A stretch of DNA of 64,000 bases from an uncultured Alphaproteobacteria bacterium. GTDB lineage: Bacteria; Pseudomonadota; Alphaproteobacteria; HIMB59. Positions within the stretch are counted from its first letter, which is position 1. Each line of letters begins with the position of its first letter. Made by a program: the position numbers and the translations under genes. The stretch lies in the NCBI GenBank assembly GCA_902524245.1, contig CABZCN010000001.1, positions 372,001 to 436,000 on the forward strand. Reading direction: 5' to 3'. This document shows, one piece after another, positions 1 to 64,000 of the stretch. The notes beneath the pieces were generated by a model. The model was not told where the DNA came from. It worked only from the letters and a program-made list of their open reading frames with translations, and did no database searches.

Positions 1-677
1 TGGCAGCTGGGGTAAAATTACTTGAAGAATTTAATCCTGACATTATGTATTTATCTACAACTGACTTTATTCAACACAAATATGCACCTGGAGATAAAGA
101 AGCAAATGATTTTTATCAGATGTTTGATAAGTATGTCAGTAAAATTTGTAGTAATGGGAATTCGGTTGTCATCACTGCAGATCATGGAATGAAGTCTAAA
201 GCAAATATTAATGGAGAACCTAATGCCATCTTCCTTCAAGATTATTTAGATGATCAAATGGGTAAAGATGAGGCTAAAGTAATACTTCCAATTACTGACC
301 CTTATGTAGTTCATCATGGTTCACTGGGATCGTTTGCCACTATATATGTAAAAGATAAATCAAAAATTGGTGAGACAATTAGCAAAATATCATCAATTAA
401 AGAAATTGAAGTAGTTGTTAAACAAGAAGAAGCATGTAGAGAATATAGGCTACCTTCAGATAGAATAGGTGATATCGTATGCATGTCATCTGAAGATATG
501 ACAATTGGTACCTCAAAAGCTAATCATGATCTTTCAAAATTAAAGGAACCCCTTAGATCTCATGGAGGTCATCATGAAAGAGAAGTTCCTTTTATTTCTA
601 ATAAAAAACTAAACATTGCCAAAGATCAAAGTTTAAATAACTATGATGCATTTTTTTATGCTATTAATGGGGCTTAA
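1..677 (+). CDS. phnA: Phosphonoacetate hydrolase, 5' end outside window
   Basis: Hydrolyses the C-P bond of phosphonoacetate to acetate and phosphate. The frame is open from base 3 to the window edge, so the ORF-track start at 45 is an internal Met; only the C-terminal part of an alkaline-phosphatase-superfamily enzyme is visible. Seen: [15 protein letters not shown], the conserved metal/substrate stretch of the PhnA family; the metal-binding ADHGM; and a late [13 protein letters not shown] with His ligands. The stop lies 2 nt before phnY, so the two are co-transcribed and form the PhnY-PhnA route (aldehyde to phosphonoacetate to acetate plus Pi). The family call is firm; the missing N-terminus holds the catalytic Thr, which cannot be checked. 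Confidence 0.88.
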
Positions 678-679
678 TC

Positions 680-2119
680 ATGACTGATAAAATTATTAAT
701 GAGGGTATGAGGATTGGTGGAAAAACTGTTCACACCGATAACAAGATTGATGTTATCTATCCCTTCACAGGTAAAGTTATAGGCACAGTACCAGCTGGCA
801 CAGCAGAACATGCTCAAAAAGCCTTTGATATTGCTGCAAATTATAAACCTAATTTATCTAGATATGATCGTCAAAAAATACTTCAAAAGACTGCTGAAAC
901 ACTTGTTGAGAGAAAAGAACAAATCTCTGATCTAATTTCACTTGAGTCTGGGCTATCGAAACAAGATACGCTTTATGAAGTTGGTAGAGCCTTTGATGTA
1001 TTTTCTCTTACTGCTCAGCTTTGTATCCAGGATGACGGAGAAATTTACTCTTGTGATTTAACACCTCATGGAAAACAAAGAAAAATATTTACAATTAGAG
1101 AACCGCTTAACACTATATCTGCAATCACTCCATTTAATCATCCTTTAAATATGGTTGCTCACAAAATAGCTCCATCAATAGCAACTAACAACTGTACTGT
1201 TTGTAAACAAACAGAATTGACCCCTTTAACAGCTATGCTACTAGCAGATATTTTATATGAATGTGGCCTTCCTCCAGAAATGTTTTCAATTTTAACAGGA
1301 TGGCCTGAAGACATTGGGAATGAAGTAATTAAAAATAAAAATATAGATTTAATTACTTTTACAGGAAGCGTTGGTGTTGGAAAACTGATAGCTGAAAATG
1401 CAGGTTACAAAAGAACTGTTTTAGAGTTAGGTGGAAACGACCCTTTAATAGTTTTGAGTGACTTAGATGATGATGATTTAAATAAAGCAGCTGATCTAGC
1501 AATCATGGGAGCAACAAAAAACTCTGGTCAAAGATGCACTGCTGTAAAAAGAATATTAGTTCAAGAATCAGTTGCTGATAAATTTGTCGAGCTTGCTTTG
1601 GAAAAAGCAAAAGCAATAAAATTTGGTGATCCCATGGATATTAATAATCAGTTGGGCACAGTAATTAATAAAGAGGCAGCAAGTATGTTTAATGACAGAG
1701 TAAATAAAGCTGAACAGGATGGTGCAAAAATTCTTTATAACCCTGGGGTCCAAGAAGCTCTTGTGCCACCAATTTTTATAGACAACGTTAATTATAAATC
1801 AGAACTTGTTGTTGAAGAAACCTTTGGTCCAATTGTGCCCGTCATTAGAGTTCCCAATGATGATGAAAAAGTAATGGAAATTTCAAATTCAACGGCCTTT
1901 GGTTTGTCATCAGGTGTTTGTAGTAACGATTTTAGAAGAATTAAAAAATACATAAGCGGTCTTAATGTGGGCACAGTTAATATTTGGGAAGTGCCCGGTT
2001 ACAGAATTGAGATGTCACCTTTTGGCGGAATAAAAGACTCAGGATTAGGCTATAAAGAGGGTGTAATAGAGGCTATGAAAAGTTACACAAATGTAAAAAC
2101 CTTCTCATTACCTTGGTAA
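680..2119 (+). CDS. phnY: Phosphonoacetaldehyde dehydrogenase
   Basis: NAD-dependent aldehyde dehydrogenase, 479 aa, full length for the superfamily. It oxidises phosphonoacetaldehyde to phosphonoacetate, the substrate of the hydrolase encoded just upstream. Seen: catalytic Cys about residue 286 in [10 protein letters not shown], general-base Glu about 249 in LELGGNDP, and the cofactor-binding FTGSVGVGK motif. The N-terminus ([22 protein letters not shown]) resembles PhnY proteins, and the Cys position is close to that known for PhnY. The 2-nt gap to phnA and the shared strand support the substrate. Without that neighbour, another small-aldehyde dehydrogenase would be possible. Confidence 0.85.
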
Positions 2120-2191
2120 TTAATAGCTTTTAGGAATTATTCACAGATTTTTTCTCACACTTACTGATTATTTCTACTTTGCTTTAAAAAT

Positions 2192-2209
2192 TTAACATAT
2201 TCTTAACAT
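2192..2209 (+). promoter_or_regulatory. Candidate PhoB box upstream of UgpB-like gene
   Basis: Two identical 7-mers, TTAACAT ATTC TTAACAT, with an 11-bp period, the geometry of PhoB half-sites. They lie 42 bp upstream of the start codon at 2252. Nearly the same arrangement (TTAACAT ATTT GTAACAT) sits upstream of pstS in this window. Binding by PhoB is inferred. Confidence 0.6.
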
Positions 2210-2251
2210 TAAGGATTTAATAATTAATTATTATTATTTTTAGGAGGGACT

Positions 2252-3487
2252 ATGAAAAAAGTAATCTTAGGATTTTTTGCATCAGTTTTCGCATACAACG
2301 CTAATGCGGTAGAAATTGAATTTGCATATCCTTATTCAGGTTTGTTCGATGTGACATACCAGGCAATTATGCCAGAGTTTGAAAAAGCTCATCCTGACAT
2401 TAAAGTTAAGTTCAGAGCAACTTATGAAAACTATGAAGATGCTACTGCTACTATACTAAGAGAGTCAACATCAGGAAACTTACCTGATATCACCATGCAA
2501 GGTCTTAATAGACAAGCACCTTTAGTAGACAAAGGTATCGCTTTATCTTTAGAGCCTTTCATTGCTAATGAGCCAGATTTTGCAAAAGACGGTTATCATG
2601 AAGCTATGTTGAGCTTATCTACCTTTGGAGGAGAGGTTTATGGCTTGCCATTTTCAGTATCAACTCCAGTTGGTTACTACAACATGGATCTTTTAGCAAG
2701 TGCTGGTGTTAGCAGCATTCCATCAAATTGGGATGAGGTCATTGACGCTTGTAATAAATTAGAAGCTGCAGGACACGGTACACTTTACTTTGGATGGAAT
2801 ATTACAGGTAACTGGTTCCATCAAGCTCTAATGCATAGCCAAAATGTTCCAATGGTTAAAGATGGAGCTGTTAATATGGGAGGAGATGCTGGTCTAAAAA
2901 CTTTAGAACAAATGAAAGATATCATGGGTGGCTGTAATATGCCTAACTATTCTATTGCTGACGGACAAGCTGCGTTTAATGCAGGTACTATTGGTATGAT
3001 GTTTTGGAGTACTAGTAGTTTAGGCTCTGTTGAAGCTGCAAAAGCTGACTTTGAACTAAAGACTGCGCCTTTCCCAGGAATACCTGGTGTTAATGGTGGA
3101 ACTCCAGCTAGACTACCTGCCGGTGGTAACGCAGCGATGTTAGTTACTACATCAGATGATCCTGAAAGAGTACAAGCGGCATGGACATTTTTAAAGTTTA
3201 TCACATCAGGTGTAGGAGCAGCTGCTGTTGCAGAAACAACAGGTTACGTTCCTCCTAACAAAGCTGCAAATGACCTGTTAGGTGATTTTTATGATGCAAA
3301 CCCCAACAAGTTAACTGCTGTTAATCAGCTGCCTTTGTTAGCTGATTGGTTCGCATATCCTGGAGAAAACGGTCTTGCTGTGACTCAGGTAATCTATGAC
3401 TATACTGAGACCATTGCTACAGGTGACGCCGACGACATGGCCGATCTTCAGGAAGAAATGATGGAGGAAATTGAAGACTTAATGTAG
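2252..3487 (+). CDS. ABC transporter solute-binding protein, family 1 (UgpB-like)
   Basis: Periplasmic substrate-binding protein of 411 aa. It has a signal peptide (MKKVILGFFASVFAYNANA, cleavage after about residue 19) and the two-lobed SBP family 1 pattern (MPEFEKAHPDIKV, NLPDITMQGLNR, LPFSVSTPVGYYNMDLL). The overall layout resembles UgpB, the glycerol-3-phosphate or glycerophosphodiester receptor, but the ligand cannot be read from sequence. A strong ribosome site, AGGAGGG, lies a few bases before ATG. A PhoB-type box upstream and phnA-phnY next door suggest a phosphorus-containing organic ligand, possibly a phosphonate. No permease or ATPase gene is adjacent. The gene ends at a strong terminator. 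Confidence 0.8.
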   Translation: MKKVILGFFASVFAYNANAVEIEFAYPYSGLFDVTYQAIMPEFEKAHPDIKVKFRATYENYEDATATILRESTSGNLPDITMQGLNRQAPLVDKGIALSLEPFIANEPDFAKDGYHEAMLSLSTFGGEVYGLPFSVSTPVGYYNMDLLASAGVSSIPSNWDEVIDACNKLEAAGHGTLYFGWNITGNWFHQALMHSQNVPMVKDGAVNMGGDAGLKTLEQMKDIMGGCNMPNYSIADGQAAFNAGTIGMMFWSTSSLGSVEAAKADFELKTAPFPGIPGVNGGTPARLPAGGNAAMLVTTSDDPERVQAAWTFLKFITSGVGAAAVAETTGYVPPNKAANDLLGDFYDANPNKLTAVNQLPLLADWFAYPGENGLAVTQVIYDYTETIATGDADDMADLQEEMMEEIEDLM

Positions 3488-3519
3488 GTCTTTTCAATTC
3501 CGTTTATCATTAGATTTTT

Positions 3520-3555
3520 AAACAGCAGCTAGTATACTGGCTGCTGTTTTTTTTT
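3520..3555 (+). terminator. Intrinsic terminator after the solute-binding protein gene
   Basis: Perfect 10-bp stem AAACAGCAGC / GCTGCTGTTT (3520-3529 and 3540-3549) with a loop around TAGTATACTG, followed by a run of T to 3555. The T-run touches the ATG of the next gene at 3556. Confidence 0.88.
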
Positions 3556-4638
3556 ATGAGCATCAAAACTACAACTATTGGAGCTTATCCAAAACCTAAT
3601 TACACACCTATAAGAGATTGGTTTCTCCAAGATAAATCTGACGAAGAAAAAAAACAATCCAAGGGATTGTTATCAAATTGGGATCCCAAAAGTGAAGACC
3701 ATAAAGTATATGAAGAGAAAGATGAGGAAAAAGAAAAACTATTCTTAAAAGCTATTGAAGAAGTAATTCTTGATCAGACAAGTAGCGGAATAGATATCCC
3801 CACAGATGGTGAAGTAAGGCGAGAAAACTATATTTTTTATCAATTGAGATTTTTTAATGGGGTAAGCTTTGAACACTTAACGACTAAATCAGTCAGGAAA
3901 GGAGCTTTTGAAGCAACACTCCCAACAATTACAAGTAAAGTTTCAAATAAATCATTACGATTAGTAGATGATTGGAAATCTGCACAGCAGTTTACTAATA
4001 ACCCAGTGAAAATAACTATACCTGGTCCTATGACAATAACTGACTCCATTGCTGATGACTATTATAATGATCCCAAAAAAATGGGTTATGATCTAGCTTT
4101 ATGTATTAGTAATGAAGTTAAGGCTCTATCCGAAGCTGGTTGTCAATACATTCAAATTGATGAACCAGTGTTCGCCAGAAAACCAGAAGAAACACACGAT
4201 TATGGTATGGAAAACTTAGAAAGAGCAATGCATGGAATACTAAAAGAAACTCAAAAAGCTTGTCATATTTGCTGCGGTTATCCTAACTCGCTTGACTCAG
4301 AACACTACAAAAAAGCAGACCTAGATGCATATGATAAAATTGCTGACTTAGTTGAAGACTCTAGTATAGACGAAGTTTCTTTGGAAGACTCTCACCGACC
4401 TTTAGATTTAAATTTATTAGAAAAATTTAAAAAAACCAAAGTTATTATGGGTTTGATTGATGTAGCTAAAAGTCGTATGGAAAGTGTCGAGGAAATTCAA
4501 AAAAGGATCAGAGAAGTTCTTGAGCATATTGATGAGGAAAGATTAATTGCTGCTCCTGATTGTGGTCTAGGGTTTTTTGATAGAAATCAAGCAAAACAAA
4601 AAATGCAAATTCTCTCAAAAGCTGTTAAAAATCTCTAA
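3556..4638 (+). CDS. Cobalamin-independent methionine synthase core-like protein (MetE C-terminal family)
   Basis: Single TIM-barrel protein of 360 aa resembling only the catalytic half of MetE (whole MetE is about 750 aa). Expected zinc ligands are present: His and Cys in CHICCGYPNS, a Glu in VSLEDSH, and Cys in AAPDCGLGFF; the barrel motif IQIDEPVFARKP is also seen. It starts TTTIGAYPKPN, as in stand-alone core-MetE proteins, so methyl transfer to homocysteine or a related thiol is likely. The methyl donor and acceptor are not known. No ribosome site precedes the ATG, which abuts the T-run of a terminator; an in-frame stop at 3511 and the lack of start codons after it exclude a longer version. 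metK and ahcY are nearby on the other strand. Confidence 0.75.
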   Translation: MSIKTTTIGAYPKPNYTPIRDWFLQDKSDEEKKQSKGLLSNWDPKSEDHKVYEEKDEEKEKLFLKAIEEVILDQTSSGIDIPTDGEVRRENYIFYQLRFFNGVSFEHLTTKSVRKGAFEATLPTITSKVSNKSLRLVDDWKSAQQFTNNPVKITIPGPMTITDSIADDYYNDPKKMGYDLALCISNEVKALSEAGCQYIQIDEPVFARKPEETHDYGMENLERAMHGILKETQKACHICCGYPNSLDSEHYKKADLDAYDKIADLVEDSSIDEVSLEDSHRPLDLNLLEKFKKTKVIMGLIDVAKSRMESVEEIQKRIREVLEHIDEERLIAAPDCGLGFFDRNQAKQKMQILSKAVKNL

Positions 4639-4643
4639 ATCTT

Positions 4644-5756
4644 ATGTGGGAATATTATAATCCAGTAAATGTTATTTTTGGTTCGGAAAAATTTAATGAA
4701 ATTGAACATATGATAAGTAATCGAAAGTACATTCTTGTTACCCATCCTGATTATAACTTTGATACGTATAGAGAGTTTTTTAACAATTTATCAAATAAGC
4801 CTCTAGAAATCTTTGATGATGTTCAACCAAATCCAGACTATCAAGATTTAATTTCTGCAGGGGAAAAATTTTCAAAAATAGAAAGTCGAATTGATACAGT
4901 TGTTGCTCTTGGGGGCGGCTCTGTCATGGATACGGCCAAATTACTTGCGGCTTTTAAAGGTGAAAATAAATATTTAAATGATTTTGTAAGAAATAAAAAA
5001 TCAGCTTACGTTCAAGATCCAAAAAAAATTATAGCTATACCTACTACTTCGGGCACATCAAGTGAACTTACTTGTTGGGCTACAGTCTGGGATAAAGAAT
5101 ATAAAAGTAAATTTTCATTAGCAGATAAATCTTTATATCCTGAAATATCAGTTATTGACCCTAAGTTAATGATCAACAAGCCAAAAAATCTGACTATTTC
5201 TACTGGTCTTGATGCATTGTCCCACTCCTTAGAAAGCATTTGGAATGTAAACTCAAATCCGATTTCAACATTTCATGGAATTGCAGGTGCTCAAACCGTG
5301 ATCGATACTCTTCCAAAACTTGTAAATGATTTAAAAAACATAGAGTTGAGAACTTTAATGGCTAAAGCTTGTGTTCATGCAGGTCTAGCTTTTTCAAATA
5401 CTAAAACTGCAATAGCACATAATATTTCATACCCGATAACAATAAATTTTAATGTTCCACATGGAATAGCTTGTTCTTTTACCTTGCCGACAATAATGAG
5501 GAGTCTGATTGGCCAAGATGAAAAAACAGAAAAATCCCTAGAAAAAATTTATAATGTCGATCTCATTGAGAGTTCAAAAAGACTATCTGAGACATTGAGA
5601 ATTCTTGAAGCACCATTAAATTTAAATGAAATTGGAATACCAAAAATTGAATGGGATAAATATGTTGAGGATGCTTTTCAAGGTGAAAGGGGAAAAAATT
5701 TTATTGGAAATAAAATCTCATTTGATAAAGCGTGTTCTGAGATGAATTTCTTCTAA
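4644..5756 (+). CDS. Iron-containing alcohol dehydrogenase, phosphonoacetaldehyde reductase-like
   Basis: Group III metal-dependent alcohol dehydrogenase of 370 aa. Seen: nucleotide-binding VVALGGGSVMDTAKLL, the PTTSGTSSE motif, and metal-binding residues in LDALSHSLES and the later FNVPHGIACSF. The N-terminus WEYYNPVNVIFGS resembles the phosphonoacetaldehyde reductase branch (PhpC-type, interconverting phosphonoacetaldehyde and 2-hydroxyethylphosphonate). With phnA and phnY on the same strand 2.5 kb upstream, oxidation of 2-hydroxyethylphosphonate feeding PhnY is attractive but inferred. It lies 5 nt after the MetE-like gene. Its stop overlaps the stop of the convergent trxA. Confidence 0.72.
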   Translation: MWEYYNPVNVIFGSEKFNEIEHMISNRKYILVTHPDYNFDTYREFFNNLSNKPLEIFDDVQPNPDYQDLISAGEKFSKIESRIDTVVALGGGSVMDTAKLLAAFKGENKYLNDFVRNKKSAYVQDPKKIIAIPTTSGTSSELTCWATVWDKEYKSKFSLADKSLYPEISVIDPKLMINKPKNLTISTGLDALSHSLESIWNVNSNPISTFHGIAGAQTVIDTLPKLVNDLKNIELRTLMAKACVHAGLAFSNTKTAIAHNISYPITINFNVPHGIACSFTLPTIMRSLIGQDEKTEKSLEKIYNVDLIESSKRLSETLRILEAPLNLNEIGIPKIEWDKYVEDAFQGERGKNFIGNKISFDKACSEMNFF

Positions 5757-6079
5757 AGTTTACTGTTAATCCAACTTCTTAAGTCCGCTTCTGAGCCTAA
5801 GCCAATCTTTGCATCAGCCATTGATCCATCTTTAAAGAGTATCATTGTGGGTATACTCCTAATACTAAAGTTTGCTGGTGCTTGAGGATTTTCATCTATA
5901 TTAATTTTTTTTATAGATATCTTATCGCCCATTTCAGAGGCTAAATTATCCAAAATAGGAGCAATAGCCTTACATGGACCACACCACTCAGCCCAAAAAT
6001 CTACCAAAACAGGCTTATCTTTTGATCCTTCAAGAACTTTTTGATTAAATTCATCGTCACTTATTTGTTCAACTGTCAT
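5753..6079 (-). CDS. trxA: Thioredoxin
   Basis: Cytosolic disulfide reductase of 108 aa, the standard size. The active site FWAEWCGPCK has Cys33 and Cys36; the cis-Pro motif IRSIPTMILF and the C-terminal helix are present. It is the last gene of the adenosine kinase to trxA run and overlaps the convergent alcohol dehydrogenase gene by 4 bp. No clear Shine-Dalgarno precedes the ATG. Confidence 0.95.
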   Translation of the reverse strand: MTVEQISDDEFNQKVLEGSKDKPVLVDFWAEWCGPCKAIAPILDNLASEMGDKISIKKINIDENPQAPANFSIRSIPTMILFKDGSMADAKIGLGSEADLRSWINSKL

Positions 6080-6098
6080 ATATTTAATATGGTTATTA

Positions 6099-6740
6099 TT
6101 ATTTGTATTTCAAATACTCATCTTTAGTCCCAACATGAGCATTGATTTTAGTAGTCTCATATCCATAGATTTTTTCATTTAACGAACAATCTTTCCAAAA
6201 GTCTTGAATGTTAAAAATTTCAGGGTAAGGATGCAAAGAGTTTTTTCTAATAATATGACAACCTTGAAATGAAGTATTGCATAGTTTTGATGGAAAGTTA
6301 ATAAGCCCTTCATTATTTACTTCAAGATCAAAATTATTATTTTTAGAATTTATAAGAAGGACGCTATCAAAGCTTTTATTTTCATCAAAAAATTTGATTG
6401 ACTTTTCTAATTCATTTTCAAAGGACTGGTCCCATAAATTATCTGTATTTAGAACTACTGTATCGTTTGTTTGTATGTTTTTTATACCACCTCCTGTTCC
6501 TAAGATAGTTTCTTCATAAGAAATTGTAATATCAGGGTAATTTTCAGAGATAAATCTTTCTAATATATTATGTTTATAGTGGGTATTGATATAAATTTTA
6601 TCAAATGACATGTTTTTAATGAGATCGATTGCATAGCTAATAAGTGTTTTATTTTTTATTTTTAATAAGGGTTTAGGGATATCTTTGGTTAAGTTATCCA
6701 TTCGCATTCCATAACCTGCAGCTAATATTAGAGCGTCCAT
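6099..6740 (-). CDS. murU: Sugar-1-phosphate nucleotidyltransferase, MurU-like
   Basis: Nucleotidyltransferase of 213 aa with the signature LILAAGYGMRM, followed by KPLLKIKNKTLI, and an acidic metal site in VVLNTDNLW. The gene follows the AmgK-like kinase gene with zero gap (TAA then ATG). The pair matches the AmgK/MurU shunt, in which MurNAc is phosphorylated and then converted to UDP-MurNAc, bypassing part of de novo peptidoglycan precursor synthesis. The sugar specificity is inferred from this pairing; the sequence alone supports only a sugar-nucleotidyltransferase. Confidence 0.75.
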   Translation of the reverse strand: MDALILAAGYGMRMDNLTKDIPKPLLKIKNKTLISYAIDLIKNMSFDKIYINTHYKHNILERFISENYPDITISYEETILGTGGGIKNIQTNDTVVLNTDNLWDQSFENELEKSIKFFDENKSFDSVLLINSKNNNFDLEVNNEGLINFPSKLCNTSFQGCHIIRKNSLHPYPEIFNIQDFWKDCSLNEKIYGYETTKINAHVGTKDEYLKYK

Positions 6741-7709
6741 TTAACTTGTTTTGTTATATATCTCCATAAATATTTCTCTTAAATCCCAAAGTCTTAAATA
6801 TTCGACATGTTTAAATATTTGAGCCCATGTATTTTTTCTAAAGACTTTAAGATATTTTGGTTTTCCAGCATTATATAATTGCACCCAATTACCAAGAATT
6901 CTCAGATTACGTAAAAGACTAATCATATGAATGTCTGACCTAAGCTGCTTGAGATTAAGTTTCATTCTTCTTGCATAAAGCTTCAATAATTTATCTTCGA
7001 CTTTGGTAGAATAAGATCTCCTAGCATCAAAAATCAATGAAGAAATATCTAATAATGGATGGTTGTAGTGAGTATCTTGATGATCAATAACATAAACTTT
7101 TTGATTGTAATAAATTAAATTATCTAAAAAAAAATCACCGTGAGTTAAAGTTGGCTTAAATTTTCTATATTTTTCAGTACTTTTTTTCAAAGATACTTTC
7201 ACAAGTTTATTGAGATAAAAACCAATTTGGATCTTATGATCATAGTGGTCAATAAAAGTCTCAATACCGTTCAATGCATCCTTGAGTAAATTATTTTGTG
7301 ATTTTACTTGAACGCCTGAAAACTTTTTCTTGGGTTTTTGAAGATTTGTAAGAGCTCTCACAGCCAATGGAAGTATTTTTTTAATTTGTGGTTTTTGGAA
7401 ATATTTTGATGCATTTGTAATAGGGAAATAATCCATGATTACAAACTTATATAAATTACTTTGGTCAATTATTTTTGGTGTATTAACATTTTGAGAAATT
7501 AAAATATCAGTTGCTTTAATATATTTTTTATAATCGCTAGGTTTGTTTAAAAAAGAAAGGACAAGCAATGATTGATTTGCTGTTTTACATAATTTGAAAA
7601 TTTTTTCTGATGCATCAGACTTGAAATTTAAAAAGCCCCCTATTTTAAAATTTTTGTTTTGAAGGTGGTTTTTTATTTTGATTAGATTTATTTTATTTTG
7701 TGAAGCCAT
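6741..7709 (-). CDS. amgK: Aminoglycoside phosphotransferase-family sugar kinase, AmgK-like
   Basis: APH-fold kinase of 322 aa. The catalytic loop is LTHGDFFLDNLIYY and the metal-binding segment is VYVIDHQDTHYNHPLLDISSLI, close to the AmgK form. Family members phosphorylate anomeric MurNAc/GlcNAc in cell-wall recycling. It sits between tsaE (overlap 22 nt) and the MurU-like gene, a tsaE-amgK-murU order common in alphaproteobacteria. The sequence is diverged and lysine-rich; the substrate is inferred. Confidence 0.72.
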   Translation of the reverse strand: MASQNKINLIKIKNHLQNKNFKIGGFLNFKSDASEKIFKLCKTANQSLLVLSFLNKPSDYKKYIKATDILISQNVNTPKIIDQSNLYKFVIMDYFPITNASKYFQKPQIKKILPLAVRALTNLQKPKKKFSGVQVKSQNNLLKDALNGIETFIDHYDHKIQIGFYLNKLVKVSLKKSTEKYRKFKPTLTHGDFFLDNLIYYNQKVYVIDHQDTHYNHPLLDISSLIFDARRSYSTKVEDKLLKLYARRMKLNLKQLRSDIHMISLLRNLRILGNWVQLYNAGKPKYLKVFRKNTWAQIFKHVEYLRLWDLREIFMEIYNKTS

Positions 7710-8137
7710 TTTTTATTACTTGATTTTATCTCTATATTTCTTTTCTCACCAGTAACCAAAATATTAATAGATAAAGCCATATGATTATATCTTTTAATAA
7801 GATTTTCTAATGGCCACTCAATAAGAACACAATTATCATTAAAATACTCATCCAAATCTAGTTTGTTATTTTGAACTTGATAAAAATCAAAGTGAATAAT
7901 ATTAAACTTATTAAAATTGTAAATATGTTCTCTTTGATACGTGGGGCTCCCTTGGAAGGAAAAAGTTTTTTTTTCTGACTTGCTAATTTCACTTAAGATA
8001 TATCTAATTAAAGTTGTCTTACCAGAACCGGCCTCTCCCTCAAAAAAAATAATCTGGTTTTTAGATAGAGACCTAGATATATTTCTAGCTAAAGGTTTTA
8101 ACTCAATTTCATTTGAGACTGCAAATCTCAAACTCAA
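7688..8137 (-). CDS. tsaE: tRNA threonylcarbamoyladenosine biosynthesis ATPase TsaE
   Basis: Small ATPase of 149 aa needed with TsaB/TsaD for t6A37 formation on ANN-decoding tRNAs. Walker A is FFEGEAGSGKTTLIRYIL; the SPTYQ-like motif and acidic FDFYQ, LDEYF and LIEWPL segments match the family. The start is TTG, placed directly after the TAA of metK (TAATTG) with no gap, so translation is probably coupled. tsaB and tsaD are not in this window. Confidence 0.88.
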   Translation of the reverse strand: MSLRFAVSNEIELKPLARNISRSLSKNQIIFFEGEAGSGKTTLIRYILSEISKSEKKTFSFQGSPTYQREHIYNFNKFNIIHFDFYQVQNNKLDLDEYFNDNCVLIEWPLENLIKRYNHMALSINILVTGEKRNIEIKSSNKKWLHKIK

Positions 8138-9310
8138 TTAAGCTAGCGATTTGAAATCGGACACTAAATCTAGAGCTTCCCATGAAAAAGCTCCTGAAGA
8201 GCTGTCATGTGTTCTACCAAAATGACCGTAAGCTGCTGTTTGTTCGTAAATTGGCTTATTTAACTGTAATTTCTCTCTGATTCCTCTTGGAGAAAGATTC
8301 ATAATGTCAGGTATCGCAGACTCAATTTTTGCTTCATCTATTTTATTAGTGCCTTGAGTATTCACATATATTGACAATGGTTTGGCTACACCGATTGCAT
8401 AAGACAACTGGATAGTGCACTGATCACATAAACCGGCAGCAACAATATTTTTTGCTAAGTATCGTGAAGCATAAGCAGCAGAGCGATCGACTTTTGTAGG
8501 ATCTTTTCCAGAGAAAGCCCCTCCACCGTGAGGTGCTGCACCACCATAGGTGTCGACAATAATTTTTCTTCCTGTTAATCCTGTATCACCATCTGGACCT
8601 CCAATTACAAAATTACCTGTTGGGTTTACGTAGTATTCTTTATCATCTAAATTTTTTAATAACTCTTCAGGGATAGATTCTTTTAATGCTGGATTTACTA
8701 TTTCTTTAACATCAGCAGGAGACAATCCGTCAGCATGTTGTGTTGATATCACAACAGATGTAACTGCACTTGGTTTACCATCAACGTATTTAAGAGTTAC
8801 TTGGCTTTTTGAGTCAGGCTCTAATCCTTTTAAGCTACCGTCTTTTCTTCCCTTAGCCATTATCTCTAAGATTTTATGAGAATAAAAAATTGGTGCTGGC
8901 ATCAGTTCAGGTGTTTCCGTACAAGCGTATCCAAACATAATTCCTTGGTCACCTGCCCCCTCGTCTTTGTCAGATGATGAGTCTACACCCATTGCAATAT
9001 CTGCAGATTGTCCGTGAAGTAAATATTGGATATCTGCGGTTTGCCAATGAAAACCATCTTGCTCATAGCCGATGTCTTTTATGCACTCCCTTACTTTTGA
9101 AATAATTTCATCTTTGTCTTCTTGGACTGGTCCTCTTACTTCACCAGATAAAACAACTTTGTTGGTTGTTGTTAATGTTTCACAAGCGACTCTAGCAAAT
9201 GGGTCTTTGGAGATAAAATGATCGACAACTGCATCAGAAATTCTATCAGAAACTTTATCTGGATGTCCCTCAGACACTGACTCAGATGTAAAAATATAAT
9301 TTTTTCTCAT
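8138..9310 (-). CDS. metK: S-adenosylmethionine synthase
   Basis: Makes S-adenosylmethionine from methionine and ATP in the cytosol. The protein starts [19 protein letters not shown]; the ORF-track start at 9355 adds 15 residues that overlap ahcY, so the ATG at 9310 is chosen. Seen: [29 protein letters not shown] and [19 protein letters not shown], all MetK signatures. About 390 aa, normal length. It follows ahcY with a 1-nt gap and is followed without gap by tsaE. Confidence 0.95.
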
Positions 9311-9311
9311 T

Positions 9312-10592
9312 TTAGTACCTATATGTATCTTTCTTAAATGGACCTTGTTGCTCAACTCCTAAATAATCGCTTTGTTCCTTGGACATTTCAGTCAGTTTAG
9401 CACCAACTTTTTGTAAATGAAACATTGCAACCATTTCATCTAATTTTTTAGGAAGGACATAGACTTTATTTTCATAGTTTTTGTAATTCTCCCAAATTTC
9501 GATTTGAGCTAAAACCTGATTTGAGAATGATGCACTCATCACAAAACTAGGATGGCCAGTGGCATTACCTAGGTTCACTAACCTTCCCTTTGAAAGAATT
9601 ATTAGCTTCTTACCATCCGGAAATGTTACTTGGTCAACTTGAGGTTTTATCTCTTCCCATTTATAGTTTTGCAAATCATCTATTTGAATTTCATTATCAA
9701 AGTGTCCAATATTACAGACAATTGCTCGGTCTTTCATTTCTCTCATATGGTCTTGGGTAATGATATCTTTGTTGCCTGTTGCAGTTACAAATATGTCAGC
9801 ATACTTACATGCATCATCCATAGTGACAACCTCATAGCCTTCCATTGCTGCTTGAAGTGCACAAATAGGATCAACTTCTGTTACTTGAACTCTAGCCCCG
9901 GCCCCTCTTAATGAAGCTGCGCTACCTTTTCCAACATCTCCAAACCCAGCAACAACAGCAACTTTACCAGCCATCATTACGTCAGTTCCTCTTCGAATAC
10001 CGTCTACTAAACTCTCCTTACAACCGTATAAATTATCAAATTTACTTTTTGTTACCGAGTCATTCACATTTATAGCAGGAACTTGAAGAGTTCCTTTGGA
10101 TGCCATTTGCTCTAAACGAAGAACGCCTGTGGTAGTTTCTTCAGATAGTCCTCTTACATTTTTTAATAGCTCAGGGTACTTCTCGTGCATTCGAAGTGTT
10201 AAGTCTCCGCCATCGTCTAGGATCATATTAGGCTTCCACCCATCTGCCTCAATTGTTTGATCAATACACCACCAAAATTCCTCTTCATTCATACCCTTCC
10301 AGGCAAAAACAGGTGTACCACTTTGGGCAATCGCAGCAGCTGCATGGTCTTGAGTAGAGTAAATGTTGCAAGAACTCCATCGACATTTGGCGCCAAGTGC
10401 TACAAGCGTTTCAATTAAGACAGCAGTTTGGATGGTCATGTGAAGGCAACCCATAATATTAGCTCCAGCCAACGGTTTTGACTCTCCATATTGTTCACGA
10501 ATAGCCATTAATCCTGGCATTTCAGTTTCTGCTATTTCAATTTCTTGTCTCCCGAATTCATGTTGGGAAATATCTTTTACTTTGTAATCCAC
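9312..10592 (-). CDS. ahcY: Adenosylhomocysteinase
   Basis: NAD-dependent hydrolase of S-adenosylhomocysteine to homocysteine and adenosine, 426 aa. Seen: [12 protein letters not shown] near the start, [13 protein letters not shown] with the catalytic Lys, the Rossmann motif [15 protein letters not shown], and the C-terminal KKDTYRY. The start codon is GTG with a strong AGGAGGG site 5 nt upstream. It lies between adenosine kinase (55-nt gap) and metK, giving an operon that removes both products of methyl transfer and regenerates the methyl cycle. Confidence 0.96.
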
Positions 10593-10647
10593 TTAACCCT
10601 CCTTTTAGATAGACTATTTAAAATAAAATATGATTTATTCTTCATTA

Positions 10648-11601
10648 TCAAGCTCTTTTTATCCTTGGTCCCAGCTGCTGAATAACTTCTTCAGCCTTTC
10701 TATTACCATTTTTAAGCGCTTCATCGACAGGTTTTCCAGATAAGTAAAAATCTAAAAATCCTGCAGCAAAATTATCTCCAGCACCTGTTGTGTCCAAAAC
10801 ATTTTCTATTTTTTGAGCAGATTGATGTTTTACATCGTCTTCAAAAAAATAATATGCACCCTCAGCACCAGAGGTCATAACAATTTTTTTTACAAAATTT
10901 TTAAAAAAAGAACTCACATCTGCCATTGAATCAGATTGTGTAAACATCTTTGCTTCATCAAAATTACAAAAAACTAAATCTACATTATCAGTTATAAAAT
11001 TTTTTAATTCATCTCTGTGTCGATCAACACAAAAAGGGTCTGACAATGAAAGAGATATTTCTATGTTTTTTGATTTTGCAATATCTGAAAATTTTTTGAG
11101 TGTTTTTTTTGTTAGTTCATGATCCCAAAGATATGACTCCATGTACACATGATCAATTGAATTGAGTATATCCTCATTAACTTCGTCTGGATTTAATTGT
11201 GAACCTATTCCTATGTGTGTAGCCATTGTTCTTTCACCATCGGGTGAAACTAAAATATTACAGCAGCCAGTTGGAAGATCTGTTTTATTGGAGACACCTT
11301 TAAACGAGATATTTTCTTTTTGTAAATCTTGAACAAAAGCATTTCCATACTCATCATCATTGACCTTGCCGTAAAAACTTGCCTCATGAGAGCCAAAGTT
11401 TAATTCATGGATAGTATTACATACTGATCCACCCGAAGTAATTAATGGATTTTCGAAATTTGACCTAATTTCCTTAATTTGAGACTCCTCAATCAATGTC
11501 ATAGAGCCTTTAGTTAATTTCAAATTATTGATGACACTGTCCTCTACCTGGCATATGACATCAACCAAAGCAGTTCCTACCCCTAGAATTTTTTTCACCA
11601 C
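10648..11601 (-). CDS. Adenosine kinase, PfkB family
   Basis: Ribokinase-fold kinase, about 317 aa from the proposed start. PfkB signatures: SGGSVCNTIHEL near the N-terminus and DTTGAGDNFAAGFLDF with the catalytic Asp near the C-terminus. Adenosine is the likely substrate because the gene leads the ahcY-metK operon, which would clear adenosine released by AhcY; a different nucleoside or sugar kinase cannot be excluded. The ORF track starts at 11694, but its first 31 codons do not resemble the family. The conserved KKILGVGTALVDV is directly preceded by two GTG codons, so GTG at 11601 is proposed. No clear ribosome site supports any start. Confidence 0.78.
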   Translation of the reverse strand: MVKKILGVGTALVDVICQVEDSVINNLKLTKGSMTLIEESQIKEIRSNFENPLITSGGSVCNTIHELNFGSHEASFYGKVNDDEYGNAFVQDLQKENISFKGVSNKTDLPTGCCNILVSPDGERTMATHIGIGSQLNPDEVNEDILNSIDHVYMESYLWDHELTKKTLKKFSDIAKSKNIEISLSLSDPFCVDRHRDELKNFITDNVDLVFCNFDEAKMFTQSDSMADVSSFFKNFVKKIVMTSGAEGAYYFFEDDVKHQSAQKIENVLDTTGAGDNFAAGFLDFYLSGKPVDEALKNGNRKAEEVIQQLGPRIKRA

Positions 11602-11873
11602 ATGAAAGTAAGGGATTTTAAACAGAGATCTATTAAAAAATCCTGAATTCCTTATGAAAGTTGAACATAAATGTGAATTGTTTTTAATGTGCAAAATGCG
11701 AATCAGGTCAGAATCAGGGCTTTTAAAAAAGGACCTAAATAATATTTTTTAAGAGATATTCGTAGTTTTGGAAAATTTGATAAAAACCTGTGAATATTTT
11801 CAAATTACTTGTTAATTGAATCTTTAATTTCCAATTGAATTTATTGGCTTTTCAGAATTTAATACAAAATAAA

Positions 11874-11903
11874 TTGACTAAGATTGTCTATAGATTGTAT
11901 AGT
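11874..11903 (+). promoter_or_regulatory. Probable sigma-70 promoter of nrdA
   Basis: TTGACT (11874-11879), an 18-bp spacer and TATAGT (11898-11903), close to the -35/-10 consensus. The predicted transcription start falls about 55 bp before the nrdA ATG, at the left arm of the inverted repeat. Confidence 0.55.
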
Positions 11904-11932
11904 CACTAGGCAATAAACACTACATCTAGTGA
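11903..11932. promoter_or_regulatory. 7-bp inverted repeat at the nrdA transcription start
   Basis: Perfect arms TCACTAG (11903-11909) and CTAGTGA (11926-11932) with a 16-nt centre, overlapping the predicted -10 edge and start site. It could be a repressor operator or a 5'-leader hairpin. It does not match the NrdR box pattern as I know it. Confidence 0.45.
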
Positions 11933-11968
11933 TTATTCAAAAAAGTACACTTAAACTTGGTAGGAAGA

Positions 11969-14707
11969 ATGGAAACAAATAACGCAGAATCACTTGAAAA
12001 TTCAACAAAAAACACAGTTATAAATAAGCAAAACGAAGAAATTAACCTGCTAAGTCTCAGTGTTGTAAGGCGTGATGGATCGATAACACCTTTTAAATCT
12101 GACAAAATTGCAAATGCCATAAGAAAAGCATTTTTGGCACAAACTGATCTTCGTGATAGCAAACAAATTGACAAAAATGTTTCAGTGTTAACTGAAACAG
12201 TCACCGCGGCTCTAACTAGACGCATTGCAAACGGTGATATGATTCATATCGAGGATATCCAAGACCAAGTGGAATTAGCCCTCATGAGGGGTGAACATCA
12301 TAAAGTAGCTCGCGCCTATGTACTCTACAGAGAACAAAGAGCTAACCAACGTTATAAGACTGCTCAACTGAATGAACAAATTGGTGCCAAAGTATCCACA
12401 ATGGCTGTTACCAAAAGAGATGGTAACAAAGAGGATATCTCTTTAGAAAAAATTACAAATCGTATTTCTATTTTATCAAACGGTTTAGAAATAGATCCTA
12501 TTACAATTGCTCAAAAGGCAATTCAAGGTCTTTACGATGGTATCACAACAAATGAAATTGACACTTACTTAGCAGAAACAGCTGCTGCTCTGACAGTTGA
12601 ACATCCCGATTACTCATATCTAGCTGGGAGGATTAAAGCTAATGCTCTACATAAAGAAACACCAGGTTTTATTATTGCAACAAAAAATCTTTATGAGGAT
12701 GGTTTATTGCGCGATGAATATTATGAAAAAGTTAAAGCTAACGCTGAAGAGATTGAAAAAATTATTGACTACGATCGTGATTATTACTTTGATTATTTTG
12801 CATTGACTACTTTGTTTAGAGCTTATCTTTTACAATCAAACAATAAAACAGCAGAAAGACCTCAGGATTTATGGATGAGAGTCGCTTTATGTGTGTCCGG
12901 AGATAAGTTTGATTTTTATCAAGTTAAGAAAACTTATGACAGCCTATCTCAAGGTTTCTACACACACGCAACCCCCACTCTATTTAATAGTGGTTTGAAG
13001 ATGCAACAATTGTCGTCCTGTTTTCTAATTGGAATGGAAGATGACTCTATCGAAGGGATTTTTAATACTGTAAAAGACTGCGCTTTAATTTCAAAAACCG
13101 CTGGTGGCATTGGTCTTCATGCCCATAACATTAGAGGTGGCGGTAGCCGTATTAAGTCAACCAATGGCAAGTCTAATGGATTGATACCTTTCCTTAAAAT
13201 ATTTAATGAAACAGCAAGGTCTGTTGATCAGGGTGGAGGTAAAAGAAAGGGTTCTTTTGCTGTCTATTTGGAGCCATGGCATGCAGATATTGAGTCCTTT
13301 TTAGAGCTTAGAAAAAATACTGGAGCTGAAGAATTTAGAGCCAGAGACTTATTCTATGCCTTATGGATCCCTGATTTATTTATGGAAAGAGTCGAAGAAG
13401 ATGCCGATTGGACTCTAATGAGTGAACACGAATGCCCTGGTTTATCGGATACATATGGCAAGGAGTTTGTTGATCTTTATACAAAATATGAAAATGAAAT
13501 GCCTGACTTAAAAAGAATAAAGGCAAGAGCTTTAATGTCTAAAATAATCGAAGCCCAAATTGAAACTGGTCAGCCATACATGCTTTACAAAGATGCTGTT
13601 AATAATAAGTCTAACCAAAAAAATATTGGTGTTATTAAATCTTCTAATCTCTGTGCAGAGATAGTGGAGTATTCTGAAAAAGATGAAACTGCTGTTTGTA
13701 ACCTTGCGTCAATTGCATTACCAAAATTTGTAACTGATGAAAGTAAATTTGATTATCAAAACTTATATCAAGTTGCAAAACTGGCGACTAAGAATTTAGA
13801 TCAAGTTATTGATATAAATTTCTATCCTACTAATAAAACTGAAAACTCAAATAGTCGTCACCGCCCTATTGGTCTTGGTATACAGGGTTTAGCAGATGTT
13901 TATTTTAAAATGAATCTTCCTTATGACTCTGTTCAAGCGCAAATAATTAATAAACAAATTTTTGAGACAATTTATTTTGGAGCTTTAGAAGCGTCAATGG
14001 AACTTGCTACTGATAAGGGGCCTTACTCTACTTTTAAAGGATCCCCTCTATCTGAAGGGAAATTCCAATTTGATCTTTGGGGTGTGAAACCGTCAAGTAT
14101 GTGGGACTGGAAGGGATTAATGGAGAAAATCCAAAAGCATGGTGTTCGAAACTCTTTGACCACTGCATGTATGCCTACAGCCTCCACTGGTATTATCCTA
14201 GGAAATACTGAAACGTTCCAAGTACAAACATCAAACATTTATAAAAGACAAACTCTCTCAGGTGAATTTTTATTAGTAAATCGTCACCTTGTTAAAGAAC
14301 TTATGAAGAGAAACTTATGGAGCAAAGAATTACGTGATCAAATTATTTTGGAAAATGGTTCTGTACAAAATATTGAAGGATTTCCTGAAGACTTAAAAGA
14401 TGTTTATAAAACTGTTTGGGAAACATCTCAAAAAACAGTTATAGATATGGCAGCTGATAGAGCGCCGTTTATTGACCAAACCCAATCCATGAACTTATGG
14501 TTGGCAACACCTACTTTTGGAAAAGTAAACTCCATGCACATGTATGCATGGAAAAAAGGCTTAAAAACAGGCATGTATTACCTGCGAAGCCGATCAGCCG
14601 TAGACGCAGTTAAAGTAACGGTGTCTTCTGAAAAAAAAGCAAAAGAGTCTTATGTCAAAGAGGCGCAATCTAATGAACCCGAAGATTGTGTAACATGTAG
14701 TGCGTAA
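11969..14707 (+). CDS. nrdA: Ribonucleoside-diphosphate reductase, large subunit (class I)
   Basis: Reduces ribonucleotides to deoxyribonucleotides with NrdB. About 912 aa. Two consecutive ATP-cone domains lie at the N-terminus (VVRRDGSITPFKSDKIANAI and VTKRDGNKEDISLEKITNRI), suggesting dATP/ATP allosteric control. The catalytic barrel has SSCFLIGMEDDSIEGI and NLCAEIVEYS, and the C-terminal tail ends EDCVTCSA with the redox Cys pair that accepts electrons from glutaredoxin. The track starts at a TTG (11957); the ATG at 11969 preceded by AGGAAG is preferred. First gene of nrdA-nrdB-grx. Confidence 0.95.
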   Translation: METNNAESLENSTKNTVINKQNEEINLLSLSVVRRDGSITPFKSDKIANAIRKAFLAQTDLRDSKQIDKNVSVLTETVTAALTRRIANGDMIHIEDIQDQVELALMRGEHHKVARAYVLYREQRANQRYKTAQLNEQIGAKVSTMAVTKRDGNKEDISLEKITNRISILSNGLEIDPITIAQKAIQGLYDGITTNEIDTYLAETAAALTVEHPDYSYLAGRIKANALHKETPGFIIATKNLYEDGLLRDEYYEKVKANAEEIEKIIDYDRDYYFDYFALTTLFRAYLLQSNNKTAERPQDLWMRVALCVSGDKFDFYQVKKTYDSLSQGFYTHATPTLFNSGLKMQQLSSCFLIGMEDDSIEGIFNTVKDCALISKTAGGIGLHAHNIRGGGSRIKSTNGKSNGLIPFLKIFNETARSVDQGGGKRKGSFAVYLEPWHADIESFLELRKNTGAEEFRARDLFYALWIPDLFMERVEEDADWTLMSEHECPGLSDTYGKEFVDLYTKYENEMPDLKRIKARALMSKIIEAQIETGQPYMLYKDAVNNKSNQKNIGVIKSSNLCAEIVEYSEKDETAVCNLASIALPKFVTDESKFDYQNLYQVAKLATKNLDQVIDINFYPTNKTENSNSRHRPIGLGIQGLADVYFKMNLPYDSVQAQIINKQIFETIYFGALEASMELATDKGPYSTFKGSPLSEGKFQFDLWGVKPSSMWDWKGLMEKIQKHGVRNSLTTACMPTASTGIILGNTETFQVQTSNIYKRQTLSGEFLLVNRHLVKELMKRNLWSKELRDQIILENGSVQNIEGFPEDLKDVYKTVWETSQKTVIDMAADRAPFIDQTQSMNLWLATPTFGKVNSMHMYAWKKGLKTGMYYLRSRSAVDAVKVTVSSEKKAKESYVKEAQSNEPEDCVTCSA

Positions 14708-14740
14708 GATTTTCAATCAATTTAATTTAAGGAGCAAGTC

Positions 14741-15730
14741 ATGATATCTAAAGGATGCAAATCAATTTTCCCTATTCAACACCAAGAAATTTTCGATCGT
14801 TACAAGCAACACGTTCAAGCATTTTGGACACCCGAGGAGGTGTCTCTTCAAGATGATTTAAGAGATCTAAAAACACTAGGAGAAGGGGAAATACATTTTA
14901 TCAAACATGTACTTGCATTTTTTGCAAATTCAGAGGCAATGATAAATGAAAATCTAGCATCTAGATTTTATAATGAAATTTTAATTCCTGAGTCTCGATT
15001 GTTTATCACCATGCAAATGCTGAATGAGTCTATTCACGCAGAAATGTATGGTTTACAGATTGAAGCTTATGTAGAGGACCCATCAGAAAAAGATAAGCTA
15101 TTTTCTGCTATTCAAAACGTTCCTTGTATTAATAAAAAAGCACAGTGGGTTTCAAAATGGCTGAATGGGAACCAAAATTTATTAACACGCTTAATTGCCT
15201 TTGGTTTAGTTGAAGGTTTATTTTTTGCTGGATCCTTTTGTGCCATCTATTACTTTAGAAAAAGAGGTTTACTTCCAGGCTTAGCCTTATCAAATGACTG
15301 GATAGCCAGAGATGAAGGAATGCACTTCAGTTTCTCAGCTTTGATGTTTAAAACATTAAGTGAAAAGTTTAATAAAGGAACCTTGTCAGATGAAGATATT
15401 AAATCGATGGATTTAATCCCTGGTCCTGTCGCACAGTCTGAGTTCGAAGAAATAGTCAGAGAAGCAGTGGAGTTTGAAAAAGAATTTGTTACTGATGCAC
15501 TTCCTGTTGATCTAATTGGTATGAACAAGGAAATGATGTGTATGTATATTGAGGCTGTTTCAGATCGAATTGCTGATCTTTTTGGATTTGAAAGGGTATT
15601 TAATACTGAAAACCCTTTTGATTTCATGAGAGCTCTTGATGTTCAAAATGTGACTAATTTCTTCGAGAAAAGGGTATCTGAATACCAGCGTCCAACAGAT
15701 CGTTCTTTGTCTTTTGACGAGTCTTTCTAA
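14741..15730 (+). CDS. nrdB: Ribonucleoside-diphosphate reductase, small subunit
   Basis: Diiron-tyrosyl radical subunit of 329 aa. Metal ligands and the radical tyrosine are recognisable: Asp in QDDLRDLKTL, Glu in NSEAMINENL, and NESIHAEMYG carrying Glu, His and Tyr in the spacing of the eukaryote-type R2 proteins (ENIHSEMY). Later ligands are in GLVEGLFFAG and RDEGMHFSF. A good AAGGAG site precedes the ATG. It lies 33 nt after nrdA, and its stop is joined directly to the glutaredoxin start. Confidence 0.95.
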   Translation: MISKGCKSIFPIQHQEIFDRYKQHVQAFWTPEEVSLQDDLRDLKTLGEGEIHFIKHVLAFFANSEAMINENLASRFYNEILIPESRLFITMQMLNESIHAEMYGLQIEAYVEDPSEKDKLFSAIQNVPCINKKAQWVSKWLNGNQNLLTRLIAFGLVEGLFFAGSFCAIYYFRKRGLLPGLALSNDWIARDEGMHFSFSALMFKTLSEKFNKGTLSDEDIKSMDLIPGPVAQSEFEEIVREAVEFEKEFVTDALPVDLIGMNKEMMCMYIEAVSDRIADLFGFERVFNTENPFDFMRALDVQNVTNFFEKRVSEYQRPTDRSLSFDESF

Positions 15731-15970
15731 GTGGAAGTCAAAATATATAGTAAAGACAACTGTATTTTTTGCACTAAAGCCAAGGCAGTTTTATCCTCAC
15801 ATAATCCCCAAGTATTAATGCTTGATGAGGATTACAGCCGTGATCAGTTTTTTGAAATATTTCCAACTGCCAAAACATTTCCCCAAATCATAATTAACGG
15901 TGAAAAAATTGGTGGCTACCATGAGCTAGAACGTTGGATGGCGTTTAATAAACCTGACGATGATTTTTAG
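15731..15970 (+). CDS. Glutaredoxin linked to ribonucleotide reductase
   Basis: Thiol-disulfide carrier of 79 aa, typical of small glutaredoxins. The active site is CIFC (residues 11-14) instead of the usual CPYC; the cis-Pro segment KTFPQIIING and the GGYHELERW glutathione-site region are present. It starts with GTG immediately after the TAA of nrdB, so it is almost surely co-translated. It is the probable electron donor of the reductase. It stops 6 nt before the convergent polA stop. Confidence 0.88.
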   Translation: MEVKIYSKDNCIFCTKAKAVLSSHNPQVLMLDEDYSRDQFFEIFPTAKTFPQIIINGEKIGGYHELERWMAFNKPDDDF

Positions 15971-15976
15971 TTTTAA

Positions 15977-18655
15977 TTAGTGAGCTAATCCCCAGTTCAA
16001 GCCACCACCGAAGTCGACTTTTATAGGAGTTTTAAAAGATTTGTATTTTTGATGTGATGTTTCCATCAACTTAGTTATTTGTGGAATAATATCTTTTTCT
16101 TTTTTATGAATTTCAAATAAAAGCTCATCATGGACTTGTGATGTCATTTTAGATTTACATTTATTTTTCTCTAAATAGCTATGAATATCCAACATTGCAA
16201 TTTTAATTAACTCAGATGCTGTGCCTTGAATAGGTGCATTGATAGCTTGTCTTTCTGCAAAAGATCGGAGCATAAAATTTTTAGCATTGATGTCTTTAAT
16301 GTGAGACTTTCTTCCAAAAAGGTTTTCAACGTAGCCAAGTTTTTTTGCTTTATCGGTAGTTGATTTCATAAAATCACTAATGTTTGGAAATTTTTGAAAA
16401 TAGTTATCTATGAAAAGCTTTGCTTCAGCATTGCTAACACCTAACTGTTTAGCTAAACCATATTGGCTAATTCCATAGATTATTCCAAAATTAATAATCT
16501 TGGCCATTCTTCGATCATTAGCATTAATTGTTTTTTTGTTAAAAACTAATTGGCCTGTGCTTTGATGAATGTCTTGATCCTCTTGAAAAGCCTTTAATAA
16601 ATTAGGGTCTTCGCACGCTTCACAAAGCACACGAAGTTCGATTTGAGAGTAATCAAAGCTATATAATTCATGATCTTTTTCTGCAATAAATGCTGTCCTA
16701 ATTTTCTTTCCAATCTCAGTTCTAATGGGGATATTTTGTAAATTAGGTTCAGATGAACTTAATCTACCCGTAATAGTTGCTGCAATATTAAATGTACTGT
16801 GAACTCGGTCGTTATTGTCAGCATGTTCAGCTAAAGAAGATGTATAGGTCGACACGAGCTTGGAGTATTGACGCCATTGTAGAATATACGAGGCAATCTC
16901 TACTCCCTCAGACTCTAATTGTTCTAAGACTTTGACATTAGTTTGAAAGTCTCCTGCTTTTGTTTTTTTTGTTACCTTCACGTCAAGTTTCTTGAAGATT
17001 TCGGTAAGTTGTTTTGGTGAACCAATATTGAATTCCTCACCTGCGATTTTGAAAATTTTCTGTTCAATTTTTTCAATTTCTTTATTTAGATCTTTTTCCA
17101 GTTTTGTTAAAAATTTTAGATCAATCTTACAACCGTTGCTTTCAACTTGTTGAAGAACTAAGCTTAATTTTTTATCGATATCAAAATATATATAACTATC
17201 GGGGGCATCTAAGATTTGATAGTGTAATGTTTCATATAATTTATAAGTGGCATAAGCATCATGAGCAGCGTAATTTGTTGCAGACTGTAAAGGCACTTCA
17301 GAAAAATCTTTATAATTTCTTTTAGACTCATTTTTAATGACATCTTTAAATTTTTCTTTTTCTTCACCAAAATAATAATAATACAAATCCTCAAGATTAT
17401 GTTTTGTTAAACCGTTATTGACAAAAAAAGACATTAATAAGGTATCTTGAAAAGAAATAGTATTTACGTTAAAGCGTTTTAAAATTACACTATCGTATTT
17501 AGCATTATGAAAAATCTTTAAAATTGAAGGATCTTCACATAATAAATTCAGCTCTTTTAATATTTTTTTTTGATCTGTCTCAGATATTTCATTTTCAGGT
17601 GATTTAAAAGGTAGGTAATAAGCTTGCTGTGCGTTAGCTAATGAAATGCCAATGATATTTGCTTCATTGACGTCTAAACTATCTGTCTCTAAATCTATCG
17701 CTAAGGTTTTTTCAGATTGAAGAGACTTTAGATATTCGATTATATCTTTTGTCTTAATAAGTGATTTAAATTCTAAGTTTTTTTTGGCTGCATGCGGTTT
17801 TGTTTCATGAGCGCTGTTCCTAATTAATGATTTGAATTCATATTTTTTGAAAAAGTCATTAAGTTTTGGTGAGTCGTCAAAATCTTTTAACTTTTCGATT
17901 GTAATAGGTAGTTCAAGATCATTTTTTAGAATTACTAGTTGGTGGCTTATTTTTGCTTTTTCTTCATGATCATGAATAAGATTTTTAATTCTTTCATTTG
18001 ATATTTTTTCTTTATTTGCCAGAAGGTCCTCAAAAGAACCAAATTCATTAATTAATTTAGAAGCTGTTTTTGGTCCAATACCAGGAACACCAGGAATATT
18101 ATCAACACTATCACCTATTAAAGCCTGCACATCTGTAATCCTGTCAGGGCCAACACCAAATTTTTCCATTACCTTTGCTTCGTCAATTTCAATATTTTTC
18201 ATTGGATCCATGATGCGATTATTAGCTGATAGCAGTTGAAAAAGGTCTTTGTCTGAACTAAATACTGTGGTGGGTATCTTATTGTCTTCACCATATTTAA
18301 CGTAACTTGCTATAACATCATCGGCCTCAAAGTCTTTTTTTTCAATAACATCTAAGCCAAACGCGTCAATAGCTTCACGAATAATACTAAATTGAGGAAT
18401 CAAATCTTCTGGTGCCTCACCACGATTTGCTTTGTATTCGGGAAATAAAGTATTTCGAAAAGTATTCCTTCCTGCATCAAGAATGATTAGTATTTTGTCA
18501 TTTGGATGCTCTTCAATAAGTCTAAGCATCATATTGCAAAACCCATAAACTGCATTTGTGGGGATGCCCTTAGAATTATTCATTGGGGGTAAGGCGTAAT
18601 AAGCTCGGAAAATATATCCGGAACCATCAACAAGTATTAGTCTTGGCTTAGACAT
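15977..18655 (-). CDS. polA: DNA polymerase I
   Basis: Repair and Okazaki-fragment polymerase of 892 aa with all three domains. The 5' nuclease lies at about 1-290 (LILVDGSGYIFRAYYALP, GDSVDNIPGVPGIGPKTA). The 3'-5' exonuclease lies at about 295-480 with its acidic motif in LAIDLETDSLD, so proofreading is probably retained. The polymerase domain lies at about 500-892 (YSFDYSQIELRVLCE, RRMAKIINFGIIYGIS, SQVHDELLFEI). It is monocistronic, convergent with grx, and about 30 bp downstream of regA on the same strand. Confidence 0.96.
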   Translation of the reverse strand: MSKPRLILVDGSGYIFRAYYALPPMNNSKGIPTNAVYGFCNMMLRLIEEHPNDKILIILDAGRNTFRNTLFPEYKANRGEAPEDLIPQFSIIREAIDAFGLDVIEKKDFEADDVIASYVKYGEDNKIPTTVFSSDKDLFQLLSANNRIMDPMKNIEIDEAKVMEKFGVGPDRITDVQALIGDSVDNIPGVPGIGPKTASKLINEFGSFEDLLANKEKISNERIKNLIHDHEEKAKISHQLVILKNDLELPITIEKLKDFDDSPKLNDFFKKYEFKSLIRNSAHETKPHAAKKNLEFKSLIKTKDIIEYLKSLQSEKTLAIDLETDSLDVNEANIIGISLANAQQAYYLPFKSPENEISETDQKKILKELNLLCEDPSILKIFHNAKYDSVILKRFNVNTISFQDTLLMSFFVNNGLTKHNLEDLYYYYFGEEKEKFKDVIKNESKRNYKDFSEVPLQSATNYAAHDAYATYKLYETLHYQILDAPDSYIYFDIDKKLSLVLQQVESNGCKIDLKFLTKLEKDLNKEIEKIEQKIFKIAGEEFNIGSPKQLTEIFKKLDVKVTKKTKAGDFQTNVKVLEQLESEGVEIASYILQWRQYSKLVSTYTSSLAEHADNNDRVHSTFNIAATITGRLSSSEPNLQNIPIRTEIGKKIRTAFIAEKDHELYSFDYSQIELRVLCEACEDPNLLKAFQEDQDIHQSTGQLVFNKKTINANDRRMAKIINFGIIYGISQYGLAKQLGVSNAEAKLFIDNYFQKFPNISDFMKSTTDKAKKLGYVENLFGRKSHIKDINAKNFMLRSFAERQAINAPIQGTASELIKIAMLDIHSYLEKNKCKSKMTSQVHDELLFEIHKKEKDIIPQITKLMETSHQKYKSFKTPIKVDFGGGLNWGLAH

Positions 18656-18688
18656 TATAAGCAGAATAACAAAGATTATAGTGAGTTT

Positions 18689-19249
18689 CTATTCTTTAGG
18701 AGCGTGCTTATTCAAAATTCTTTGGAGAGTTCTTCTGTGCATTTTTAGTCTTCTAGCAGTTTCAGAAACATTACGGTTACACTGTGTAAAAACTCTTTGA
18801 ATATGTTCCCATCTAATTCTATCAGCAGACATTGGGTTCTCAGGTGGTGGGGGCAAGGATGTAGCAGTAGCAGACATTAAAGATTTTTCGATATCATCTA
18901 TGTTTGCAGGTTTAGTTAAGTAATCATCAGCACCCAATTTAACAGAGGAAACAGCTGTAGCTATGTTGCCATAACTTGTCAACATTACTGTTCTACATTC
19001 TGGATTTTGCTCCTTAATCACCTTAATCACATCGAGCCCTGAACCATCTCCTAAACGAAGATCAACGATGGCATAATTAAAACTATTTCCAGCTAAAACA
19101 TCTAAGGCCTCTTTTTTCGAAGCTGCTGCTGTAACTGTGAAATCTTTACGTTGGAATGAGGTAGTTAAACGCTCACGAAAGGGTTTGTCATCCTCAATAA
19201 TAAAAAGTGTTTTATCTTTGACTAATGTATTTTGCTCTAAATCCGCCAT
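18689..19249 (-). CDS. regA: Redox response regulator RegA/ActR/PrrA
   Basis: Response regulator of 186 aa. The N-terminal receiver has acidic IIEDD, phospho-acceptor Asp in AIVDLRLGDGSGLD, and conserved Lys in DDYLTKPAN. After a proline linker (SLPPPPENP) comes a Fis-type DNA-binding helix-turn-helix, NRNVSETARRLKMHRRTLQRIL, nearly invariant in RegA. It controls energy and redox genes in alphaproteobacteria. Its start overlaps the end of regB by 13 nt, so the pair is coupled. No senC gene lies between or beside them, unlike many relatives. Confidence 0.93.
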   Translation of the reverse strand: MADLEQNTLVKDKTLFIIEDDKPFRERLTTSFQRKDFTVTAAASKKEALDVLAGNSFNYAIVDLRLGDGSGLDVIKVIKEQNPECRTVMLTSYGNIATAVSSVKLGADDYLTKPANIDDIEKSLMSATATSLPPPPENPMSADRIRWEHIQRVFTQCNRNVSETARRLKMHRRTLQRILNKHAPKE

Positions 19250-20481
19250 GTTAAAGTTACTTCTGCTCCATCATTACTTTGTACTAATATTTCGCCATTT
19301 AGATTTTCAATCATTTGTTTTGTTATGAATAGGCCGAGGCCCATATTTACCCCTTTTTCAGGTCTGCTAGAATAGAATGGTTTTCCAAAATTAGCTATAA
19401 ACTTCTTATCAAAACCAGGGCCATCATCTCTGATTTTGATGGAATAAGAATTTTTCGATGTCTCTGAAATTACTAATATTTGTCTATAAGCAAAACTTAT
19501 GGCATTTTTTATAATATTATTCATTGCTATGTTCAGTTCGGGTGTGATTTTAATGTTAATATTTTTAGAGTTTTCATCAGATCTGTAATCTAATTTCACA
19601 GCTCGATAGTTATTAGAAAATTGATCACATAAAGATTGCACGTACGCATCTAATGACATATTTGTAATTTCAGAAGAGAGTTCTTTTGACTCTGGATTTG
19701 TTGAGAGCTCTTTTAGTATTTCCTTACACCTGTCTAACTCTAATAATAGAGTTTTAATATCTTTCCCATAATCATCTTTTAATTTTTGATCTTTTTTTAA
19801 ATCATCAACAATTAAATTTATGGTATTCAGTGGTGTGCCTAATTCATGAACAGCTGCAGCTGCTAAACCTCCAACTTTTAAAAGCTCTTTTTCATTTTGA
19901 AGTTGTTTACTAGCTAACTCATATGCTTTTTGGGTGCTTTTGTAATTTAATGAAAAGTAATAAAGATAAAAAACTAAAAAAATACTACTTATGAATAAAG
20001 AAATCATAATAGCTAGGCTGTATGTAAAATTAATATTAGGATGCACAGACAAAGGAAGATTAATATAAAAGTTAAATATCAAAGCAAAACAAACTAATGC
20101 TAAACTTAAGATAATTATTATTCTTTCTATCGTGAGATATGATGCTGCAATAGCAATAGGAGCTAAGATAATAAATATAAAAGGATTAGTGTGTCCACCA
20201 TTTAAAGCAATCAAACTTGAAATTTGAACAATATCAAAACATAAAAATAAGAAGACTTGTTTTTCAGAAATAATTTTATCTCCTTTATTTAAATAAAATC
20301 CTAAGAGAATACTAGCCATTAAGATAAAAGCTATTATCCAAGAGCTCATTGCTACTGTCTTAGAAATTTCGAAAAAATACTGTGTTATAAATAAAGTGGC
20401 GGCCTGACCTCCAAAAGCAATTGCACGTATAATTAAAAAATCTGAAGAATTAACAAAAAGAAAGTTTTTTTGATTATTCAA
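19237..20481 (-). CDS. regB: Redox sensor histidine kinase RegB/ActS/PrrB
   Basis: Membrane sensor kinase of 414 aa with about six N-terminal membrane helices. The quinone-binding redox box GGHTNPF lies at residues 95-101, the phospho-accepting His is in AAVHELGTPLNTI near residue 212, and the conserved redox-active Cys lies in ELDRCKEIL, all hallmarks of RegB. The ATPase domain has MNNIIKNAISFA, DDGPGF and GLGLFITK. It starts with TTG directly after the TAG of gyrB (zero gap) and is followed by regA. Confidence 0.93.
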   Translation of the reverse strand: MNNQKNFLFVNSSDFLIIRAIAFGGQAATLFITQYFFEISKTVAMSSWIIAFILMASILLGFYLNKGDKIISEKQVFLFLCFDIVQISSLIALNGGHTNPFIFIILAPIAIAASYLTIERIIIILSLALVCFALIFNFYINLPLSVHPNINFTYSLAIMISLFISSIFLVFYLYYFSLNYKSTQKAYELASKQLQNEKELLKVGGLAAAAVHELGTPLNTINLIVDDLKKDQKLKDDYGKDIKTLLLELDRCKEILKELSTNPESKELSSEITNMSLDAYVQSLCDQFSNNYRAVKLDYRSDENSKNINIKITPELNIAMNNIIKNAISFAYRQILVISETSKNSYSIKIRDDGPGFDKKFIANFGKPFYSSRPEKGVNMGLGLFITKQMIENLNGEILVQSNDGAEVTLTWRI

Positions 20482-24017
<3,536 letters not shown>

Positions 24018-25127
24018 TTAAACTCTCATAGGCATTAAAATAAATAAACTTGTTGTATCTTTAGGGTCCTTTACTATTACTGGTGATGATTGATTTAGTA
24101 ACTCTAAAATCAAAGTGTCTCCTTCAACAACATCTTGTAAATCCAATATATATTTTGAATTAAAAAGTATTTCAAGACCATCTGAAGCATAATTTGCTGC
24201 AACCTCTTCGTCGCCTTTGTTACTGTCAGTGCTTGTGGCCATTATCTTGATGCTATTATTTTCAAATTGTAACTTTACTGTTGGTGTTTTGTCTTGATTA
24301 ACAGTTGAAACCCTATCAATGGCATTAAAAAAAGGCCCTGCCTCAACTTGTAATAATTTGTCATTCGATACAGGTATAACTTTTTCATAATCTGGAAATG
24401 TTCCATCTATTAGTTTACTTATTATAATGAAATTATCTGCTTCTAGACTCACTTGAGTATCAGTACATATTATTTTAACCTTACCTTCAAAATCACCTAA
24501 AATACGGTCTAATTGAAGTATAAATTTTCTAGGAAGTATAATTCCAGATATATTTATAACATTTGTTAAATCTAACTCTGTTTTAGCAAGTCTATGGCCG
24601 TCAGTAGCGACACACCTCAAAGTTGACTTTGGTCCGTTAGTAACAGTATGGAAGTATATGCCATTTAGGTAGTATCTCGTCTCTTCAGCAGATATAGCAA
24701 ATTTAGTTTTGTTAAAAAGCCTTTTTATCTGAGAGATTGTTAATTCGAATGAATTTGTTTGTTCTAAAGGAACAAATTTTGGGAATTCATCTGCAGATAA
24801 TGCATTTAACTCAAAGACTGAGTTATCAGAATTTATTATTAATCTATTTCCCTCTAATTTACATTTTACAATAGAGTTTTTTTTTGTCTTACGAATTATA
24901 TCAGTTAAAATTCTTGAATTTACTGTTGCTTCGCCATTTTTTGAAGAGTCGGTTGATACGAATTCTCTAATGGAAATATCCATATCTGTTGATCTAATTT
25001 CTACTTGGTTATTATCACATTTTATATAAATGTTAGAAAGAATTGGAATTGTAGATCTACTGTCAACAATTGAACTAACGTGAGTTAAGACTCTTAAAAA
25101 AGCCTCTCGACTTACTCTAAAATCCAT
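24018..25127 (-). CDS. dnaN: DNA polymerase III beta sliding clamp
   Basis: Replication clamp of 369 aa, normal length, made of three similar domains. Recognisable: FLRVLTHVSSIVDSRSTIPILSNI at the N-terminus, RYYLNGIYF and VATDGHRLAKTEL in the middle, and the C-terminal SSPVIVKDPKD followed by LFILMPMRV, the conserved clamp end. It begins directly after the dnaA stop (TAA then ATG) and is joined to recF in the same way. Confidence 0.96.
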   Translation of the reverse strand: MDFRVSREAFLRVLTHVSSIVDSRSTIPILSNIYIKCDNNQVEIRSTDMDISIREFVSTDSSKNGEATVNSRILTDIIRKTKKNSIVKCKLEGNRLIINSDNSVFELNALSADEFPKFVPLEQTNSFELTISQIKRLFNKTKFAISAEETRYYLNGIYFHTVTNGPKSTLRCVATDGHRLAKTELDLTNVINISGIILPRKFILQLDRILGDFEGKVKIICTDTQVSLEADNFIIISKLIDGTFPDYEKVIPVSNDKLLQVEAGPFFNAIDRVSTVNQDKTPTVKLQFENNSIKIMATSTDSNKGDEEVAANYASDGLEILFNSKYILDLQDVVEGDTLILELLNQSSPVIVKDPKDTTSLFILMPMRV

Positions 25128-26525
25128 TTAAGAAGTTTGCAATATTCTAGTCAAAAGTTCAATATCTTCTGCTAGGTTAGGATCATTTACCATAATTTCT
25201 TCGATAGTTTTAATAGCATGAATAACAGTGGTATGATCTCTGCCACCAAATTTTCTACCAATTTCAGGTAAAGATCTTGTGGTGATTGACTTAGCTAAAT
25301 ACATTGCAACTTGTCTTGGACGCGCCACAGACCTTGATCTTCTCGGTGAATGCATATCTGAAAGCTTAATGTTATAATGCTCAACAACTTTCTTTTGAAT
25401 TTCATCAATTGTAATTTTTCTTGAATTAGTCCTGAGTAAGTCTTTTAAAACATCTTTTACTAGGTCAACAGATATTTCTGAGTCCTGAATTGAAGCATGA
25501 ACTGCTAATCTATTCAAGGCACCTTCCATTTCTCTAACATTATTTGTGATCTTATTTGCTAAAAATTCCATTACTTCTTGTTTTAGTTTTAAAGATTTTT
25601 GTTCAGCTTTAGCCTGCAGAATACCTAATCGTAATTCATAAGTTAAGGGATGTATATCAGCTACTAATCCCCAGCCTAATCTGGACTTTAATCTGTCCTC
25701 TAATCCATCAAGATCAGCAGGGGATTTATCAGCTGAAATAATAATTTGTCTTTTTTTGTCAATTAAAGTATTGAAAGTATGAAAGAATTCTTCCTGTGTG
25801 TTATCTTTACCAATAATAAATTGCACATCATCAATCATTAAAACATCTACTGATCTGAATTGTTCTTTAAAACTCATGATATTTTTAAATCTAAGAGCTT
25901 TAATAAACTGATACATAAATTTTTCAGCTGTTAAATAGACAACATTTTTTTTAGGATTTCTTTTTTTTATATTCCAGGCAACTGCATGCATTAAATGTGT
26001 TTTTCCTAATCCAACACCACCATACAAAAATAATGGATTAAAGCTTACAACTTCTGATTGTGCTACACGTTGAGCTGCTGCGTATGCTAACTCGTTGGGT
26101 TTACCAACAATAAAATTATCAAAAGTAAATTTTGGATCTAATGGTGCAGAAATATCATCATAATATGTGTCTTCGTCATCATCTTTATCTTCATAGATGA
26201 CTTCTGTGCCAGGAATAATTCGATTATTATTTTCTTTGACCAGTATAGCTAATTTATCAATGCTATGACCTTGGTCCATATAAGCTTTTTTAATAACAGA
26301 AGCATAATTTTTTATTATCCAGTCACGTAAAAACCTAGTTGGAACTGAGAGAGTAAGAGAAGTGTCAATTAAAGACTCAAAATAAATCGGTTTAATCCAG
26401 TTTTGGAAGGTATCTTTATCTAGTGATTTTTTTAATTCAGATGTGATCTTCGGCCAGGACACATCTATGCCACCTTGATGCTTTTCGTCTTCCACTAACT
26501 TAATTCCTTCCTCTAAAAGATGCAC
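25128..26525 (-). CDS. dnaA: Chromosomal replication initiator DnaA
   Basis: Initiator ATPase of 465 aa. Domain I is near the start (WPKITSELKKSLDKDTFQNWIKP). The AAA+ domain has Walker A FLYGGVGLGKTHLMHAVAW and Walker B DVLMIDDVQFI. Domain IV carries the DnaA-box-binding signature RPRQVAMYLAKSITTRSLPEIGRKFGGRDHTTVIHA. The ORF-track start is a GTG at 26525; a second GTG ten codons later is also possible, so the exact start is uncertain. It is downstream of rpsT on the same strand, with an AT-rich gap holding a T8A8 block. Confidence 0.96.
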   Translation of the reverse strand: MHLLEEGIKLVEDEKHQGGIDVSWPKITSELKKSLDKDTFQNWIKPIYFESLIDTSLTLSVPTRFLRDWIIKNYASVIKKAYMDQGHSIDKLAILVKENNNRIIPGTEVIYEDKDDDEDTYYDDISAPLDPKFTFDNFIVGKPNELAYAAAQRVAQSEVVSFNPLFLYGGVGLGKTHLMHAVAWNIKKRNPKKNVVYLTAEKFMYQFIKALRFKNIMSFKEQFRSVDVLMIDDVQFIIGKDNTQEEFFHTFNTLIDKKRQIIISADKSPADLDGLEDRLKSRLGWGLVADIHPLTYELRLGILQAKAEQKSLKLKQEVMEFLANKITNNVREMEGALNRLAVHASIQDSEISVDLVKDVLKDLLRTNSRKITIDEIQKKVVEHYNIKLSDMHSPRRSRSVARPRQVAMYLAKSITTRSLPEIGRKFGGRDHTTVIHAIKTIEEIMVNDPNLAEDIELLTRILQTS

Positions 26526-26601
26526 TATTTAAGCATGAAAAGTTAAAAAAGAAGAATAAAAAAAAATGTTTTTTTTAAAAAAAATTGCTTGAAAAAAAAA
26601 A

Positions 26602-26868
26602 TTATTTTGAAATTGCAGTTATATCTTTTTGTAGTTTTGAAATAGTTCTAGATGCCTTATTAAGGTGCATAATTTTCTTTTTAGTAGATTTATGCAATAC
26701 AGACATAACTACTTTTAGTTTCGCCATTGATTCCTCTACCTTTTTATCTTTAATGAGTTTATCAATTGCCTTTAGTTGGGTTGAAACATTTGATTTTACA
26801 GCTTTGTTAACTGTCTTTTTTCTATCAGACTGTCGAAGTCTTTTTTTTGCTGATTTATGTTGTGGCAT
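26602..26868 (-). CDS. rpsT: Small ribosomal subunit protein bS20
   Basis: Lys/Arg-rich protein of 88 aa. It begins MPQHKSAKKRLRQSDRKK, the typical S20 N-terminus that binds 16S rRNA. It lies between mutM and dnaA on the same strand, the usual alphaproteobacterial order. The opposite-strand ORF at 26585-26872 is a shadow. Confidence 0.94.
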   Translation of the reverse strand: MPQHKSAKKRLRQSDRKKTVNKAVKSNVSTQLKAIDKLIKDKKVEESMAKLKVVMSVLHKSTKKKIMHLNKASRTISKLQKDITAISK

Positions 26869-26913
26869 ATAAAAATATTATTAACAGGTTGTTCGTCTAA
26901 AAGCGTTAATAAC

Positions 26914-26922
26914 TTATACACA
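26914..26922 (+). promoter_or_regulatory. DnaA box in the mutM-rpsT gap
   Basis: TTATACACA matches the 9-mer TTATNCACA. It lies 46 bp before the rpsT start in the 59-bp gap upstream of rpsT-dnaA. This is a plausible site for DnaA autoregulation; a single box is too little to claim an origin. Confidence 0.4.
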
Positions 26923-26927
26923 TTTTT

Positions 26928-27746
26928 TTATTTTTGTAAAGTAGGTGAAAAAAAAGTTGAACGCCCATTTTGGATAATTTTTTTTATCTTATAGGTCTTT
27001 TTTTTGTATATAACATGTTTCTTTTGATAAACCTTAAATAAACTTTGAAAACTTCCGAGGGTTCCATCAGGGGATTTATAATCATTTATTGAAGAGCCAC
27101 CATTTTTTAAAGATAATTTCAATACAAATTTACAAGAGCTTAATAACTTAGATATTTCAGCTTTTTTAAGTGTGTGTGTAAGTCTTTGAGGATTTAACCT
27201 TGAGTGAAAAAGAGCCTCATTAGCGTATATGTTTCCAATACCCACTATTAAACTTTGATCTAGGAGAGCTTGTTTCAAAGAAATTTTTTTCTTTATAAGT
27301 ATATTGTATATCTTATTTAAATTAACTTTGTTGACTAGTAAGTCAGTGCCATATTTATTAAAAAAAAATTTAACTTCTTTTGAATCTTTAAGTCTAAAAA
27401 ACATGCCAAACCTACGAGGATCATTAAAAATAATTTTAAATTCGTTAAATTGTAGAACAACATGATCATGTTTTTCTTTTTTATAATTCTCGTTTAAATA
27501 AAACTTTAATCGACCGCTCATTCCCAAATGAATAATTACGTAATTATCATTTTCTAATCCTATGATTATGTATTTTGCAAAACGTTCAACGGATATGATT
27601 TTTTTCTGAGATATTTGCTCAAGATCTTTAAAGTTTAAATTTTTCCTTAGTTTTTTTTGTGACCTATTTATAGAAATAATTTTTTTTCCTTTAACTTTTG
27701 ACTTTAAATATCTTATTGTGGTTTCTACTTCAGGTAATTCAGGCAT
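26928..27746 (-). CDS. mutM: Formamidopyrimidine-DNA glycosylase with zincless finger
   Basis: Removes 8-oxoguanine and other oxidised bases. 272 aa beginning MPELPEVETT, with catalytic Pro2 and Glu3, which fixes the start. Also seen: Lys in RFAKYIIIG, HLGMSGRL, DPRRFGMFF, the helix-two-turn-helix VGIGNIYANEALF and GGSSINDY. The usual C-terminal zinc finger (two CxxC pairs) has no cysteine at all: VYQKKHVIYKKKTYKIKKIIQNGRSTFFSPTLQ, although the DNA-contacting Arg of GRSTFF is kept. This resembles the zincless finger of NEIL1-type enzymes. The start codon overlaps the divergent ubiE start. Confidence 0.93.
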   Translation of the reverse strand: MPELPEVETTIRYLKSKVKGKKIISINRSQKKLRKNLNFKDLEQISQKKIISVERFAKYIIIGLENDNYVIIHLGMSGRLKFYLNENYKKEKHDHVVLQFNEFKIIFNDPRRFGMFFRLKDSKEVKFFFNKYGTDLLVNKVNLNKIYNILIKKKISLKQALLDQSLIVGIGNIYANEALFHSRLNPQRLTHTLKKAEISKLLSSCKFVLKLSLKNGGSSINDYKSPDGTLGSFQSLFKVYQKKHVIYKKKTYKIKKIIQNGRSTFFSPTLQK

Positions 27747-28446
27747 GATAACTAAAAATAATTCAAATCATTATAATATTACAGATATTTTTGAAAATGT
27801 ATCTCATGCAAAATATGACTTAATGAACGATATTATGAGTTTTGGCATACATAGACTTTGGAAAAAATATTTTGTTGATCTTGTATTATCAAAACATACT
27901 GACAATGAGAAAATTTTAGACATTGCAAGTGGCAGTGGGGATATTTTTAATTTGCTTCCTATTTCAAAAAATCTTTATGCTTTAGACCCCGTTTCTGAAA
28001 TGCATAATATATCTAGAAAAAAAAATAGTTCTAAAATAATTAATTACGAAGTTGGTTATGCAGAAAATTTGCCGTATAAGAAAAATTTTTTTCAAATTAT
28101 AACATGTACTTACGGTGTAAGAAATTTTAAAAAACGAAAAAATGGTTTTTCTGAGATTTATAGATGTCTCAAAAAAAATGGTTATTTTTTTATTATGGAA
28201 TTTGGTATTCCAAAAAGAGATTTATTAAAAAATCCATACAAAAAATTTTTAAAATATGTTTTACCTTTTACCGGTAGCATTATCTCCAATGATAGACATA
28301 GTTATAAATACTTAGCTGACAGTATTATTTCTTTTCCTAATCAAAATAACCTTCTTAAAGAACTGATAAATACAGGTTTTTCTCATATTAAAACTATTGA
28401 TTTCATTTCTGGAGCTAACAGCATATATATAGTGCAGAAAAAATGA
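27745..28446 (+). CDS. ubiE: Ubiquinone/menaquinone C-methyltransferase UbiE
   Basis: SAM-dependent methyltransferase of about 233 aa in quinone biosynthesis. SAM motif I is ILDIASGSGDIFNL; the family motifs YGVRNFKKRKNGFSEIYRCLKKNGYFFIMEF and YKYLADSIISFP are present. The track start at 27718 is a GTG inside mutM; the ATG at 27745 is preferred and overlaps the mutM start codon by 2 nt, leaving no room for a separate promoter. ubiB, usually next in alphaproteobacteria, is absent; the coaC start overlaps the ubiE stop by 4 nt. Confidence 0.9.
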   Translation: MITKNNSNHYNITDIFENVSHAKYDLMNDIMSFGIHRLWKKYFVDLVLSKHTDNEKILDIASGSGDIFNLLPISKNLYALDPVSEMHNISRKKNSSKIINYEVGYAENLPYKKNFFQIITCTYGVRNFKKRKNGFSEIYRCLKKNGYFFIMEFGIPKRDLLKNPYKKFLKYVLPFTGSIISNDRHSYKYLADSIISFPNQNNLLKELINTGFSHIKTIDFISGANSIYIVQKK

Positions 28447-28961
28447 AAATTTTAATAATAATAACGGGGAGTGTTGGCTGTTATAAATCTTTAGATCTAA
28501 TTCGTGAGTGCCAAAAAAAAGCCATTGAATATGAAGTTATTGCAACAAAAAACACTTATGAGTTTATTTCTAAACTACTACTTGAAACAATTTCCAATAA
28601 GCCAGTGTATTCAGAGCTCTTTGATTTGGATATGGAAAAAAAAATTGGTCACATAAAATTAGCACGAGATAATACTCATATTGTTGTTTACCCTGCGACA
28701 GCTAATATAATTTCAAAATTTGCAAAAGGTTTTTGTGATGACCTAGCTCTAACATGTATGATTGCTGCAAACAAACCTATACATTTTGCACCTGCAATGA
28801 ATAAAGAAATGTGGGCTAATCAAATTATTCAAGACAATGTGGACTATTTAAGGAAAATTGGTCATCATTTTATTGGCCCAGATGATGGATCTTTAGCTTG
28901 TGGTGAATATGGTAGTGGTCGATTAGTTGATCCTAGTGAAATAATTAGTCAACTTAAGTAA
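28443..28961 (+). CDS. coaC: Phosphopantothenoylcysteine decarboxylase (CoaC part of CoaBC)
   Basis: Flavoprotein domain of 172 aa that decarboxylates 4'-phosphopantothenoylcysteine in CoA synthesis. Key residues are intact: GSVGCYKSLDLIR, catalytic His in IGHIKLAR, Asn in FAPAMNKEMW, and Cys in GSLACGEYGSGRL. In most bacteria this is the N-terminal half of a CoaBC fusion of about 400 aa. Here a single TAA (28959-28961) follows SQLK and the CoaB half continues in the same frame. Confidence 0.92.
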   Translation: MKILIIITGSVGCYKSLDLIRECQKKAIEYEVIATKNTYEFISKLLLETISNKPVYSELFDLDMEKKIGHIKLARDNTHIVVYPATANIISKFAKGFCDDLALTCMIAANKPIHFAPAMNKEMWANQIIQDNVDYLRKIGHHFIGPDDGSLACGEYGSGRLVDPSEIISQLK

Positions 28962-29600
28962 TTGAAACACGCATTAATAACTATTGGGTGCACTCGAGAG
29001 TATATAGATCCAGTAAGATATATGTCAAATGAGTCATCAGGTCGGCAAGGCATAGCTTTAATAAAAAGCCTATTAAAATTTAATTATAAAGTTATTTGTT
29101 TACATGGATATCTTCAAACAAAACAAATAGTTTCAAAAAATGTTAAATTTATCTTCACTCCTACAGCAGATGAAATGTTAAAAGAAGCAAAAAAATATAA
29201 GTCTATCGACTTAGGAATTTTTAATGCTGCGGTAAGTGATTATAAAGCTAAAAAATATAATAAACTGAAAATTAAGAAAAAAAATGGAATATCTTTAAAA
29301 TTAATTAATAACCCTGATATTTTAAAATCAATGTCATTCGGAAAATATAAACCTAAGGTTACAGTCGGATTTGCTTATGAAACAGATGATGTATTTCAAA
29401 ATGCAAAAAAAAAATTGCTTTCCAAAAATTGTGATTATTTAGTTTTGAACTTTCCAACAGCAGAAAATAAAATTTTTAATTCAAAATACAATAATGGTAT
29501 TTTAATTGGAAAGTCAGGTGACTTTTTAAATTTAGGAAATGTAAGTAAAACGGTTTTTGCAAATAAAATTGTTAAATACATAAGCAATAGAGAAAATTAG
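28962..29600 (+). CDS. coaB: Phosphopantothenate-cysteine ligase (CoaB part of CoaBC)
   Basis: CTP-dependent ligase domain of 212 aa that joins phosphopantothenate and cysteine. Well conserved: HALITIGCTREYIDPVRYMSNESSGRQG at the N-terminus, FNAAVSDYKAKKYNKLKIKK with catalytic Asn and Lys region, and VGFAYETDD. It follows coaC with no gap in the same frame; TTG is the first codon after the TAA. Intact motifs on both sides argue for two separately started proteins, not a decaying gene. Reinitiation after the stop is inferred from similar TAATTG joints elsewhere in the window. Confidence 0.88.
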   Translation: MKHALITIGCTREYIDPVRYMSNESSGRQGIALIKSLLKFNYKVICLHGYLQTKQIVSKNVKFIFTPTADEMLKEAKKYKSIDLGIFNAAVSDYKAKKYNKLKIKKKNGISLKLINNPDILKSMSFGKYKPKVTVGFAYETDDVFQNAKKKLLSKNCDYLVLNFPTAENKIFNSKYNNGILIGKSGDFLNLGNVSKTVFANKIVKYISNREN

Positions 29601-29601
29601 G

Positions 29602-30045
29602 ATGGTTCATATAAAAGTAAAAAAAATAAACGATAACGTAATTCTTCCAACTTATGAGACATCATCTAGTGCAGGGATGGATATTAGAGCATTCTTACCT
29701 AATGGAAAAGTTAGCATACTACCAAAAGAAACAAAACTAATTGGAACTGGATTATTTTTTGAAATTCCAAATGGATTAGAAGTTCAAATTAGGCCTCGAA
29801 GTGGACTGGCTGTGAAAAACTATATTACTGTTCTTAACAGTCCAGGAACTATAGATGCGGACTATCGAGGGGAAATAAAAGTGATTTTAATAAATCATGG
29901 ATCAAAAATGTTTGAAATTGAAGATAAAATGAGGATTGCACAAATGGTTGTGTCAAAATATGAAAAGGTTAATTTTGAACTGGTAAGTGATTTAAGTGAA
30001 AGTGAGAGGGGGAGTGGTGGTTTTGGATCAACAGGAACAGAGTGA
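29602..30045 (+). CDS. dut: Deoxyuridine 5'-triphosphate nucleotidohydrolase
   Basis: Trimeric dUTPase of 147 aa that keeps uracil out of DNA and supplies dUMP for dTMP synthesis. All five motifs are visible: SAGMDIRAFL, RPRSGLAVKN, GTIDADYRGEIKV, RIAQMVV and the C-terminal GSGGFGSTG. It starts 1 nt after the coaB stop; its end overlaps the next gene. Confidence 0.96.
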   Translation: MVHIKVKKINDNVILPTYETSSSAGMDIRAFLPNGKVSILPKETKLIGTGLFFEIPNGLEVQIRPRSGLAVKNYITVLNSPGTIDADYRGEIKVILINHGSKMFEIEDKMRIAQMVVSKYEKVNFELVSDLSESERGSGGFGSTGTE

Positions 30046-30766
30046 AAAACTGATTGAAGAGTTTGGAAGACAAATTTTAGTTCCTGGAATAAATGAAGAG
30101 GGGCAAATAAATATCTCTAAGAAAAAAATTTGTATAATTGGCTTAGGCGCTCTGGGAACTGTTGCATCTCAATATCTTGTTCGAGCTGGGGTTGGTGAAA
30201 TTCATCTTGTTGATTATGATATTATAGAGAAGTCAAATTTACATCGTCAAATTAACTACGATAAAGATGATGTTGGTAAATTTAAATCAAATACTTCAAA
30301 ACATAAGCTTAAAAATATAAATGACTCAACAATAATAAAAGAGCATTCTTTAAATTTTCAGTCTTTCATAAAAAAAAATCCAAATAATAATTTTGATTTA
30401 ATATTTGATTGCACGGATAATCATCAGAACAAAATTTTTTCTTCAAAATATTCTAAAGCTAATAAAATTTCATTTGTATCCATATCAATTAATTCTTCAG
30501 AGGGTATATACTTTGCACAAAACAATGAAGAAAATAATCCATCATGTTTTGAGTGCCTTTTTCCTAAAGCTGATCAGAAACACCGTTGTCTTAACAGTGC
30601 AATGGTAGGTCCAGTTGCAGGATTTGTTACTAGTTTTGCTTGTATGAAAATTATATTTGCCCTTGCCAAAATAAAAACTCAATTGAAAAGTGAAATCAAT
30701 TTGATAGACCTTTTGACTTCAGACATAAACAAACTACAATTGAGTAATAAAGATTGTCCTCATTAA
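30017..30766 (+). CDS. ThiF/MoeB/HesA-family E1-like adenylyltransferase
   Basis: About 249 aa. ATP-binding [21 protein letters not shown], the arginine finger motif SNLHRQINY, and a CFEC pair as in the MoeB/ThiF zinc site. It would adenylate the C-terminus of a ubiquitin-like sulfur carrier (MoaD, ThiS or similar); no carrier gene is next to it, so the partner is unknown. The second CxxC is degenerate: the protein ends NKDCPH. The start is uncertain: the track uses GTG at 29996 deep inside dut, while an AGAGGGGGA site favours GTG at 30014/30017 or TTG at 30023. It overlaps dut and is 1 nt from fabA. Confidence 0.78.
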
Positions 30767-30767
30767 G

Positions 30768-31283
30768 ATGAATACATTTACACCTCAATCTAGTTATAGT
30801 TATGAAGAAATCATTGAGTGTGGGAAAGGAAATTTATTTGGAAAGGGAAATGCCCAATTACCAGCACCTCCTATGCTTATGTTTGATCGCATCACTAATG
30901 TCAATAAAGATGGCGGAGTGCATGGAAAAGGAGAGATAACTGCTGAACTGGATATAAATGCAGAATTATGGTTCTTTAAATGTCATTTCTTGGGTGATCC
31001 TATAATGCCAGGTTGTTTGGGTCTTGACGCTTTATGGCAAATGTTGGGTTTTTATCTAGGTTGGCTTGGGTATCCTGGAAAAGGTCGTGCTTTGGGTGTT
31101 GGGGAAATAAAATTTGTTGAAGAAATAAAACCGAACAAAGAATTAATAAAATATAAAGTTAGTTTAAAAAAAACTTTAAATAAAAAAGGGTTATCAATAG
31201 GGTATGGAGATGGACAGATAATTCACAAAGAAAAAATAATTTACCATGCCAATGATTTAAAAGTGGGTTTATTCAATGAGTAA
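30768..31283 (+). CDS. fabA: 3-hydroxydecanoyl-ACP dehydratase/isomerase
   Basis: Dehydrates hydroxyacyl-ACP and isomerises trans-2-decenoyl-ACP to the cis-3 form, the branch point to unsaturated fatty acids. 171 aa, standard. The active site [23 protein letters not shown] contains the catalytic His and Asp. The start lies 1 nt after the ThiF-like gene, and the end overlaps fabB by 8 nt. Confidence 0.96.
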
Positions 31284-32493
31284 TAAAAGAGTTGTCGTTA
31301 CTGGATACGGTATTGTTTCTTGTATAGGAAATAATAAAAAAGAAGTTTTACAGAGCTTAAGAGGTGTGAAATCTGGGATTAGTCATTGCAAGGAATATGA
31401 AGAACTTGGAATGAGAAGTCATGTTCATGGAAAACCTAAAATAAATATTGAAGAAAATGTAGATCGAAAAATTTTGCGTTTTATGGGGGAAGGCGCAGCA
31501 TACAATTATATTGCAATGAAAGAGGCAATTGAACATTCAGGTCTTGATGAGGAACTTATATCTAATGTTAATACCGGGTTAGTGATGGGGTCAGGTGGGC
31601 CTTCAACATATCAACTACAACAAGCATTTGATATAGCGAGAGAAAAAGGTGTTAAAAAAATTGGACCTTATATGGTTACTAGAACAATGGCATCAGGAAA
31701 TTCTGCTACTTTAGCAACTCCTTTTAAAATTAAAGGTGTAAATTACTCCATTAGTTCAGCTTGCTCGACAAGTTTGCACTGCATTGGCAATGCTTATGAT
31801 CTCATTAGACATGGGCAACAAGAGATTGTATTTGCCGGAGGTGGTGAAGAAACACATTGGACAATGTCAATTTTATTTGATGCTATGGGTGCTTTATCAA
31901 GTAAATATAATGAAACACCTGAGGTTGCTTCTCGAGCTTACGACTCCTCAAGAGATGGGTTTGTCATTGGGGGAGGTGCAGGTGTTTTAGTAGTTGAGAG
32001 CCTTGATAGTGCAAAAGCAAGAGGGGCCAATATTGTTGCAGAAATTCAAGGTTTCGGTCAGACTTCAGATGGATATGACATGGTTCAACCCTCTGGAGAA
32101 GGGGCAGTAAGGTGTATGCAGATGGCAACACAGGGTAGACCTGTTGATTATATCAACGCTCATGGAACATCAACACCTGTAGGAGACATGATTGAGTTAC
32201 AAGGTATTAAAGAGGTTTTTGGAGATAGCATTCCTCCAACCAGCTCTACAAAATCGCTAACAGGTCATTCATTAGGAGCAACTGGTGTGCAAGAGGCCGT
32301 TTACTCTCTTTTAATGATGGAAAATGATTTTATGGTTGAGTCGGCCAATATTACAAACTTAGATGAAAAGGCTGAAGGAATGAACATTCTCTTAGAGAAT
32401 AAAAATGATATCAAAATCAATTCTATACTTTCAAATAGTTTTGGTTTTGGCGGAACGAATGCATCTATCTATCTAACTAGCTTTAATGAGTAA
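31276..32493 (+). CDS. fabB: 3-oxoacyl-ACP synthase I
   Basis: Condensing enzyme of 405 aa that elongates unsaturated acyl-ACPs made by FabA. Catalytic triad: Cys in [12 protein letters not shown], His in [11 protein letters not shown], His in [12 protein letters not shown]. The C-terminal [11 protein letters not shown] is present. It overlaps fabA (8 nt) and fabI (8 nt), so the three are translated as one unit. Confidence 0.96.
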
Positions 32494-33262
32494 AATTTTA
32501 GAGGGCAAAAAAGGATTGGTTGTTGGTATAGCCAATGATCATTCTATTGCGTGGGGCATTGCAAAGTCCTTGAGTGATGAAGGTGCAAGTATGTATTTAA
32601 CCTATCAGAATGACTCAATAAAAAAAAGAGTTGAGCCCCTATCTGAAAAAATTAACTGCTTAGGAATTATGCCTTGTGATGTATCTGACACATCTTCTCT
32701 TGAAAATGTTTGTAATGGAATTGAGGGTAACATTGATTTTTTTGTACATGCCGTTGCCTATTCAGATAAAAATGAGCTATCAGGTAAATATTTAAATACC
32801 ACAAGAGAAAATTTTCTTAAAACACTTCATATTTCTGCATACTCTTTAACTGAAATGGTGAGGATGCTTTCGCCAAAAATGAATGATGGTGCATCAATCA
32901 TGGCCCTTACTTATTATGGGTCCACAAGATATATGCAAAGTTATAATGTAATGGGTGTTGCAAAGGCTGCATTGGAAACCTCTATAAAGTATCTTGCTGT
33001 TGATATGGGTGATAGAGGTATTAGGGTTAATGCAATTTCAGCTGGCCCGATGAGAACTTTAGCAGGTGCCGTTATAAACAAATCAAGAAAGATTTATAAT
33101 TATACTATTGAAAATTCTCCTATAAAAAAACCATTGTTATTGGAAGATATTGGTAAGTCATCTGTTTACTTAATGAGCGATCTTTCTAAAGGCGTTACAG
33201 GTGAAATTCTTTATGTAGATAATGGCTATAACAATGTAGGAATGAGCATTCAAGATTTGTAG
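32486..33262 (+). CDS. fabI: Enoyl-ACP reductase (NADH)
   Basis: Short-chain dehydrogenase-type reductase of 258 aa that completes each elongation cycle and is the target of triclosan in the family. Cofactor motif [18 protein letters not shown]; active site Tyr-(6)-Lys in [13 protein letters not shown], preceded by [24 protein letters not shown] is typical of FabI. It completes the fabA-fabB-fabI operon. Confidence 0.95.
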
Positions 33263-33290
33263 AAATAAAAAAAGTATATAAAATGACTCA

Positions 33291-33650
33291 ATGAAGAAAA
33301 CCTTTTTAGTTCCTGTAATATTTTTATTTTTGTTTTTAAGTAAATTTGCTTTTGCTTTTCACGATGTTGAAGTTGCAAATGAAGATGTAGCAGCTTTAGG
33401 TGGTTTGTGGACTCAAATATATGTGTATGAAGAGTATTGTGCCGATAATCAATACTACGAGGTAATATTAGACAGATTGCCGAACAGTCCTAGATTTGAC
33501 AGATATTCTTCTGAATTAGAGCACTTAACAAACGATCAAGAACTTGCTTGGGAGAGAGGTGGGTTAGGAGCATCAGCTGTAATATCTGCTGGTGAAACTG
33601 ACTGTGATACGATGGCTACAGTCATTTGGGAGTGGTTTGGAGAAAACTAA
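33291..33650 (+). CDS. Small secreted protein of unknown function
   Basis: 119 aa, not recognised. A clear signal peptide (MKKTFLVPVIFLFLFLSKFAFA, cleavage near residue 22) is followed by a mature part of about 97 acidic residues rich in Tyr, Trp and Glu. It has exactly two cysteines (YCADNQ and TDCDTM), which could form one disulfide in the periplasm. It follows fabI by 28 nt on the same strand and ends before a bidirectional terminator. Its role is unknown; the location next to fatty-acid genes is no proof of a lipid function. Confidence 0.7.
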   Translation: MKKTFLVPVIFLFLFLSKFAFAFHDVEVANEDVAALGGLWTQIYVYEEYCADNQYYEVILDRLPNSPRFDRYSSELEHLTNDQELAWERGGLGASAVISAGETDCDTMATVIWEWFGEN

Positions 33651-33662
33651 TATCTAATCTTA

Positions 33663-33711
33663 GAAAAAGTAGCACAAATTTTTCTAAAATCTGCGCTACT
33701 GATTATTTTTT
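33663..33711. terminator. Bidirectional terminator between the small secreted gene and pnp
   Basis: Arms AGTAGC (33668-33673) and GCTACT (33695-33700), plus two further pairs after a mismatch. A T-run follows on the plus strand (33704-33710) and an A-run precedes (33664-33668), serving both converging transcripts. Confidence 0.65.
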
Positions 33712-35773
33712 AGACTTCTTTCATGCTGAGCTTTACTTTACCCGCACGATCTACGTCGAGCACTTTAACTTGAACTTCTTGTCCTTCAGATAAAACATCG
33801 GAGACATTCTCGACTCTTTTTTGTGAAATTTGTGAGACATGGAGTAATCCGTCTCTTGCACCCATAAAGTTTACAAAAGCTCCAAACTCAACAATTTTTA
33901 CAACTTTACCTGTGTAGACTTTTCCAATTTCAGGTTCTGCTACAATGTCTTCCACCATTTGTTTAGCTTTATTAATTGACTCTTCATTGCTGGATGCAAT
34001 TTTTACAATTCCATCATCATTGACTTCTAGTTTTGCTCCAGAAACTTCGACTATGTTTTTAATTACTTTGCCGCCTGAGCCAATAACATCTTTTATTTTA
34101 GCTTTATCAATAGTGATTGAGATTACTTGAGGAGCATGCTTAGAAAATTTTGTTCGAGCTTCTGGTAAGGCATCTGACATGACACCAATAATGTGTTTTC
34201 TTCCACCTGATGCTTGATTTAAAGCAATTTCCATAATTTCTTTAGTAATACTGGTAATCTTTATATCCATTTGAAGAGAAGTAATACCATCCATAGTACC
34301 AGCAACTTTGAAGTCCATATCACCTAAGTGATCTTCATCACCTAAGATATCGCTAAGCACTACAAAGTCCTCGCCTTCTTTGATTAGACCCATCGCTATG
34401 CCACCAATATGTTTTTTAATTGGCACACCCGCTGCCATCAAAGCAAGGGATGAGCCACATACTGTAGCCATAGAACTAGAACCATTGGATTCAGTTATCT
34501 CAGATACTAATCTTAGTGTGTATGGAAAATCCTCTTTTTTTGGTAACATTGGATGAACTGCACGCCATGCTAGTTTTCCATGACCAATTTCTCTTCTACC
34601 AGTTGCTCCTACTCTTCCTACTTCTCCTACAGAGTAAGGAGGAAAATTATAATGCAACATAAAATGTTGTTTATGCATAGGATCAAGAGAGTCAATCATT
34701 TGCTCATCATCGCCCGTTCCTAATGTGGTAACAACTAATGCTTGAGTTTCTCCACGAGTAAAGAGACTTGAACCATGAGCTCGAGGAAGAATGTCTAATT
34801 CACATGTAATTTGTCTTACTTCATCTAATTTTCTTCCATCAATACGGCTTTTATTTTTGATTATATCGCCTCGAACTACGTCTTTTTCTATATCTTTAAT
34901 AATTGTTGTAGCGGCTAAAATCTGATCATCTTCAACATTATCGATAATAGAAGATCTGATCTCTGTTAGTTTTTGACTTCGCTCTTGTTTATCAACTAAA
35001 CCGTATGCTTCACGAATAGGATCTGAAATTTTACTTTCAATGTCTTTTTGTAAACCTTCATAAAAATCAGGTAAGCTTGGGACTTCAAAAGTCTTAATTT
35101 CTGTTTTACTTGCAAAGCTTTGAACTTCTTTAATAAATGTCTGATAAAAATCATGTCCAAACATTACTGCCTCTAGCATGGTGTTCTCAGAGAGTTCTTG
35201 GGCTTCAGACTCAACCATTAGGACACCCTCTTCTGTTCCAGCTACAACAAGATCTAGTTCAGAGTTTTCCATATCCTGGATAGATGGATTTGCAACAAGC
35301 TTTCCATCTATATATCCAACTCTAGCGGAACCCAACGTACCTGCCACAGGAAGACCTGAAATCGCTAATGCTGCGCCGGTTGCATACATTGCAATAATAT
35401 CAGGATCAACAACGCTATCGTAAGATAGGACAGTTAATGTTACTTGAGTTTCATTTTTAAAGTTTTTGTGAAATAGAGGCCTAATAGGTCTATCAATCAA
35501 ACGACTTGTTAATGTTTCTCTTTCAGTCGGTCTAGCCTCTCTTTTAAAAAAACCTCCCGGTATTTTACCTGAGGCATAATATTTTTCCTGATAGTTAACT
35601 GTTAATGGGAAAAAATCAATATCAGGTTTTTGTGTTTTTGCTGCACAAATGTTAGCCATAACCATTGTTTCACCACAGGTTACAACCACAGATGCATCTG
35701 CTTGTTTTGCTATTCGATTTGTTTCTACTGTAATTTGTTGGTTACCCAACTCAAATTTATGTTCTATTTTCAT
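33710..35773 (-). CDS. pnp: Polyribonucleotide nucleotidyltransferase
   Basis: Phosphorolytic 3'-5' exoribonuclease and degradosome component, 687 aa. Two RNase PH cores (TCGETMVMANICAA; FTRGETQALVVTTLGTGDDEQ), a KH domain (KIKDVIGSGGKVIKNIVE) and a C-terminal S1 domain (GKVVKIVEFGAFVNFMGARDGLLHVSQIS). Slightly short at the C-terminus, ending KLSMKEV just after S1. It is downstream of rpsO, the classic rpsO-pnp pair. It yields nucleoside diphosphates using phosphate, of note in a phosphate-stressed organism. Confidence 0.97.
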   Translation of the reverse strand: MKIEHKFELGNQQITVETNRIAKQADASVVVTCGETMVMANICAAKTQKPDIDFFPLTVNYQEKYYASGKIPGGFFKREARPTERETLTSRLIDRPIRPLFHKNFKNETQVTLTVLSYDSVVDPDIIAMYATGAALAISGLPVAGTLGSARVGYIDGKLVANPSIQDMENSELDLVVAGTEEGVLMVESEAQELSENTMLEAVMFGHDFYQTFIKEVQSFASKTEIKTFEVPSLPDFYEGLQKDIESKISDPIREAYGLVDKQERSQKLTEIRSSIIDNVEDDQILAATTIIKDIEKDVVRGDIIKNKSRIDGRKLDEVRQITCELDILPRAHGSSLFTRGETQALVVTTLGTGDDEQMIDSLDPMHKQHFMLHYNFPPYSVGEVGRVGATGRREIGHGKLAWRAVHPMLPKKEDFPYTLRLVSEITESNGSSSMATVCGSSLALMAAGVPIKKHIGGIAMGLIKEGEDFVVLSDILGDEDHLGDMDFKVAGTMDGITSLQMDIKITSITKEIMEIALNQASGGRKHIIGVMSDALPEARTKFSKHAPQVISITIDKAKIKDVIGSGGKVIKNIVEVSGAKLEVNDDGIVKIASSNEESINKAKQMVEDIVAEPEIGKVYTGKVVKIVEFGAFVNFMGARDGLLHVSQISQKRVENVSDVLSEGQEVQVKVLDVDRAGKVKLSMKEV

Positions 35774-35789
35774 CTTCCTCTTTCTTTAT

Positions 35790-35819
35790 AGCTAATTAAA
35801 AATTATTTTTTTCTTAGCT
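35790..35819 (-). other. Inverted repeat spanning the rpsO stop codon
   Basis: AGCTAA / TTAGCT arms (35790-35795 and 35814-35819) around an A/T-rich loop that includes the rpsO stop. It could form an mRNA hairpin between rpsO and pnp, where other bacteria have an RNase III processing site. Weak evidence: only 6 bp in AT-rich DNA. Confidence 0.25.
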
Positions 35820-36057
35820 TTAGTTTATCTGCTACTTCTGTGTACTTTCCTACATTCCTCTTCTTTAAATACGCCATCAATCTATTTCTTTTACCAACCA
35901 TCATCAGCAGACCTCTTCGAGAATGAAAATCTTTCTTATGGATTTTGATATGTTCTGTTAACAGATTAATTTTTTTTGTGAGAAAAAAAATTTGGGACTC
36001 TGGCGAACCAGTGTCATTATCAGCACGAGCTATATCGTTTATTTGTATTTCCGACAT
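35803..36057 (-). CDS. rpsO: Small ribosomal subunit protein uS15
   Basis: 84 aa from the chosen start (MSEIQINDI). The 16S rRNA-binding pattern is clear: [25 protein letters not shown] and [26 protein letters not shown]. The track start at 36084 adds 9 residues; the ATG at 36057 is preceded by AAAGGAG at good distance and fits the family. Upstream neighbour truB, downstream pnp, as usual. Confidence 0.95.
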
Positions 36058-36105
36058 CAATACTCCTTTCAAAGTAAACATCATCTGACCAGGATGTCGC
36101 CCAGT

Positions 36106-36804
36106 TCAAATGGTAATCAGATTGGTATGTAAATCATTTATACTTGAGAAATCAAGGATTTTTTCATAAGGAATAGCTTGATTTATAACAAAAGTCCCTA
36201 TTTTCAATCTTTTAATCATACTTGCATAAGCTATATCACCTAGGGAATTTGCAAATTCTTCTGCGAATGCCCTCACATAAAATCCTGAATGGCAATTCAA
36301 CTCAACTCTCATTTTTGAGCTATTAGAAGATAGAATTTTTAAACTTTGAACTGATACTTTTTTATAACGATCTTCTATAGCTTTATTATCTCTAGCGAGT
36401 TCATAAAAATTTTTACCATTTAATTTATGCGCAGAAAAGTCTGGTATTTTTTGTTGATATGTTCCTATGAACTTTTTTAAATGTGAAACTCTTTCATTTA
36501 TATTATGCGAGGACGACTCCATTTTAAGGAATCTACCCTCTGAGTCTAAAGTATTTGTTGAAGCACCAAATCGTATCTCAACCTCATAACTTTTTTTTTC
36601 TTGATGTATATTTGGTATTTTCTTCGTAGCTTTATTAATACCTACTAATAATAAACCAGAAGCTAAAGGGTCCAGAGTTCCAGCAAAGCCAATTTTTTTA
36701 AACGAATAACGAAATTTTAATTTTCTAATAACTCCAAATGACTCTATACCCTGTGGTTTATTTATTAATAACCATCCATCACTGTGAAAGTTTTCTTTTA
36801 CCAA
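36106..36804 (-). CDS. truB: tRNA pseudouridine-55 synthase
   Basis: Makes pseudouridine 55 in the T loop of tRNAs. 232 aa, on the short side for the family, with little C-terminal extension. Catalytic Asp in GFAGTLDPLASGLLLVG; YEVEIRFGASTNTLDSEGR and SGFYVRAFAEEFA are further TruB motifs. It lies 3 nt after rbfA. Confidence 0.93.
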   Translation of the reverse strand: MVKENFHSDGWLLINKPQGIESFGVIRKLKFRYSFKKIGFAGTLDPLASGLLLVGINKATKKIPNIHQEKKSYEVEIRFGASTNTLDSEGRFLKMESSSHNINERVSHLKKFIGTYQQKIPDFSAHKLNGKNFYELARDNKAIEDRYKKVSVQSLKILSSNSSKMRVELNCHSGFYVRAFAEEFANSLGDIAYASMIKRLKIGTFVINQAIPYEKILDFSSINDLHTNLITI

Positions 36805-36807
36805 GAT

Positions 36808-37152
36808 CTATAATTTATCTAGAAGTGATTGTACTTTTAAAGACTCTTGAAAAGATTCATCAAAAATTAAAGATATTTTTGGAGTATATTTACTTGTAAG
36901 AGTTCTTGCGATTAAACTTTGTATTTCTCTCAGATAAAGTTTATTAAATTCTTTAAAATCCTCCTCTGAAATATTATGAATAAGATAAATTTTTGCAAAT
37001 CTTAGATCTTTGCTTACTCTAACTTCAGTTATTTCGAAACGAACAGTTGGAAATTTTAAAAGATAATCTTTTTGAGTTACGAGATATTCAGAGACAAGCC
37101 TTTTAATTGAAAGTTCAACTTTTTTGGTTCGAAAACTTGGCTTATTGTCCAC
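36808..37152 (-). CDS. rbfA: 30S ribosome-binding factor A
   Basis: Small KH-like maturation factor of the 30S subunit, 114 aa. Recognised by the fold order and motifs ITEVRVSKDLRFAKIYL and YTPKISLIFDESF, and by its place between infB and truB (gaps of 1 and 3 nt). The sequence is diverged, as is common for RbfA. Confidence 0.88.
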   Translation of the reverse strand: MDNKPSFRTKKVELSIKRLVSEYLVTQKDYLLKFPTVRFEITEVRVSKDLRFAKIYLIHNISEEDFKEFNKLYLREIQSLIARTLTSKYTPKISLIFDESFQESLKVQSLLDKL

Positions 37153-37153
37153 A

Positions 37154-39166
37154 CTATAATTCTTTTTGAACTTCCTTAGTTACATAAAATTCAATTTCAT
37201 CTTTTTCCAAAATATCTGAATAATCTTTGAATGAAATACCACACTCATAATTTTCTCTAACCTCTTTGACATCATCTTTAAAACGCTTAAGGGTTCCAAC
37301 TTCTCCTTCGTGTATGATTTTACCTTCTCTAACAAGCCTGATTTTAGCAGAATTTTGGACTATACCGTCAGTAACAAAGCAGCCTGCAATTGTACCAAAC
37401 TTTGAGGATTTGAAAGTATCACGAACCTCGGCATGACCAATAATTTCCTCTTTAGTGTCTGGGGTGAGAAGACCAGAGAGCATTTTTTTCATATCATCAA
37501 TTAATTCATAAATAATTGAATAATATCGTATATCTACTTTATCACGTTTTGCGATTGTTCGGGCTTGTGGGATAGCTCTGATATTAAAACCAATTACTAA
37601 CCCTTGTGCAGAACTCGCTAAACTCACATCACTTTCATTAATTGCACCAATAGCGTTATGGACGACATTTATTTTAACTTCTTCATTACCGACTTTTTCT
37701 AGTGAGGAAACTATTGCTTCAAGAGATCCTTGAACATCTGCTTTGACAATGATTGGAAGTTTTTTCATATCTCCCTTTGATACATTAGCCATCATTTCTT
37801 CCAGTGATGATTTTTTAACTGCTTCTGTATTTTCTAATTTTTTTTGTTCTTTTACTTTTTCTGTAATATCTTTTGCGATATCCTCATTTGGCATAACATA
37901 AACTGTATCACCTGCTTGTGGCACTGAGTCAAAACCTAATACTTCAATCGGCATTCCAGGACTAGCTGATTTAATCCTACTACCATTTTCATCAAGTAAA
38001 GCTCTAACTCTTCCATAAGATGAACCACATGTAAAATGATCACCCTCTTTAAAAGTTCCATTTTTTACTATCACAGTTGCAACAGGTCCTTTTCCCGTTT
38101 CAATTTTGGACTCAACTACAATTGCCTCAGCGAGTTTGTTATGTTCGACGTTAAGATCTAGAATTTCTACTTGTAATAAAATGTTATCTAATAGTTTTTC
38201 TAGATTTGTTTTTTTAATTGCAGATATTTCAGTTTCTAATACATCTCCGCTGTAACTTTCTACAACTACCTCGTGAGTTAACAAATCATTTCTAACAATA
38301 CTTGGGTCAACATCTGGTAAGTCCATTTTATTAATTGCGAGAACAATAGGAACTTTTGCTGCTTTAGCATGTGAAATCGCTTCAATTGTTTGAGGTTTGA
38401 CACTATCGTTAGCAGCAACTACTAATACAACAAGATCTGTTAAATTGGCTCCCCTAGAGCGAATATTTGAGAAGGCTGCGTGACCAGGTGTATCCAAAAA
38501 AGTAATAGGATTGTTTTTATGTTGAATTTGATACGCACCAATATGTTGAGTAATTCCACCAGACTCTTTTGAAGTTACATTTGTATTTCTTAGTGCATCC
38601 AATAAAGAAGTTTTACCGTGATCAACATGGCCCATTACAGTTACAATTGGAGGCCTAGGTGAAATTTTGGATATTTTTGTTTTTTGGTGATTTGCGATTT
38701 CATCTTTTAAACTGATCGCCTCTTCTCTTTTCGGTGTATGTCCTAATTCTGTAACTATAAGCTCAGCTGTATCTCCATCTATATATTGATTAGCAGTAGC
38801 CATAATTCCACTTTTCATAAGAGCTTTTACAACATCACCTGTTTTTTCGGACATTCTACTTGCTAATTCCTGCACAGAAATTTTTACAGGGATGTCAACT
38901 TCACGAACAATTTTTTGAGAGCTAGTTAAATTTGGTTTAAATTTTGTTTTTTGTTTTTCTCTATTTCTTTTTGTTTTTGCAAGACTAGGCATTTTTTCGT
39001 AGTCTGGTTCTTCATCTAAAAGATTATTAACTGAAATGGAAGACAGTTTTTTTTGAAATGCTGTTGTATTGAGAGTTAATTTTTTTCTAGGAGGAGTGGA
39101 AGTTGTAGAGGTAGGCGTAGAAGGCTTAGCTGAAGATGTATTTGTGTTCTTTGTCTCTTTTGTCAT
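37154..39166 (-). CDS. infB: Translation initiation factor IF-2
   Basis: GTPase that delivers initiator tRNA, 670 aa. The N-terminal region is short (Thr/Ser/Lys-rich, about 95 aa), in line with genome streamlining. G domain: VTVMGHVDHGKTSLLDALR, FLDTPGHAAFSNIRSRG and AINKMDLPD. Domains II-IV follow with VIGFNIRAIPQA and the C-terminal VREGKIIHEGEVGTLKRFKDDV. It follows nusA by 6 nt with no ylxR gene between. Confidence 0.96.
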   Translation of the reverse strand: MTKETKNTNTSSAKPSTPTSTTSTPPRKKLTLNTTAFQKKLSSISVNNLLDEEPDYEKMPSLAKTKRNREKQKTKFKPNLTSSQKIVREVDIPVKISVQELASRMSEKTGDVVKALMKSGIMATANQYIDGDTAELIVTELGHTPKREEAISLKDEIANHQKTKISKISPRPPIVTVMGHVDHGKTSLLDALRNTNVTSKESGGITQHIGAYQIQHKNNPITFLDTPGHAAFSNIRSRGANLTDLVVLVVAANDSVKPQTIEAISHAKAAKVPIVLAINKMDLPDVDPSIVRNDLLTHEVVVESYSGDVLETEISAIKKTNLEKLLDNILLQVEILDLNVEHNKLAEAIVVESKIETGKGPVATVIVKNGTFKEGDHFTCGSSYGRVRALLDENGSRIKSASPGMPIEVLGFDSVPQAGDTVYVMPNEDIAKDITEKVKEQKKLENTEAVKKSSLEEMMANVSKGDMKKLPIIVKADVQGSLEAIVSSLEKVGNEEVKINVVHNAIGAINESDVSLASSAQGLVIGFNIRAIPQARTIAKRDKVDIRYYSIIYELIDDMKKMLSGLLTPDTKEEIIGHAEVRDTFKSSKFGTIAGCFVTDGIVQNSAKIRLVREGKIIHEGEVGTLKRFKDDVKEVRENYECGISFKDYSDILEKDEIEFYVTKEVQKEL

Positions 39167-39172
39167 TCAAAA

Positions 39173-40675
39173 TTAGCTATTAAGATAAATCTCCCTAGCA
39201 TCCATTATAATTTTTTCTGCAGCAGATTTTTCAACTCTTTTTTGTAGTATGCCGTCTCTGCCCACTAATTCATCAGTAGCTAAATCTGCGAGGTCTTGAC
39301 GTGAAAAGATATTGTTCTCAATCAATGTAGCTAAAATTTTATTGTCAAACTCTGAAATTCCTTTTACATAATCATCTAGTTTTGAAGATTGAATTAATTT
39401 CTCAAGTTCTGCCTTCTCGTTTTCCATATACTGCGTAGCACGAGCATATATCTCAGCAGCAAGCTCATTATCAAATCCTTCAATTTTTTCTATATCTTGG
39501 ATTGAAGCATTAGCGATTTTTTCAATACTTGTATATCCCTCGACCGCTAATAATTGTGCAATCATATCTTCTAGATCAAGTTTTTCAGCGAAAAGAGATG
39601 TGATTTTTTTAAATTCCTCTTGTCTTCTTTCTGCATCTTCTTTTTCAGTTAGTATGTCAATTTCAAGATTGGTAAGTATTGAGGCTAATTTTACATTTTG
39701 ACCTCTTCTACCAATAGCAATACTTAACTGATCCTCAGGTAAGACTATCTCTACTCTATTTGAGTCTTCAAATTCATTAACCTTTGCAACTTGTGCGGGC
39801 GCAATGGCATTTTGAACATACATCGACTTTAGCTCTGACCAATTTACGATATCAATTTTTTCACCTTGTAATTCATTAACAATAGCCTGAACTCTAGATC
39901 CTCTCATACCTACGCATGCCCCAACTGGATCGATAGACTTATCGTTTGCACGAACTGTAATCTTTCCTCTACTACCAGGGTCTCTTGCAACAGATAAAAT
40001 TTCTATTTGACCCTCATATATTTCAGGTACTTCCTGTTCAAATAATTTTGCCATAAACTGAGGGTGAGTTCTTGAAAGAAAAATTTGATGTCCTTTGGCC
40101 TCTTCTTTTATATCAAAAAAGTAAGCTCTAATACGATCACCATTTTTAAAATTCTCTCTTGGAATGAGTTCATCTTTTCTTAAAAATCCCTCAGCTTTAC
40201 CAAGATCAACAATAATATTTCCAAACTCAATTCTTTTTACAATACCCGACAAAACTTCTCCGACACGATCTTTAAAATCATTAAACTGTCTTCTTTTTTC
40301 AGCTTCTCTTACTCTGGAGTAAATAACTTGCCTTGCCATATTGGCTGTAACTCTTCCGAAGTTTACAGATGGTAAAGGAATTGTTATTTGTTTTCCAATT
40401 TCAGTGTCAGCGTCATATTTTTTAGCATGGTCTAATAAAATTTGATTAGCCTGCAAAACAGGATCAATTTTTTCAACTACATCTTTAATATGAGATAGAC
40501 TTATATTTCCTGTCATACGGTCAATAGATGCTTTAATGTTATTGTCCATTCCGTATTTTGATTTTCCAATAATTTCAAAAGACTCCTCAAGAGCCTCCAT
40601 TACTATATCCATTTCGATGCCCTTCTCTTGTGAGACGACTTCGGCAACTTTTAATATTTCTGTGTTATTTAGCAT
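39173..40675 (-). CDS. nusA: Transcription termination/antitermination protein NusA
   Basis: RNA polymerase-binding elongation factor of 500 aa. N-terminal domain (KVAEVVSQEKGIEMDIVMEALEES), S1 domain (GEVLSGIVKRIEFGNIIVDLGKAEGFL), two KH domains (GACVGMRGSRVQAIVNEL; LSIAIGRRGQNVKLAS), then C-terminal helix-hairpin-helix repeats that can bind the polymerase alpha subunit. rimP normally precedes it but is absent here; instead a terminator and trmB lie upstream, so nusA needs its own promoter or read-through. Confidence 0.95.
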   Translation of the reverse strand: MLNNTEILKVAEVVSQEKGIEMDIVMEALEESFEIIGKSKYGMDNNIKASIDRMTGNISLSHIKDVVEKIDPVLQANQILLDHAKKYDADTEIGKQITIPLPSVNFGRVTANMARQVIYSRVREAEKRRQFNDFKDRVGEVLSGIVKRIEFGNIIVDLGKAEGFLRKDELIPRENFKNGDRIRAYFFDIKEEAKGHQIFLSRTHPQFMAKLFEQEVPEIYEGQIEILSVARDPGSRGKITVRANDKSIDPVGACVGMRGSRVQAIVNELQGEKIDIVNWSELKSMYVQNAIAPAQVAKVNEFEDSNRVEIVLPEDQLSIAIGRRGQNVKLASILTNLEIDILTEKEDAERRQEEFKKITSLFAEKLDLEDMIAQLLAVEGYTSIEKIANASIQDIEKIEGFDNELAAEIYARATQYMENEKAELEKLIQSSKLDDYVKGISEFDNKILATLIENNIFSRQDLADLATDELVGRDGILQKRVEKSAAEKIIMDAREIYLNS

Positions 40676-40689
40676 TATCTTTTCTAGTT

Positions 40690-40714
40690 AAAAAAAAAGG
40701 CGGGATAACCCACC
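40690..40714 (-). terminator. Intrinsic terminator after trmB, before nusA
   Basis: Read on the minus strand: stem GGTGGG TTAT CCCGCC (one G-T pair) followed by nine T residues. It lies in the 52-bp gap between the trmB stop and the nusA start. It could also act as an attenuator for the nusA operon. Confidence 0.75.
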
Positions 40715-40727
40715 TCCTCATCGTTGG

Positions 40728-41372
40728 TTAATAATTTTTAAGAACGCTAAAATAGAATAATTTATGATTTTTGTCTAAGGCTTTTTTCTCAAATTTAGTG
40801 TGTAAAGCGTTGGAATCACTATATTTCCAACATTTAGGGCTAATATCTGGCATGGTGTATTTGAACTTTTTCATCAAAGCTAAAGCTTCAATAAAATAGT
40901 CACCATGATCAGTTGCAAAACGAACAAATCCATTTTTTTTTAGTTTTTTAGTGAGATCTTTTACAAGGAGTTGGTTAACAGTTCTTCTTTTTTTATGCTT
41001 ATTTTTGGGCCACGGATCTGGAAAGTATATTCTTATTTCCTGAAGATAATTGTTTGGTATGAATGGTAAAAGATCTTGAATGTTTAAATGGAATACTTGA
41101 AGGTTTTTCAAATTATCATTAACAGAGTTTCTGATAGCTCTTAGAACTCCATCAGCAAAAATATCACAACCAATAAAGTTTATTTTTGAATATAGTTTTG
41201 CATCTTCACTAATTTTTTCTCCATCACCAATTCCAATTTCTAAAATTCTTGGTGTTTTGATTTTATTAAATAACCTTTTGTTTGGTTCTTTAAGAAATTT
41301 CGAGTATTGCTCGAGTCTTACAAATGACTTTCCTTTTTTTCTACCAAAGTATTTATTTTTTGATTCGAACAT
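40728..41372 (-). CDS. trmB: tRNA (guanine-N7-)-methyltransferase
   Basis: SAM-dependent enzyme methylating G46 of tRNAs, 214 aa. SAM site ILEIGIGDGEKI; family hallmark IRIYFPDPWPKNKHKKRRTVNQLLV; C-terminal Thr-X-Phe-Glu type end LHTKFEKKAL. Its start overlaps the end of lnt by 20 nt. A terminator follows. Confidence 0.94.
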   Translation of the reverse strand: MFESKNKYFGRKKGKSFVRLEQYSKFLKEPNKRLFNKIKTPRILEIGIGDGEKISEDAKLYSKINFIGCDIFADGVLRAIRNSVNDNLKNLQVFHLNIQDLLPFIPNNYLQEIRIYFPDPWPKNKHKKRRTVNQLLVKDLTKKLKKNGFVRFATDHGDYFIEALALMKKFKYTMPDISPKCWKYSDSNALHTKFEKKALDKNHKLFYFSVLKNY

Positions 41373-42867
41373 ATAAAAAACTAACTAAAAACATTAAGAA
41401 AATCATAAGAGTAACTGGAAATAAAGTTGATGAACAATTTGATTTATATTTATTAATTGGATGTTGATAATAGAGGTAACCTTTTTTGTTTGTTGGAATA
41501 GTCTCAATAATTTTACCCGAATAATCAACAACAGATGTAATACCTGAAGGAGTTGATCTTATGAGAGGTTTTTGGAATTCAACACTTCTTAAAAGGGAAT
41601 TAGCCAGATGCTGATGTGGTCCGTACCATTTACCGAACCAAGAGTCATTTGAAATTTGTATCACTATATCTGCATTACAAACCTCAGTATTAATTGATTT
41701 ATAATTAAAAATAGACTCAAAACAAATCATTGGAACAGCGTTTATATTTTTAGGTAATTTTAAGATTTTTTGATTAATTCCAGGAGTATAGTTCATTCCT
41801 AAATTTAAAAACTTGCTTACAAAAGGTTTTACAAAGGGAATGTATTCTCCAAATAAAACCAACTTTTGTTTATCATAAAAATCAATAATCTTTCCTTGAT
41901 GATCGATGATATATAGACGATTAAATAATTGGTTTTCCTCGATAGCACTCGACCCAACTATTATTTTTTGATCCTCATTTATTAAAGAGGATAATCTACT
42001 AAGAAGTCCGTCCCTGTTATTCAAATCAATTGGTAATGAGCCTTCAGGCCAAATAATTAAATCTGCTTTTGGAGTATTGGTAAGAGCTTCTAAGGTTAAT
42101 TTTTCATATATTTCAAGGTTTCTTAGAACGTCAAATTCTACTAATGACTCATAAAGATTAGGTTGAATTAAAAGAATGTTCAGAGTTTCATTGTTTGTTT
42201 TTCTCTCAGTATTATTTTCAAAAAAACCAAATACATAAATTAAAACAAGCACTGATGATAAACTAAAAGTTACAACTTTATTTTTGCAATAAAGAAAATA
42301 AATAATTAAACCCACAATCAAATGGATAACTAATCCCAAACCATAAACGCCTAAAAATGGTAGTGACTTTAAGATCCAAATATTTTTGTAATATATAATT
42401 GCACTAGGATTCCAAGGGAAGCCTCCAAAAATAAATTCCTTTAGTATTTCTACTATAGATAAACCTAGTGGTAATAAGAAAATCTGTAATAATTTTTTTT
42501 TAAATGTAACTAAAATGAGAATTGTTGCTGAATAATGTAGGAATGCAATAAATATAGAGAGTACACCAACTAAAATGATACCTAAGAATAAATACCCAAA
42601 ACCTCCTGAATAAAAGGACTGAGTAATCCAGCTTAATGTAATTATTTGAGTAAATAAGAAAAAATAAAATATGTTTTTTTTTGAAAAATTATTATTAGTT
42701 AGAATATTATAAAAAATAATTGAAAATGATAAGTAATAGAAAACAGATACTCCAAATGGAGGAAGAGAAAATACATAAACAATAGAAAAAATAATTATTA
42801 AGCTTATTGGCCTAGAAAGATAGGGCAGTAGATTATTGAGATTTGACACCACTAACCACAACTTCAA
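41353..42867 (-). CDS. lnt: Apolipoprotein N-acyltransferase
   Basis: Inner-membrane enzyme that adds the third acyl chain to lipoproteins. 504 aa with about six N-terminal membrane helices and a periplasmic nitrilase domain. Catalytic triad: Glu in LIIWPEGSLP, Lys in YDKQKLVLFGEYIPF, Cys in VPMICFESIFN. A final helix ends SFLYVRIKK. The start is uncertain: the track uses TTG at 42867, inside corC; GTG codons follow soon after. The corC-lnt-trmB order is typical. Confidence 0.92.
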   Translation of the reverse strand: MKLWLVVSNLNNLLPYLSRPISLIIIFSIVYVFSLPPFGVSVFYYLSFSIIFYNILTNNNFSKKNIFYFFLFTQIITLSWITQSFYSGGFGYLFLGIILVGVLSIFIAFLHYSATILILVTFKKKLLQIFLLPLGLSIVEILKEFIFGGFPWNPSAIIYYKNIWILKSLPFLGVYGLGLVIHLIVGLIIYFLYCKNKVVTFSLSSVLVLIYVFGFFENNTERKTNNETLNILLIQPNLYESLVEFDVLRNLEIYEKLTLEALTNTPKADLIIWPEGSLPIDLNNRDGLLSRLSSLINEDQKIIVGSSAIEENQLFNRLYIIDHQGKIIDFYDKQKLVLFGEYIPFVKPFVSKFLNLGMNYTPGINQKILKLPKNINAVPMICFESIFNYKSINTEVCNADIVIQISNDSWFGKWYGPHQHLANSLLRSVEFQKPLIRSTPSGITSVVDYSGKIIETIPTNKKGYLYYQHPINKYKSNCSSTLFPVTLMIFLMFLVSFLYVRIKK

Positions 42868-43660
42868 GAATTTTTCTTGTTGATACCTTGTGAATGGTGA
42901 AAGATAATTTTTTATTTATAGTAAATTTTTCTTTTTTCTTTGGTATACGACCAGCTATATTAAATATGATACCGCCTATAGTTCCCACATCCTCTTTTAA
43001 ATCATCTGGGATATTGACATCAAATTCTCTTTCAAAATCATCAACAAGCATTGCGGCATCCATAATTATATTATTGTTTTTTTGTCGAAACATTGGTGCT
43101 TCATCCTTATCGTGTTCGTCTTCAATCTCACCTACTATTTCTTCCACTAAGTCTTCAATGGTAACTAAACCAGTAACACTATTAAATTCATCCATAACAA
43201 TCGCCAAATGGATATTTTGTTTTTTCATTTTTTGAAGAAGATTAAAAACAGGTGTAGCAGAGGGAATATAAATGACCTCTCTTAACAAACTCTTAATATT
43301 GAAGGACTTATTATTGATTTTCTTGAATAAGTCCTTGATATGAACCATTCCCAAGCAATGTTCTAAGTCCTTTTTTACGACTGGCATTCTTGAGTGAGCT
43401 TCTTTATTGATGATTTTAATGATGTTTTCTTTATCAATATTTTGATCAATAAAAATTATTTCACCTCTTGGAACCATTACATCATCAACAGTTTTTTTGT
43501 GAACCTTTAAAAGATTATTAAAGATTTTTTTTTCTTCATTCTTGGCAATCCCTGAACTATCTGAAGTCGCTGAGATAAGATCAATAATATCTTTTTTAAA
43601 ATTCTCGTCTTGAATAAGCTCTTTGACTAATTTTATCGCTAAATTTTTTTTAATTTTCAT
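42833..43660 (-). CDS. corC: CBS-domain CorC/HlyC-family protein
   Basis: 275 aa. Two CBS domains (VMVPRGEIIFID to KDLFKKI; LREVIYIPSATPVFNLLQKMKKQNIHLAIVMDEF) are followed by the CorC/HlyC C-terminal domain (DLVEEIVGEIEDEHD then a beta-rich end). It has no membrane domain, like E. coli CorC (YbeX). Relatives are linked to magnesium/cobalt handling and ribosome quality under heat. The ybeZ-ybeY-ybeX-lnt order is kept, with an 11-nt overlap with ybeY. Confidence 0.88.
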   Translation of the reverse strand: MKIKKNLAIKLVKELIQDENFKKDIIDLISATSDSSGIAKNEEKKIFNNLLKVHKKTVDDVMVPRGEIIFIDQNIDKENIIKIINKEAHSRMPVVKKDLEHCLGMVHIKDLFKKINNKSFNIKSLLREVIYIPSATPVFNLLQKMKKQNIHLAIVMDEFNSVTGLVTIEDLVEEIVGEIEDEHDKDEAPMFRQKNNNIIMDAAMLVDDFEREFDVNIPDDLKEDVGTIGGIIFNIAGRIPKKKEKFTINKKLSFTIHKVSTRKILEVVVSGVKSQ

Positions 43661-44099
43661 GTACTTTTTTTAAACCTAATAATTTCATCAGTGTGTTTTC
43701 TAAAAATCTCATATTACTTCTCGATTGTTTATCGTAGTGATGATAACCAAATAAATGATGTAATCCATGACTCACTAGCATAAAAAAGTTTTGTTCGTTA
43801 ATTTTTTTATTGCGATTTAAAATATAACTATCTGCAATAGCAATATCACCAGAAAAGTCTCCATCGGGGAAAGATAACACATCTGTGATTTTATTTTTAT
43901 TTTTAAATTTTTTGTTCATGCTTTTAATTTCTTCATTAGAAACTATTTTTATTGTCAGTTGTGTTTGATGATCAGCTTGGTGGATTGTTTGAAAATATTC
44001 TGACAACTTTTTTAGCTTTTCCTTGGAGGATTTTAGAAATTGCTCTAAATTCTTATCTCCAATTATCTCAATCACAAATTTTTTATTACTAATCCTCAA
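43650..44099 (-). CDS. ybeY: Endoribonuclease YbeY
   Basis: Zinc-dependent single-strand RNase for 16S 3'-end maturation and ribosome quality control, 149 aa. The three-His zinc motif is SHGLHHLFGYHHYD (His at positions 1, 5 and 11 of the motif); KITDVLSFPDGDFSGDIAIA is also typical. It is 2 nt after phoH and overlaps corC. Confidence 0.93.
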   Translation of the reverse strand: MRISNKKFVIEIIGDKNLEQFLKSSKEKLKKLSEYFQTIHQADHQTQLTIKIVSNEEIKSMNKKFKNKNKITDVLSFPDGDFSGDIAIADSYILNRNKKINEQNFFMLVSHGLHHLFGYHHYDKQSRSNMRFLENTLMKLLGLKKVHEN

Positions 44100-44101
44100 A
44101 A

Positions 44102-45058
44102 TTACTTATCGTAAGCATTAATTATTTTTTCTACTAGTGTGTGTCTGCATACATCACTACTATTTAAATGAACAAACCCAATGTCTTTAACTTTTTCTAA
44201 TTTTTCCATTGCATCCTGCATTCCACTTTTTGCATTATCGGGTAAATCTTTTTGACTTAAATCTCCCGTGATAACCATTTTTGAGTTTTGTCCTAACCTA
44301 GTTAAGAACATTTTCATCTGTGTCGATAAGGTGTTTTGTGCTTCGTCTAAAATAATAAAGGATTTATTTAAAGTTCTTCCTCTCATAAAGGCAAGAGGAG
44401 CTATTTCTATAAGATTATTTACCATTTTTCTGTCAATTTCCTCACCTGGCATCATCTCATACAAGGCATCGTAAAGTGGTCGTAAATAAGGGTCAATTTT
44501 CTCTTTCATATCTCCAGGTAAAAAGCCTAATCGTTCACCCGCTTCAACTGCTGGTCTTGATAATATTAATCGATTAATTTTTCCCTCCACAAAAAGACTA
44601 ACTGCATATGCAACAGCTAGGTAAGTTTTTCCTGTTCCAGCTGGACCAACAGCAAAAACGACATCTTTTGATCTCATTTCTTTTAAAAAGAGCTCTTGGT
44701 TTTTAGTCTTAGGATAAATTGTTTTTAATTTTGTATTGATTTGAAATTTCTGATCTTGTTCGATTTGTTCTTTAATATATGTAGGTTTTGCTAAATCAAT
44801 ATTATTTTCTATTTCTTCTGCGGAAATATCATTGTTCTTTAATTTTTGGTATAGGCCTTGAATAATAAAGTAGGCTTTTTCAACTGGATCTCTATTACCT
44901 TTTATAGATAAAAGGTTGCCTCTTGTGTAAAGCTTTACTTTAAATTTATTCTCTAAGACCTTTAAATTTTTATCGTGGTAACCAAATAGACTTGATAGAA
45001 ATTGATTATCCTCAAACTCAAGTTGTTTTTGATGGGAAGAAATATTTACAGGACTCAA
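44102..45058 (-). CDS. PhoH-like ATPase (YbeZ)
   Basis: 318 aa. An N-terminal KH-like segment is followed by a PhoH ATPase domain: Walker A FAVGPAGTGKTYLAVAYAV, RPAVEAGERLGFLPGDMKEKIDPYLRPLYDAL, and Walker B FIILDEAQNTL. It is thought to work with YbeY in RNA processing. Despite the name, most PhoH proteins of this operon type are not tied to phosphate starvation. The start is TTG directly after the miaB TAG (zero gap). Confidence 0.92.
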   Translation of the reverse strand: MSPVNISSHQKQLEFEDNQFLSSLFGYHDKNLKVLENKFKVKLYTRGNLLSIKGNRDPVEKAYFIIQGLYQKLKNNDISAEEIENNIDLAKPTYIKEQIEQDQKFQINTKLKTIYPKTKNQELFLKEMRSKDVVFAVGPAGTGKTYLAVAYAVSLFVEGKINRLILSRPAVEAGERLGFLPGDMKEKIDPYLRPLYDALYEMMPGEEIDRKMVNNLIEIAPLAFMRGRTLNKSFIILDEAQNTLSTQMKMFLTRLGQNSKMVITGDLSQKDLPDNAKSGMQDAMEKLEKVKDIGFVHLNSSDVCRHTLVEKIINAYDK

Positions 45059-46387
45059 CTAAATTTTTTCTCCTAATAATGAGTGTGTTAAAACCTCTTT
45101 GATTTGCACAGGAATTATTTGACCAATTATTTCTTTTTCCCCCTGCAGGGCTACACTTTGATTAAATTGTGACTTACCTTTGATTTGTCCTGAGTGTTTA
45201 CCAGCACCATCAATTAATACTTGCACTGTCTTTTTTACAAACTGGTTGTTGTATTCAATTTGTTGTTCATTAAGTAAATCTTGTGTGATCTTTAATCGCT
45301 CATTGAGGATTGCTTCATCTATTTCTTCACGATCGGCTGCAGGTGTACCTGGTCTTGGGCTGTACTTAAAAGAATAAGAATTCATGTATTTAACTCTTTT
45401 AATTAGATCGATTGTGTCTTCAAAATCTTTGTCTGTTTCTCCAGGAAAACCAATAATAAAGTCCGAGGAAAGTGCTATATCGGGTTTTACTTTTCTAACC
45501 TTTTCGATGATTTCAAAATAATAATCCCTGGTATGTTTTCTATTCATTAATTTTAAAACTTTGTCAGAACCTGATTGAACAGGAAGGTGAAGATAGGGCA
45601 TAAGTTTTGAGTTTTCACCATGAAGGGAAATTAGATCATCAGTCATATTCACAGGGTGACTTGTAGAATAGGTAATTCTTTCAACTCCATCTATTAAACT
45701 AATACTGTTAATAAGAGATGCTAGATTATTTGATTGACCTTGAGTGTCTAGACCATGATAGGCGTTAACATTTTGACCTAAAAGTGTGAATTCCACCACC
45801 CCCTGATCAATTAAAGATTTAACCTCATCAGAGATTTCCTTAACTGTTCTTGAATATTCTGACCCTCTTGTATAAGGAACAACGCAGAAATGACAAAACT
45901 TATCACAGCCTTCTTGGATAGTCACAAATGCAGATTTATTCGATGTATTCGTTTTAATATGATTGAGTGTGTCAAATTTTTCATTCACATCAAATTCAGT
46001 GATAGAGGTTTTTGGTAAATTATTTTTATCTAAAAATTTATTTAATGACTGAATGGATTGTGGTCCGATCACTAAGTCCACGTAGGGTGCCCTTTTTTGA
46101 ATTAATTCACCTTCAGCTTGAGCTACACAACCGGCAACAATAACTTTTTGGTCTTCTTTTCCTTTTTTATGAATTTTTCCTAAATCTGAAAATGTTTTTT
46201 CTGTTGCCTTTTCACGGATGTGGCAAGTATTTAAAACTACATAGTCTGCATTTTGAAAGTCATCTGTTTGATTAATATTATGCGATAGAAAAATATCTTT
46301 CATTTTATCAGAATCATAAACATTCATCTGACAACCAAATGTTCTAATATAAAATTTCTTATTTGATGGCATTAAGGGATTTTGCAA
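45059..46387 (-). CDS. miaB: tRNA-2-methylthio-N6-dimethylallyladenosine synthase
   Basis: Radical-SAM methylthiotransferase acting on i6A37 of tRNAs, 442 aa. The N-terminal cluster domain has RTFGCQMNVYDSDKM and LNTCHIREKA; the radical SAM motif is CDKFCHFCVVPYTRG; a C-terminal TRAM domain is present. The first 28 nt overlap rimI; an internal ATG five codons later (46372) would also work. Its TAG is joined to the phoH start. Confidence 0.95.
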   Translation of the reverse strand: MQNPLMPSNKKFYIRTFGCQMNVYDSDKMKDIFLSHNINQTDDFQNADYVVLNTCHIREKATEKTFSDLGKIHKKGKEDQKVIVAGCVAQAEGELIQKRAPYVDLVIGPQSIQSLNKFLDKNNLPKTSITEFDVNEKFDTLNHIKTNTSNKSAFVTIQEGCDKFCHFCVVPYTRGSEYSRTVKEISDEVKSLIDQGVVEFTLLGQNVNAYHGLDTQGQSNNLASLINSISLIDGVERITYSTSHPVNMTDDLISLHGENSKLMPYLHLPVQSGSDKVLKLMNRKHTRDYYFEIIEKVRKVKPDIALSSDFIIGFPGETDKDFEDTIDLIKRVKYMNSYSFKYSPRPGTPAADREEIDEAILNERLKITQDLLNEQQIEYNNQFVKKTVQVLIDGAGKHSGQIKGKSQFNQSVALQGEKEIIGQIIPVQIKEVLTHSLLGEKI

Positions 46388-46838
46388 ACAAAATTGCGTC
46401 TTGCGTATTTGGAGCGTTTATAGACTTACTCCGATAATAGTTTTTTCTTTCATTGTAGGCTTTATAGCCTAATTTTTCATAAAGTTTAATAGCAAATTTA
46501 TTAATAGCACTCGCTTCCAGAAAGATTTTAAATGATTTTCCAGTACTTTTGAGTTGTTTTTCAAGCTCTTCTAAAATCATTCTTCCCAACCCTTGGTTTC
46601 TAAATTCAGGCAAAACAGCAATATGTAAAATTTCAAATTCACTGACCTTTTGATCTTGATATAAAAAATGTCCTATCAAAGCACCTTTGACGTTAGTTTG
46701 ATCTAGAAGATAAATATTAAAACTTGTTTCTTTATTGAGGTGAAGCTCAATATCTTTTTCACTCCAATTAATCTCTAGTTGGTCTTTATGATTGATAATC
46801 CAATTTTTAGAATCAGATAGAGTATGTGTAAAGTTCAA
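46359..46838 (-). CDS. rimI: GNAT N-acetyltransferase, RimI-like
   Basis: 159 aa GNAT protein. The acetyl-CoA site is LPEFRNQGLGRMILEELE and the RimI-type C-terminal motif is FLEASAINKFAIKLYEKLGYKAYNERKNYY. Family members acetylate the N-terminus of ribosomal protein S18. tsaB, its usual upstream neighbour in alphaproteobacteria, is replaced here by the glycosyltransferase gene, which it overlaps by 4 nt. Confidence 0.82.
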   Translation of the reverse strand: MNFTHTLSDSKNWIINHKDQLEINWSEKDIELHLNKETSFNIYLLDQTNVKGALIGHFLYQDQKVSEFEILHIAVLPEFRNQGLGRMILEELEKQLKSTGKSFKIFLEASAINKFAIKLYEKLGYKAYNERKNYYRSKSINAPNTQDAILFAKSLNAIK

Positions 46839-47827
46839 GCCACAATATTATCATAAAAAACCTTGGAACACTCATACCAGTTAAATTTTTTTGTATATTC
46901 TTGACATTTTTTTCGATCGATAGTCAAACAATTCAAAACATTATCTTTTAAGTTATCACCAATAAAACCGTTGACCCCATTAACAATAATATCTTTAGGA
47001 CCTGTTACATCATAAGCAGCGACTGGTGTGCCGGTTGCATTTGCCTCAGTTACCACATTTCCAAAGGTATCAGTCTTGCTAGGGAAAACCATTACATCTG
47101 AACTAGCATAGTAATTCACTAAATTCTGGCCAAACTGGTAACCAACAAATTTTATATCTGTATATTTTTTTTTTAGTTTATTTAACTGTGGTCCATCGCC
47201 AACGACAACTTTAGTACCTTCTAAATCTAAATCTAAAAAAGCTTGAATATTTTTTTCAGTAGCCACTCGACCGATATAAGAAAATATTGGTCCCGGGCCT
47301 AAGTCTAATTTTTGATAGTTGCCAAATTTTTGATGATCGACACCTCTTGACCAAACAACGGTATTTTTAAAATTCATATTTATTAATTCGGCCTGCATGG
47401 ATGGGGTAGGAACAAGAACTTTTTTCGCTTTATTGTGAAAATGCTTTATGAAGAAGTAAAAGAAACTTGCAGGTATTTTTATACGTTGTTGAATATACTC
47501 AGGGAAACGAGTATGAAATGAAGTTGTAAAAATAATTTTTTCTGAAAGACATATTTTTCTGGCCAAAAAACCTAGGGGCCCCTCTGTAGCAATGTGAATA
47601 TGATCAGGATTGATCTGATCCATCATATTTTTCAATGTTTTTTTGCGAGTAATCACAACTTTAATCTCATTATACGAAGGAAGGCCAAAGCGAACTTTAA
47701 ATAACTCAGGGTGTATTACTTCTACCTGCATACCCATTTTTTCCAATTCCGGTATGGTATTCAGATAAGAACGGACGACGCCGTTTACCTGAGGTTTCCA
47801 TGCATCTGTTACTAATAATAATTTCAA
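46835..47827 (-). CDS. agt: Glycosyltransferase family 4, Agt-like (glycolipid synthesis)
   Basis: GT-B enzyme of 330 aa. N-terminal LLLVTDAWKPQVNGVVRSYLNTIPEL and HIATEGPLGFLARK; C-terminal donor-binding FSYIGRVATEKNIQAFL and PSKTDTFGNVVTEANATGTPVAAYDVTGP. It overlaps the PlcP-like phosphoesterase gene by 4 nt. In marine alphaproteobacteria such pairs (plcP-agt) convert phospholipids via diacylglycerol to glucosyl or glucuronosyl diacylglycerol under phosphate limitation. The sugar and acceptor are inferred from this pairing; a different mannosyl- or glucosyltransferase role is possible. Confidence 0.78.
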   Translation of the reverse strand: MKLLLVTDAWKPQVNGVVRSYLNTIPELEKMGMQVEVIHPELFKVRFGLPSYNEIKVVITRKKTLKNMMDQINPDHIHIATEGPLGFLARKICLSEKIIFTTSFHTRFPEYIQQRIKIPASFFYFFIKHFHNKAKKVLVPTPSMQAELINMNFKNTVVWSRGVDHQKFGNYQKLDLGPGPIFSYIGRVATEKNIQAFLDLDLEGTKVVVGDGPQLNKLKKKYTDIKFVGYQFGQNLVNYYASSDVMVFPSKTDTFGNVVTEANATGTPVAAYDVTGPKDIIVNGVNGFIGDNLKDNVLNCLTIDRKKCQEYTKKFNWYECSKVFYDNIVA

Positions 47828-48612
47828 GCTACAGATACCTTATTAAGAGTTTGTTTTTCTAAAGACTGGATTTTTTTTTCATTCCAAAAGACTAACTCCA
47901 AGTTGCCTTTAAAGTCCTCAACCATTGCACTACAGCTATCTACCCAATCTCCTAGATTATGATATGTCTTGTCACCAATTTTTTTTATTTGGGGATGGTG
48001 AATATGACCACAAACAATTCCATCACAATTATTTTTTTTTATTCTCTCAAGACATGCATTTTCAAAATTTTCAATATATCGTTGAGCATCTTTTACTCGT
48101 GTTTTTAAATATCCTGATAAAGACCAATACGAAAGACCAAGTTTTCTTCGACAGAAATTTAAAATATTATTAAACCAAACAGAGTAGTCATAAAGGACGG
48201 CACCTATCTTTGCTAACCATTTTGAATTTAGAACTATTCCATCAAATTCATGCCCATGCATTAAGAGAAGTCTTTTATTGTTCGCTGTTGTATGAATTCT
48301 ATTTTTTCGAACTTTAATGTTTGCAAATGAAAAACCACAATAATCTGAAAAAACTTCATCATGGTTTCCAGGTATATAATAGACTTTGGTACCTGAGCGT
48401 GCTTTTCGTAAAACTTTTTGTATGAAAGTATTAAAATCAGGATTCCAAAACCAATTTTTTTTTAGACGCCATCCGTCTATAATATCTCCAAGTAAATAAA
48501 GATGATCACAATCATTATATTTTAAAAAGTGTAAGAGCTCCTTTACTTTTGAAGCACGTATGCCAATATGAATGTCTGAAATAAATATAGATCGATGTTT
48601 TTTGATTTGCAT
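47824..48612 (-). CDS. plcP: PlcP-type phospholipase C metallophosphoesterase
   Basis: Calcineurin-fold phosphoesterase of 262 aa, often labelled UDP-2,3-diacylglucosamine diphosphatase-like. Metal ligands: FISDIHIG, LLGDIIDGW, PGNHDEV, MHGHEFD and CGHIHHPQ. The stretch RRKLGLSYWSLSGYLKTRVKDA and the NLGDWVDSCSAMVE ending closely resemble the PlcP group of Sinorhizobium and marine bacteria, which strips head groups from phospholipids during phosphate starvation, releasing diacylglycerol. The agt gene follows with a 4-nt overlap. Upstream lies a 17-nt sequence identical to one in front of pstS. Confidence 0.82.
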   Translation of the reverse strand: MQIKKHRSIFISDIHIGIRASKVKELLHFLKYNDCDHLYLLGDIIDGWRLKKNWFWNPDFNTFIQKVLRKARSGTKVYYIPGNHDEVFSDYCGFSFANIKVRKNRIHTTANNKRLLLMHGHEFDGIVLNSKWLAKIGAVLYDYSVWFNNILNFCRRKLGLSYWSLSGYLKTRVKDAQRYIENFENACLERIKKNNCDGIVCGHIHHPQIKKIGDKTYHNLGDWVDSCSAMVEDFKGNLELVFWNEKKIQSLEKQTLNKVSVA

Positions 48613-48656
48613 AGAATCTAAAAATAGATATATCTACGATTGATAGTATTGAGGAT

Positions 48657-48673
48657 TGTTAAAGTTTTATTAA
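48657..48673 (-). promoter_or_regulatory. Candidate PhoB half-sites upstream of plcP
   Basis: The plus-strand sequence TGTTAAAGTTTTATTAA is identical over 17 nt to 56195-56211 before pstS. Read toward plcP it gives TTAATAA AACT TTAACA, two units with an 11-bp period; the next unit (CAATACT) is degenerate. It abuts the ATG of the divergent SET gene. Confidence 0.5.
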
Positions 48674-49192
48674 ATGGACTCTTCACAAAAGCTTTATATT
48701 AGAAAAAATTCTAAAATTCATGCATCTGGTCTTTTTGCAAAAGCTGATATCAGTGCTGGCACTAGAATCATTGAATATCGCGGGTTAAAGATAACTAAAG
48801 CTCAATCCGACAAGATTGCTGATGTTCACATAGAGGCAAACAAAAGGGCTAAAACAGTCGGGTCTGTTTACATTTTTACACTGAATCAAAAATACGACAT
48901 CAATGGAAAAGTAACATGGAATTTAGCAAAATATATTAATCATTCCTGCGACCCTAATTGTGAAACTGATATCATCAAAGGAAAAATATGGATTAGCGCA
49001 ATTAAAGATATTAAGAAAGGCGAGGAACTGTCCTACGACTATGGATATGACATGTTTTGTTTCGAGGATCACCCGTGTCGATGTGGGTCTCAAAACTGTA
49101 TTGGATATATTGTTCGAAGCAATCTTAGATGGAGAGTTAAAAAAAGGTTAATTGAAAATAAAAAGTCAAGATTTAACAAAAACTTCACATAA
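48674..49192 (+). CDS. SET-domain protein lysine methyltransferase
   Basis: 172 aa with a complete SET domain. N-terminal SKIHASGLFAKADISAGTRIIEYRG; SAM/lysine-channel motif KYINHSCDPNCE; catalytic-Tyr motif KKGEELSYDYGYD; and a post-SET zinc motif HPCRCGSQNCIGYI. The fold transfers methyl groups to protein lysines, best known from histones; the bacterial target is unknown. It is divergent from plcP (61-bp gap) and 17 nt before dgkA, so it sits inside a lipid-turnover locus. A Lys-rich tail (VKKRLIENKKSRFNKNF) might bind nucleic acid. Confidence 0.88.
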   Translation: MDSSQKLYIRKNSKIHASGLFAKADISAGTRIIEYRGLKITKAQSDKIADVHIEANKRAKTVGSVYIFTLNQKYDINGKVTWNLAKYINHSCDPNCETDIIKGKIWISAIKDIKKGEELSYDYGYDMFCFEDHPCRCGSQNCIGYIVRSNLRWRVKKRLIENKKSRFNKNFT

Positions 49193-49209
49193 GTAGTTAA
49201 ACTTCAGAT

Positions 49210-49557
49210 ATGGATTTTAAAAATAAAAATATAGTAGATGCTTTTTGGTGTTCAATTGAAGGCCTAAAAATTCTCCTTCAAGAAAAAGCAGCAAGAAGAG
49301 AGCTATTATTGCTTCCCTTGTCTGCTCTATACATCGTAATTTTTCAACCGGCTCTTTTGTTCATACTTTGGCTGATAATTTTACCTTTGCTCATACTTAG
49401 TATTGAGGCTCTAAACACTGCAATAGAATATACCTGTGATAAAATTACTATGGATAAGTCAAACAAAATAAAGAAAGCTAAAGATTTGGGCTCTGCTGCA
49501 ATTTTTTTATCTCTAACAGCCTATGGAATAGTTTTATTCTTAGGTTTATTTAATTAA
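49210..49557 (+). CDS. dgkA: Diacylglycerol kinase, DgkA type
   Basis: Small trimeric membrane kinase of 115 aa with three membrane helices. Family motifs: AFWCSIEGLKILLQEKAARRELLLLP, SIEALNTAIEYTCDKI and KAKDLGSAAIFLSL. It phosphorylates diacylglycerol to phosphatidate. Near plcP-agt, which make and use diacylglycerol, it could return surplus diacylglycerol to phospholipid synthesis. It is probably co-transcribed with the SET gene. Confidence 0.92.
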   Translation: MDFKNKNIVDAFWCSIEGLKILLQEKAARRELLLLPLSALYIVIFQPALLFILWLIILPLLILSIEALNTAIEYTCDKITMDKSNKIKKAKDLGSAAIFLSLTAYGIVLFLGLFN

Positions 49558-49560
49558 TTT

Positions 49561-49647
49561 GGGAAGATTGACATGATTTTTCTACAAGTAGAGGAGGTCT
49601 ATGTTTCAATCACAGGGGAAATGCCAATCTTCCACCTAATAAAATAA
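49561..49647. ncRNA. Structured intergenic element of unknown function
   Basis: Perfect 9-bp inverted repeat GGAAGATTG (49562-49570) / CAATCTTCC (49625-49633) encloses 54 nt. Inside, a small hairpin TTCTA-CAAG-TAGAG runs into a strong AGGAGG followed by ATG (49601). Two tiny overlapping frames exist: 49573-49647 (24 aa, MIFLQVEEVYVSITGEM...) and 49601-49639 (12 aa). On the minus strand it would expose ACCTCCTCT, an anti-Shine-Dalgarno sequence as in some alphaproteobacterial small RNAs. It could be a small RNA, a leader peptide or a degenerate remnant; the strand is not known. No T-run follows. Confidence 0.35.
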
Positions 49648-49673
49648 TCATTTATATTAAATTAAAGTTAAAT

Positions 49674-50144
49674 TTAGATTAAATTTCCAATTTCTTTTAT
49701 TTGATCGATATTTAATAAGTTGTTTTGCTTATAATTTTGAACTAGTGCAAGACATCTTTTTTTAAGAACATTGAATACTTTTAAAAATTCTATCTCAACT
49801 TCCTCTTCAGTGCCTTTAAATTTTGCAGGATCAGCTACACCCCAATGTGCCTTTAATGTATTTTTGAGATACAGGGGGCAAGTTTCTCCAGCTGCATTAT
49901 CACACACAGTAATAACCAAATCAAAATTAATATCTGAAAAATCATTCCATGATTGACTTTTAAAATTGTCTAGGAAAATTTTATTTTTTTCTAATGTTTT
50001 GATACTTAATGGATGCACATATCCTGCAGGGTGGCTTCCTGCACTATAAGCATTAAAAAAGTCTTTACCATAATGGTTTAAAAGCCCCTCTGTTATAATT
50101 GATCGACAAGAGTTACCTGTACAAAGTACAAGAATTTTAATCAT
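49674..50144 (-). CDS. arsC: Arsenate reductase, low-molecular-weight phosphatase type
   Basis: 156 aa. The P-loop CTGNSCRS near the N-terminus is followed by VCDNAAGETCPLY with the redox cysteines and the AHWGVADPAKFKG motif with the catalytic Asp, as in thioredoxin-coupled ArsC. It reduces arsenate to arsenite. It begins 1 nt after phoB as the last gene of the Pho operon, which makes sense because Pst systems also import arsenate. No arsenite exporter gene is seen here. Confidence 0.88.
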   Translation of the reverse strand: MIKILVLCTGNSCRSIITEGLLNHYGKDFFNAYSAGSHPAGYVHPLSIKTLEKNKIFLDNFKSQSWNDFSDINFDLVITVCDNAAGETCPLYLKNTLKAHWGVADPAKFKGTEEEVEIEFLKVFNVLKKRCLALVQNYKQNNLLNIDQIKEIGNLI

Positions 50145-50145
50145 T

Positions 50146-50835
50146 TTAATTTTCTGAATCGATAGAGTAGCCAGCGGATCTAACTGTTCGAATGAAATCT
50201 TTTTCTCCTGGTAAATTCAGCTCTTTTCTGAGTCTTCTTATGTGAACATCAACTGTTCTAGGTTCAACGTAAGCGTCATTTAACCAAACATTATCCAATA
50301 GTTGCTGCCTAGAATAGACTCTACCTTTATTTTCAATAAAAAATTTTAAAAGATTAAATTCAGTCGGTCCTAAATTTAATTTTCTCTCACCCCTTGATAC
50401 CCTTCTGTTGGTAAGATTAATGTTAATATCATGAAACTTGAGTGAGTCGTTCTCTTCTCTTGCTTTTGTTCTTTTAAGTAATGATTTAATTCTAGCAAGG
50501 ATCTCACTTGGAAGAAAAGGTTTGGTTACATAATCCTCCACACCTAATTCAAAACCTCTAATTTTATCATCCTCTTGACCTTTAGCTGTTAACATTATAA
50601 TTGGAATTTTTTTTAGATTATCTTTTCTTTTAATTCTCTTTAAAACTTCAATGCCCGATATATTTGGTAGCATCCAATCTAATAAAATTAAATCAGGCAG
50701 CCAATGTTCGATCTCTTGGATTGCAGATTCTCCGTCGTATGAAAATTTTATTTGGTAGTTTTGTTGTTCTAAATGAAATCCAATTAATTCTGAGATTGGT
50801 TTTTCATCCTCTACAACTAAAATCTTGTCTGTCAT
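50146..50835 (-). CDS. phoB: Phosphate regulon response regulator PhoB
   Basis: OmpR-family regulator of 229 aa. Receiver: VVEDEKPI, phospho-Asp in LILLDWMLPNISG, Lys in DYVTKPFLPSE. The C-terminal winged helix has LGPTEFNLLKFFIENKGRVYSRQQLLDNVW and RTVDVHIRRLRKEL. Position and partner genes (phoR, pstSCAB, phoU) make it PhoB. Its ATG overlaps the phoU stop by 1 nt. Confidence 0.95.
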   Translation of the reverse strand: MTDKILVVEDEKPISELIGFHLEQQNYQIKFSYDGESAIQEIEHWLPDLILLDWMLPNISGIEVLKRIKRKDNLKKIPIIMLTAKGQEDDKIRGFELGVEDYVTKPFLPSEILARIKSLLKRTKAREENDSLKFHDININLTNRRVSRGERKLNLGPTEFNLLKFFIENKGRVYSRQQLLDNVWLNDAYVEPRTVDVHIRRLRKELNLPGEKDFIRTVRSAGYSIDSEN

Positions 50836-51524
50836 TAAAAATCAGATTTTTTTAAATCAATATAATGACCTGTAATGTTAAAAATGACCTCTTCAGCTAT
50901 GTTAGTAGCATGATCACCTATTCTTTCTAAGGACTTTGCAATTAAAATTGGCTTAGTGCCTTCATCAACAACACTTGTTTCTTTATTGTGCATTCTTTCT
51001 ATTAAATCAGATAATAAAGATTTGTACTGCCTGTCAATTTCTGCATCTTGATTCCATGAGATCCTTGCCTGTACCTCATCTTTTTTAAAAAAACTCTCAA
51101 GTGTTTGATTAACCATTTTTTGGACACCTTTACCTAAATTATGCATTTGGTCCGTTAAATCCTCGTCAAATGAAGAAGAAATTGAAATAGCTCTTTTTGC
51201 TAAATTTCTAGAGTGATCTCCCATTCTCTCAAGCTCTTTTGAAACTTTGAGGGCAGTGAAAACTAGTCTTAAATCACTGGCAACGGGTCTATGTAAAGTC
51301 ATAATTTCGAAACTTAAATCCCTAACATCTCTTTCCACTTCATCAACTTGTTCATCAAGATTCTGTGTTGTCTGTGCATCAGATGAGTCTTTAGATTTAA
51401 TAACATTTACTGCAATTTCAATTTGTTTCTCAACAATATTACTCATTTTAATTAAATTATCTGTAAGATGATTTAACTTTTGTTCAAAGTTTTTATCTGT
51501 GTGTGCTGTTTCCATTTTAACCAA
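50835..51524 (-). CDS. phoU: Phosphate signalling protein PhoU
   Basis: 229 aa, two PhoU helical repeats. Motifs: metal-binding [26 protein letters not shown] with [18 protein letters not shown] in repeat 1, and [22 protein letters not shown] in repeat 2. It links the Pst transporter state to PhoR, keeping the regulon off when phosphate is ample. It overlaps pstB by 8 nt and phoB by 1 nt. Confidence 0.95.
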
Positions 51525-52293
51525 ACCTTCCAGTTATGTAGTCATTTGTTTGTTCTTTATCAGGTTTTGTAAATATCTTACCAGTTTCTCCATATTCGAC
51601 AAGGTTACCTAAATGAAAAAACGCAGTTTTAGATGATACTCGTGATGCTTGAGACATAGAATGAGTTACTATAATAATTGTGTAATTTTCTTTCAATTCG
51701 TTAATTAAATCTTCTATTTTTGCGGTTGCTATTGGATCTAATGCAGAACAAGGTTCGTCCATCAAAATGATTTCCGGTCTTATAGCAATCGCTCTTGCAA
51801 TGCACAATCTTTGCTGTTGTCCTCCTGATAAACCGGTAGCAATATCATCCATTCTATCTTTTACCTCTTCATAAAGACCCGCTCTGTGAAGTGAGTCTTT
51901 TACTATTTCATCTAATTCATTTTGAGAAGAAGCAATACCATGAATTTTTGGTCCGTAGGCAACATTTTCATAAATAGTTTTTGGAAAAGGATTGGGTTTT
52001 TGAAAAACCATTCCAACTTTTTCGCGAAGAGTTTCTACCTGTATATCAGGGCTATATATATCAACATTGCCATTCAACAAAAACTTACCTTTAACATTAC
52101 AAATATCTATTACATCATTCATACGGTTTAAACATCGCAAAAATGTCGACTTACCACAACCTGAGGGTCCTATAAGAGAAGTTACTTCATTTTTTGGAAA
52201 ATTAAGAGCAACGTTATTGATTGCCATTTTTTTTCCATAGTGGACATATACCTCACTTGTTTGCAAAGCATAATTGCTGTTTTGATCTACCAT
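51517..52293 (-). CDS. pstB: Phosphate ABC transporter ATP-binding protein
   Basis: 258 aa ATPase. Walker [26 protein letters not shown] signature [19 protein letters not shown], Walker [22 protein letters not shown], and switch His in IIIVTHSM. The ATG overlaps the pstA end by 7 nt. Very well conserved. Confidence 0.97.
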
Positions 52294-53537
52294 TTCACCT
52301 CCAATTTTCTTCTTACCAACACTGCCACAGTATTCATTATAATCAAAAAAGATAAAAGTAGCATTATTCCTGCAGATGTTTTTTCGAGGAAACCTCTTTC
52401 AGCGCTCTCAGACCATAGATATATTTGTGAAGGAAGACCAGTGGCAGGGTCGAATGCCCCTCCCGGTATTTCCATCACAAAAGCAACCATACCTACCAAT
52501 AATAAAGGGGCTGTCTCACCCAAAGCTTGTGCCATTCCAATAATTGTTCCAGTAAGAGTACCTGGCAAAGATAAAGGGATTACATGATGAAATACAGTTT
52601 GCATTTTAGTAGCCCCCACAGCAAGTGCTCCCTCTCTAATTGAAGGGGGGACGCCTCTGAGCGATGCCCTAGATGCTATAATAATTGTTGGTAAAGTCAT
52701 AAAACCTAAAACTAATCCTCCAACTAAAGGGACTTGATATGGCATCCCAAAAACTCCAATTAGCATACCTAAGCCTAAAAGTCCGTAAACAATAGAGGGA
52801 ACCGCCGCAAGGTTATTTATATTTACTTCAATAATGTCAGTTATTTTTCCTGGTTTAACAAATTCCTCTAAGTACACAGAAGCCAAAAGTCCGATTGGAA
52901 AAGCAAAACTAAAACAGATCAATAAAGCATAAAAAGACCCCATAAGTGCTCCAAGTATTCCGGCTGTTTCTGGATCTCTTGAGTCTCCATTTGTGAAAAA
53001 CCAAAAATTGAATGTCTTAGACATTTTACCTTTGGAGTCTAAAGAGTCTAAGATAGAAAGTTGATAATCATTTATTTTTCGTTGTGCTTCGGGAACATTT
53101 CTTGGATAGTTTCCTTTGACAATTTGGTCAAGATCTGATGAGGCAGATATATCTAAATTGACAGTTTTTCCAATTACATTTGGATTGTTTGCAATATAAT
53201 CTCTCAGCTGATAATCAAATTTTCTTGTGTACATTTCTCTGACTTTAATAAAATTTTCTTCATCTAATCCAGGATGGTTTTGGTTAATCACTTGATCAGC
53301 AAGATCAACATAAGATGCTTTCATTATTTCTTTTTTGGAGGAGTTACTAGAAACCTCTATAAAATTTGGGTCAAAATAAACATCAGCATTAATAGTTGTT
53401 CTAACAAAAGCACCACTGCCGGTAGAAAAAATTTTATACATTAAAATAAGCACGAAGAACAAAGAGAGAGTCATCGCAAACATTCCATAAAATTTGAAAC
53501 GTTTCTCTGCTGCAAGTCTCTTTTCTAAACTACTCAT
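52287..53537 (-). CDS. pstA: Phosphate ABC transporter permease PstA
   Basis: 416 aa, longer than the roughly 300-aa E. coli PstA: one N-terminal helix followed by an extra periplasmic segment of about 150 aa ([13 protein letters not shown] to [21 protein letters not shown]) before the permease core. The core has [25 protein letters not shown] and the EAA loop [26 protein letters not shown]. Long PstA proteins with this layout are found in other alphaproteobacteria. It overlaps pstC by 8 nt. Confidence 0.93.
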
Positions 53538-54966
53538 ATTTTTCTCTGTACTTTTTTACTATTGTTATAGCAGCAATATTAAGAATTAATGTCATTACAA
53601 ATAAAGTTAGGCCTAAAGCAAAAGCAACTAAGGTTTTTGGATTATCAAACTCGACATCTCCTATCAAACTTGTAACAATCTGTGTTGTTATTGTAGTCGC
53701 TGGCTCCAAGGGATTAAAAGTAAGATTTGCTCTTAGGCTGGCGGCCATAACGACAATCATTGTCTCACCTATTGCCCTAGATATAGCTAATAAAAATGAG
53801 CCCATTATTCCAGCTAGAGCTGCTGGTAAAATTACTTTTTTAATAGTTTCTGATTTAGTTGCTCCAATTGCATAAGAACCCTCTCTTAAAGATTGAGGAA
53901 CTGCTTTTATGACATCGTCACTAAGAGAGGAAACAAAAGGTATGATCATAACACCCATCGCTAAACCTGCAGCTAGAGCACTTTCAGCGGACACCGGTAA
54001 TCCAACGCCTTCACCGACATCTTTTATGAAAGGTGCCAGTGATAAAGCAGCAAAAAATCCATAAACAACTGTGGGTATGCCAGCAAGAATTTCAATTATT
54101 GGTTTAGCTATATCTCTTACTTTTGATGACGCATACTCTGCTAAATAAATTGCTGTTAGCAGTCCTAAAGGAACAGCGACTAACATGGCAACAGATGCAA
54201 TTAAAAGCGTTCCGGTAAGCAAAGGTACAAAACCAAAAGCCTCTTTTAAAGCCTCTTGATCGAAGCCTTCTGATGCATTGATAACAAAAGCTCTATTGGG
54301 ATTCCATGCCGTATTAAAGAAAAAGTCCATAAAATTTACGTACCGAAAAAAATTAATGGCCTCGAAAACAAGAGAAAAGAAGATTCCAAAAGTAATGAAT
54401 ATTGCAATATAAGAACTGCCCTTGATAACATATGAAATTATTTTCTCAACAATTGGCTGTGCATTTAGTTTTCCTGATATTGATTTCGTAGCCATAAATC
54501 CTAAAAGCACAGGTAGAATAATAAATAGAGTTAAATTCGACCATCCGTAGATCTTGTCAAAATTTGCTAAATTTTTTGCTGCAATTATCTCACTCTCACT
54601 GGCCATTTTTAAAATTGATTTATCGCCTACGGTCAAATCAATTTCTGATAAATTAACAATTATAGATAGGTTGCTAATCTTATTCATAATTAAACCGAAT
54701 TTTCCAGAGCTCCATGTAGCGACATCTGGAAATAACACAGGGGACATTACAAACATCTCTTGAAAGTTTGATTTAAAAATAAGTAAAAAGAACCAAATAA
54801 TTATTGCTGGAAAAAAAACTAAAAGGACAACGTAATATCCATAATAATCTGGAAGAGAGGAAAGATTTTCATTTTTTTTAAATTTTAGGCTTAATGCTCT
54901 TTTTTTACCATAGAAGTAAAAAGAGTAAGAAAGTATAAAAACAAAAACAAGTGATAAATAAAGCAT
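53530..54966 (-). CDS. pstC: Phosphate ABC transporter permease PstC
   Basis: 478 aa with an extended N-terminal part (two helices flanking a periplasmic segment) before the core. The permease domain has PLLTGTLLIASVAMLVAVPLGLLTAIYLAEYAS and the EAA loop REGSYAIGATKSETIKKVILPAALAGI. It is separated from pstS by 80 bp with a strong hairpin. Partner of PstA in the membrane channel. Confidence 0.94.
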   Translation of the reverse strand: MLYLSLVFVFILSYSFYFYGKKRALSLKFKKNENLSSLPDYYGYYVVLLVFFPAIIIWFFLLIFKSNFQEMFVMSPVLFPDVATWSSGKFGLIMNKISNLSIIVNLSEIDLTVGDKSILKMASESEIIAAKNLANFDKIYGWSNLTLFIILPVLLGFMATKSISGKLNAQPIVEKIISYVIKGSSYIAIFITFGIFFSLVFEAINFFRYVNFMDFFFNTAWNPNRAFVINASEGFDQEALKEAFGFVPLLTGTLLIASVAMLVAVPLGLLTAIYLAEYASSKVRDIAKPIIEILAGIPTVVYGFFAALSLAPFIKDVGEGVGLPVSAESALAAGLAMGVMIIPFVSSLSDDVIKAVPQSLREGSYAIGATKSETIKKVILPAALAGIMGSFLLAISRAIGETMIVVMAASLRANLTFNPLEPATTITTQIVTSLIGDVEFDNPKTLVAFALGLTLFVMTLILNIAAITIVKKYREKYE

Positions 54967-54998
54967 ACTGTCCTATTCCTCTATAAACTGATTTTGTC

Positions 54999-55024
54999 TT
55001 AGGGGCAAGAAATCTTGCCCCTAA
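54999..55024 (-). other. Strong hairpin between pstS and pstC
   Basis: Perfect 11-bp stem TTAGGGGCAAG / CTTGCCCCTAA with a 4-nt loop. In the direction of transcription no T-run follows, so it looks like an mRNA-stabilising or processing hairpin that would keep pstS mRNA above pstCAB, not a full terminator. Confidence 0.75.
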
Positions 55025-55046
55025 AAATAAGATAATTAATTAATGC

Positions 55047-56123
55047 TTACTTACAAAGTCCGCTTGAAAAAGCGTAACCAGCATCTTTTAATGGATGTTT
55101 TTTTTCAGCACATGCTGCAATATCAAATCCCATTGCATCTAAGCTGTCAGTAACGTTTCTTACTCTATTGATAAGGTCTGGTACCATAGGTGCAGCACCA
55201 ATTTTTGTTAGGTAACCGTTATCACCAATTGCTTCATCACTTACCATCATTTGTGCAAACTCCTGAATGCCAGGTACAACCCCGATGTGATCTGCTTTTA
55301 AGTATATGAAAAGAGGTCTTGCCATTGGATACTCATAAGTTGCAATGGATTCAGCAGATGGTACTACTCCCTCAACAGTAGATGGTTGTAATTTATCTCC
55401 GTTGTCTTTTAGATAAGAATAACCAAAGTAACCAAAACGTTCTGGATCCTCAACTAGTTTTTGAACAATAAGAGTGTCATTCTCACCCATCTCGATGATT
55501 TTTCCATCTTCTCTGTAATCAGTACATCCATCGTCACTGCCAGTTACTGCTTCTAATGTACATCCAGCTTCCATTACTTTACCATCAAATGCATCTCTTG
55601 TTCCTGAGGTTGGAGGAGCTACTAATACTTCAATTTTATATGCAGGAAGGCTTGGGTTAATTTCGTTCCAAGTTTGATATGGATTTTCGACCACTTCACC
55701 ATCAACAACAACTTTTGCAGCCATAGCTGTAAAGATTTCTTCTCTTGTTAGAGAAAAAGGTTCTGCTTCGTTGGAGTGAGAAAAAGTAATACCGTCATTA
55801 GCCCACATCACTTCAATTACGTTTGTTACACCGGCTTCAAGACATAATTTAGCTTCTTTAGCTTTCATTGGTCGTGACGCTCCAGTAATATCTGGAAATT
55901 CAACTCCCACACCAGCACAAAATGCTTTCATTCCACCACCAGTTCCAATTGGATTGTAAGTGGGGGTTTTAAAACCTGACTCGCCGAGTCTTTGTGCGTT
56001 TACTGTTCCATATGGGTATACTGTTGATGAGCCAACAATATTAATTTGATCTCTTGCAAAAGTTTCAGCAGAGAAAAGTACGCTTACTGCTAGAGCAAGA
56101 AAAGTTAACATAGATTTTTTCAT
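55047..56123 (-). CDS. pstS: Phosphate-binding periplasmic protein PstS
   Basis: 358 aa. Signal peptide MKKSMLTFLALAVSVLFSAETFA; phosphate-binding loops in INIVGSSTVYPYG and PPTSGTRDAF, with DITGASRPMKAKE between. This is the long PstS type common in marine alphaproteobacteria. An AAGGAAC ribosome site precedes the ATG. It has its own PhoB-type box in the 84-bp gap after phoR, and the hairpin behind it would allow higher expression than the permeases. Confidence 0.95.
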   Translation of the reverse strand: MKKSMLTFLALAVSVLFSAETFARDQINIVGSSTVYPYGTVNAQRLGESGFKTPTYNPIGTGGGMKAFCAGVGVEFPDITGASRPMKAKEAKLCLEAGVTNVIEVMWANDGITFSHSNEAEPFSLTREEIFTAMAAKVVVDGEVVENPYQTWNEINPSLPAYKIEVLVAPPTSGTRDAFDGKVMEAGCTLEAVTGSDDGCTDYREDGKIIEMGENDTLIVQKLVEDPERFGYFGYSYLKDNGDKLQPSTVEGVVPSAESIATYEYPMARPLFIYLKADHIGVVPGIQEFAQMMVSDEAIGDNGYLTKIGAAPMVPDLINRVRNVTDSLDAMGFDIAACAEKKHPLKDAGYAFSSGLCK

Positions 56124-56182
56124 AGTTAAGTTCCTTTATGTTGTTTAAATTGAGCTAAAAATATCCATTAGAAGTAAATCTT

Positions 56183-56211
56183 ATGTTACAAATATGTTAA
56201 AGTTTTATTAA
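56183..56211 (-). promoter_or_regulatory. Candidate PhoB box upstream of pstS
   Basis: Read toward pstS: TTAATAA AACT TTAACAT ATTT GTAACAT, three 7-mers with an 11-bp period, ending 59 bp before the ATG. Its upstream part overlaps the phoR stop codon (56208-56210). The last two units match the box at 2192, and the first two match the sequence before plcP. Confidence 0.7.
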
Positions 56212-57473
56212 GCATGCTTTGGAATTGTGATTAAAAACTCTGAGCCTTTTCCAACTTCACTTTTTATGTCAATAAAACCCATGTTTTTATTCAAAATATG
56301 TTTCACAATTGAAAGGCCTAATCCAGTACCACCAACCTCTTTGGATCGAGCACTGTCCACTCTGTAAAATCTCTCGGTAAGCCTTGAGATGTGCTCTTCT
56401 GCAATGCCTATGCCATTATCCTTGAAGGAAATTTCGACATATTCAGTCATATTGCTAGTATTCATTTTTTCACGAGCTTTAATTAAAATTTTAGCACCAT
56501 CTTTTGAATATTTAACAGCGTTGTTAACGATATTGACAACCACTTGAATAAATTCTTCATGAGGACATCCAACTAAAAGAGATTGGTCTAAATTAATATC
56601 AACATTTATTTTTTTCTTTAAAATTTTTGACTCCAATGAGTTTATTCCAATTTTAACGGTATTTAATAAATTACAAAATTGGTCATTCTCATTAGTTTTT
56701 TTATTCTCGATGGAACTTAAACTTAATAGATCATCAATCAAAGAGTTCATTCGATTTGACTGATCTTGAATAATTGAAATAAATTTTTTTTTATTTTTTT
56801 CATCGTCAACAGTTAAAAGTGTTTCTAAATATCCTATTATTGAAGAGAGTGGAGTTTTTAATTCGTGACTTACATTAGCTACGAAGTCAGTTCTTACCAT
56901 CTCAAGATTTTTAATTGCAGTAATGTCTTTAAAAGCAACGCAAAAAAAATCGTTAATTGGAAATCCTGTAACGTCGTAATATCGGTCATTTGGTATTAAT
57001 CTGTTCCACTCAAAATTTTTTTTTGATTTAGTTTTAAGTGCGTTACTTAGATTTTCAGACAAAGATAAGTCTCTTAAACCTATTTTAAGGTTATCTGCAT
57101 TTTCTAAATTAAATGTCTCTTTGAAAATATTATTAACGAATATGATATTATAATCGTAATCTATAATAACTATTGAGAGGTCTAAGGAGTTAAGAATGTC
57201 TTGATACTCCAAACTTTGTTTGTCACCAACTTCGATGCGTCTTTCTTTGTCTAAAAGAGTCTCTTCTAAAATATTTCGGACTTTTGTAAATAACATATTG
57301 TCAGATTTTCTTAGGTCAAAAGTTTTTTTTTCAAGATAGCTCTCAAAGAAATAATAAGAAATGAAATAAACTAAACTCTGAGAAATAATTGATATTAAAA
57401 AAATATTAATTGAAGTACTAAAAAACAAAAATAAGTTTAATGAGAGAACAGCAATAGAAAATACAAATAACAT
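56208..57473 (-). CDS. phoR: Phosphate regulon sensor kinase PhoR
   Basis: 421 aa histidine kinase. Two N-terminal membrane helices, a PAS domain (YQDILNSLDLSIVIIDYDYNIIFVN), phospho-His in VANVSHELKTPLSSIIGYLETLL, N box VVNIVNNAVKYS, and G boxes FKDNGIGI and GGTGLGLSIVKHIL. It lies 1 nt after ppk and upstream of pstS, with which it shares the Pho block. Partner of PhoB. Confidence 0.93.
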   Translation of the reverse strand: MLFVFSIAVLSLNLFLFFSTSINIFLISIISQSLVYFISYYFFESYLEKKTFDLRKSDNMLFTKVRNILEETLLDKERRIEVGDKQSLEYQDILNSLDLSIVIIDYDYNIIFVNNIFKETFNLENADNLKIGLRDLSLSENLSNALKTKSKKNFEWNRLIPNDRYYDVTGFPINDFFCVAFKDITAIKNLEMVRTDFVANVSHELKTPLSSIIGYLETLLTVDDEKNKKKFISIIQDQSNRMNSLIDDLLSLSSIENKKTNENDQFCNLLNTVKIGINSLESKILKKKINVDINLDQSLLVGCPHEEFIQVVVNIVNNAVKYSKDGAKILIKAREKMNTSNMTEYVEISFKDNGIGIAEEHISRLTERFYRVDSARSKEVGGTGLGLSIVKHILNKNMGFIDIKSEVGKGSEFLITIPKHA

Positions 57474-57474
57474 T

Positions 57475-59559
57475 TTATTGTTTTTCTATTTTTTTATAGA
57501 CCTTTTTGGCAGCAGTGCCTCTCCCTGAGAGACTAGGGTTGGTCATAAAATATTTATGTGAGTCTATTTTTAGTTTAGAGTTTATTTTTTGATAATTTCC
57601 ATCTGAGTCGAGTATCCAAGTATTTTGATTATCGTTAATGGCAGTGTACATAATTTGATATAAAATTTGTTCGTGAACAGTTTTGTTATCGATAGGAACT
57701 AATGTTTCCACGCGCCTGTCAAAATTTCTAGTCATCCAGTCAGCAGATGAAATATAAATTTTTGCTTTTTTACTGGGTAGTTTATTGCCTTTTCCGAAAC
57801 AAACTACACGTGAATGCTCTAAAAATCTTCCTACAATACTTTTAACTTCTATGTTTTCTGACATTCCTTTAACACCAGGAACTAAGCAGCAGATACCTCT
57901 AATTAAACAAGTAATTTTCACTCCTGCTTTAGATGCTTCGTAAAGTTTGTTAATTATTTCTTGATCAACTAAATTATTCATCTTGATCCATATGTTAGCT
58001 GGCTTTTTAATTTTTGATAAACCTATTTCGTAGTCAATATGTTCGTATAGTTTTTGTCTTAAGTTATATGGAGAGAAAGATATTCGTTTAAAATCTTTTG
58101 CCATGTTGTAACTACTCATATAATGAAATAATTTTATAGCATCAGATGCTAGATCTTTATTACAAGTAAAAAATGATAGATCTGTATAAACCTTTGCTGT
58201 TTGAGGATGATAGTTACCAGTACCATAGTGAACGTAATGGACTAAATTTTTTTTTTCTCTTCTAGTAACTAAGGAAACTTTTGCATGAATTTTTAGATTT
58301 AAAAAACCATACACTACTTGAACTCCAGCTTTTTCCAAATTTGATGCCCACTGTAGATTTTTTTCTTCATCAAACCTTGCTTTTAACTCAACAACTGCTG
58401 TTACAGATTTACCAGCATCAGCAGCACGAATGAGTGCATCAATGATTGGCGATTGATCGCTAGTACGATACAAAGTTTGCTTAATTGCCACAACGTTTTT
58501 GTCGTTTGATGCTTGATCTAAAAAACTAACAACAACATTAAAAGACTCAAAAGGGTGGTGTACAACTAAATCCTTTTTTTTGATTGCTGCAAAACAATCA
58601 CCGCCAAAATCATTTATTCGCTGTGGGAAACGAGGTTTAAATTTTTTATAATTTAAATTCTTGTTTTTTATATTTCCAAAGACTTCTGATAATTGGTCGA
58701 ACCCCAGTAGATCTTCGTATTCAAAAATTTCATTTTCAGATACATTCAACTCGTTAATGATGAATGATTTAAAATTATTATTAAGACTTTTTTGAACATC
58801 TAATCTGATTACCTGTCCTCTTTTTCTTTCCCTGACAAGTTTTTTAAACTCTCTGATAAGATCGTCTGCCTCCTCCAAAACCTCTAAATCACTGTCCCTT
58901 ATTACGCGAAATAGATTTGTATCAATAACATCAAAATCATGGAATACATCCCCAACATAATTGTTAATTATTGACTCTACGGGATAAAAATAAATACCCT
59001 GTTTATCAATAATTTTAAGAAAGCGTTGTTTTAAATCTGATACTCTCATAACTGAGATAAATTCTTTTTTTGATTTTTTATTTTTAATTTTAGCGATAAG
59101 ACACAAACTTAAATTTGGTATAAAGGGCAAAGGGTGTGTGCTATCAACTGTAATTGGTGTCAGAATCGAAATAATTTCATTCAAATAATAATTTTTTATG
59201 TGGGACAAATGTTTTTTTAAAAACTTATCTCTTAAAATATAGATTTTATTTTTTTTTAATTCTTTTTCAATTTGACCATACGATTCATTTTGCCTTTTAA
59301 TCAAACCTCTTGTTAATGAGTCAACAATTTTAATTTGATCCTCAATCTTCATTCCATCAAAACTTTTTTTATTAGGAGTGAGTTTTAACTGTTCAATTAA
59401 TCCAGCCACTCTTACTGAAAAAAATTCATCTAAGTTTGATGCAGCAATACTTATAAAATTTAGTCGTTCTAAAATTGGGACGTTTTTATCATAGGATAAT
59501 TCATTTACTCTCTCATTAAATTTTAGCCAGGATATTTCTCTATTAAAATACTTATTCAT
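57475..59559 (-). CDS. ppk: Polyphosphate kinase 1
   Basis: Makes polyphosphate from ATP, 694 aa, full length. N-terminal NREISWLKFNERVNELS and AASNLDEFFSVRVAGL; the autophosphorylated His lies in FLNLKIHAKVSLVTRR; a second HKD-like site is ISSADWMTRNFDRRVETLVPI. It overlaps sixA by 8 nt and precedes phoR, so polyphosphate storage is probably regulated together with phosphate sensing. Confidence 0.95.
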   Translation of the reverse strand: MNKYFNREISWLKFNERVNELSYDKNVPILERLNFISIAASNLDEFFSVRVAGLIEQLKLTPNKKSFDGMKIEDQIKIVDSLTRGLIKRQNESYGQIEKELKKNKIYILRDKFLKKHLSHIKNYYLNEIISILTPITVDSTHPLPFIPNLSLCLIAKIKNKKSKKEFISVMRVSDLKQRFLKIIDKQGIYFYPVESIINNYVGDVFHDFDVIDTNLFRVIRDSDLEVLEEADDLIREFKKLVRERKRGQVIRLDVQKSLNNNFKSFIINELNVSENEIFEYEDLLGFDQLSEVFGNIKNKNLNYKKFKPRFPQRINDFGGDCFAAIKKKDLVVHHPFESFNVVVSFLDQASNDKNVVAIKQTLYRTSDQSPIIDALIRAADAGKSVTAVVELKARFDEEKNLQWASNLEKAGVQVVYGFLNLKIHAKVSLVTRREKKNLVHYVHYGTGNYHPQTAKVYTDLSFFTCNKDLASDAIKLFHYMSSYNMAKDFKRISFSPYNLRQKLYEHIDYEIGLSKIKKPANIWIKMNNLVDQEIINKLYEASKAGVKITCLIRGICCLVPGVKGMSENIEVKSIVGRFLEHSRVVCFGKGNKLPSKKAKIYISSADWMTRNFDRRVETLVPIDNKTVHEQILYQIMYTAINDNQNTWILDSDGNYQKINSKLKIDSHKYFMTNPSLSGRGTAAKKVYKKIEKQ

Positions 59560-60061
59560 TCTTGTAATTATAACTTTTAAGTCTTTTTACTAATTGTAGT
59601 TCTTTAATTTCACCAGTATTTTTTTTTATCTCACTCCAGGAATTAATATATAGATTAATCTCGCAAAATGCACATGTTGGAAATTTTATTATTTTATCTT
59701 TTGCAATATAGTTAATTAAATCAATCAAAGCTGGATTATGACCTACTATCATTAAATTTTTGTTAATTTTAATTTTTTTTATCCATTTAATTAAATCGTT
59801 AAAGTTGAAAGTATATAGTTCACTTTCAAAATTAACTTTAATTGAGTCTTTAAATATTTTTTTGCAAGTCTCTTGTGTTCTTTTTGAATTCGATGAAAAA
59901 ATTGAGATATCTTTAAAATTTAGTTTTTTAAAAATATGCGTTGCCATTACTTTGCAACTAAAAATCCCCCTCTCAGATAATGGTCTTTCATGATCGTCTA
60001 ATTCTAAATTTTTCCAAGAGGATTTAGCGTGACGTAATAAAAATAGTTTTTTTTCAATCAT
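59552..60061 (-). CDS. sixA: SixA-type phosphohistidine phosphatase
   Basis: Histidine phosphatase of 169 aa with the RHG-type signature LFLLRHAKSSW, followed by DHERPLSERGIFSCKVMA and the second catalytic His in NLMIVGHNPALIDLI. In E. coli SixA dephosphorylates phosphohistidine of a phosphotransferase protein; the target here is unknown. It leads the ppk-phoR block and is divergent from ppx with only 11 bp between start codons. Confidence 0.82.
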   Translation of the reverse strand: MIEKKLFLLRHAKSSWKNLELDDHERPLSERGIFSCKVMATHIFKKLNFKDISIFSSNSKRTQETCKKIFKDSIKVNFESELYTFNFNDLIKWIKKIKINKNLMIVGHNPALIDLINYIAKDKIIKFPTCAFCEINLYINSWSEIKKNTGEIKELQLVKRLKSYNYKNE

Positions 60062-60072
60062 CTGTTAAATAT

Positions 60073-61533
60073 ATGCAATATAATATGCTTAATAAAAAAG
60101 ATTCTATTGCAGTAATAGATATAGGGTCAAATTCAGTAAGATTGTGTGTATTTAGGGGCAATATGAGAAGCCCTGATGTGCTCTATAATAAAAAATTTTT
60201 TTGTGGGTTAGGTGAATACCTTCCAAAAACAAAATTGATCAGCAAAGAGGCTGAAAAAAAATGTATCAACTCAATAATTTTTTTTAACTCAATAATTGAA
60301 GAAATAAAACCTAACCACTCTGTCGCTTTGTGTACTGCAGCAATTCGAAATGCTTCTAACAAAAAACAAATTACAAATAAGATACAAAAAGTTTTTAAGG
60401 GAAAAGTTTTAACTTTATCTGGAAGACAAGAGGCCTCCTATGCCACACTAGGCGTTCGTTCTGCAATACCTAGGGCCAATGGGACCATTATTGATATGGG
60501 AGGTGGCAGTCTTGAATTAGCACAAATAACACCACATAAAATTAAAAATATATCTTCTTTTCCTTTGGGTATATTAAACTTCACTAAAGAACATAAAGAG
60601 CATAAAAAAATTAACAAAGAAATAAATTCAAAACATAAAAATCAAAAAATCTTCTATTTAATTGGTGGAGCATTTAGGACAATTGCAAGATGTTATATTT
60701 ATTTTAATAAATTGCCCTTTAATGAAATACACAACTTGAGTATCTCTCGGAAAAATTTTTATGAATTAAAATCAGAATTACAAAAAATTGGGATTGACGA
60801 CCTACAAAAAATTCCGAAAATTTCTGTCGACAGAATAAAACATATTCATATTGCAATAGAAGTATTGGACAAGGTGTTAAAATTATCAAACTGCGAGCAG
60901 TTTATTTATCCAAGATACGGGATTAGAGAGGGTTTCATTTACGAAAATCTTCCCAAAAAGCAAAGGCTTTTAGATCCAACTGAAATTTCTTTAGAATTAA
61001 TAGCTAAAAGTAGATGTCGTTTTTTAATATTTAATAAAAAGACTTTTGCTTGGATTAAAAATGTTTATTTAAAATTTATAAATTTAAAAATGTCCCCTAA
61101 CCAACTGAGAGTAATAAAACTCTCATGCATTATTTCAGATTTGGGATGGGAGCAAACAGCCAAAATTAGAGCTTCTTATGCATTCAACCTAATATTAAAT
61201 AGTCCTCTAGTAGGAATAGAACAATCAGAAAAAGTATTTATTGCATATTTAGTGTATTTAAGGCACACGAAAAATATCTTAGACCAAAGGGTTATTGAAA
61301 AAGAATTAAGTACCTATTTATCTTATTTATCAAGTGACGAAAAAAAGTTAGCTTATCAGATTGGGTGTGTATTAAATTTTTTATACTCTATAACTAAGGG
61401 TTCTTCTTTTTTATTAAAACAGCTTGATCTTAAATCTTTAACATTGGCAGAGCAAAAAAAGGTTTCGTCTATTCAAAAAGTACCAAAATCAGGCAAAACT
61501 GAACAGCTTTATAACCTAATTAGAAAATTTTAA
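60073..61533 (+). CDS. ppx: Exopolyphosphatase, Ppx/GppA family
   Basis: 486 aa. N-terminal phosphate-binding IAVIDIGSNSVRLCVF; second site GTIIDMGGGSLELAQI; YPRYGIREGFIYE ends the catalytic part, and a helical C-terminal domain of about 170 aa follows, as in longer alphaproteobacterial members. It degrades polyphosphate or pppGpp. Either ATG at 60073 or 60085 could be the start. Divergent from sixA-ppk, which makes the opposite reaction. Confidence 0.9.
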   Translation: MQYNMLNKKDSIAVIDIGSNSVRLCVFRGNMRSPDVLYNKKFFCGLGEYLPKTKLISKEAEKKCINSIIFFNSIIEEIKPNHSVALCTAAIRNASNKKQITNKIQKVFKGKVLTLSGRQEASYATLGVRSAIPRANGTIIDMGGGSLELAQITPHKIKNISSFPLGILNFTKEHKEHKKINKEINSKHKNQKIFYLIGGAFRTIARCYIYFNKLPFNEIHNLSISRKNFYELKSELQKIGIDDLQKIPKISVDRIKHIHIAIEVLDKVLKLSNCEQFIYPRYGIREGFIYENLPKKQRLLDPTEISLELIAKSRCRFLIFNKKTFAWIKNVYLKFINLKMSPNQLRVIKLSCIISDLGWEQTAKIRASYAFNLILNSPLVGIEQSEKVFIAYLVYLRHTKNILDQRVIEKELSTYLSYLSSDEKKLAYQIGCVLNFLYSITKGSSFLLKQLDLKSLTLAEQKKVSSIQKVPKSGKTEQLYNLIRKF

Positions 61534-61609
61534 TATTAGATTAATATTTTTTTAATTAAAATTACATAATCAATAAATCTAATATTCTTTGGTATTTGGA
61601 GAAAAAATA

Positions 61610-63169
61610 ATGAAATTATTATTATCAATGCTTTTAAGCTTTGTTTTTTTCAATGTAAATGCATTGGAACTTAATAAAATCTCAGGCTATTCAACTTTTT
61701 CATGGGACGAAGGTGGATCAGAAATTTTAGCTTACGACTCTCAAAGAAACAGAATATTTGTAACAAACAATCTAACAAAATCTATAGATGTTTTAGATAT
61801 TACAAGATTACCATATACAGAAAAATTAATTTCAATCAAACCAAGAGCAGGTGTTGGTGGAATAAACAGTGTTGCTGTTTCAGAACAAGCAGGTTTGCTT
61901 GCTTTAGCAATCGAGGCAGAAGACAAACAAGACAATGGTGCTGTTTTGTTCTATAATCTTAATACATTAAAATTGGCTTTTGGGTACTCAGTAGGTGCGC
62001 TGCCTGATAATGTTGTATTTACTCCGGATGGGAAATATGCATTGGTCGCCAATGAGGGTGAGCCAAATGATGACTACACTGTTGATCCCAAAGGATCTGT
62101 TTCAATTATTGATTTAAACAAATGGTTTGTTGGCCCTAGTGAAGATAAAATCAGAAATATAAACTTTTATTACAATGGGGCTCCAGAGGGTGGCAGAATT
62201 GTAAAACCTGGATCATCTTTTTTGTATGATGCTGAACCAGAGTTTATAGCAGTTAGCGGTGACTCTAAAAGAGCTTATGTAGCTCTTCAAGAAAATAACG
62301 TTATTGCAAAGATAGATATTAGTTTGGGCATAGTTACTGATTACTTTGGTTTAGGCTATAAAGATTGGTCTCAGTCCGCTCTTGATGCTTCGAATAAGGA
62401 TAACAGAGTTAATATACAGCCTTGGCCGGTTAAAGGAATGTATCAACCAGACACCATGGTAGTTGTCAGTAAAGAGATTAATGGTGAAATGTATGATTAT
62501 GTTTTAATGGCTAATGAGGGAGATGCAAAAGATTACGATGGATTCTCAGAAGAGGTAAGGGTCGCTGATTTAACTTTAGACCCTTCAGTCTTTCCTAATG
62601 CCTCAGAGCTACAAAAAAAATCAAATCTCGGTAGGTTAAAAACAACTACTACTATGGGAGATGCTGATGGTGACGGTTTTTATGAAGAAATCTATACCTA
62701 CGGCGGAAGATCTTTTTCAATTTTAGACGGTAATACCGGACAAATTATTTATGATAGCGGTAATGATATTGCTGTTAGAACAGCGTTTTCAGGTTTTTTT
62801 AACTGGAATGAGGATGCGGGATCTTTTGATGACAGAAGTGACGATAAAGGTGCAGAGCCAGAGGCTCTTACAGTTGGAGAAATTGATGGAAGAACAATAG
62901 CTTTTGTAGGTCTTGAAAGACAGGGCGGTATCATGATGTACGATATTACTGGTATGGTAAAACCAAAATTTCTTGGATATTTTAATGGTAGAAACTTTTT
63001 TGGAGATGGTACAAAACAAACTGGTGGTGACATATCTCCTGAATCATTAGTTTTTATACCTGCCGACAAGACACCTCCACTTTATCATGTCAGAAAAGGA
63101 ACTCCTTTATTGATTGGAGCCTATGAACTTTCGGGTTCAACTGCTATTTACGAAGTTATAATTGATTAG
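61610..63169 (+). CDS. Secreted choice-of-anchor I family protein
   Basis: About 519 aa. Signal peptide MKLLLSMLLSFVFFNVNA, then a beta-propeller-like body: NKSGYSTFSWDEGG-type opening, VFTPDGKYALVANEGEPNDDYTVDPKGSVSIIDL, MANEGDAKDYDGFSEEVRVADL, and GAEPEALTVGEIDGRTIAFVGLER. This pattern belongs to the choice-of-anchor I group, some members of which are annotated as alkaline phosphatases; activity is unproven. No C-terminal anchor is visible. The ATG at 61610 with GGAG upstream is preferred over the TTG at 61589. It lies behind ppx, but no clear PhoB box is seen in front. Confidence 0.78.
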   Translation: MKLLLSMLLSFVFFNVNALELNKISGYSTFSWDEGGSEILAYDSQRNRIFVTNNLTKSIDVLDITRLPYTEKLISIKPRAGVGGINSVAVSEQAGLLALAIEAEDKQDNGAVLFYNLNTLKLAFGYSVGALPDNVVFTPDGKYALVANEGEPNDDYTVDPKGSVSIIDLNKWFVGPSEDKIRNINFYYNGAPEGGRIVKPGSSFLYDAEPEFIAVSGDSKRAYVALQENNVIAKIDISLGIVTDYFGLGYKDWSQSALDASNKDNRVNIQPWPVKGMYQPDTMVVVSKEINGEMYDYVLMANEGDAKDYDGFSEEVRVADLTLDPSVFPNASELQKKSNLGRLKTTTTMGDADGDGFYEEIYTYGGRSFSILDGNTGQIIYDSGNDIAVRTAFSGFFNWNEDAGSFDDRSDDKGAEPEALTVGEIDGRTIAFVGLERQGGIMMYDITGMVKPKFLGYFNGRNFFGDGTKQTGGDISPESLVFIPADKTPPLYHVRKGTPLLIGAYELSGSTAIYEVIID

Positions 63170-63207
63170 TAATATTTATTTTACCCTCTCTAAATTAATA
63201 GGGAGGG

Positions 63208-64000
63208 TTAGATTAAATAGCTTTTTCTAAACTTGTCATTAATAAGTGCAATAGCTTTTTTTCCATCCTCAAGTGAAATCTTATCTGGCGGACCCCAAGC
63301 AGTTTTATTGACATCAACAATGTAAATTTTTTTCGTATCCCTATCTCTTAAAATGTCTAACTCCCCAAAATCTAGTTTAAATTTTTTACAAAATTCATTT
63401 ATTAAACTAATCTCTTCATTTTCAAATAAAGAACAAATTGAGACTATTTTTGAATAAACAGTTTTAGATTTAAAGCGATATTCTTTTTGAGCAAATTTCA
63501 CGTAAGCTAATACAATTTCATCTTTAACCCATACGACCCTATAATCGATAGCAAATTCGTTATAAATATTATTAATTAATTTTTGGTAAACCTTATTTTT
63601 ATAAATTTTAAATCCTAACGAAGAACTATTTATAATCTTCCCGTCATGTTTTGCATTTTGCTCTGATTTTTCTAAAATTGAACCATGAAAGTTTTTTGGA
63701 TCTAAGCTCAGAGAATAACCAAAAATCTCTAAGAAAACTTTATCAACATTAGATTTACTGATGTCAGTGCAATTTTTATTTATTACTATTTTTTTTGGAT
63801 TTCCAGAGACTTGGTAGTTACTATTAGTTTTGTCATAAAAATATAATTCTATGTCAGCTAGTTCTGGGGAGGACGTAAACCTAACTGGCAAGCCCCATCT
63901 AACTTTAGCTAAAGTATAAAGTGGATTCAAAGGCCTTCTAGGGTAACAGATTATTTTTTTTTTATTTGATGAGGTAGATTCATATAAGCTAATCAAAAAA
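63208..64000 (-). CDS. ATP-grasp-like protein, possibly partial at window edge
   Basis: At least 262 aa. Not firmly recognised, but the C-terminal FGELDILRDRDTKKIYIVDVNKTAWGPPD has the acidic and Asn residues of an ATP-grasp metal site, and the middle (DYRVVWVKDEIVLAYVKFA) fits the preceding strands. The N-terminal CYPRRPLNPLYTLAKVRWGLPVRF is distinctive. The frame is open to the window edge and the track start is a TTG, so the true start may lie outside. It converges on the choice-of-anchor gene with a 38-bp gap. The substrate is unknown; a ligase adding an amino acid or sugar-like unit is one possibility. Confidence 0.6.
   Translation of the reverse strand, partial: FLISLYESTSSNKKKIICYPRRPLNPLYTLAKVRWGLPVRFTSSPELADIELYFYDKTNSNYQVSGNPKKIVINKNCTDISKSNVDKVFLEIFGYSLSLDPKNFHGSILEKSEQNAKHDGKIINSSSLGFKIYKNKVYQKLINNIYNEFAIDYRVVWVKDEIVLAYVKFAQKEYRFKSKTVYSKIVSICSLFENEEISLINEFCKKFKLDFGELDILRDRDTKKIYIVDVNKTAWGPPDKISLEDGKKAIALINDKFRKSYLI

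Follow-up and report, generated by a model that had tools for sequence, protein, structure and literature searches.

Why does a gene for a SET-domain protein lie among genes that may trade phospholipids for glycolipids in a member of the HIMB59 (AEGEAN-169) order, to which the source genome belongs? The initial annotation had proposed that plcP-agt and dgkA together set the balance between the two kinds of lipid, and that SET might modify a protein of the same pathway or a nucleoid protein. In the present study, agt, plcP, SET and dgkA were all found where it had placed them in the window, i.e., the whole 64,000-nucleotide stretch that was analysed (Table 1). The lipid part of that proposal, namely plcP-agt as a remodelling pair and dgkA as its counter-acting kinase, was supported, whereas membership of SET in the pathway was not. 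Within the HIMB59 phosphate island, the locus is probably the part devoted to lipid remodelling, and SET a separate gene that shares the plcP intergenic region.

Protein families, gene order with its conservation, and box sequences were observed directly. The agt and plcP reading frames of the window overlap by 4 bases. The divergent plcP and SET genes are separated by 61 bp, and dgkA follows SET on the same strand after a gap of 17 bp. The corresponding Pfam scores were 70.9-71.7 bits for the GT4 domains, 54.2 for Metallophos (cut-off 21.5), 85.3 for SET (cut-off 22.4) and 71.3 for DAGK_prokar (cut-off 22.3).

Table 1. Genes and putative regulatory elements of the locus and its surroundings (window positions)
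Feature	Position	Strand	Basis or remark
agt-like GT4 glycosyltransferase gene	46835..47827	-	TTG start; likely DAG glycosyltransferase
plcP, calcineurin-like metallophosphoesterase gene	47824..48612	-	Pfam match; LpxH models below cut-off; tree; GNHD motif
SET-strand string inside plcP	48541..48569	+	Recurs directly before SET in plcP-less relatives; pattern devised with these sequences already known
Pho-box-like repeat TTTAATAAAACTTTAACA toward plcP	48657..48674	-	19.5 bits, highest among about 128,000 window positions
SET-domain protein gene, 172 aa, post-SET cysteines	48674..49192	+	Pfam, alignment, structure model
Pho-box-like repeat upstream of dgkA, within SET 3' end	49172..49189	+	12.7 bits, rank 5 in window
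dgkA, prokaryotic membrane diacylglycerol kinase gene	49210..49557	+	Pfam; E. coli DgkA alignment
arsC / low-molecular-weight phosphatase-like protein gene	49674..50144	-	65.2 bits; arsC model 83.4 of 174.3, below cut-off
phoB, phoU, pstB, pstA, pstC, pstS, phoR	50146..57473	-	phoB, phoU, pstB, pstA, pstC named by sequence reading and position
Two overlapping Pho-box-like repeats upstream of pstS	56184..56212	-	15.7 and 17.2 bits; training-set promoter

The gene order proved to be common to the genus and is not a peculiarity of this genome. Across the order, all 78 genomes with both plcP and SET (37 mapped, 41 by match coordinates) have the two genes side by side in divergent orientation; therefore, this arrangement is not due to chance. 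The pair spans two families of the order, in which the outer neighbours differ. Within the genus, dgkA accompanies plcP in 30/30 genomes. The second family carries plcP in 49 of its 68 genomes, and a search for dgkA, confined to the DAGK_prokar family, returned none in the 68. Thus, a DgkA is not required. Furthermore, the link between dgkA and plcP is not strict, as seen in one genome (G019) that has dgkA and a plcP remnant but no plcP, and in another (G030), where dgkA adjoins GDPD- and Sulfatase-domain genes, a neighbourhood that speaks for the remodelling reading. Altogether, plcP was not found in 41/120 genomes of the order. SET, the only such gene found in this genome, is present in 102/120, and 24 of these 102 lack plcP, a remnant of which precedes SET in some of them. 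In other words, SET does not need its neighbours and is more widely kept than plcP.

Regulation was approached with a Pho-box model whose training set consisted solely of phosphate-transporter promoters, pstS upstreams included and plcP and SET excluded. Its top score in the window, upstream of plcP, favours the remodelling reading. The model was passed by 22 of 42 plcP upstreams and, at a threshold of 9.2, by 11 of 19 dgkA upstreams. For dgkA, the box of the window is just 20 bp away from the start codon, and its score is lower than those of the boxes before plcP and pstS. Most plcP copies adjoining SET in the second family have no clear Pho box. In SAR11, the same model gives boxes toward plcP, with 7/11 loci above 99.99% of background. 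The string inside plcP that recurs before SET in plcP-less relatives is a candidate plcP remnant and/or SET promoter. The match was not significant in two relatives (L069, L072) and weaker in three (L067, L070, L075); the search pattern had been designed on these very sequences.

From these elements we infer enzyme activities, PhoB binding and the direction of flux as follows. At low phosphate, PhoB would bind the box before plcP and turn plcP-agt on. PlcP would strip the phosphate head group from phospholipids to leave diacylglycerol, which Agt would turn into a glycolipid free of phosphate by adding a sugar. DgkA, perhaps likewise under PhoB control, would re-phosphorylate surplus diacylglycerol to phosphatidate, so that phospholipids could be rebuilt and diacylglycerol kept from piling up. 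SET would stand apart as a more widely kept gene, probably for a cytosolic protein lysine methyltransferase, with its intergenic region common with plcP. Against this remodelling reading stand the weak match of Agt to lipid glycosyltransferase models, the second family's lack of dgkA and its mostly unclear boxes, and the position and lower score of the dgkA box.

As to the SET protein itself, residues N89, H90, C92, Y123, C135, C137 and C142 are invariant in 56 homologues; we take them to serve as the NHSC motif, the catalytic tyrosine and the post-SET cysteines. The structure model used was built from 56 sequences (pLDDT 88.4; alignment A3, from which rows L159 and L162, misaligned in A2, had been removed), a poor first model from 12 sequences (pLDDT 44) having been discarded. 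Among the matches listed, the closest in both sequence and fold were MLL/SET1 histone methyltransferases (about 135-140 residues, Z 17). The modelled protein thus appears to be an intact MLL/SET1-type enzyme and is likely a lysine methyltransferase. Such a conserved SET methyltransferase is now marked out in two orders of streamlined marine bacteria.

What SET does beside plcP admits several explanations. It may belong to general phosphate control, for instance through a modification, dependent on phosphate status, of a Pho, PiT/Pst or nucleoid protein, a possibility we consider tentative and on the unlikely side. A Pst, Pit or Pho gene lies at most three genes from SET in 23/23 mapped plcP-less loci and in 56/60 overall, SET borders a pst or pit block in all seven genomes looked at of one SAR11 genus (g104), and two genomes of the set (G062 and G100) carry a Pho-like box toward SET (15.8 bits). 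However, the SET loci of the order descend from one ancestral place and are therefore not independent. No such neighbours could be named in the other mapped SAR11 genera, Verrucomicrobia, Omnitrophota or archaeal relatives, and a SET gene at a variable island edge needs no functional link. Separately, a tie of SET to two-component genes in Omnitrophota was set aside as evidence on phosphate, since the proteins labelled 'phoR/phoB' in those genomes share 23-37% identity with generic kinases and regulators.

SET might, instead, be wired to phosphate status in the direction opposite to lipid remodelling. The plcP Pho-box-like repeat reaches the SET start codon, whose A is its outer base; owing to this overlap, PhoB might activate plcP and at the same time block SET. 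In this reading SET is transcribed through the box, PhoB turning plcP-agt on would then shut SET off, and SET would methylate a nucleoid, ribosomal or Pho protein in phosphate-replete cells only. We regard this as unlikely; if true, the SET mark would be a bacterial lysine methylation reporting the nutrient state of cells that are among the most abundant in the ocean.

A small-molecule substrate is a distinctly unlikely alternative, even with the precedent of BurB, a bacterial SET enzyme proven to methylate free methionine to S-methylmethionine (PMC12542666, in the passages covered). The MLL/SET1 enzymes as closest listed matches and the invariant post-SET cysteines speak against it. The best 60 or 50 matches listed from the sequence and structure searches do not include BurB.

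Very doubtful is the proposal that SET acts in remodelling itself, e.g., as the methyltransferase for PlcP, Agt or DgkA, and that the divergent pair is kept since both products are needed together. The unbroken plcP-SET adjacency in two families with differing outer neighbours favours it, but the order genomes that keep SET without plcP do not. Moreover, among 197 SAR11 genomes the presence of SET and plcP is uncorrelated (52/61/33/51, p = 0.38), the two mostly lie on different contigs or far apart, and SET occurs there in several unrelated contexts, e.g., by dapE/truA or sugar genes. In some SAR11 genomes SET adjoins a histone-deacetylase-family gene; genes of this family also occur in 52/60 order genomes and lie on other contigs in this genome. 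An effector directed at eukaryotes was rejected, the gene being present in most relatives. To our knowledge, these free-living cells have no host.

The lipid side of the locus depends on the identity of PlcP. The window protein falls in a PlcP clade (45 rows) apart from the LpxH clade (29 rows) in a tree made by a quick method, with long LpxH-side branches flagged and rows that include no biochemically tested PlcP; a grouping with LpxH-like enzymes, which would have spoken against the initial annotation, was thus not seen. A second tree, built after 7 long or far rows had been dropped, separates the members of a group picked out once the tree had been seen, but by the AU test a single clade for them is not rejected at the 0.05 level (p = 0.0537). 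The product does not pass the curated LpxH models (53.7 of 134 and 43.5 of 190.35 bits) and has GNHD where E. coli LpxH has GNRD. Its context, a Pho-box-like repeat upstream (recognised by sequence only) and agt downstream, also points to PlcP. That it is the lipid A enzyme LpxH, as labelled in the published island (PMC10734472, passages covered) and as its nearest family with solved structures might suggest (E about 1e-5), is highly improbable given the separate clade, the sub-threshold models, and the absence of plcP from many genomes while LpxI is common (44/60 relatives, elsewhere in this genome included, with an lpxA-lpxI-lpxB row, named by reading, in L324).

Agt and DgkA differ in how closely they can be named. 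The agt product passes no curated DAG glycosyltransferase model (best NCBIfam lipid glycosyltransferases 58.4 of 480 and 48.2 of 400 bits), and no Agt-specific model is among its best 25 NCBIfam matches listed. By position and GT4 fold it is filed only as Agt-like, likely a DAG glycosyltransferase, the compared sequences including no biochemically tested Agt. The dgkA product exceeds the PF01219 cut-off, shares 29/90 identities with E. coli DgkA and retains the conserved E..LN.AIE / KD.GSAA core, residues we presume to be catalytic. In SAR11, a different DAG kinase (DAGK_cat) is divergent from plcP-agt in 10/12 mapped plcP loci; therefore, a DAG kinase next to plcP-agt recurs with unrelated enzymes. 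This supports the predicted counter-acting role of dgkA and points to diacylglycerol recycling within remodelling.

Several known systems resemble parts of this locus. The SET domains of MLL/SET1 (COMPASS) share the fold, the NHSC motif, the tyrosines and the post-SET cysteines, whereas here a bacterial protein of 172 aa stands alone. Pseudomonas putida BIRD-1 raises PlcP, DagK and OlsAB on phosphate depletion (PMC5082522), and so likewise counts PlcP and a DAG kinase among its lipid-remodelling proteins; in the passages covered, however, the genes are not presented as a single locus and the kinase family is unstated. In SAR11 HTCC7211, Agt makes MGDG and GADG (Sebastian et al. 2016, PMC4796936). 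The plcP-agt locus of marine bacteria described there matches ours in having plcP then agt and a Pho box, in contrast to the divergent partner, which here is SET followed by dgkA; a text search of the main text gave neither 'kinase' nor 'methyltransferase'. A literature search, with most subscription papers outside its scope, returned no paper pairing HIMB59 with plcP. The whole region has already been published as the HIMB59 'flexible phosphate-related genomic island' (fGIp, versions C-E; Molina-Pardines et al. 2023, PMC10734472), with plcP called 'LpxH' and agt 'RfaG'. The window fits this pst operon island by gene content compared with the published description (border as published), which lists the SET-domain protein, DGK, 'LpxH', 'RfaG', 'WzB', ppk, pst and PhoBR. 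In the passages covered, LpxH is read there as lipid A synthesis, and the glycosyltransferase and DGK are listed without a direct phosphorus function. If LpxH is re-read as PlcP and RfaG as Agt-like, which suits them better, the lipid swap described for SAR11 would extend to the HIMB59/AEGEAN-169 order.

The agt, plcP, SET and dgkA genes are confirmed by gene calls and domain matches where the initial annotation had placed them (table), within a genome of 1.37 Mb; a relative (G029) is available as one contig of 1,410,127 bases. To their left are a rimI-like acetyltransferase gene and then miaB, and to their right, in order, an arsC-like gene, phoB, phoU, the pst genes, pstS, phoR, ppk, a His_Phos_1 (SixA-like) gene and ppx. 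The proposal that plcP-agt and dgkA remodel membrane lipids is most likely right, as judged from the PlcP clade, LpxI, predicted Pho boxes and a recurring diacylglycerol (DAG) kinase. SET is a conserved neighbour of plcP-agt more than a demonstrated member of the pathway.

Features at and near the lipid locus (window positions)
Feature	Position	Strand	Remarks
agt	46835-47827	-	
plcP	47824-48612	-	
Pho-box-like site	48657-48674	-	upstream of plcP; 19.5 bits, best on both window strands
SET	48674-49192	+	
dgkA	49210-49557	+	
arsC-like/LMW phosphatase gene	49674-50144		scores as LMW phosphatase/ArsC-like; 'WzB' in published island
Two Pho-box-like sites			upstream of pstS; 17.2 and 15.7 bits, second and third in window
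Pho-box-like site	2191-2208	+	13.2 bits, fourth-best; 43 bp before ORF 2252-3487
Pho-box-like site			upstream of dgkA; 12.7 bits, next after 2191 site

The window metallophosphoesterase does not group with LpxH-like enzymes. It scored far under the cut-off of the NCBIfam LpxH models, and in a 74-row tree (quick method, long branches flagged) it fell inside a 45-row PlcP clade, separated from 29 LpxH rows, including E. coli LpxH, with SH-aLRT support of 100 on both sides. The 18 PlcP rows of the HIMB59 order formed a single clade (97). Furthermore, LpxI was found in 44/60 relatives, the window's genome among them, and at L324 lies between apparent lpxA and lpxB (named by reading). Thus, the cell owns a separate enzyme for the LpxH step.

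The plcP-agt/SET-dgkA order is shared across the window's genus. Among 120 genomes, SET was present in 102, plcP in 79 and dgkA in 32; absences are soft, since many of these are partial single-cell genomes. All 78 genomes with both genes have plcP and SET side by side in divergent orientation (37 mapped, 41 from coordinates), and G096 is the sole plcP genome without SET. dgkA accompanies plcP in 30/30 plcP genomes of the window's genus, and occurs also in G019 and G030, but was found in 0/68 genomes of the second family of the order. The outer genes differ among mapped loci: one flank carries rimI, aqp or pitA-DUF47-c20, and the opposite flank dgkA, arsC-phoB-phoU-pst, phoR-pst or a permease weakly resembling PHO4. 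At L082 (G083), SET is matched in that genome only by an open frame of 99 aa, which may be decayed or cut short. In the second family, L100-L103 and L119 carry a second plcP-agt pair ~7 kb from the SET-linked one, adjoined in L100, L101 and L119 by an OlsF/GlsA-like acyltransferase (c43).

Of 12 mapped SAR11 plcP loci (L300, L302, L330-L339, picked by us across genera), 10 have a gene from a different DAG kinase family pointing away from plcP-agt; L330 has arsC in the kinase place and L302 ends at a contig edge. The L300 kinase matched DAGK_cat (105.5 bits) and TIGR00147 above cut-off, and the others were named through similarity to it. One of two other alphaproteobacteria checked has a divergent DAG kinase (L341 yes, L340 no). 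Several of these loci also have, beside plcP-agt, an olsB-like gene and a gene for an OlsF/GlsA-like acyltransferase. That two unrelated DAG kinases are placed beside plcP-agt speaks for a functional link. The dgkA of G030 stands instead by GDPD- and Sulfatase-domain genes, which may be another diacylglycerol source.

The training set of an 18-bp Pho-box model comprised 26 distinct sites, all taken from upstream of pstS or the DUF47-pit operon (99.99% level, 9.2 bits). Across mapped loci, 22/42 plcP and 11/19 dgkA upstreams passed 9.2 bits, as against 0/41 for agt, 0/41 for phoU and 0/34 for rimI. Upstreams of second-family plcP copies adjoining SET mostly failed; those of c43 had Pho-like boxes in 6/6. 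ORF 2252-3487 reads like a sugar-binding transport protein. Because the plcP box takes in the opening base of the SET start codon, PhoB bound there, as the sequence predicts, would cover the SET start.

SET had been suggested to modify a protein of this pathway or of the nucleoid. Its best solved relatives by profile are MLL1-4 and SET1 (E 3e-28), and a structure model from 56 sequences (pLDDT 88.4) matched MLL3 with Z 17.6 and rmsd 2.1 over 139 residues. N89, H90, C92, Y123, C135, C137 and C142 are invariant in the alignment. Our best guess from model and alignment is a working protein lysine methyltransferase; the fold alone is no proof, because BurB, as presented in the excerpted PMC12542666, has a SET fold and shows it to be insufficient as proof of protein lysine methylation.

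Membership of SET in the pathway is not borne out: it persists without plcP in 24 genomes, occurs independently of plcP in 197 SAR11 genomes (SET 113, plcP 85, both 52; Fisher p 0.38), and its contexts differ. It stands at the pst or pit block edge in all 7 genomes examined of SAR11 genus g104, by dapE/truA in genus g183 and 2/3 mapped g342 genomes, and in other places again in g341 and g344. At SAR11 loci L227 (PF00850, 267 bits), L228, L212, L309, L316 and L319, dapE and SET are separated by a histone-deacetylase-family gene, which places a lysine deacetylase-like gene next to SET. Verrucomicrobiota, Omnitrophota and Woesearchaeota also have SET relatives, at 42-57% identity. In the SET tree, one SAR11 type is the closer to the window's family and a different one to the second family (AU p = 0.0537 for one clade). 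The SET family is widely, and probably horizontally, spread.

In plcP-less L068, L073, L076 and L078, ~50 bp before SET align with the plcP 5′ end (scores 21-29 vs shuffle maxima 16-22), and H[LI]GI..LKVKNV can still be read in frame in L068, L073 and L078, compared with HIGIRASKVKEL; the match is not seen in L069 and L072. From these alignments, the stretch is best read as a leftover after plcP-agt loss, perhaps retained since it carries a SET promoter.

Aquaporin and arsC-like pairs are an arrangement of arsenate detoxification. An aquaporin gene adjoins the homologue of 49674-50144 in relatives, and this neighbour together with the ArsC-like score makes an arsenate role tied to phosphate uptake possible for its product. 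The lipid-remodelling genes stand inside an already published island, fGIp, whose gene list in the excerpted PMC10734472 includes SET domain, DGK, LpxH, RfaG, WzB, ppk and ppx. The same excerpt describes island version B as having lost the methyltransferase. SET is still at the edge of arsC-phoB-phoU-pst-type islands in L073 and L077 (G024, G045); the island border may have been drawn differently. As for the lipid genes, a single list of over-represented gene clusters in the excerpted PMC3686209 names, for HTCC7211, a protein with a DAG kinase catalytic domain, a metallophosphoesterase and a group 1 glycosyltransferase. According to the excerpted PMC5082522, phosphate depletion in Pseudomonas putida BIRD-1 enriches PlcP, DagK and OlsAB, which are classed there as lipid-remodelling proteins.

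Follow-up and report, generated by a model that had tools for sequence, protein, structure and literature searches.

A predicted, lineage-specific Pho box shared by plcP-agt and the pst operon in a phosphate island of the HIMB59 clade

The Pho box of E. coli consists of direct repeats of 7 + 4 bases at an 11-bp pitch and is found before pst, phn and ugp-type genes (PMC3465305, PMC4415409). Its consensus is CTGTCAT-AWAW-CTGTMAY (PMC3465305), and a review of Pho regulation notes that the motif differs among species (PMC4415409). In SAR11 and other marine bacteria, PlcP and Agt remodel lipids under P starvation; plcP has been found to be induced by P starvation in other marine bacteria, with putative Pho boxes upstream (PMC4796936). 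In the HIMB59 clade, flexible phosphate islands have been described in versions A-H under the name fGIp, in a paper whose main text mentions neither Pho boxes nor plcP and in which the glycosyltransferase was classed as having no direct P function (PMC10734472).

The island analysed here is contained in the window, which is the whole 64,000-nt stretch of DNA under analysis. It has the same components as the described fGIp islands, namely pst, PhoRB, ppk, SixA, Ppx, SET, DGK, 'LpxH' (plcP) and 'RfaG' (agt) (PMC10734472). It also shares with the plcP-agt clusters of SAR11 and marine heterotrophs the order plcP then agt, a phosphate-linked context and a predicted Pho box upstream (PMC4796936), but differs from them in belonging to the HIMB59 clade, in lying within a pst/phoBR island and divergent from a SET gene, and in that the boxes of plcP and pstS share their core sequence. 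The features on which the following analysis draws are these:

46835..47827, minus strand: agt candidate, a GT4 glycosyltransferase gene overlapping plcP (PF13439/PF00534)
47824..48612, minus strand: plcP candidate, a calcineurin-like phosphoesterase gene (PF00149), named LpxH in PMC10734472
48643..48648, minus strand: putative -10 hexamer TACTAT of plcP, read from the sequence, 9 bp after the second half-site
48656..48677, minus strand: predicted Pho box of plcP-agt, TTTAATA-AAAC-TTTAACA, containing the 17-mer at 48657-48673, 44 bp upstream of the plcP ATG
48674..49192, plus strand: SET-domain gene (PF00856), divergent from plcP and not the owner of the box
50146..50835, minus strand: phoB, the last gene of the pst operon (TIGR02154, 309.6 bits against a cut-off of 296.2)
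55047..56123, minus strand: pstS (PF12849, TIGR02136)
56183..56215, minus strand: predicted Pho box of pstSCAB-phoU-phoB, with the three half-sites TTAATAA-AACT-TTAACAT-ATTT-GTAACAT, containing the 17-mer at 56195-56211 and overlapping the phoR stop
56208..57473, minus strand: phoR (TIGR02966, E 6e-88, just under the cut-off)
63208..64000, minus strand: P0001, an uncharacterised gene that the end of the window truncates and that the third exact copy precedes (L001:5208-6062)

The plcP product scored far below the cut-offs of the LpxH model, and the plcP-agt pair recurs in 24 of the 26 loci sampled across the class. The gene therefore encodes a calcineurin-like phosphoesterase that is distinct from LpxH and stands beside agt/lipid-synthesis genes, as is characteristic of PlcP. 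The enzymatic roles ascribed to the two products, including that of PlcP as a phospholipase C yielding diacylglycerol, are predicted from the named homologues (PMC4796936). A diacylglycerol kinase gene (window 49210-49557) lies beside the plcP block, and its product could recycle the diacylglycerol released by PlcP. As for the regulator, the DNA-binding domain of PhoB was aligned to that of E. coli PhoB (1gxp/1qqi); the RTVDVHIRRLRK segment is identical and the recognition helix is the same, which, together with the TIGR02154 match, indicates that the genome encodes a PhoB with a matching recognition helix. In this genome, phoB comes after phoU in the pst operon, unlike in the sister family, where 11-bp repeats, TTGTAATAGAATTGTAACAAAAATTTAATAG, precede phoB itself (L191:16665-16780, L192:12675-12795, L193:14545-14655).

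The preliminary description, made from the sequence of the window, drew attention to a 17-mer shared by the upstream regions of plcP and pstS. This sequence, TGTTAAAGTTTTATTAA on the plus strand (TTAATAAAACTTTAACA in the direction in which plcP and pstS are transcribed), indeed occurs exactly at 48657-48673 and 56195-56211, and both copies lie, as was claimed, on the promoter side of the minus-strand genes, 44 bp from the start of plcP (48612) and 71 bp from that of pstS (56123). The coordinates also agree with what was said of their surroundings, in that the SET ATG at 48674 directly follows the first copy and the phoR stop codon (56208-56210) falls within the second. The two-copy picture was incomplete: a search of the whole genome (1.37 Mb, 94.6% complete) revealed one more exact copy 96 bp outside the window, at C1:436096-436112. 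All three exact copies are in one orientation, within 15.5 kb of phosphate island, and each is located just upstream of a minus-strand gene. There are no copies with one mismatch in the whole genome. Seven copies with two mismatches were found, but these were dropped as additional operators because each is either intragenic or in a gap that lacks promoter-like context. The exact sharing of 17 nt, although real, is not significant by itself: the window contains 7 repeated 17-mers, Markov shuffles average 3.9-6.5, and AT-rich shuffles thus yield similar numbers. An exact 17-base repeat alone is unsurprising in an AT-rich window; what counts is where the copies lie, how many there are and how well they are conserved.

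In the sense of the minus-strand genes, the 17-mer resolves into two half-sites at an 11-bp pitch, TTAATAA-AACT-TTAACA(T), and the pstS box contains the third unit ATTT-GTAACAT in addition. The boxes thus consist of at least two direct repeats at an 11-bp pitch, with 7 conserved and 4 looser bases, and direct repeats at this pitch define a Pho box (PMC4415409). At plcP, a -10-like hexamer is present 9-10 bp after the second unit in every lineage seen, and the relatives with the most diverged plcP leaders have TATAAT, TATACT or TATTAT at this distance. A distance of 9-10 bp between box and -10 is the spacing found in E. coli PhoB-activated promoters, such as that of phoA. The -10 is less clear at pstS and P0001 than at plcP. 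The locus resembles the E. coli system in the pitch of the repeats, in the -10-like hexamer about 10 bp downstream at plcP and in the recognition helix of PhoB, but the half-sites have drifted to TTNATAA and TTAACAT, whereas relatives retain TTGTCAT in the first unit. Only about 7-8 of the 14 positions of the E. coli CTGTCAT consensus are matched in this genome, and a scan with the canonical consensus did not pick the site in this genome.

A motif search upstream of plcP and pstS in relatives, proposed in the preliminary description, recovered the box and found it conserved against diverged leaders; conservation among relatives, on which the reading had been made to depend, is thus observed. 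The related records in the public genome collection comprise alphaproteobacterium HIMB59 MED-G104 and many single-cell or metagenome alphaproteobacteria. Among relatives with 87-95% identical PlcP, 17 of the 18 box columns upstream of plcP are invariant, compared with 9 of the 44 in the rest of the leader; at pstS, the corresponding numbers are 12 of 18 in the box and 14 of 74 elsewhere in the leader. The relatives' sequence over the pstS box is TTGTCATAAAACTTTAACATTTCTTTAAYAT. In relatives from the HIMB59 clade, the corresponding pstS position is occupied by TTGTCATAAAACTTTAACAT, a sequence near the E. coli Pho box, and the divergent pstS boxes read either TTGTCATAAAACTTTAACAT or CTGTCATAAAACTTTAACAT. 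The P0001 box is kept as TTAATAAATATTTAACAC in orthologues of 66-67% identity. Because the pstS boxes of relatives are close to the E. coli consensus, the form of the box in this genome looks like a drifted, lineage-specific, AT-rich Pho box. In the sister family, no clear box was found at plcP. When plcP upstream regions from across the class were scanned with the canonical consensus, about 7 of the 26 gave a shuffle p of <=0.03; therefore, Pho control of plcP across the class is either patchy or not detected.

Profile searches singled out the same sites. With a first profile built from 15 boxes, pstS (24.1 bits), plcP (23.6) and P0001 (20.2) were on top in the whole genome, and the next site scored 14.7; the PWM score of the plcP box is 24.7. 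A second, leave-out profile, built from divergent relatives only and containing no sequences from this genome, again ranked these three sites first in the 1.37 Mb (18.3, 17.1 and 16.8 bits, followed by 14.3), the plcP box being first with 18.3 bits and the pstS box third. The first profile was also run over 52 family genomes, where, within the genus, it detected the box ahead of three further genes, none of whose boxes had been used in building it: phnS2 (its TIGR03261 match exceeds the cut-off), a second pstS, and a UgpB-like gene whose match (E 4e-76) falls short of the curated cut-off. Each of these boxes is correctly oriented and some 40-110 bp from its gene. The uptake of phosphonates and of glycerol phosphate belongs to the classical Pho functions. 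In these searches, the box accordingly stands, in gene sense, upstream of phosphate-starvation genes: pstS, plcP, phnS2, the UgpB-like gene and the second pstS. The weaker hits of the 52-genome search are inside unrelated genes and were taken as noise.

We interpret the 17-mer as the core of a derived PhoB operator (Pho box) that would co-control plcP-agt lipid remodelling and pst phosphate uptake, and give this reading a probability of roughly 0.92. From the shared box, plcP and pstS are probably switched on together when phosphate runs out. Such common PhoB control had been proposed in the preliminary description, and it gains support from footprinting (box columns against leaders), profile ranking, the association with phosphate genes, the presence/absence comparison given below, and the promoter and protein checks. 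In the proposed mechanism, PhoR would phosphorylate PhoB under phosphate limitation, PhoB~P would bind head-to-tail on the 11-bp repeats TTNATAA-N4-TTAACAT, and the bound protein would recruit RNA polymerase to the minus-strand promoters. Its targets would be a predicted plcP-agt operon, for phospholipid head-group removal and glycolipid synthesis, a predicted pstSCAB-phoU-phoB operon, for phosphate uptake and autoregulation, and, as a third, the uncharacterised island gene beside glnD. The idea of PhoB control of plcP is not new, having been published for other marine bacteria; the present analysis adds the predicted operators in the HIMB59 clade, the drift in their sequence and a third target. 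The prediction links PhoB to two genes of the HIMB59 phosphate island, 'LpxH' and 'RfaG', and suggests that these ocean bacteria, too, may replace phospholipids with glycolipids under phosphate scarcity. It also provides a lineage-specific Pho-box profile for boxes that would escape a search based on the E. coli consensus.

Since the copies are three direct repeats at gene-block borders of an island of variable content (PMC10734472), they might instead be recombination or cassette-exchange sites, kept identical by gene shuffling and not by PhoB. We consider this very unlikely, because the box is also present at other loci, before phnS2 and the UgpB-like gene, holds its orientation and its distance to gene starts (and to the -10 at plcP), and varies as a degenerate 11-bp repeat with no fixed recombination core. 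Another reading is that a different response regulator of the OmpR/PhoB family binds the box. Several members of this family use tandem repeats, and the box departs from the E. coli consensus; however, the targets are those of the classical phosphate regulon, phoB is in the same operon, and the intermediate sequences in relatives are near-canonical Pho boxes, which together make a regulator other than PhoB highly improbable.

Two of the copies touch an ATG, those of SET and glnD, and the element could on this ground be a start-proximal signal of these plus-strand genes and not of plcP and P0001. The pstS copy, however, has no adjoining plus-strand gene start, and the comparison of gene arrangements speaks against such a signal. 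Wherever plcP accompanies the SET gene in the relatives compared, the box is present, whereas no box was found at the SET start in genomes with SET but without plcP (G012, G013, G015, G020, G024, G033, G060 and G062). Similarly, there is no box in G060, where glnD is divergent from a DUF47-pit pair, or before pstS in G012 and G020, where the pst operon lies beside glnD and the searches, at the thresholds applied, detected neither phoB nor phoR; the downstream leader of these two genomes matches that of the box-bearing G010. G012 and G020, on which this PhoBR-absence comparison rests, probably represent one lineage. In G002 and G019, whose assemblies are 54-65% complete, the phnS2 box is present though phoB was not found. 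Because the box is absent at SET genes without plcP and at glnD beside non-box loci, we conclude from these arrangements that it tracks PhoB-type target genes rather than plus-strand neighbours. A SET or glnD element was therefore rejected as extremely unlikely. Finally, the idea that AT-rich DNA repeats 17-mers anyway, as the shuffle counts illustrate, and that two fell upstream of phosphate genes by accident has a negligible probability in view of the third exact copy within the same island, the conservation of the box against diverged flanks and the placing of all three sites on top by the leave-out profile.

The third copy lies 33 bp upstream of P0001, a gene of 284 codons that was found only in part of the genus. 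P0001 has no Pfam, NCBIfam or convincing PDB match, its AlphaFold model is poor (mean pLDDT 41.5), and a resemblance to ATP-grasp, judged by eye, is a hunch. The present analysis flags it as an uncharacterised probable PhoB target. The last base of the third copy is the A of the glnD ATG, and the box (L001:6096-6114) overlaps the glnD start codon. It is conceivable, though rather unlikely, that this box brings P0001 into the Pho regulon and also, by covering the start codon of glnD, allows PhoB~P to repress this uridylyltransferase gene, and so couples phosphate starvation to nitrogen control. If this is true, one island-borne operator would join phosphate starvation and nitrogen signalling. 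In G013, a box-like site (L180:13817-13838) is also present over the glnD start, beside an aquaporin-like gene. The boxes at glnD starts possibly reflect a phosphate-nitrogen link, or mere neighbourhood.

Several further sites and arrangements were observed. In G010, pstC is shortened and joined to trpS (L177:9710-10834), which is probably a single-cell assembly chimera or a deletion. Two relatives have box-like sites within sixA, some 300 bp ahead of ppk (L186:13094-13115 and L190:6364-6385); these may be a coding coincidence. In G013 and G015, an LMWPc/arsenate-reductase-like gene is flipped away from phoB and has its own box-like site (L180:5295-5316 and L181:8475-8496), which overlaps the SET stop codon. 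A weak box-like site is also present on the plus strand of the window at 61423-61444 (profile E 0.3, 13.2 PWM bits). It is followed, after about 165-190 bp, by a choice-of-anchor I gene at 61610 that may be the island alkaline phosphatase of PMC10734472.
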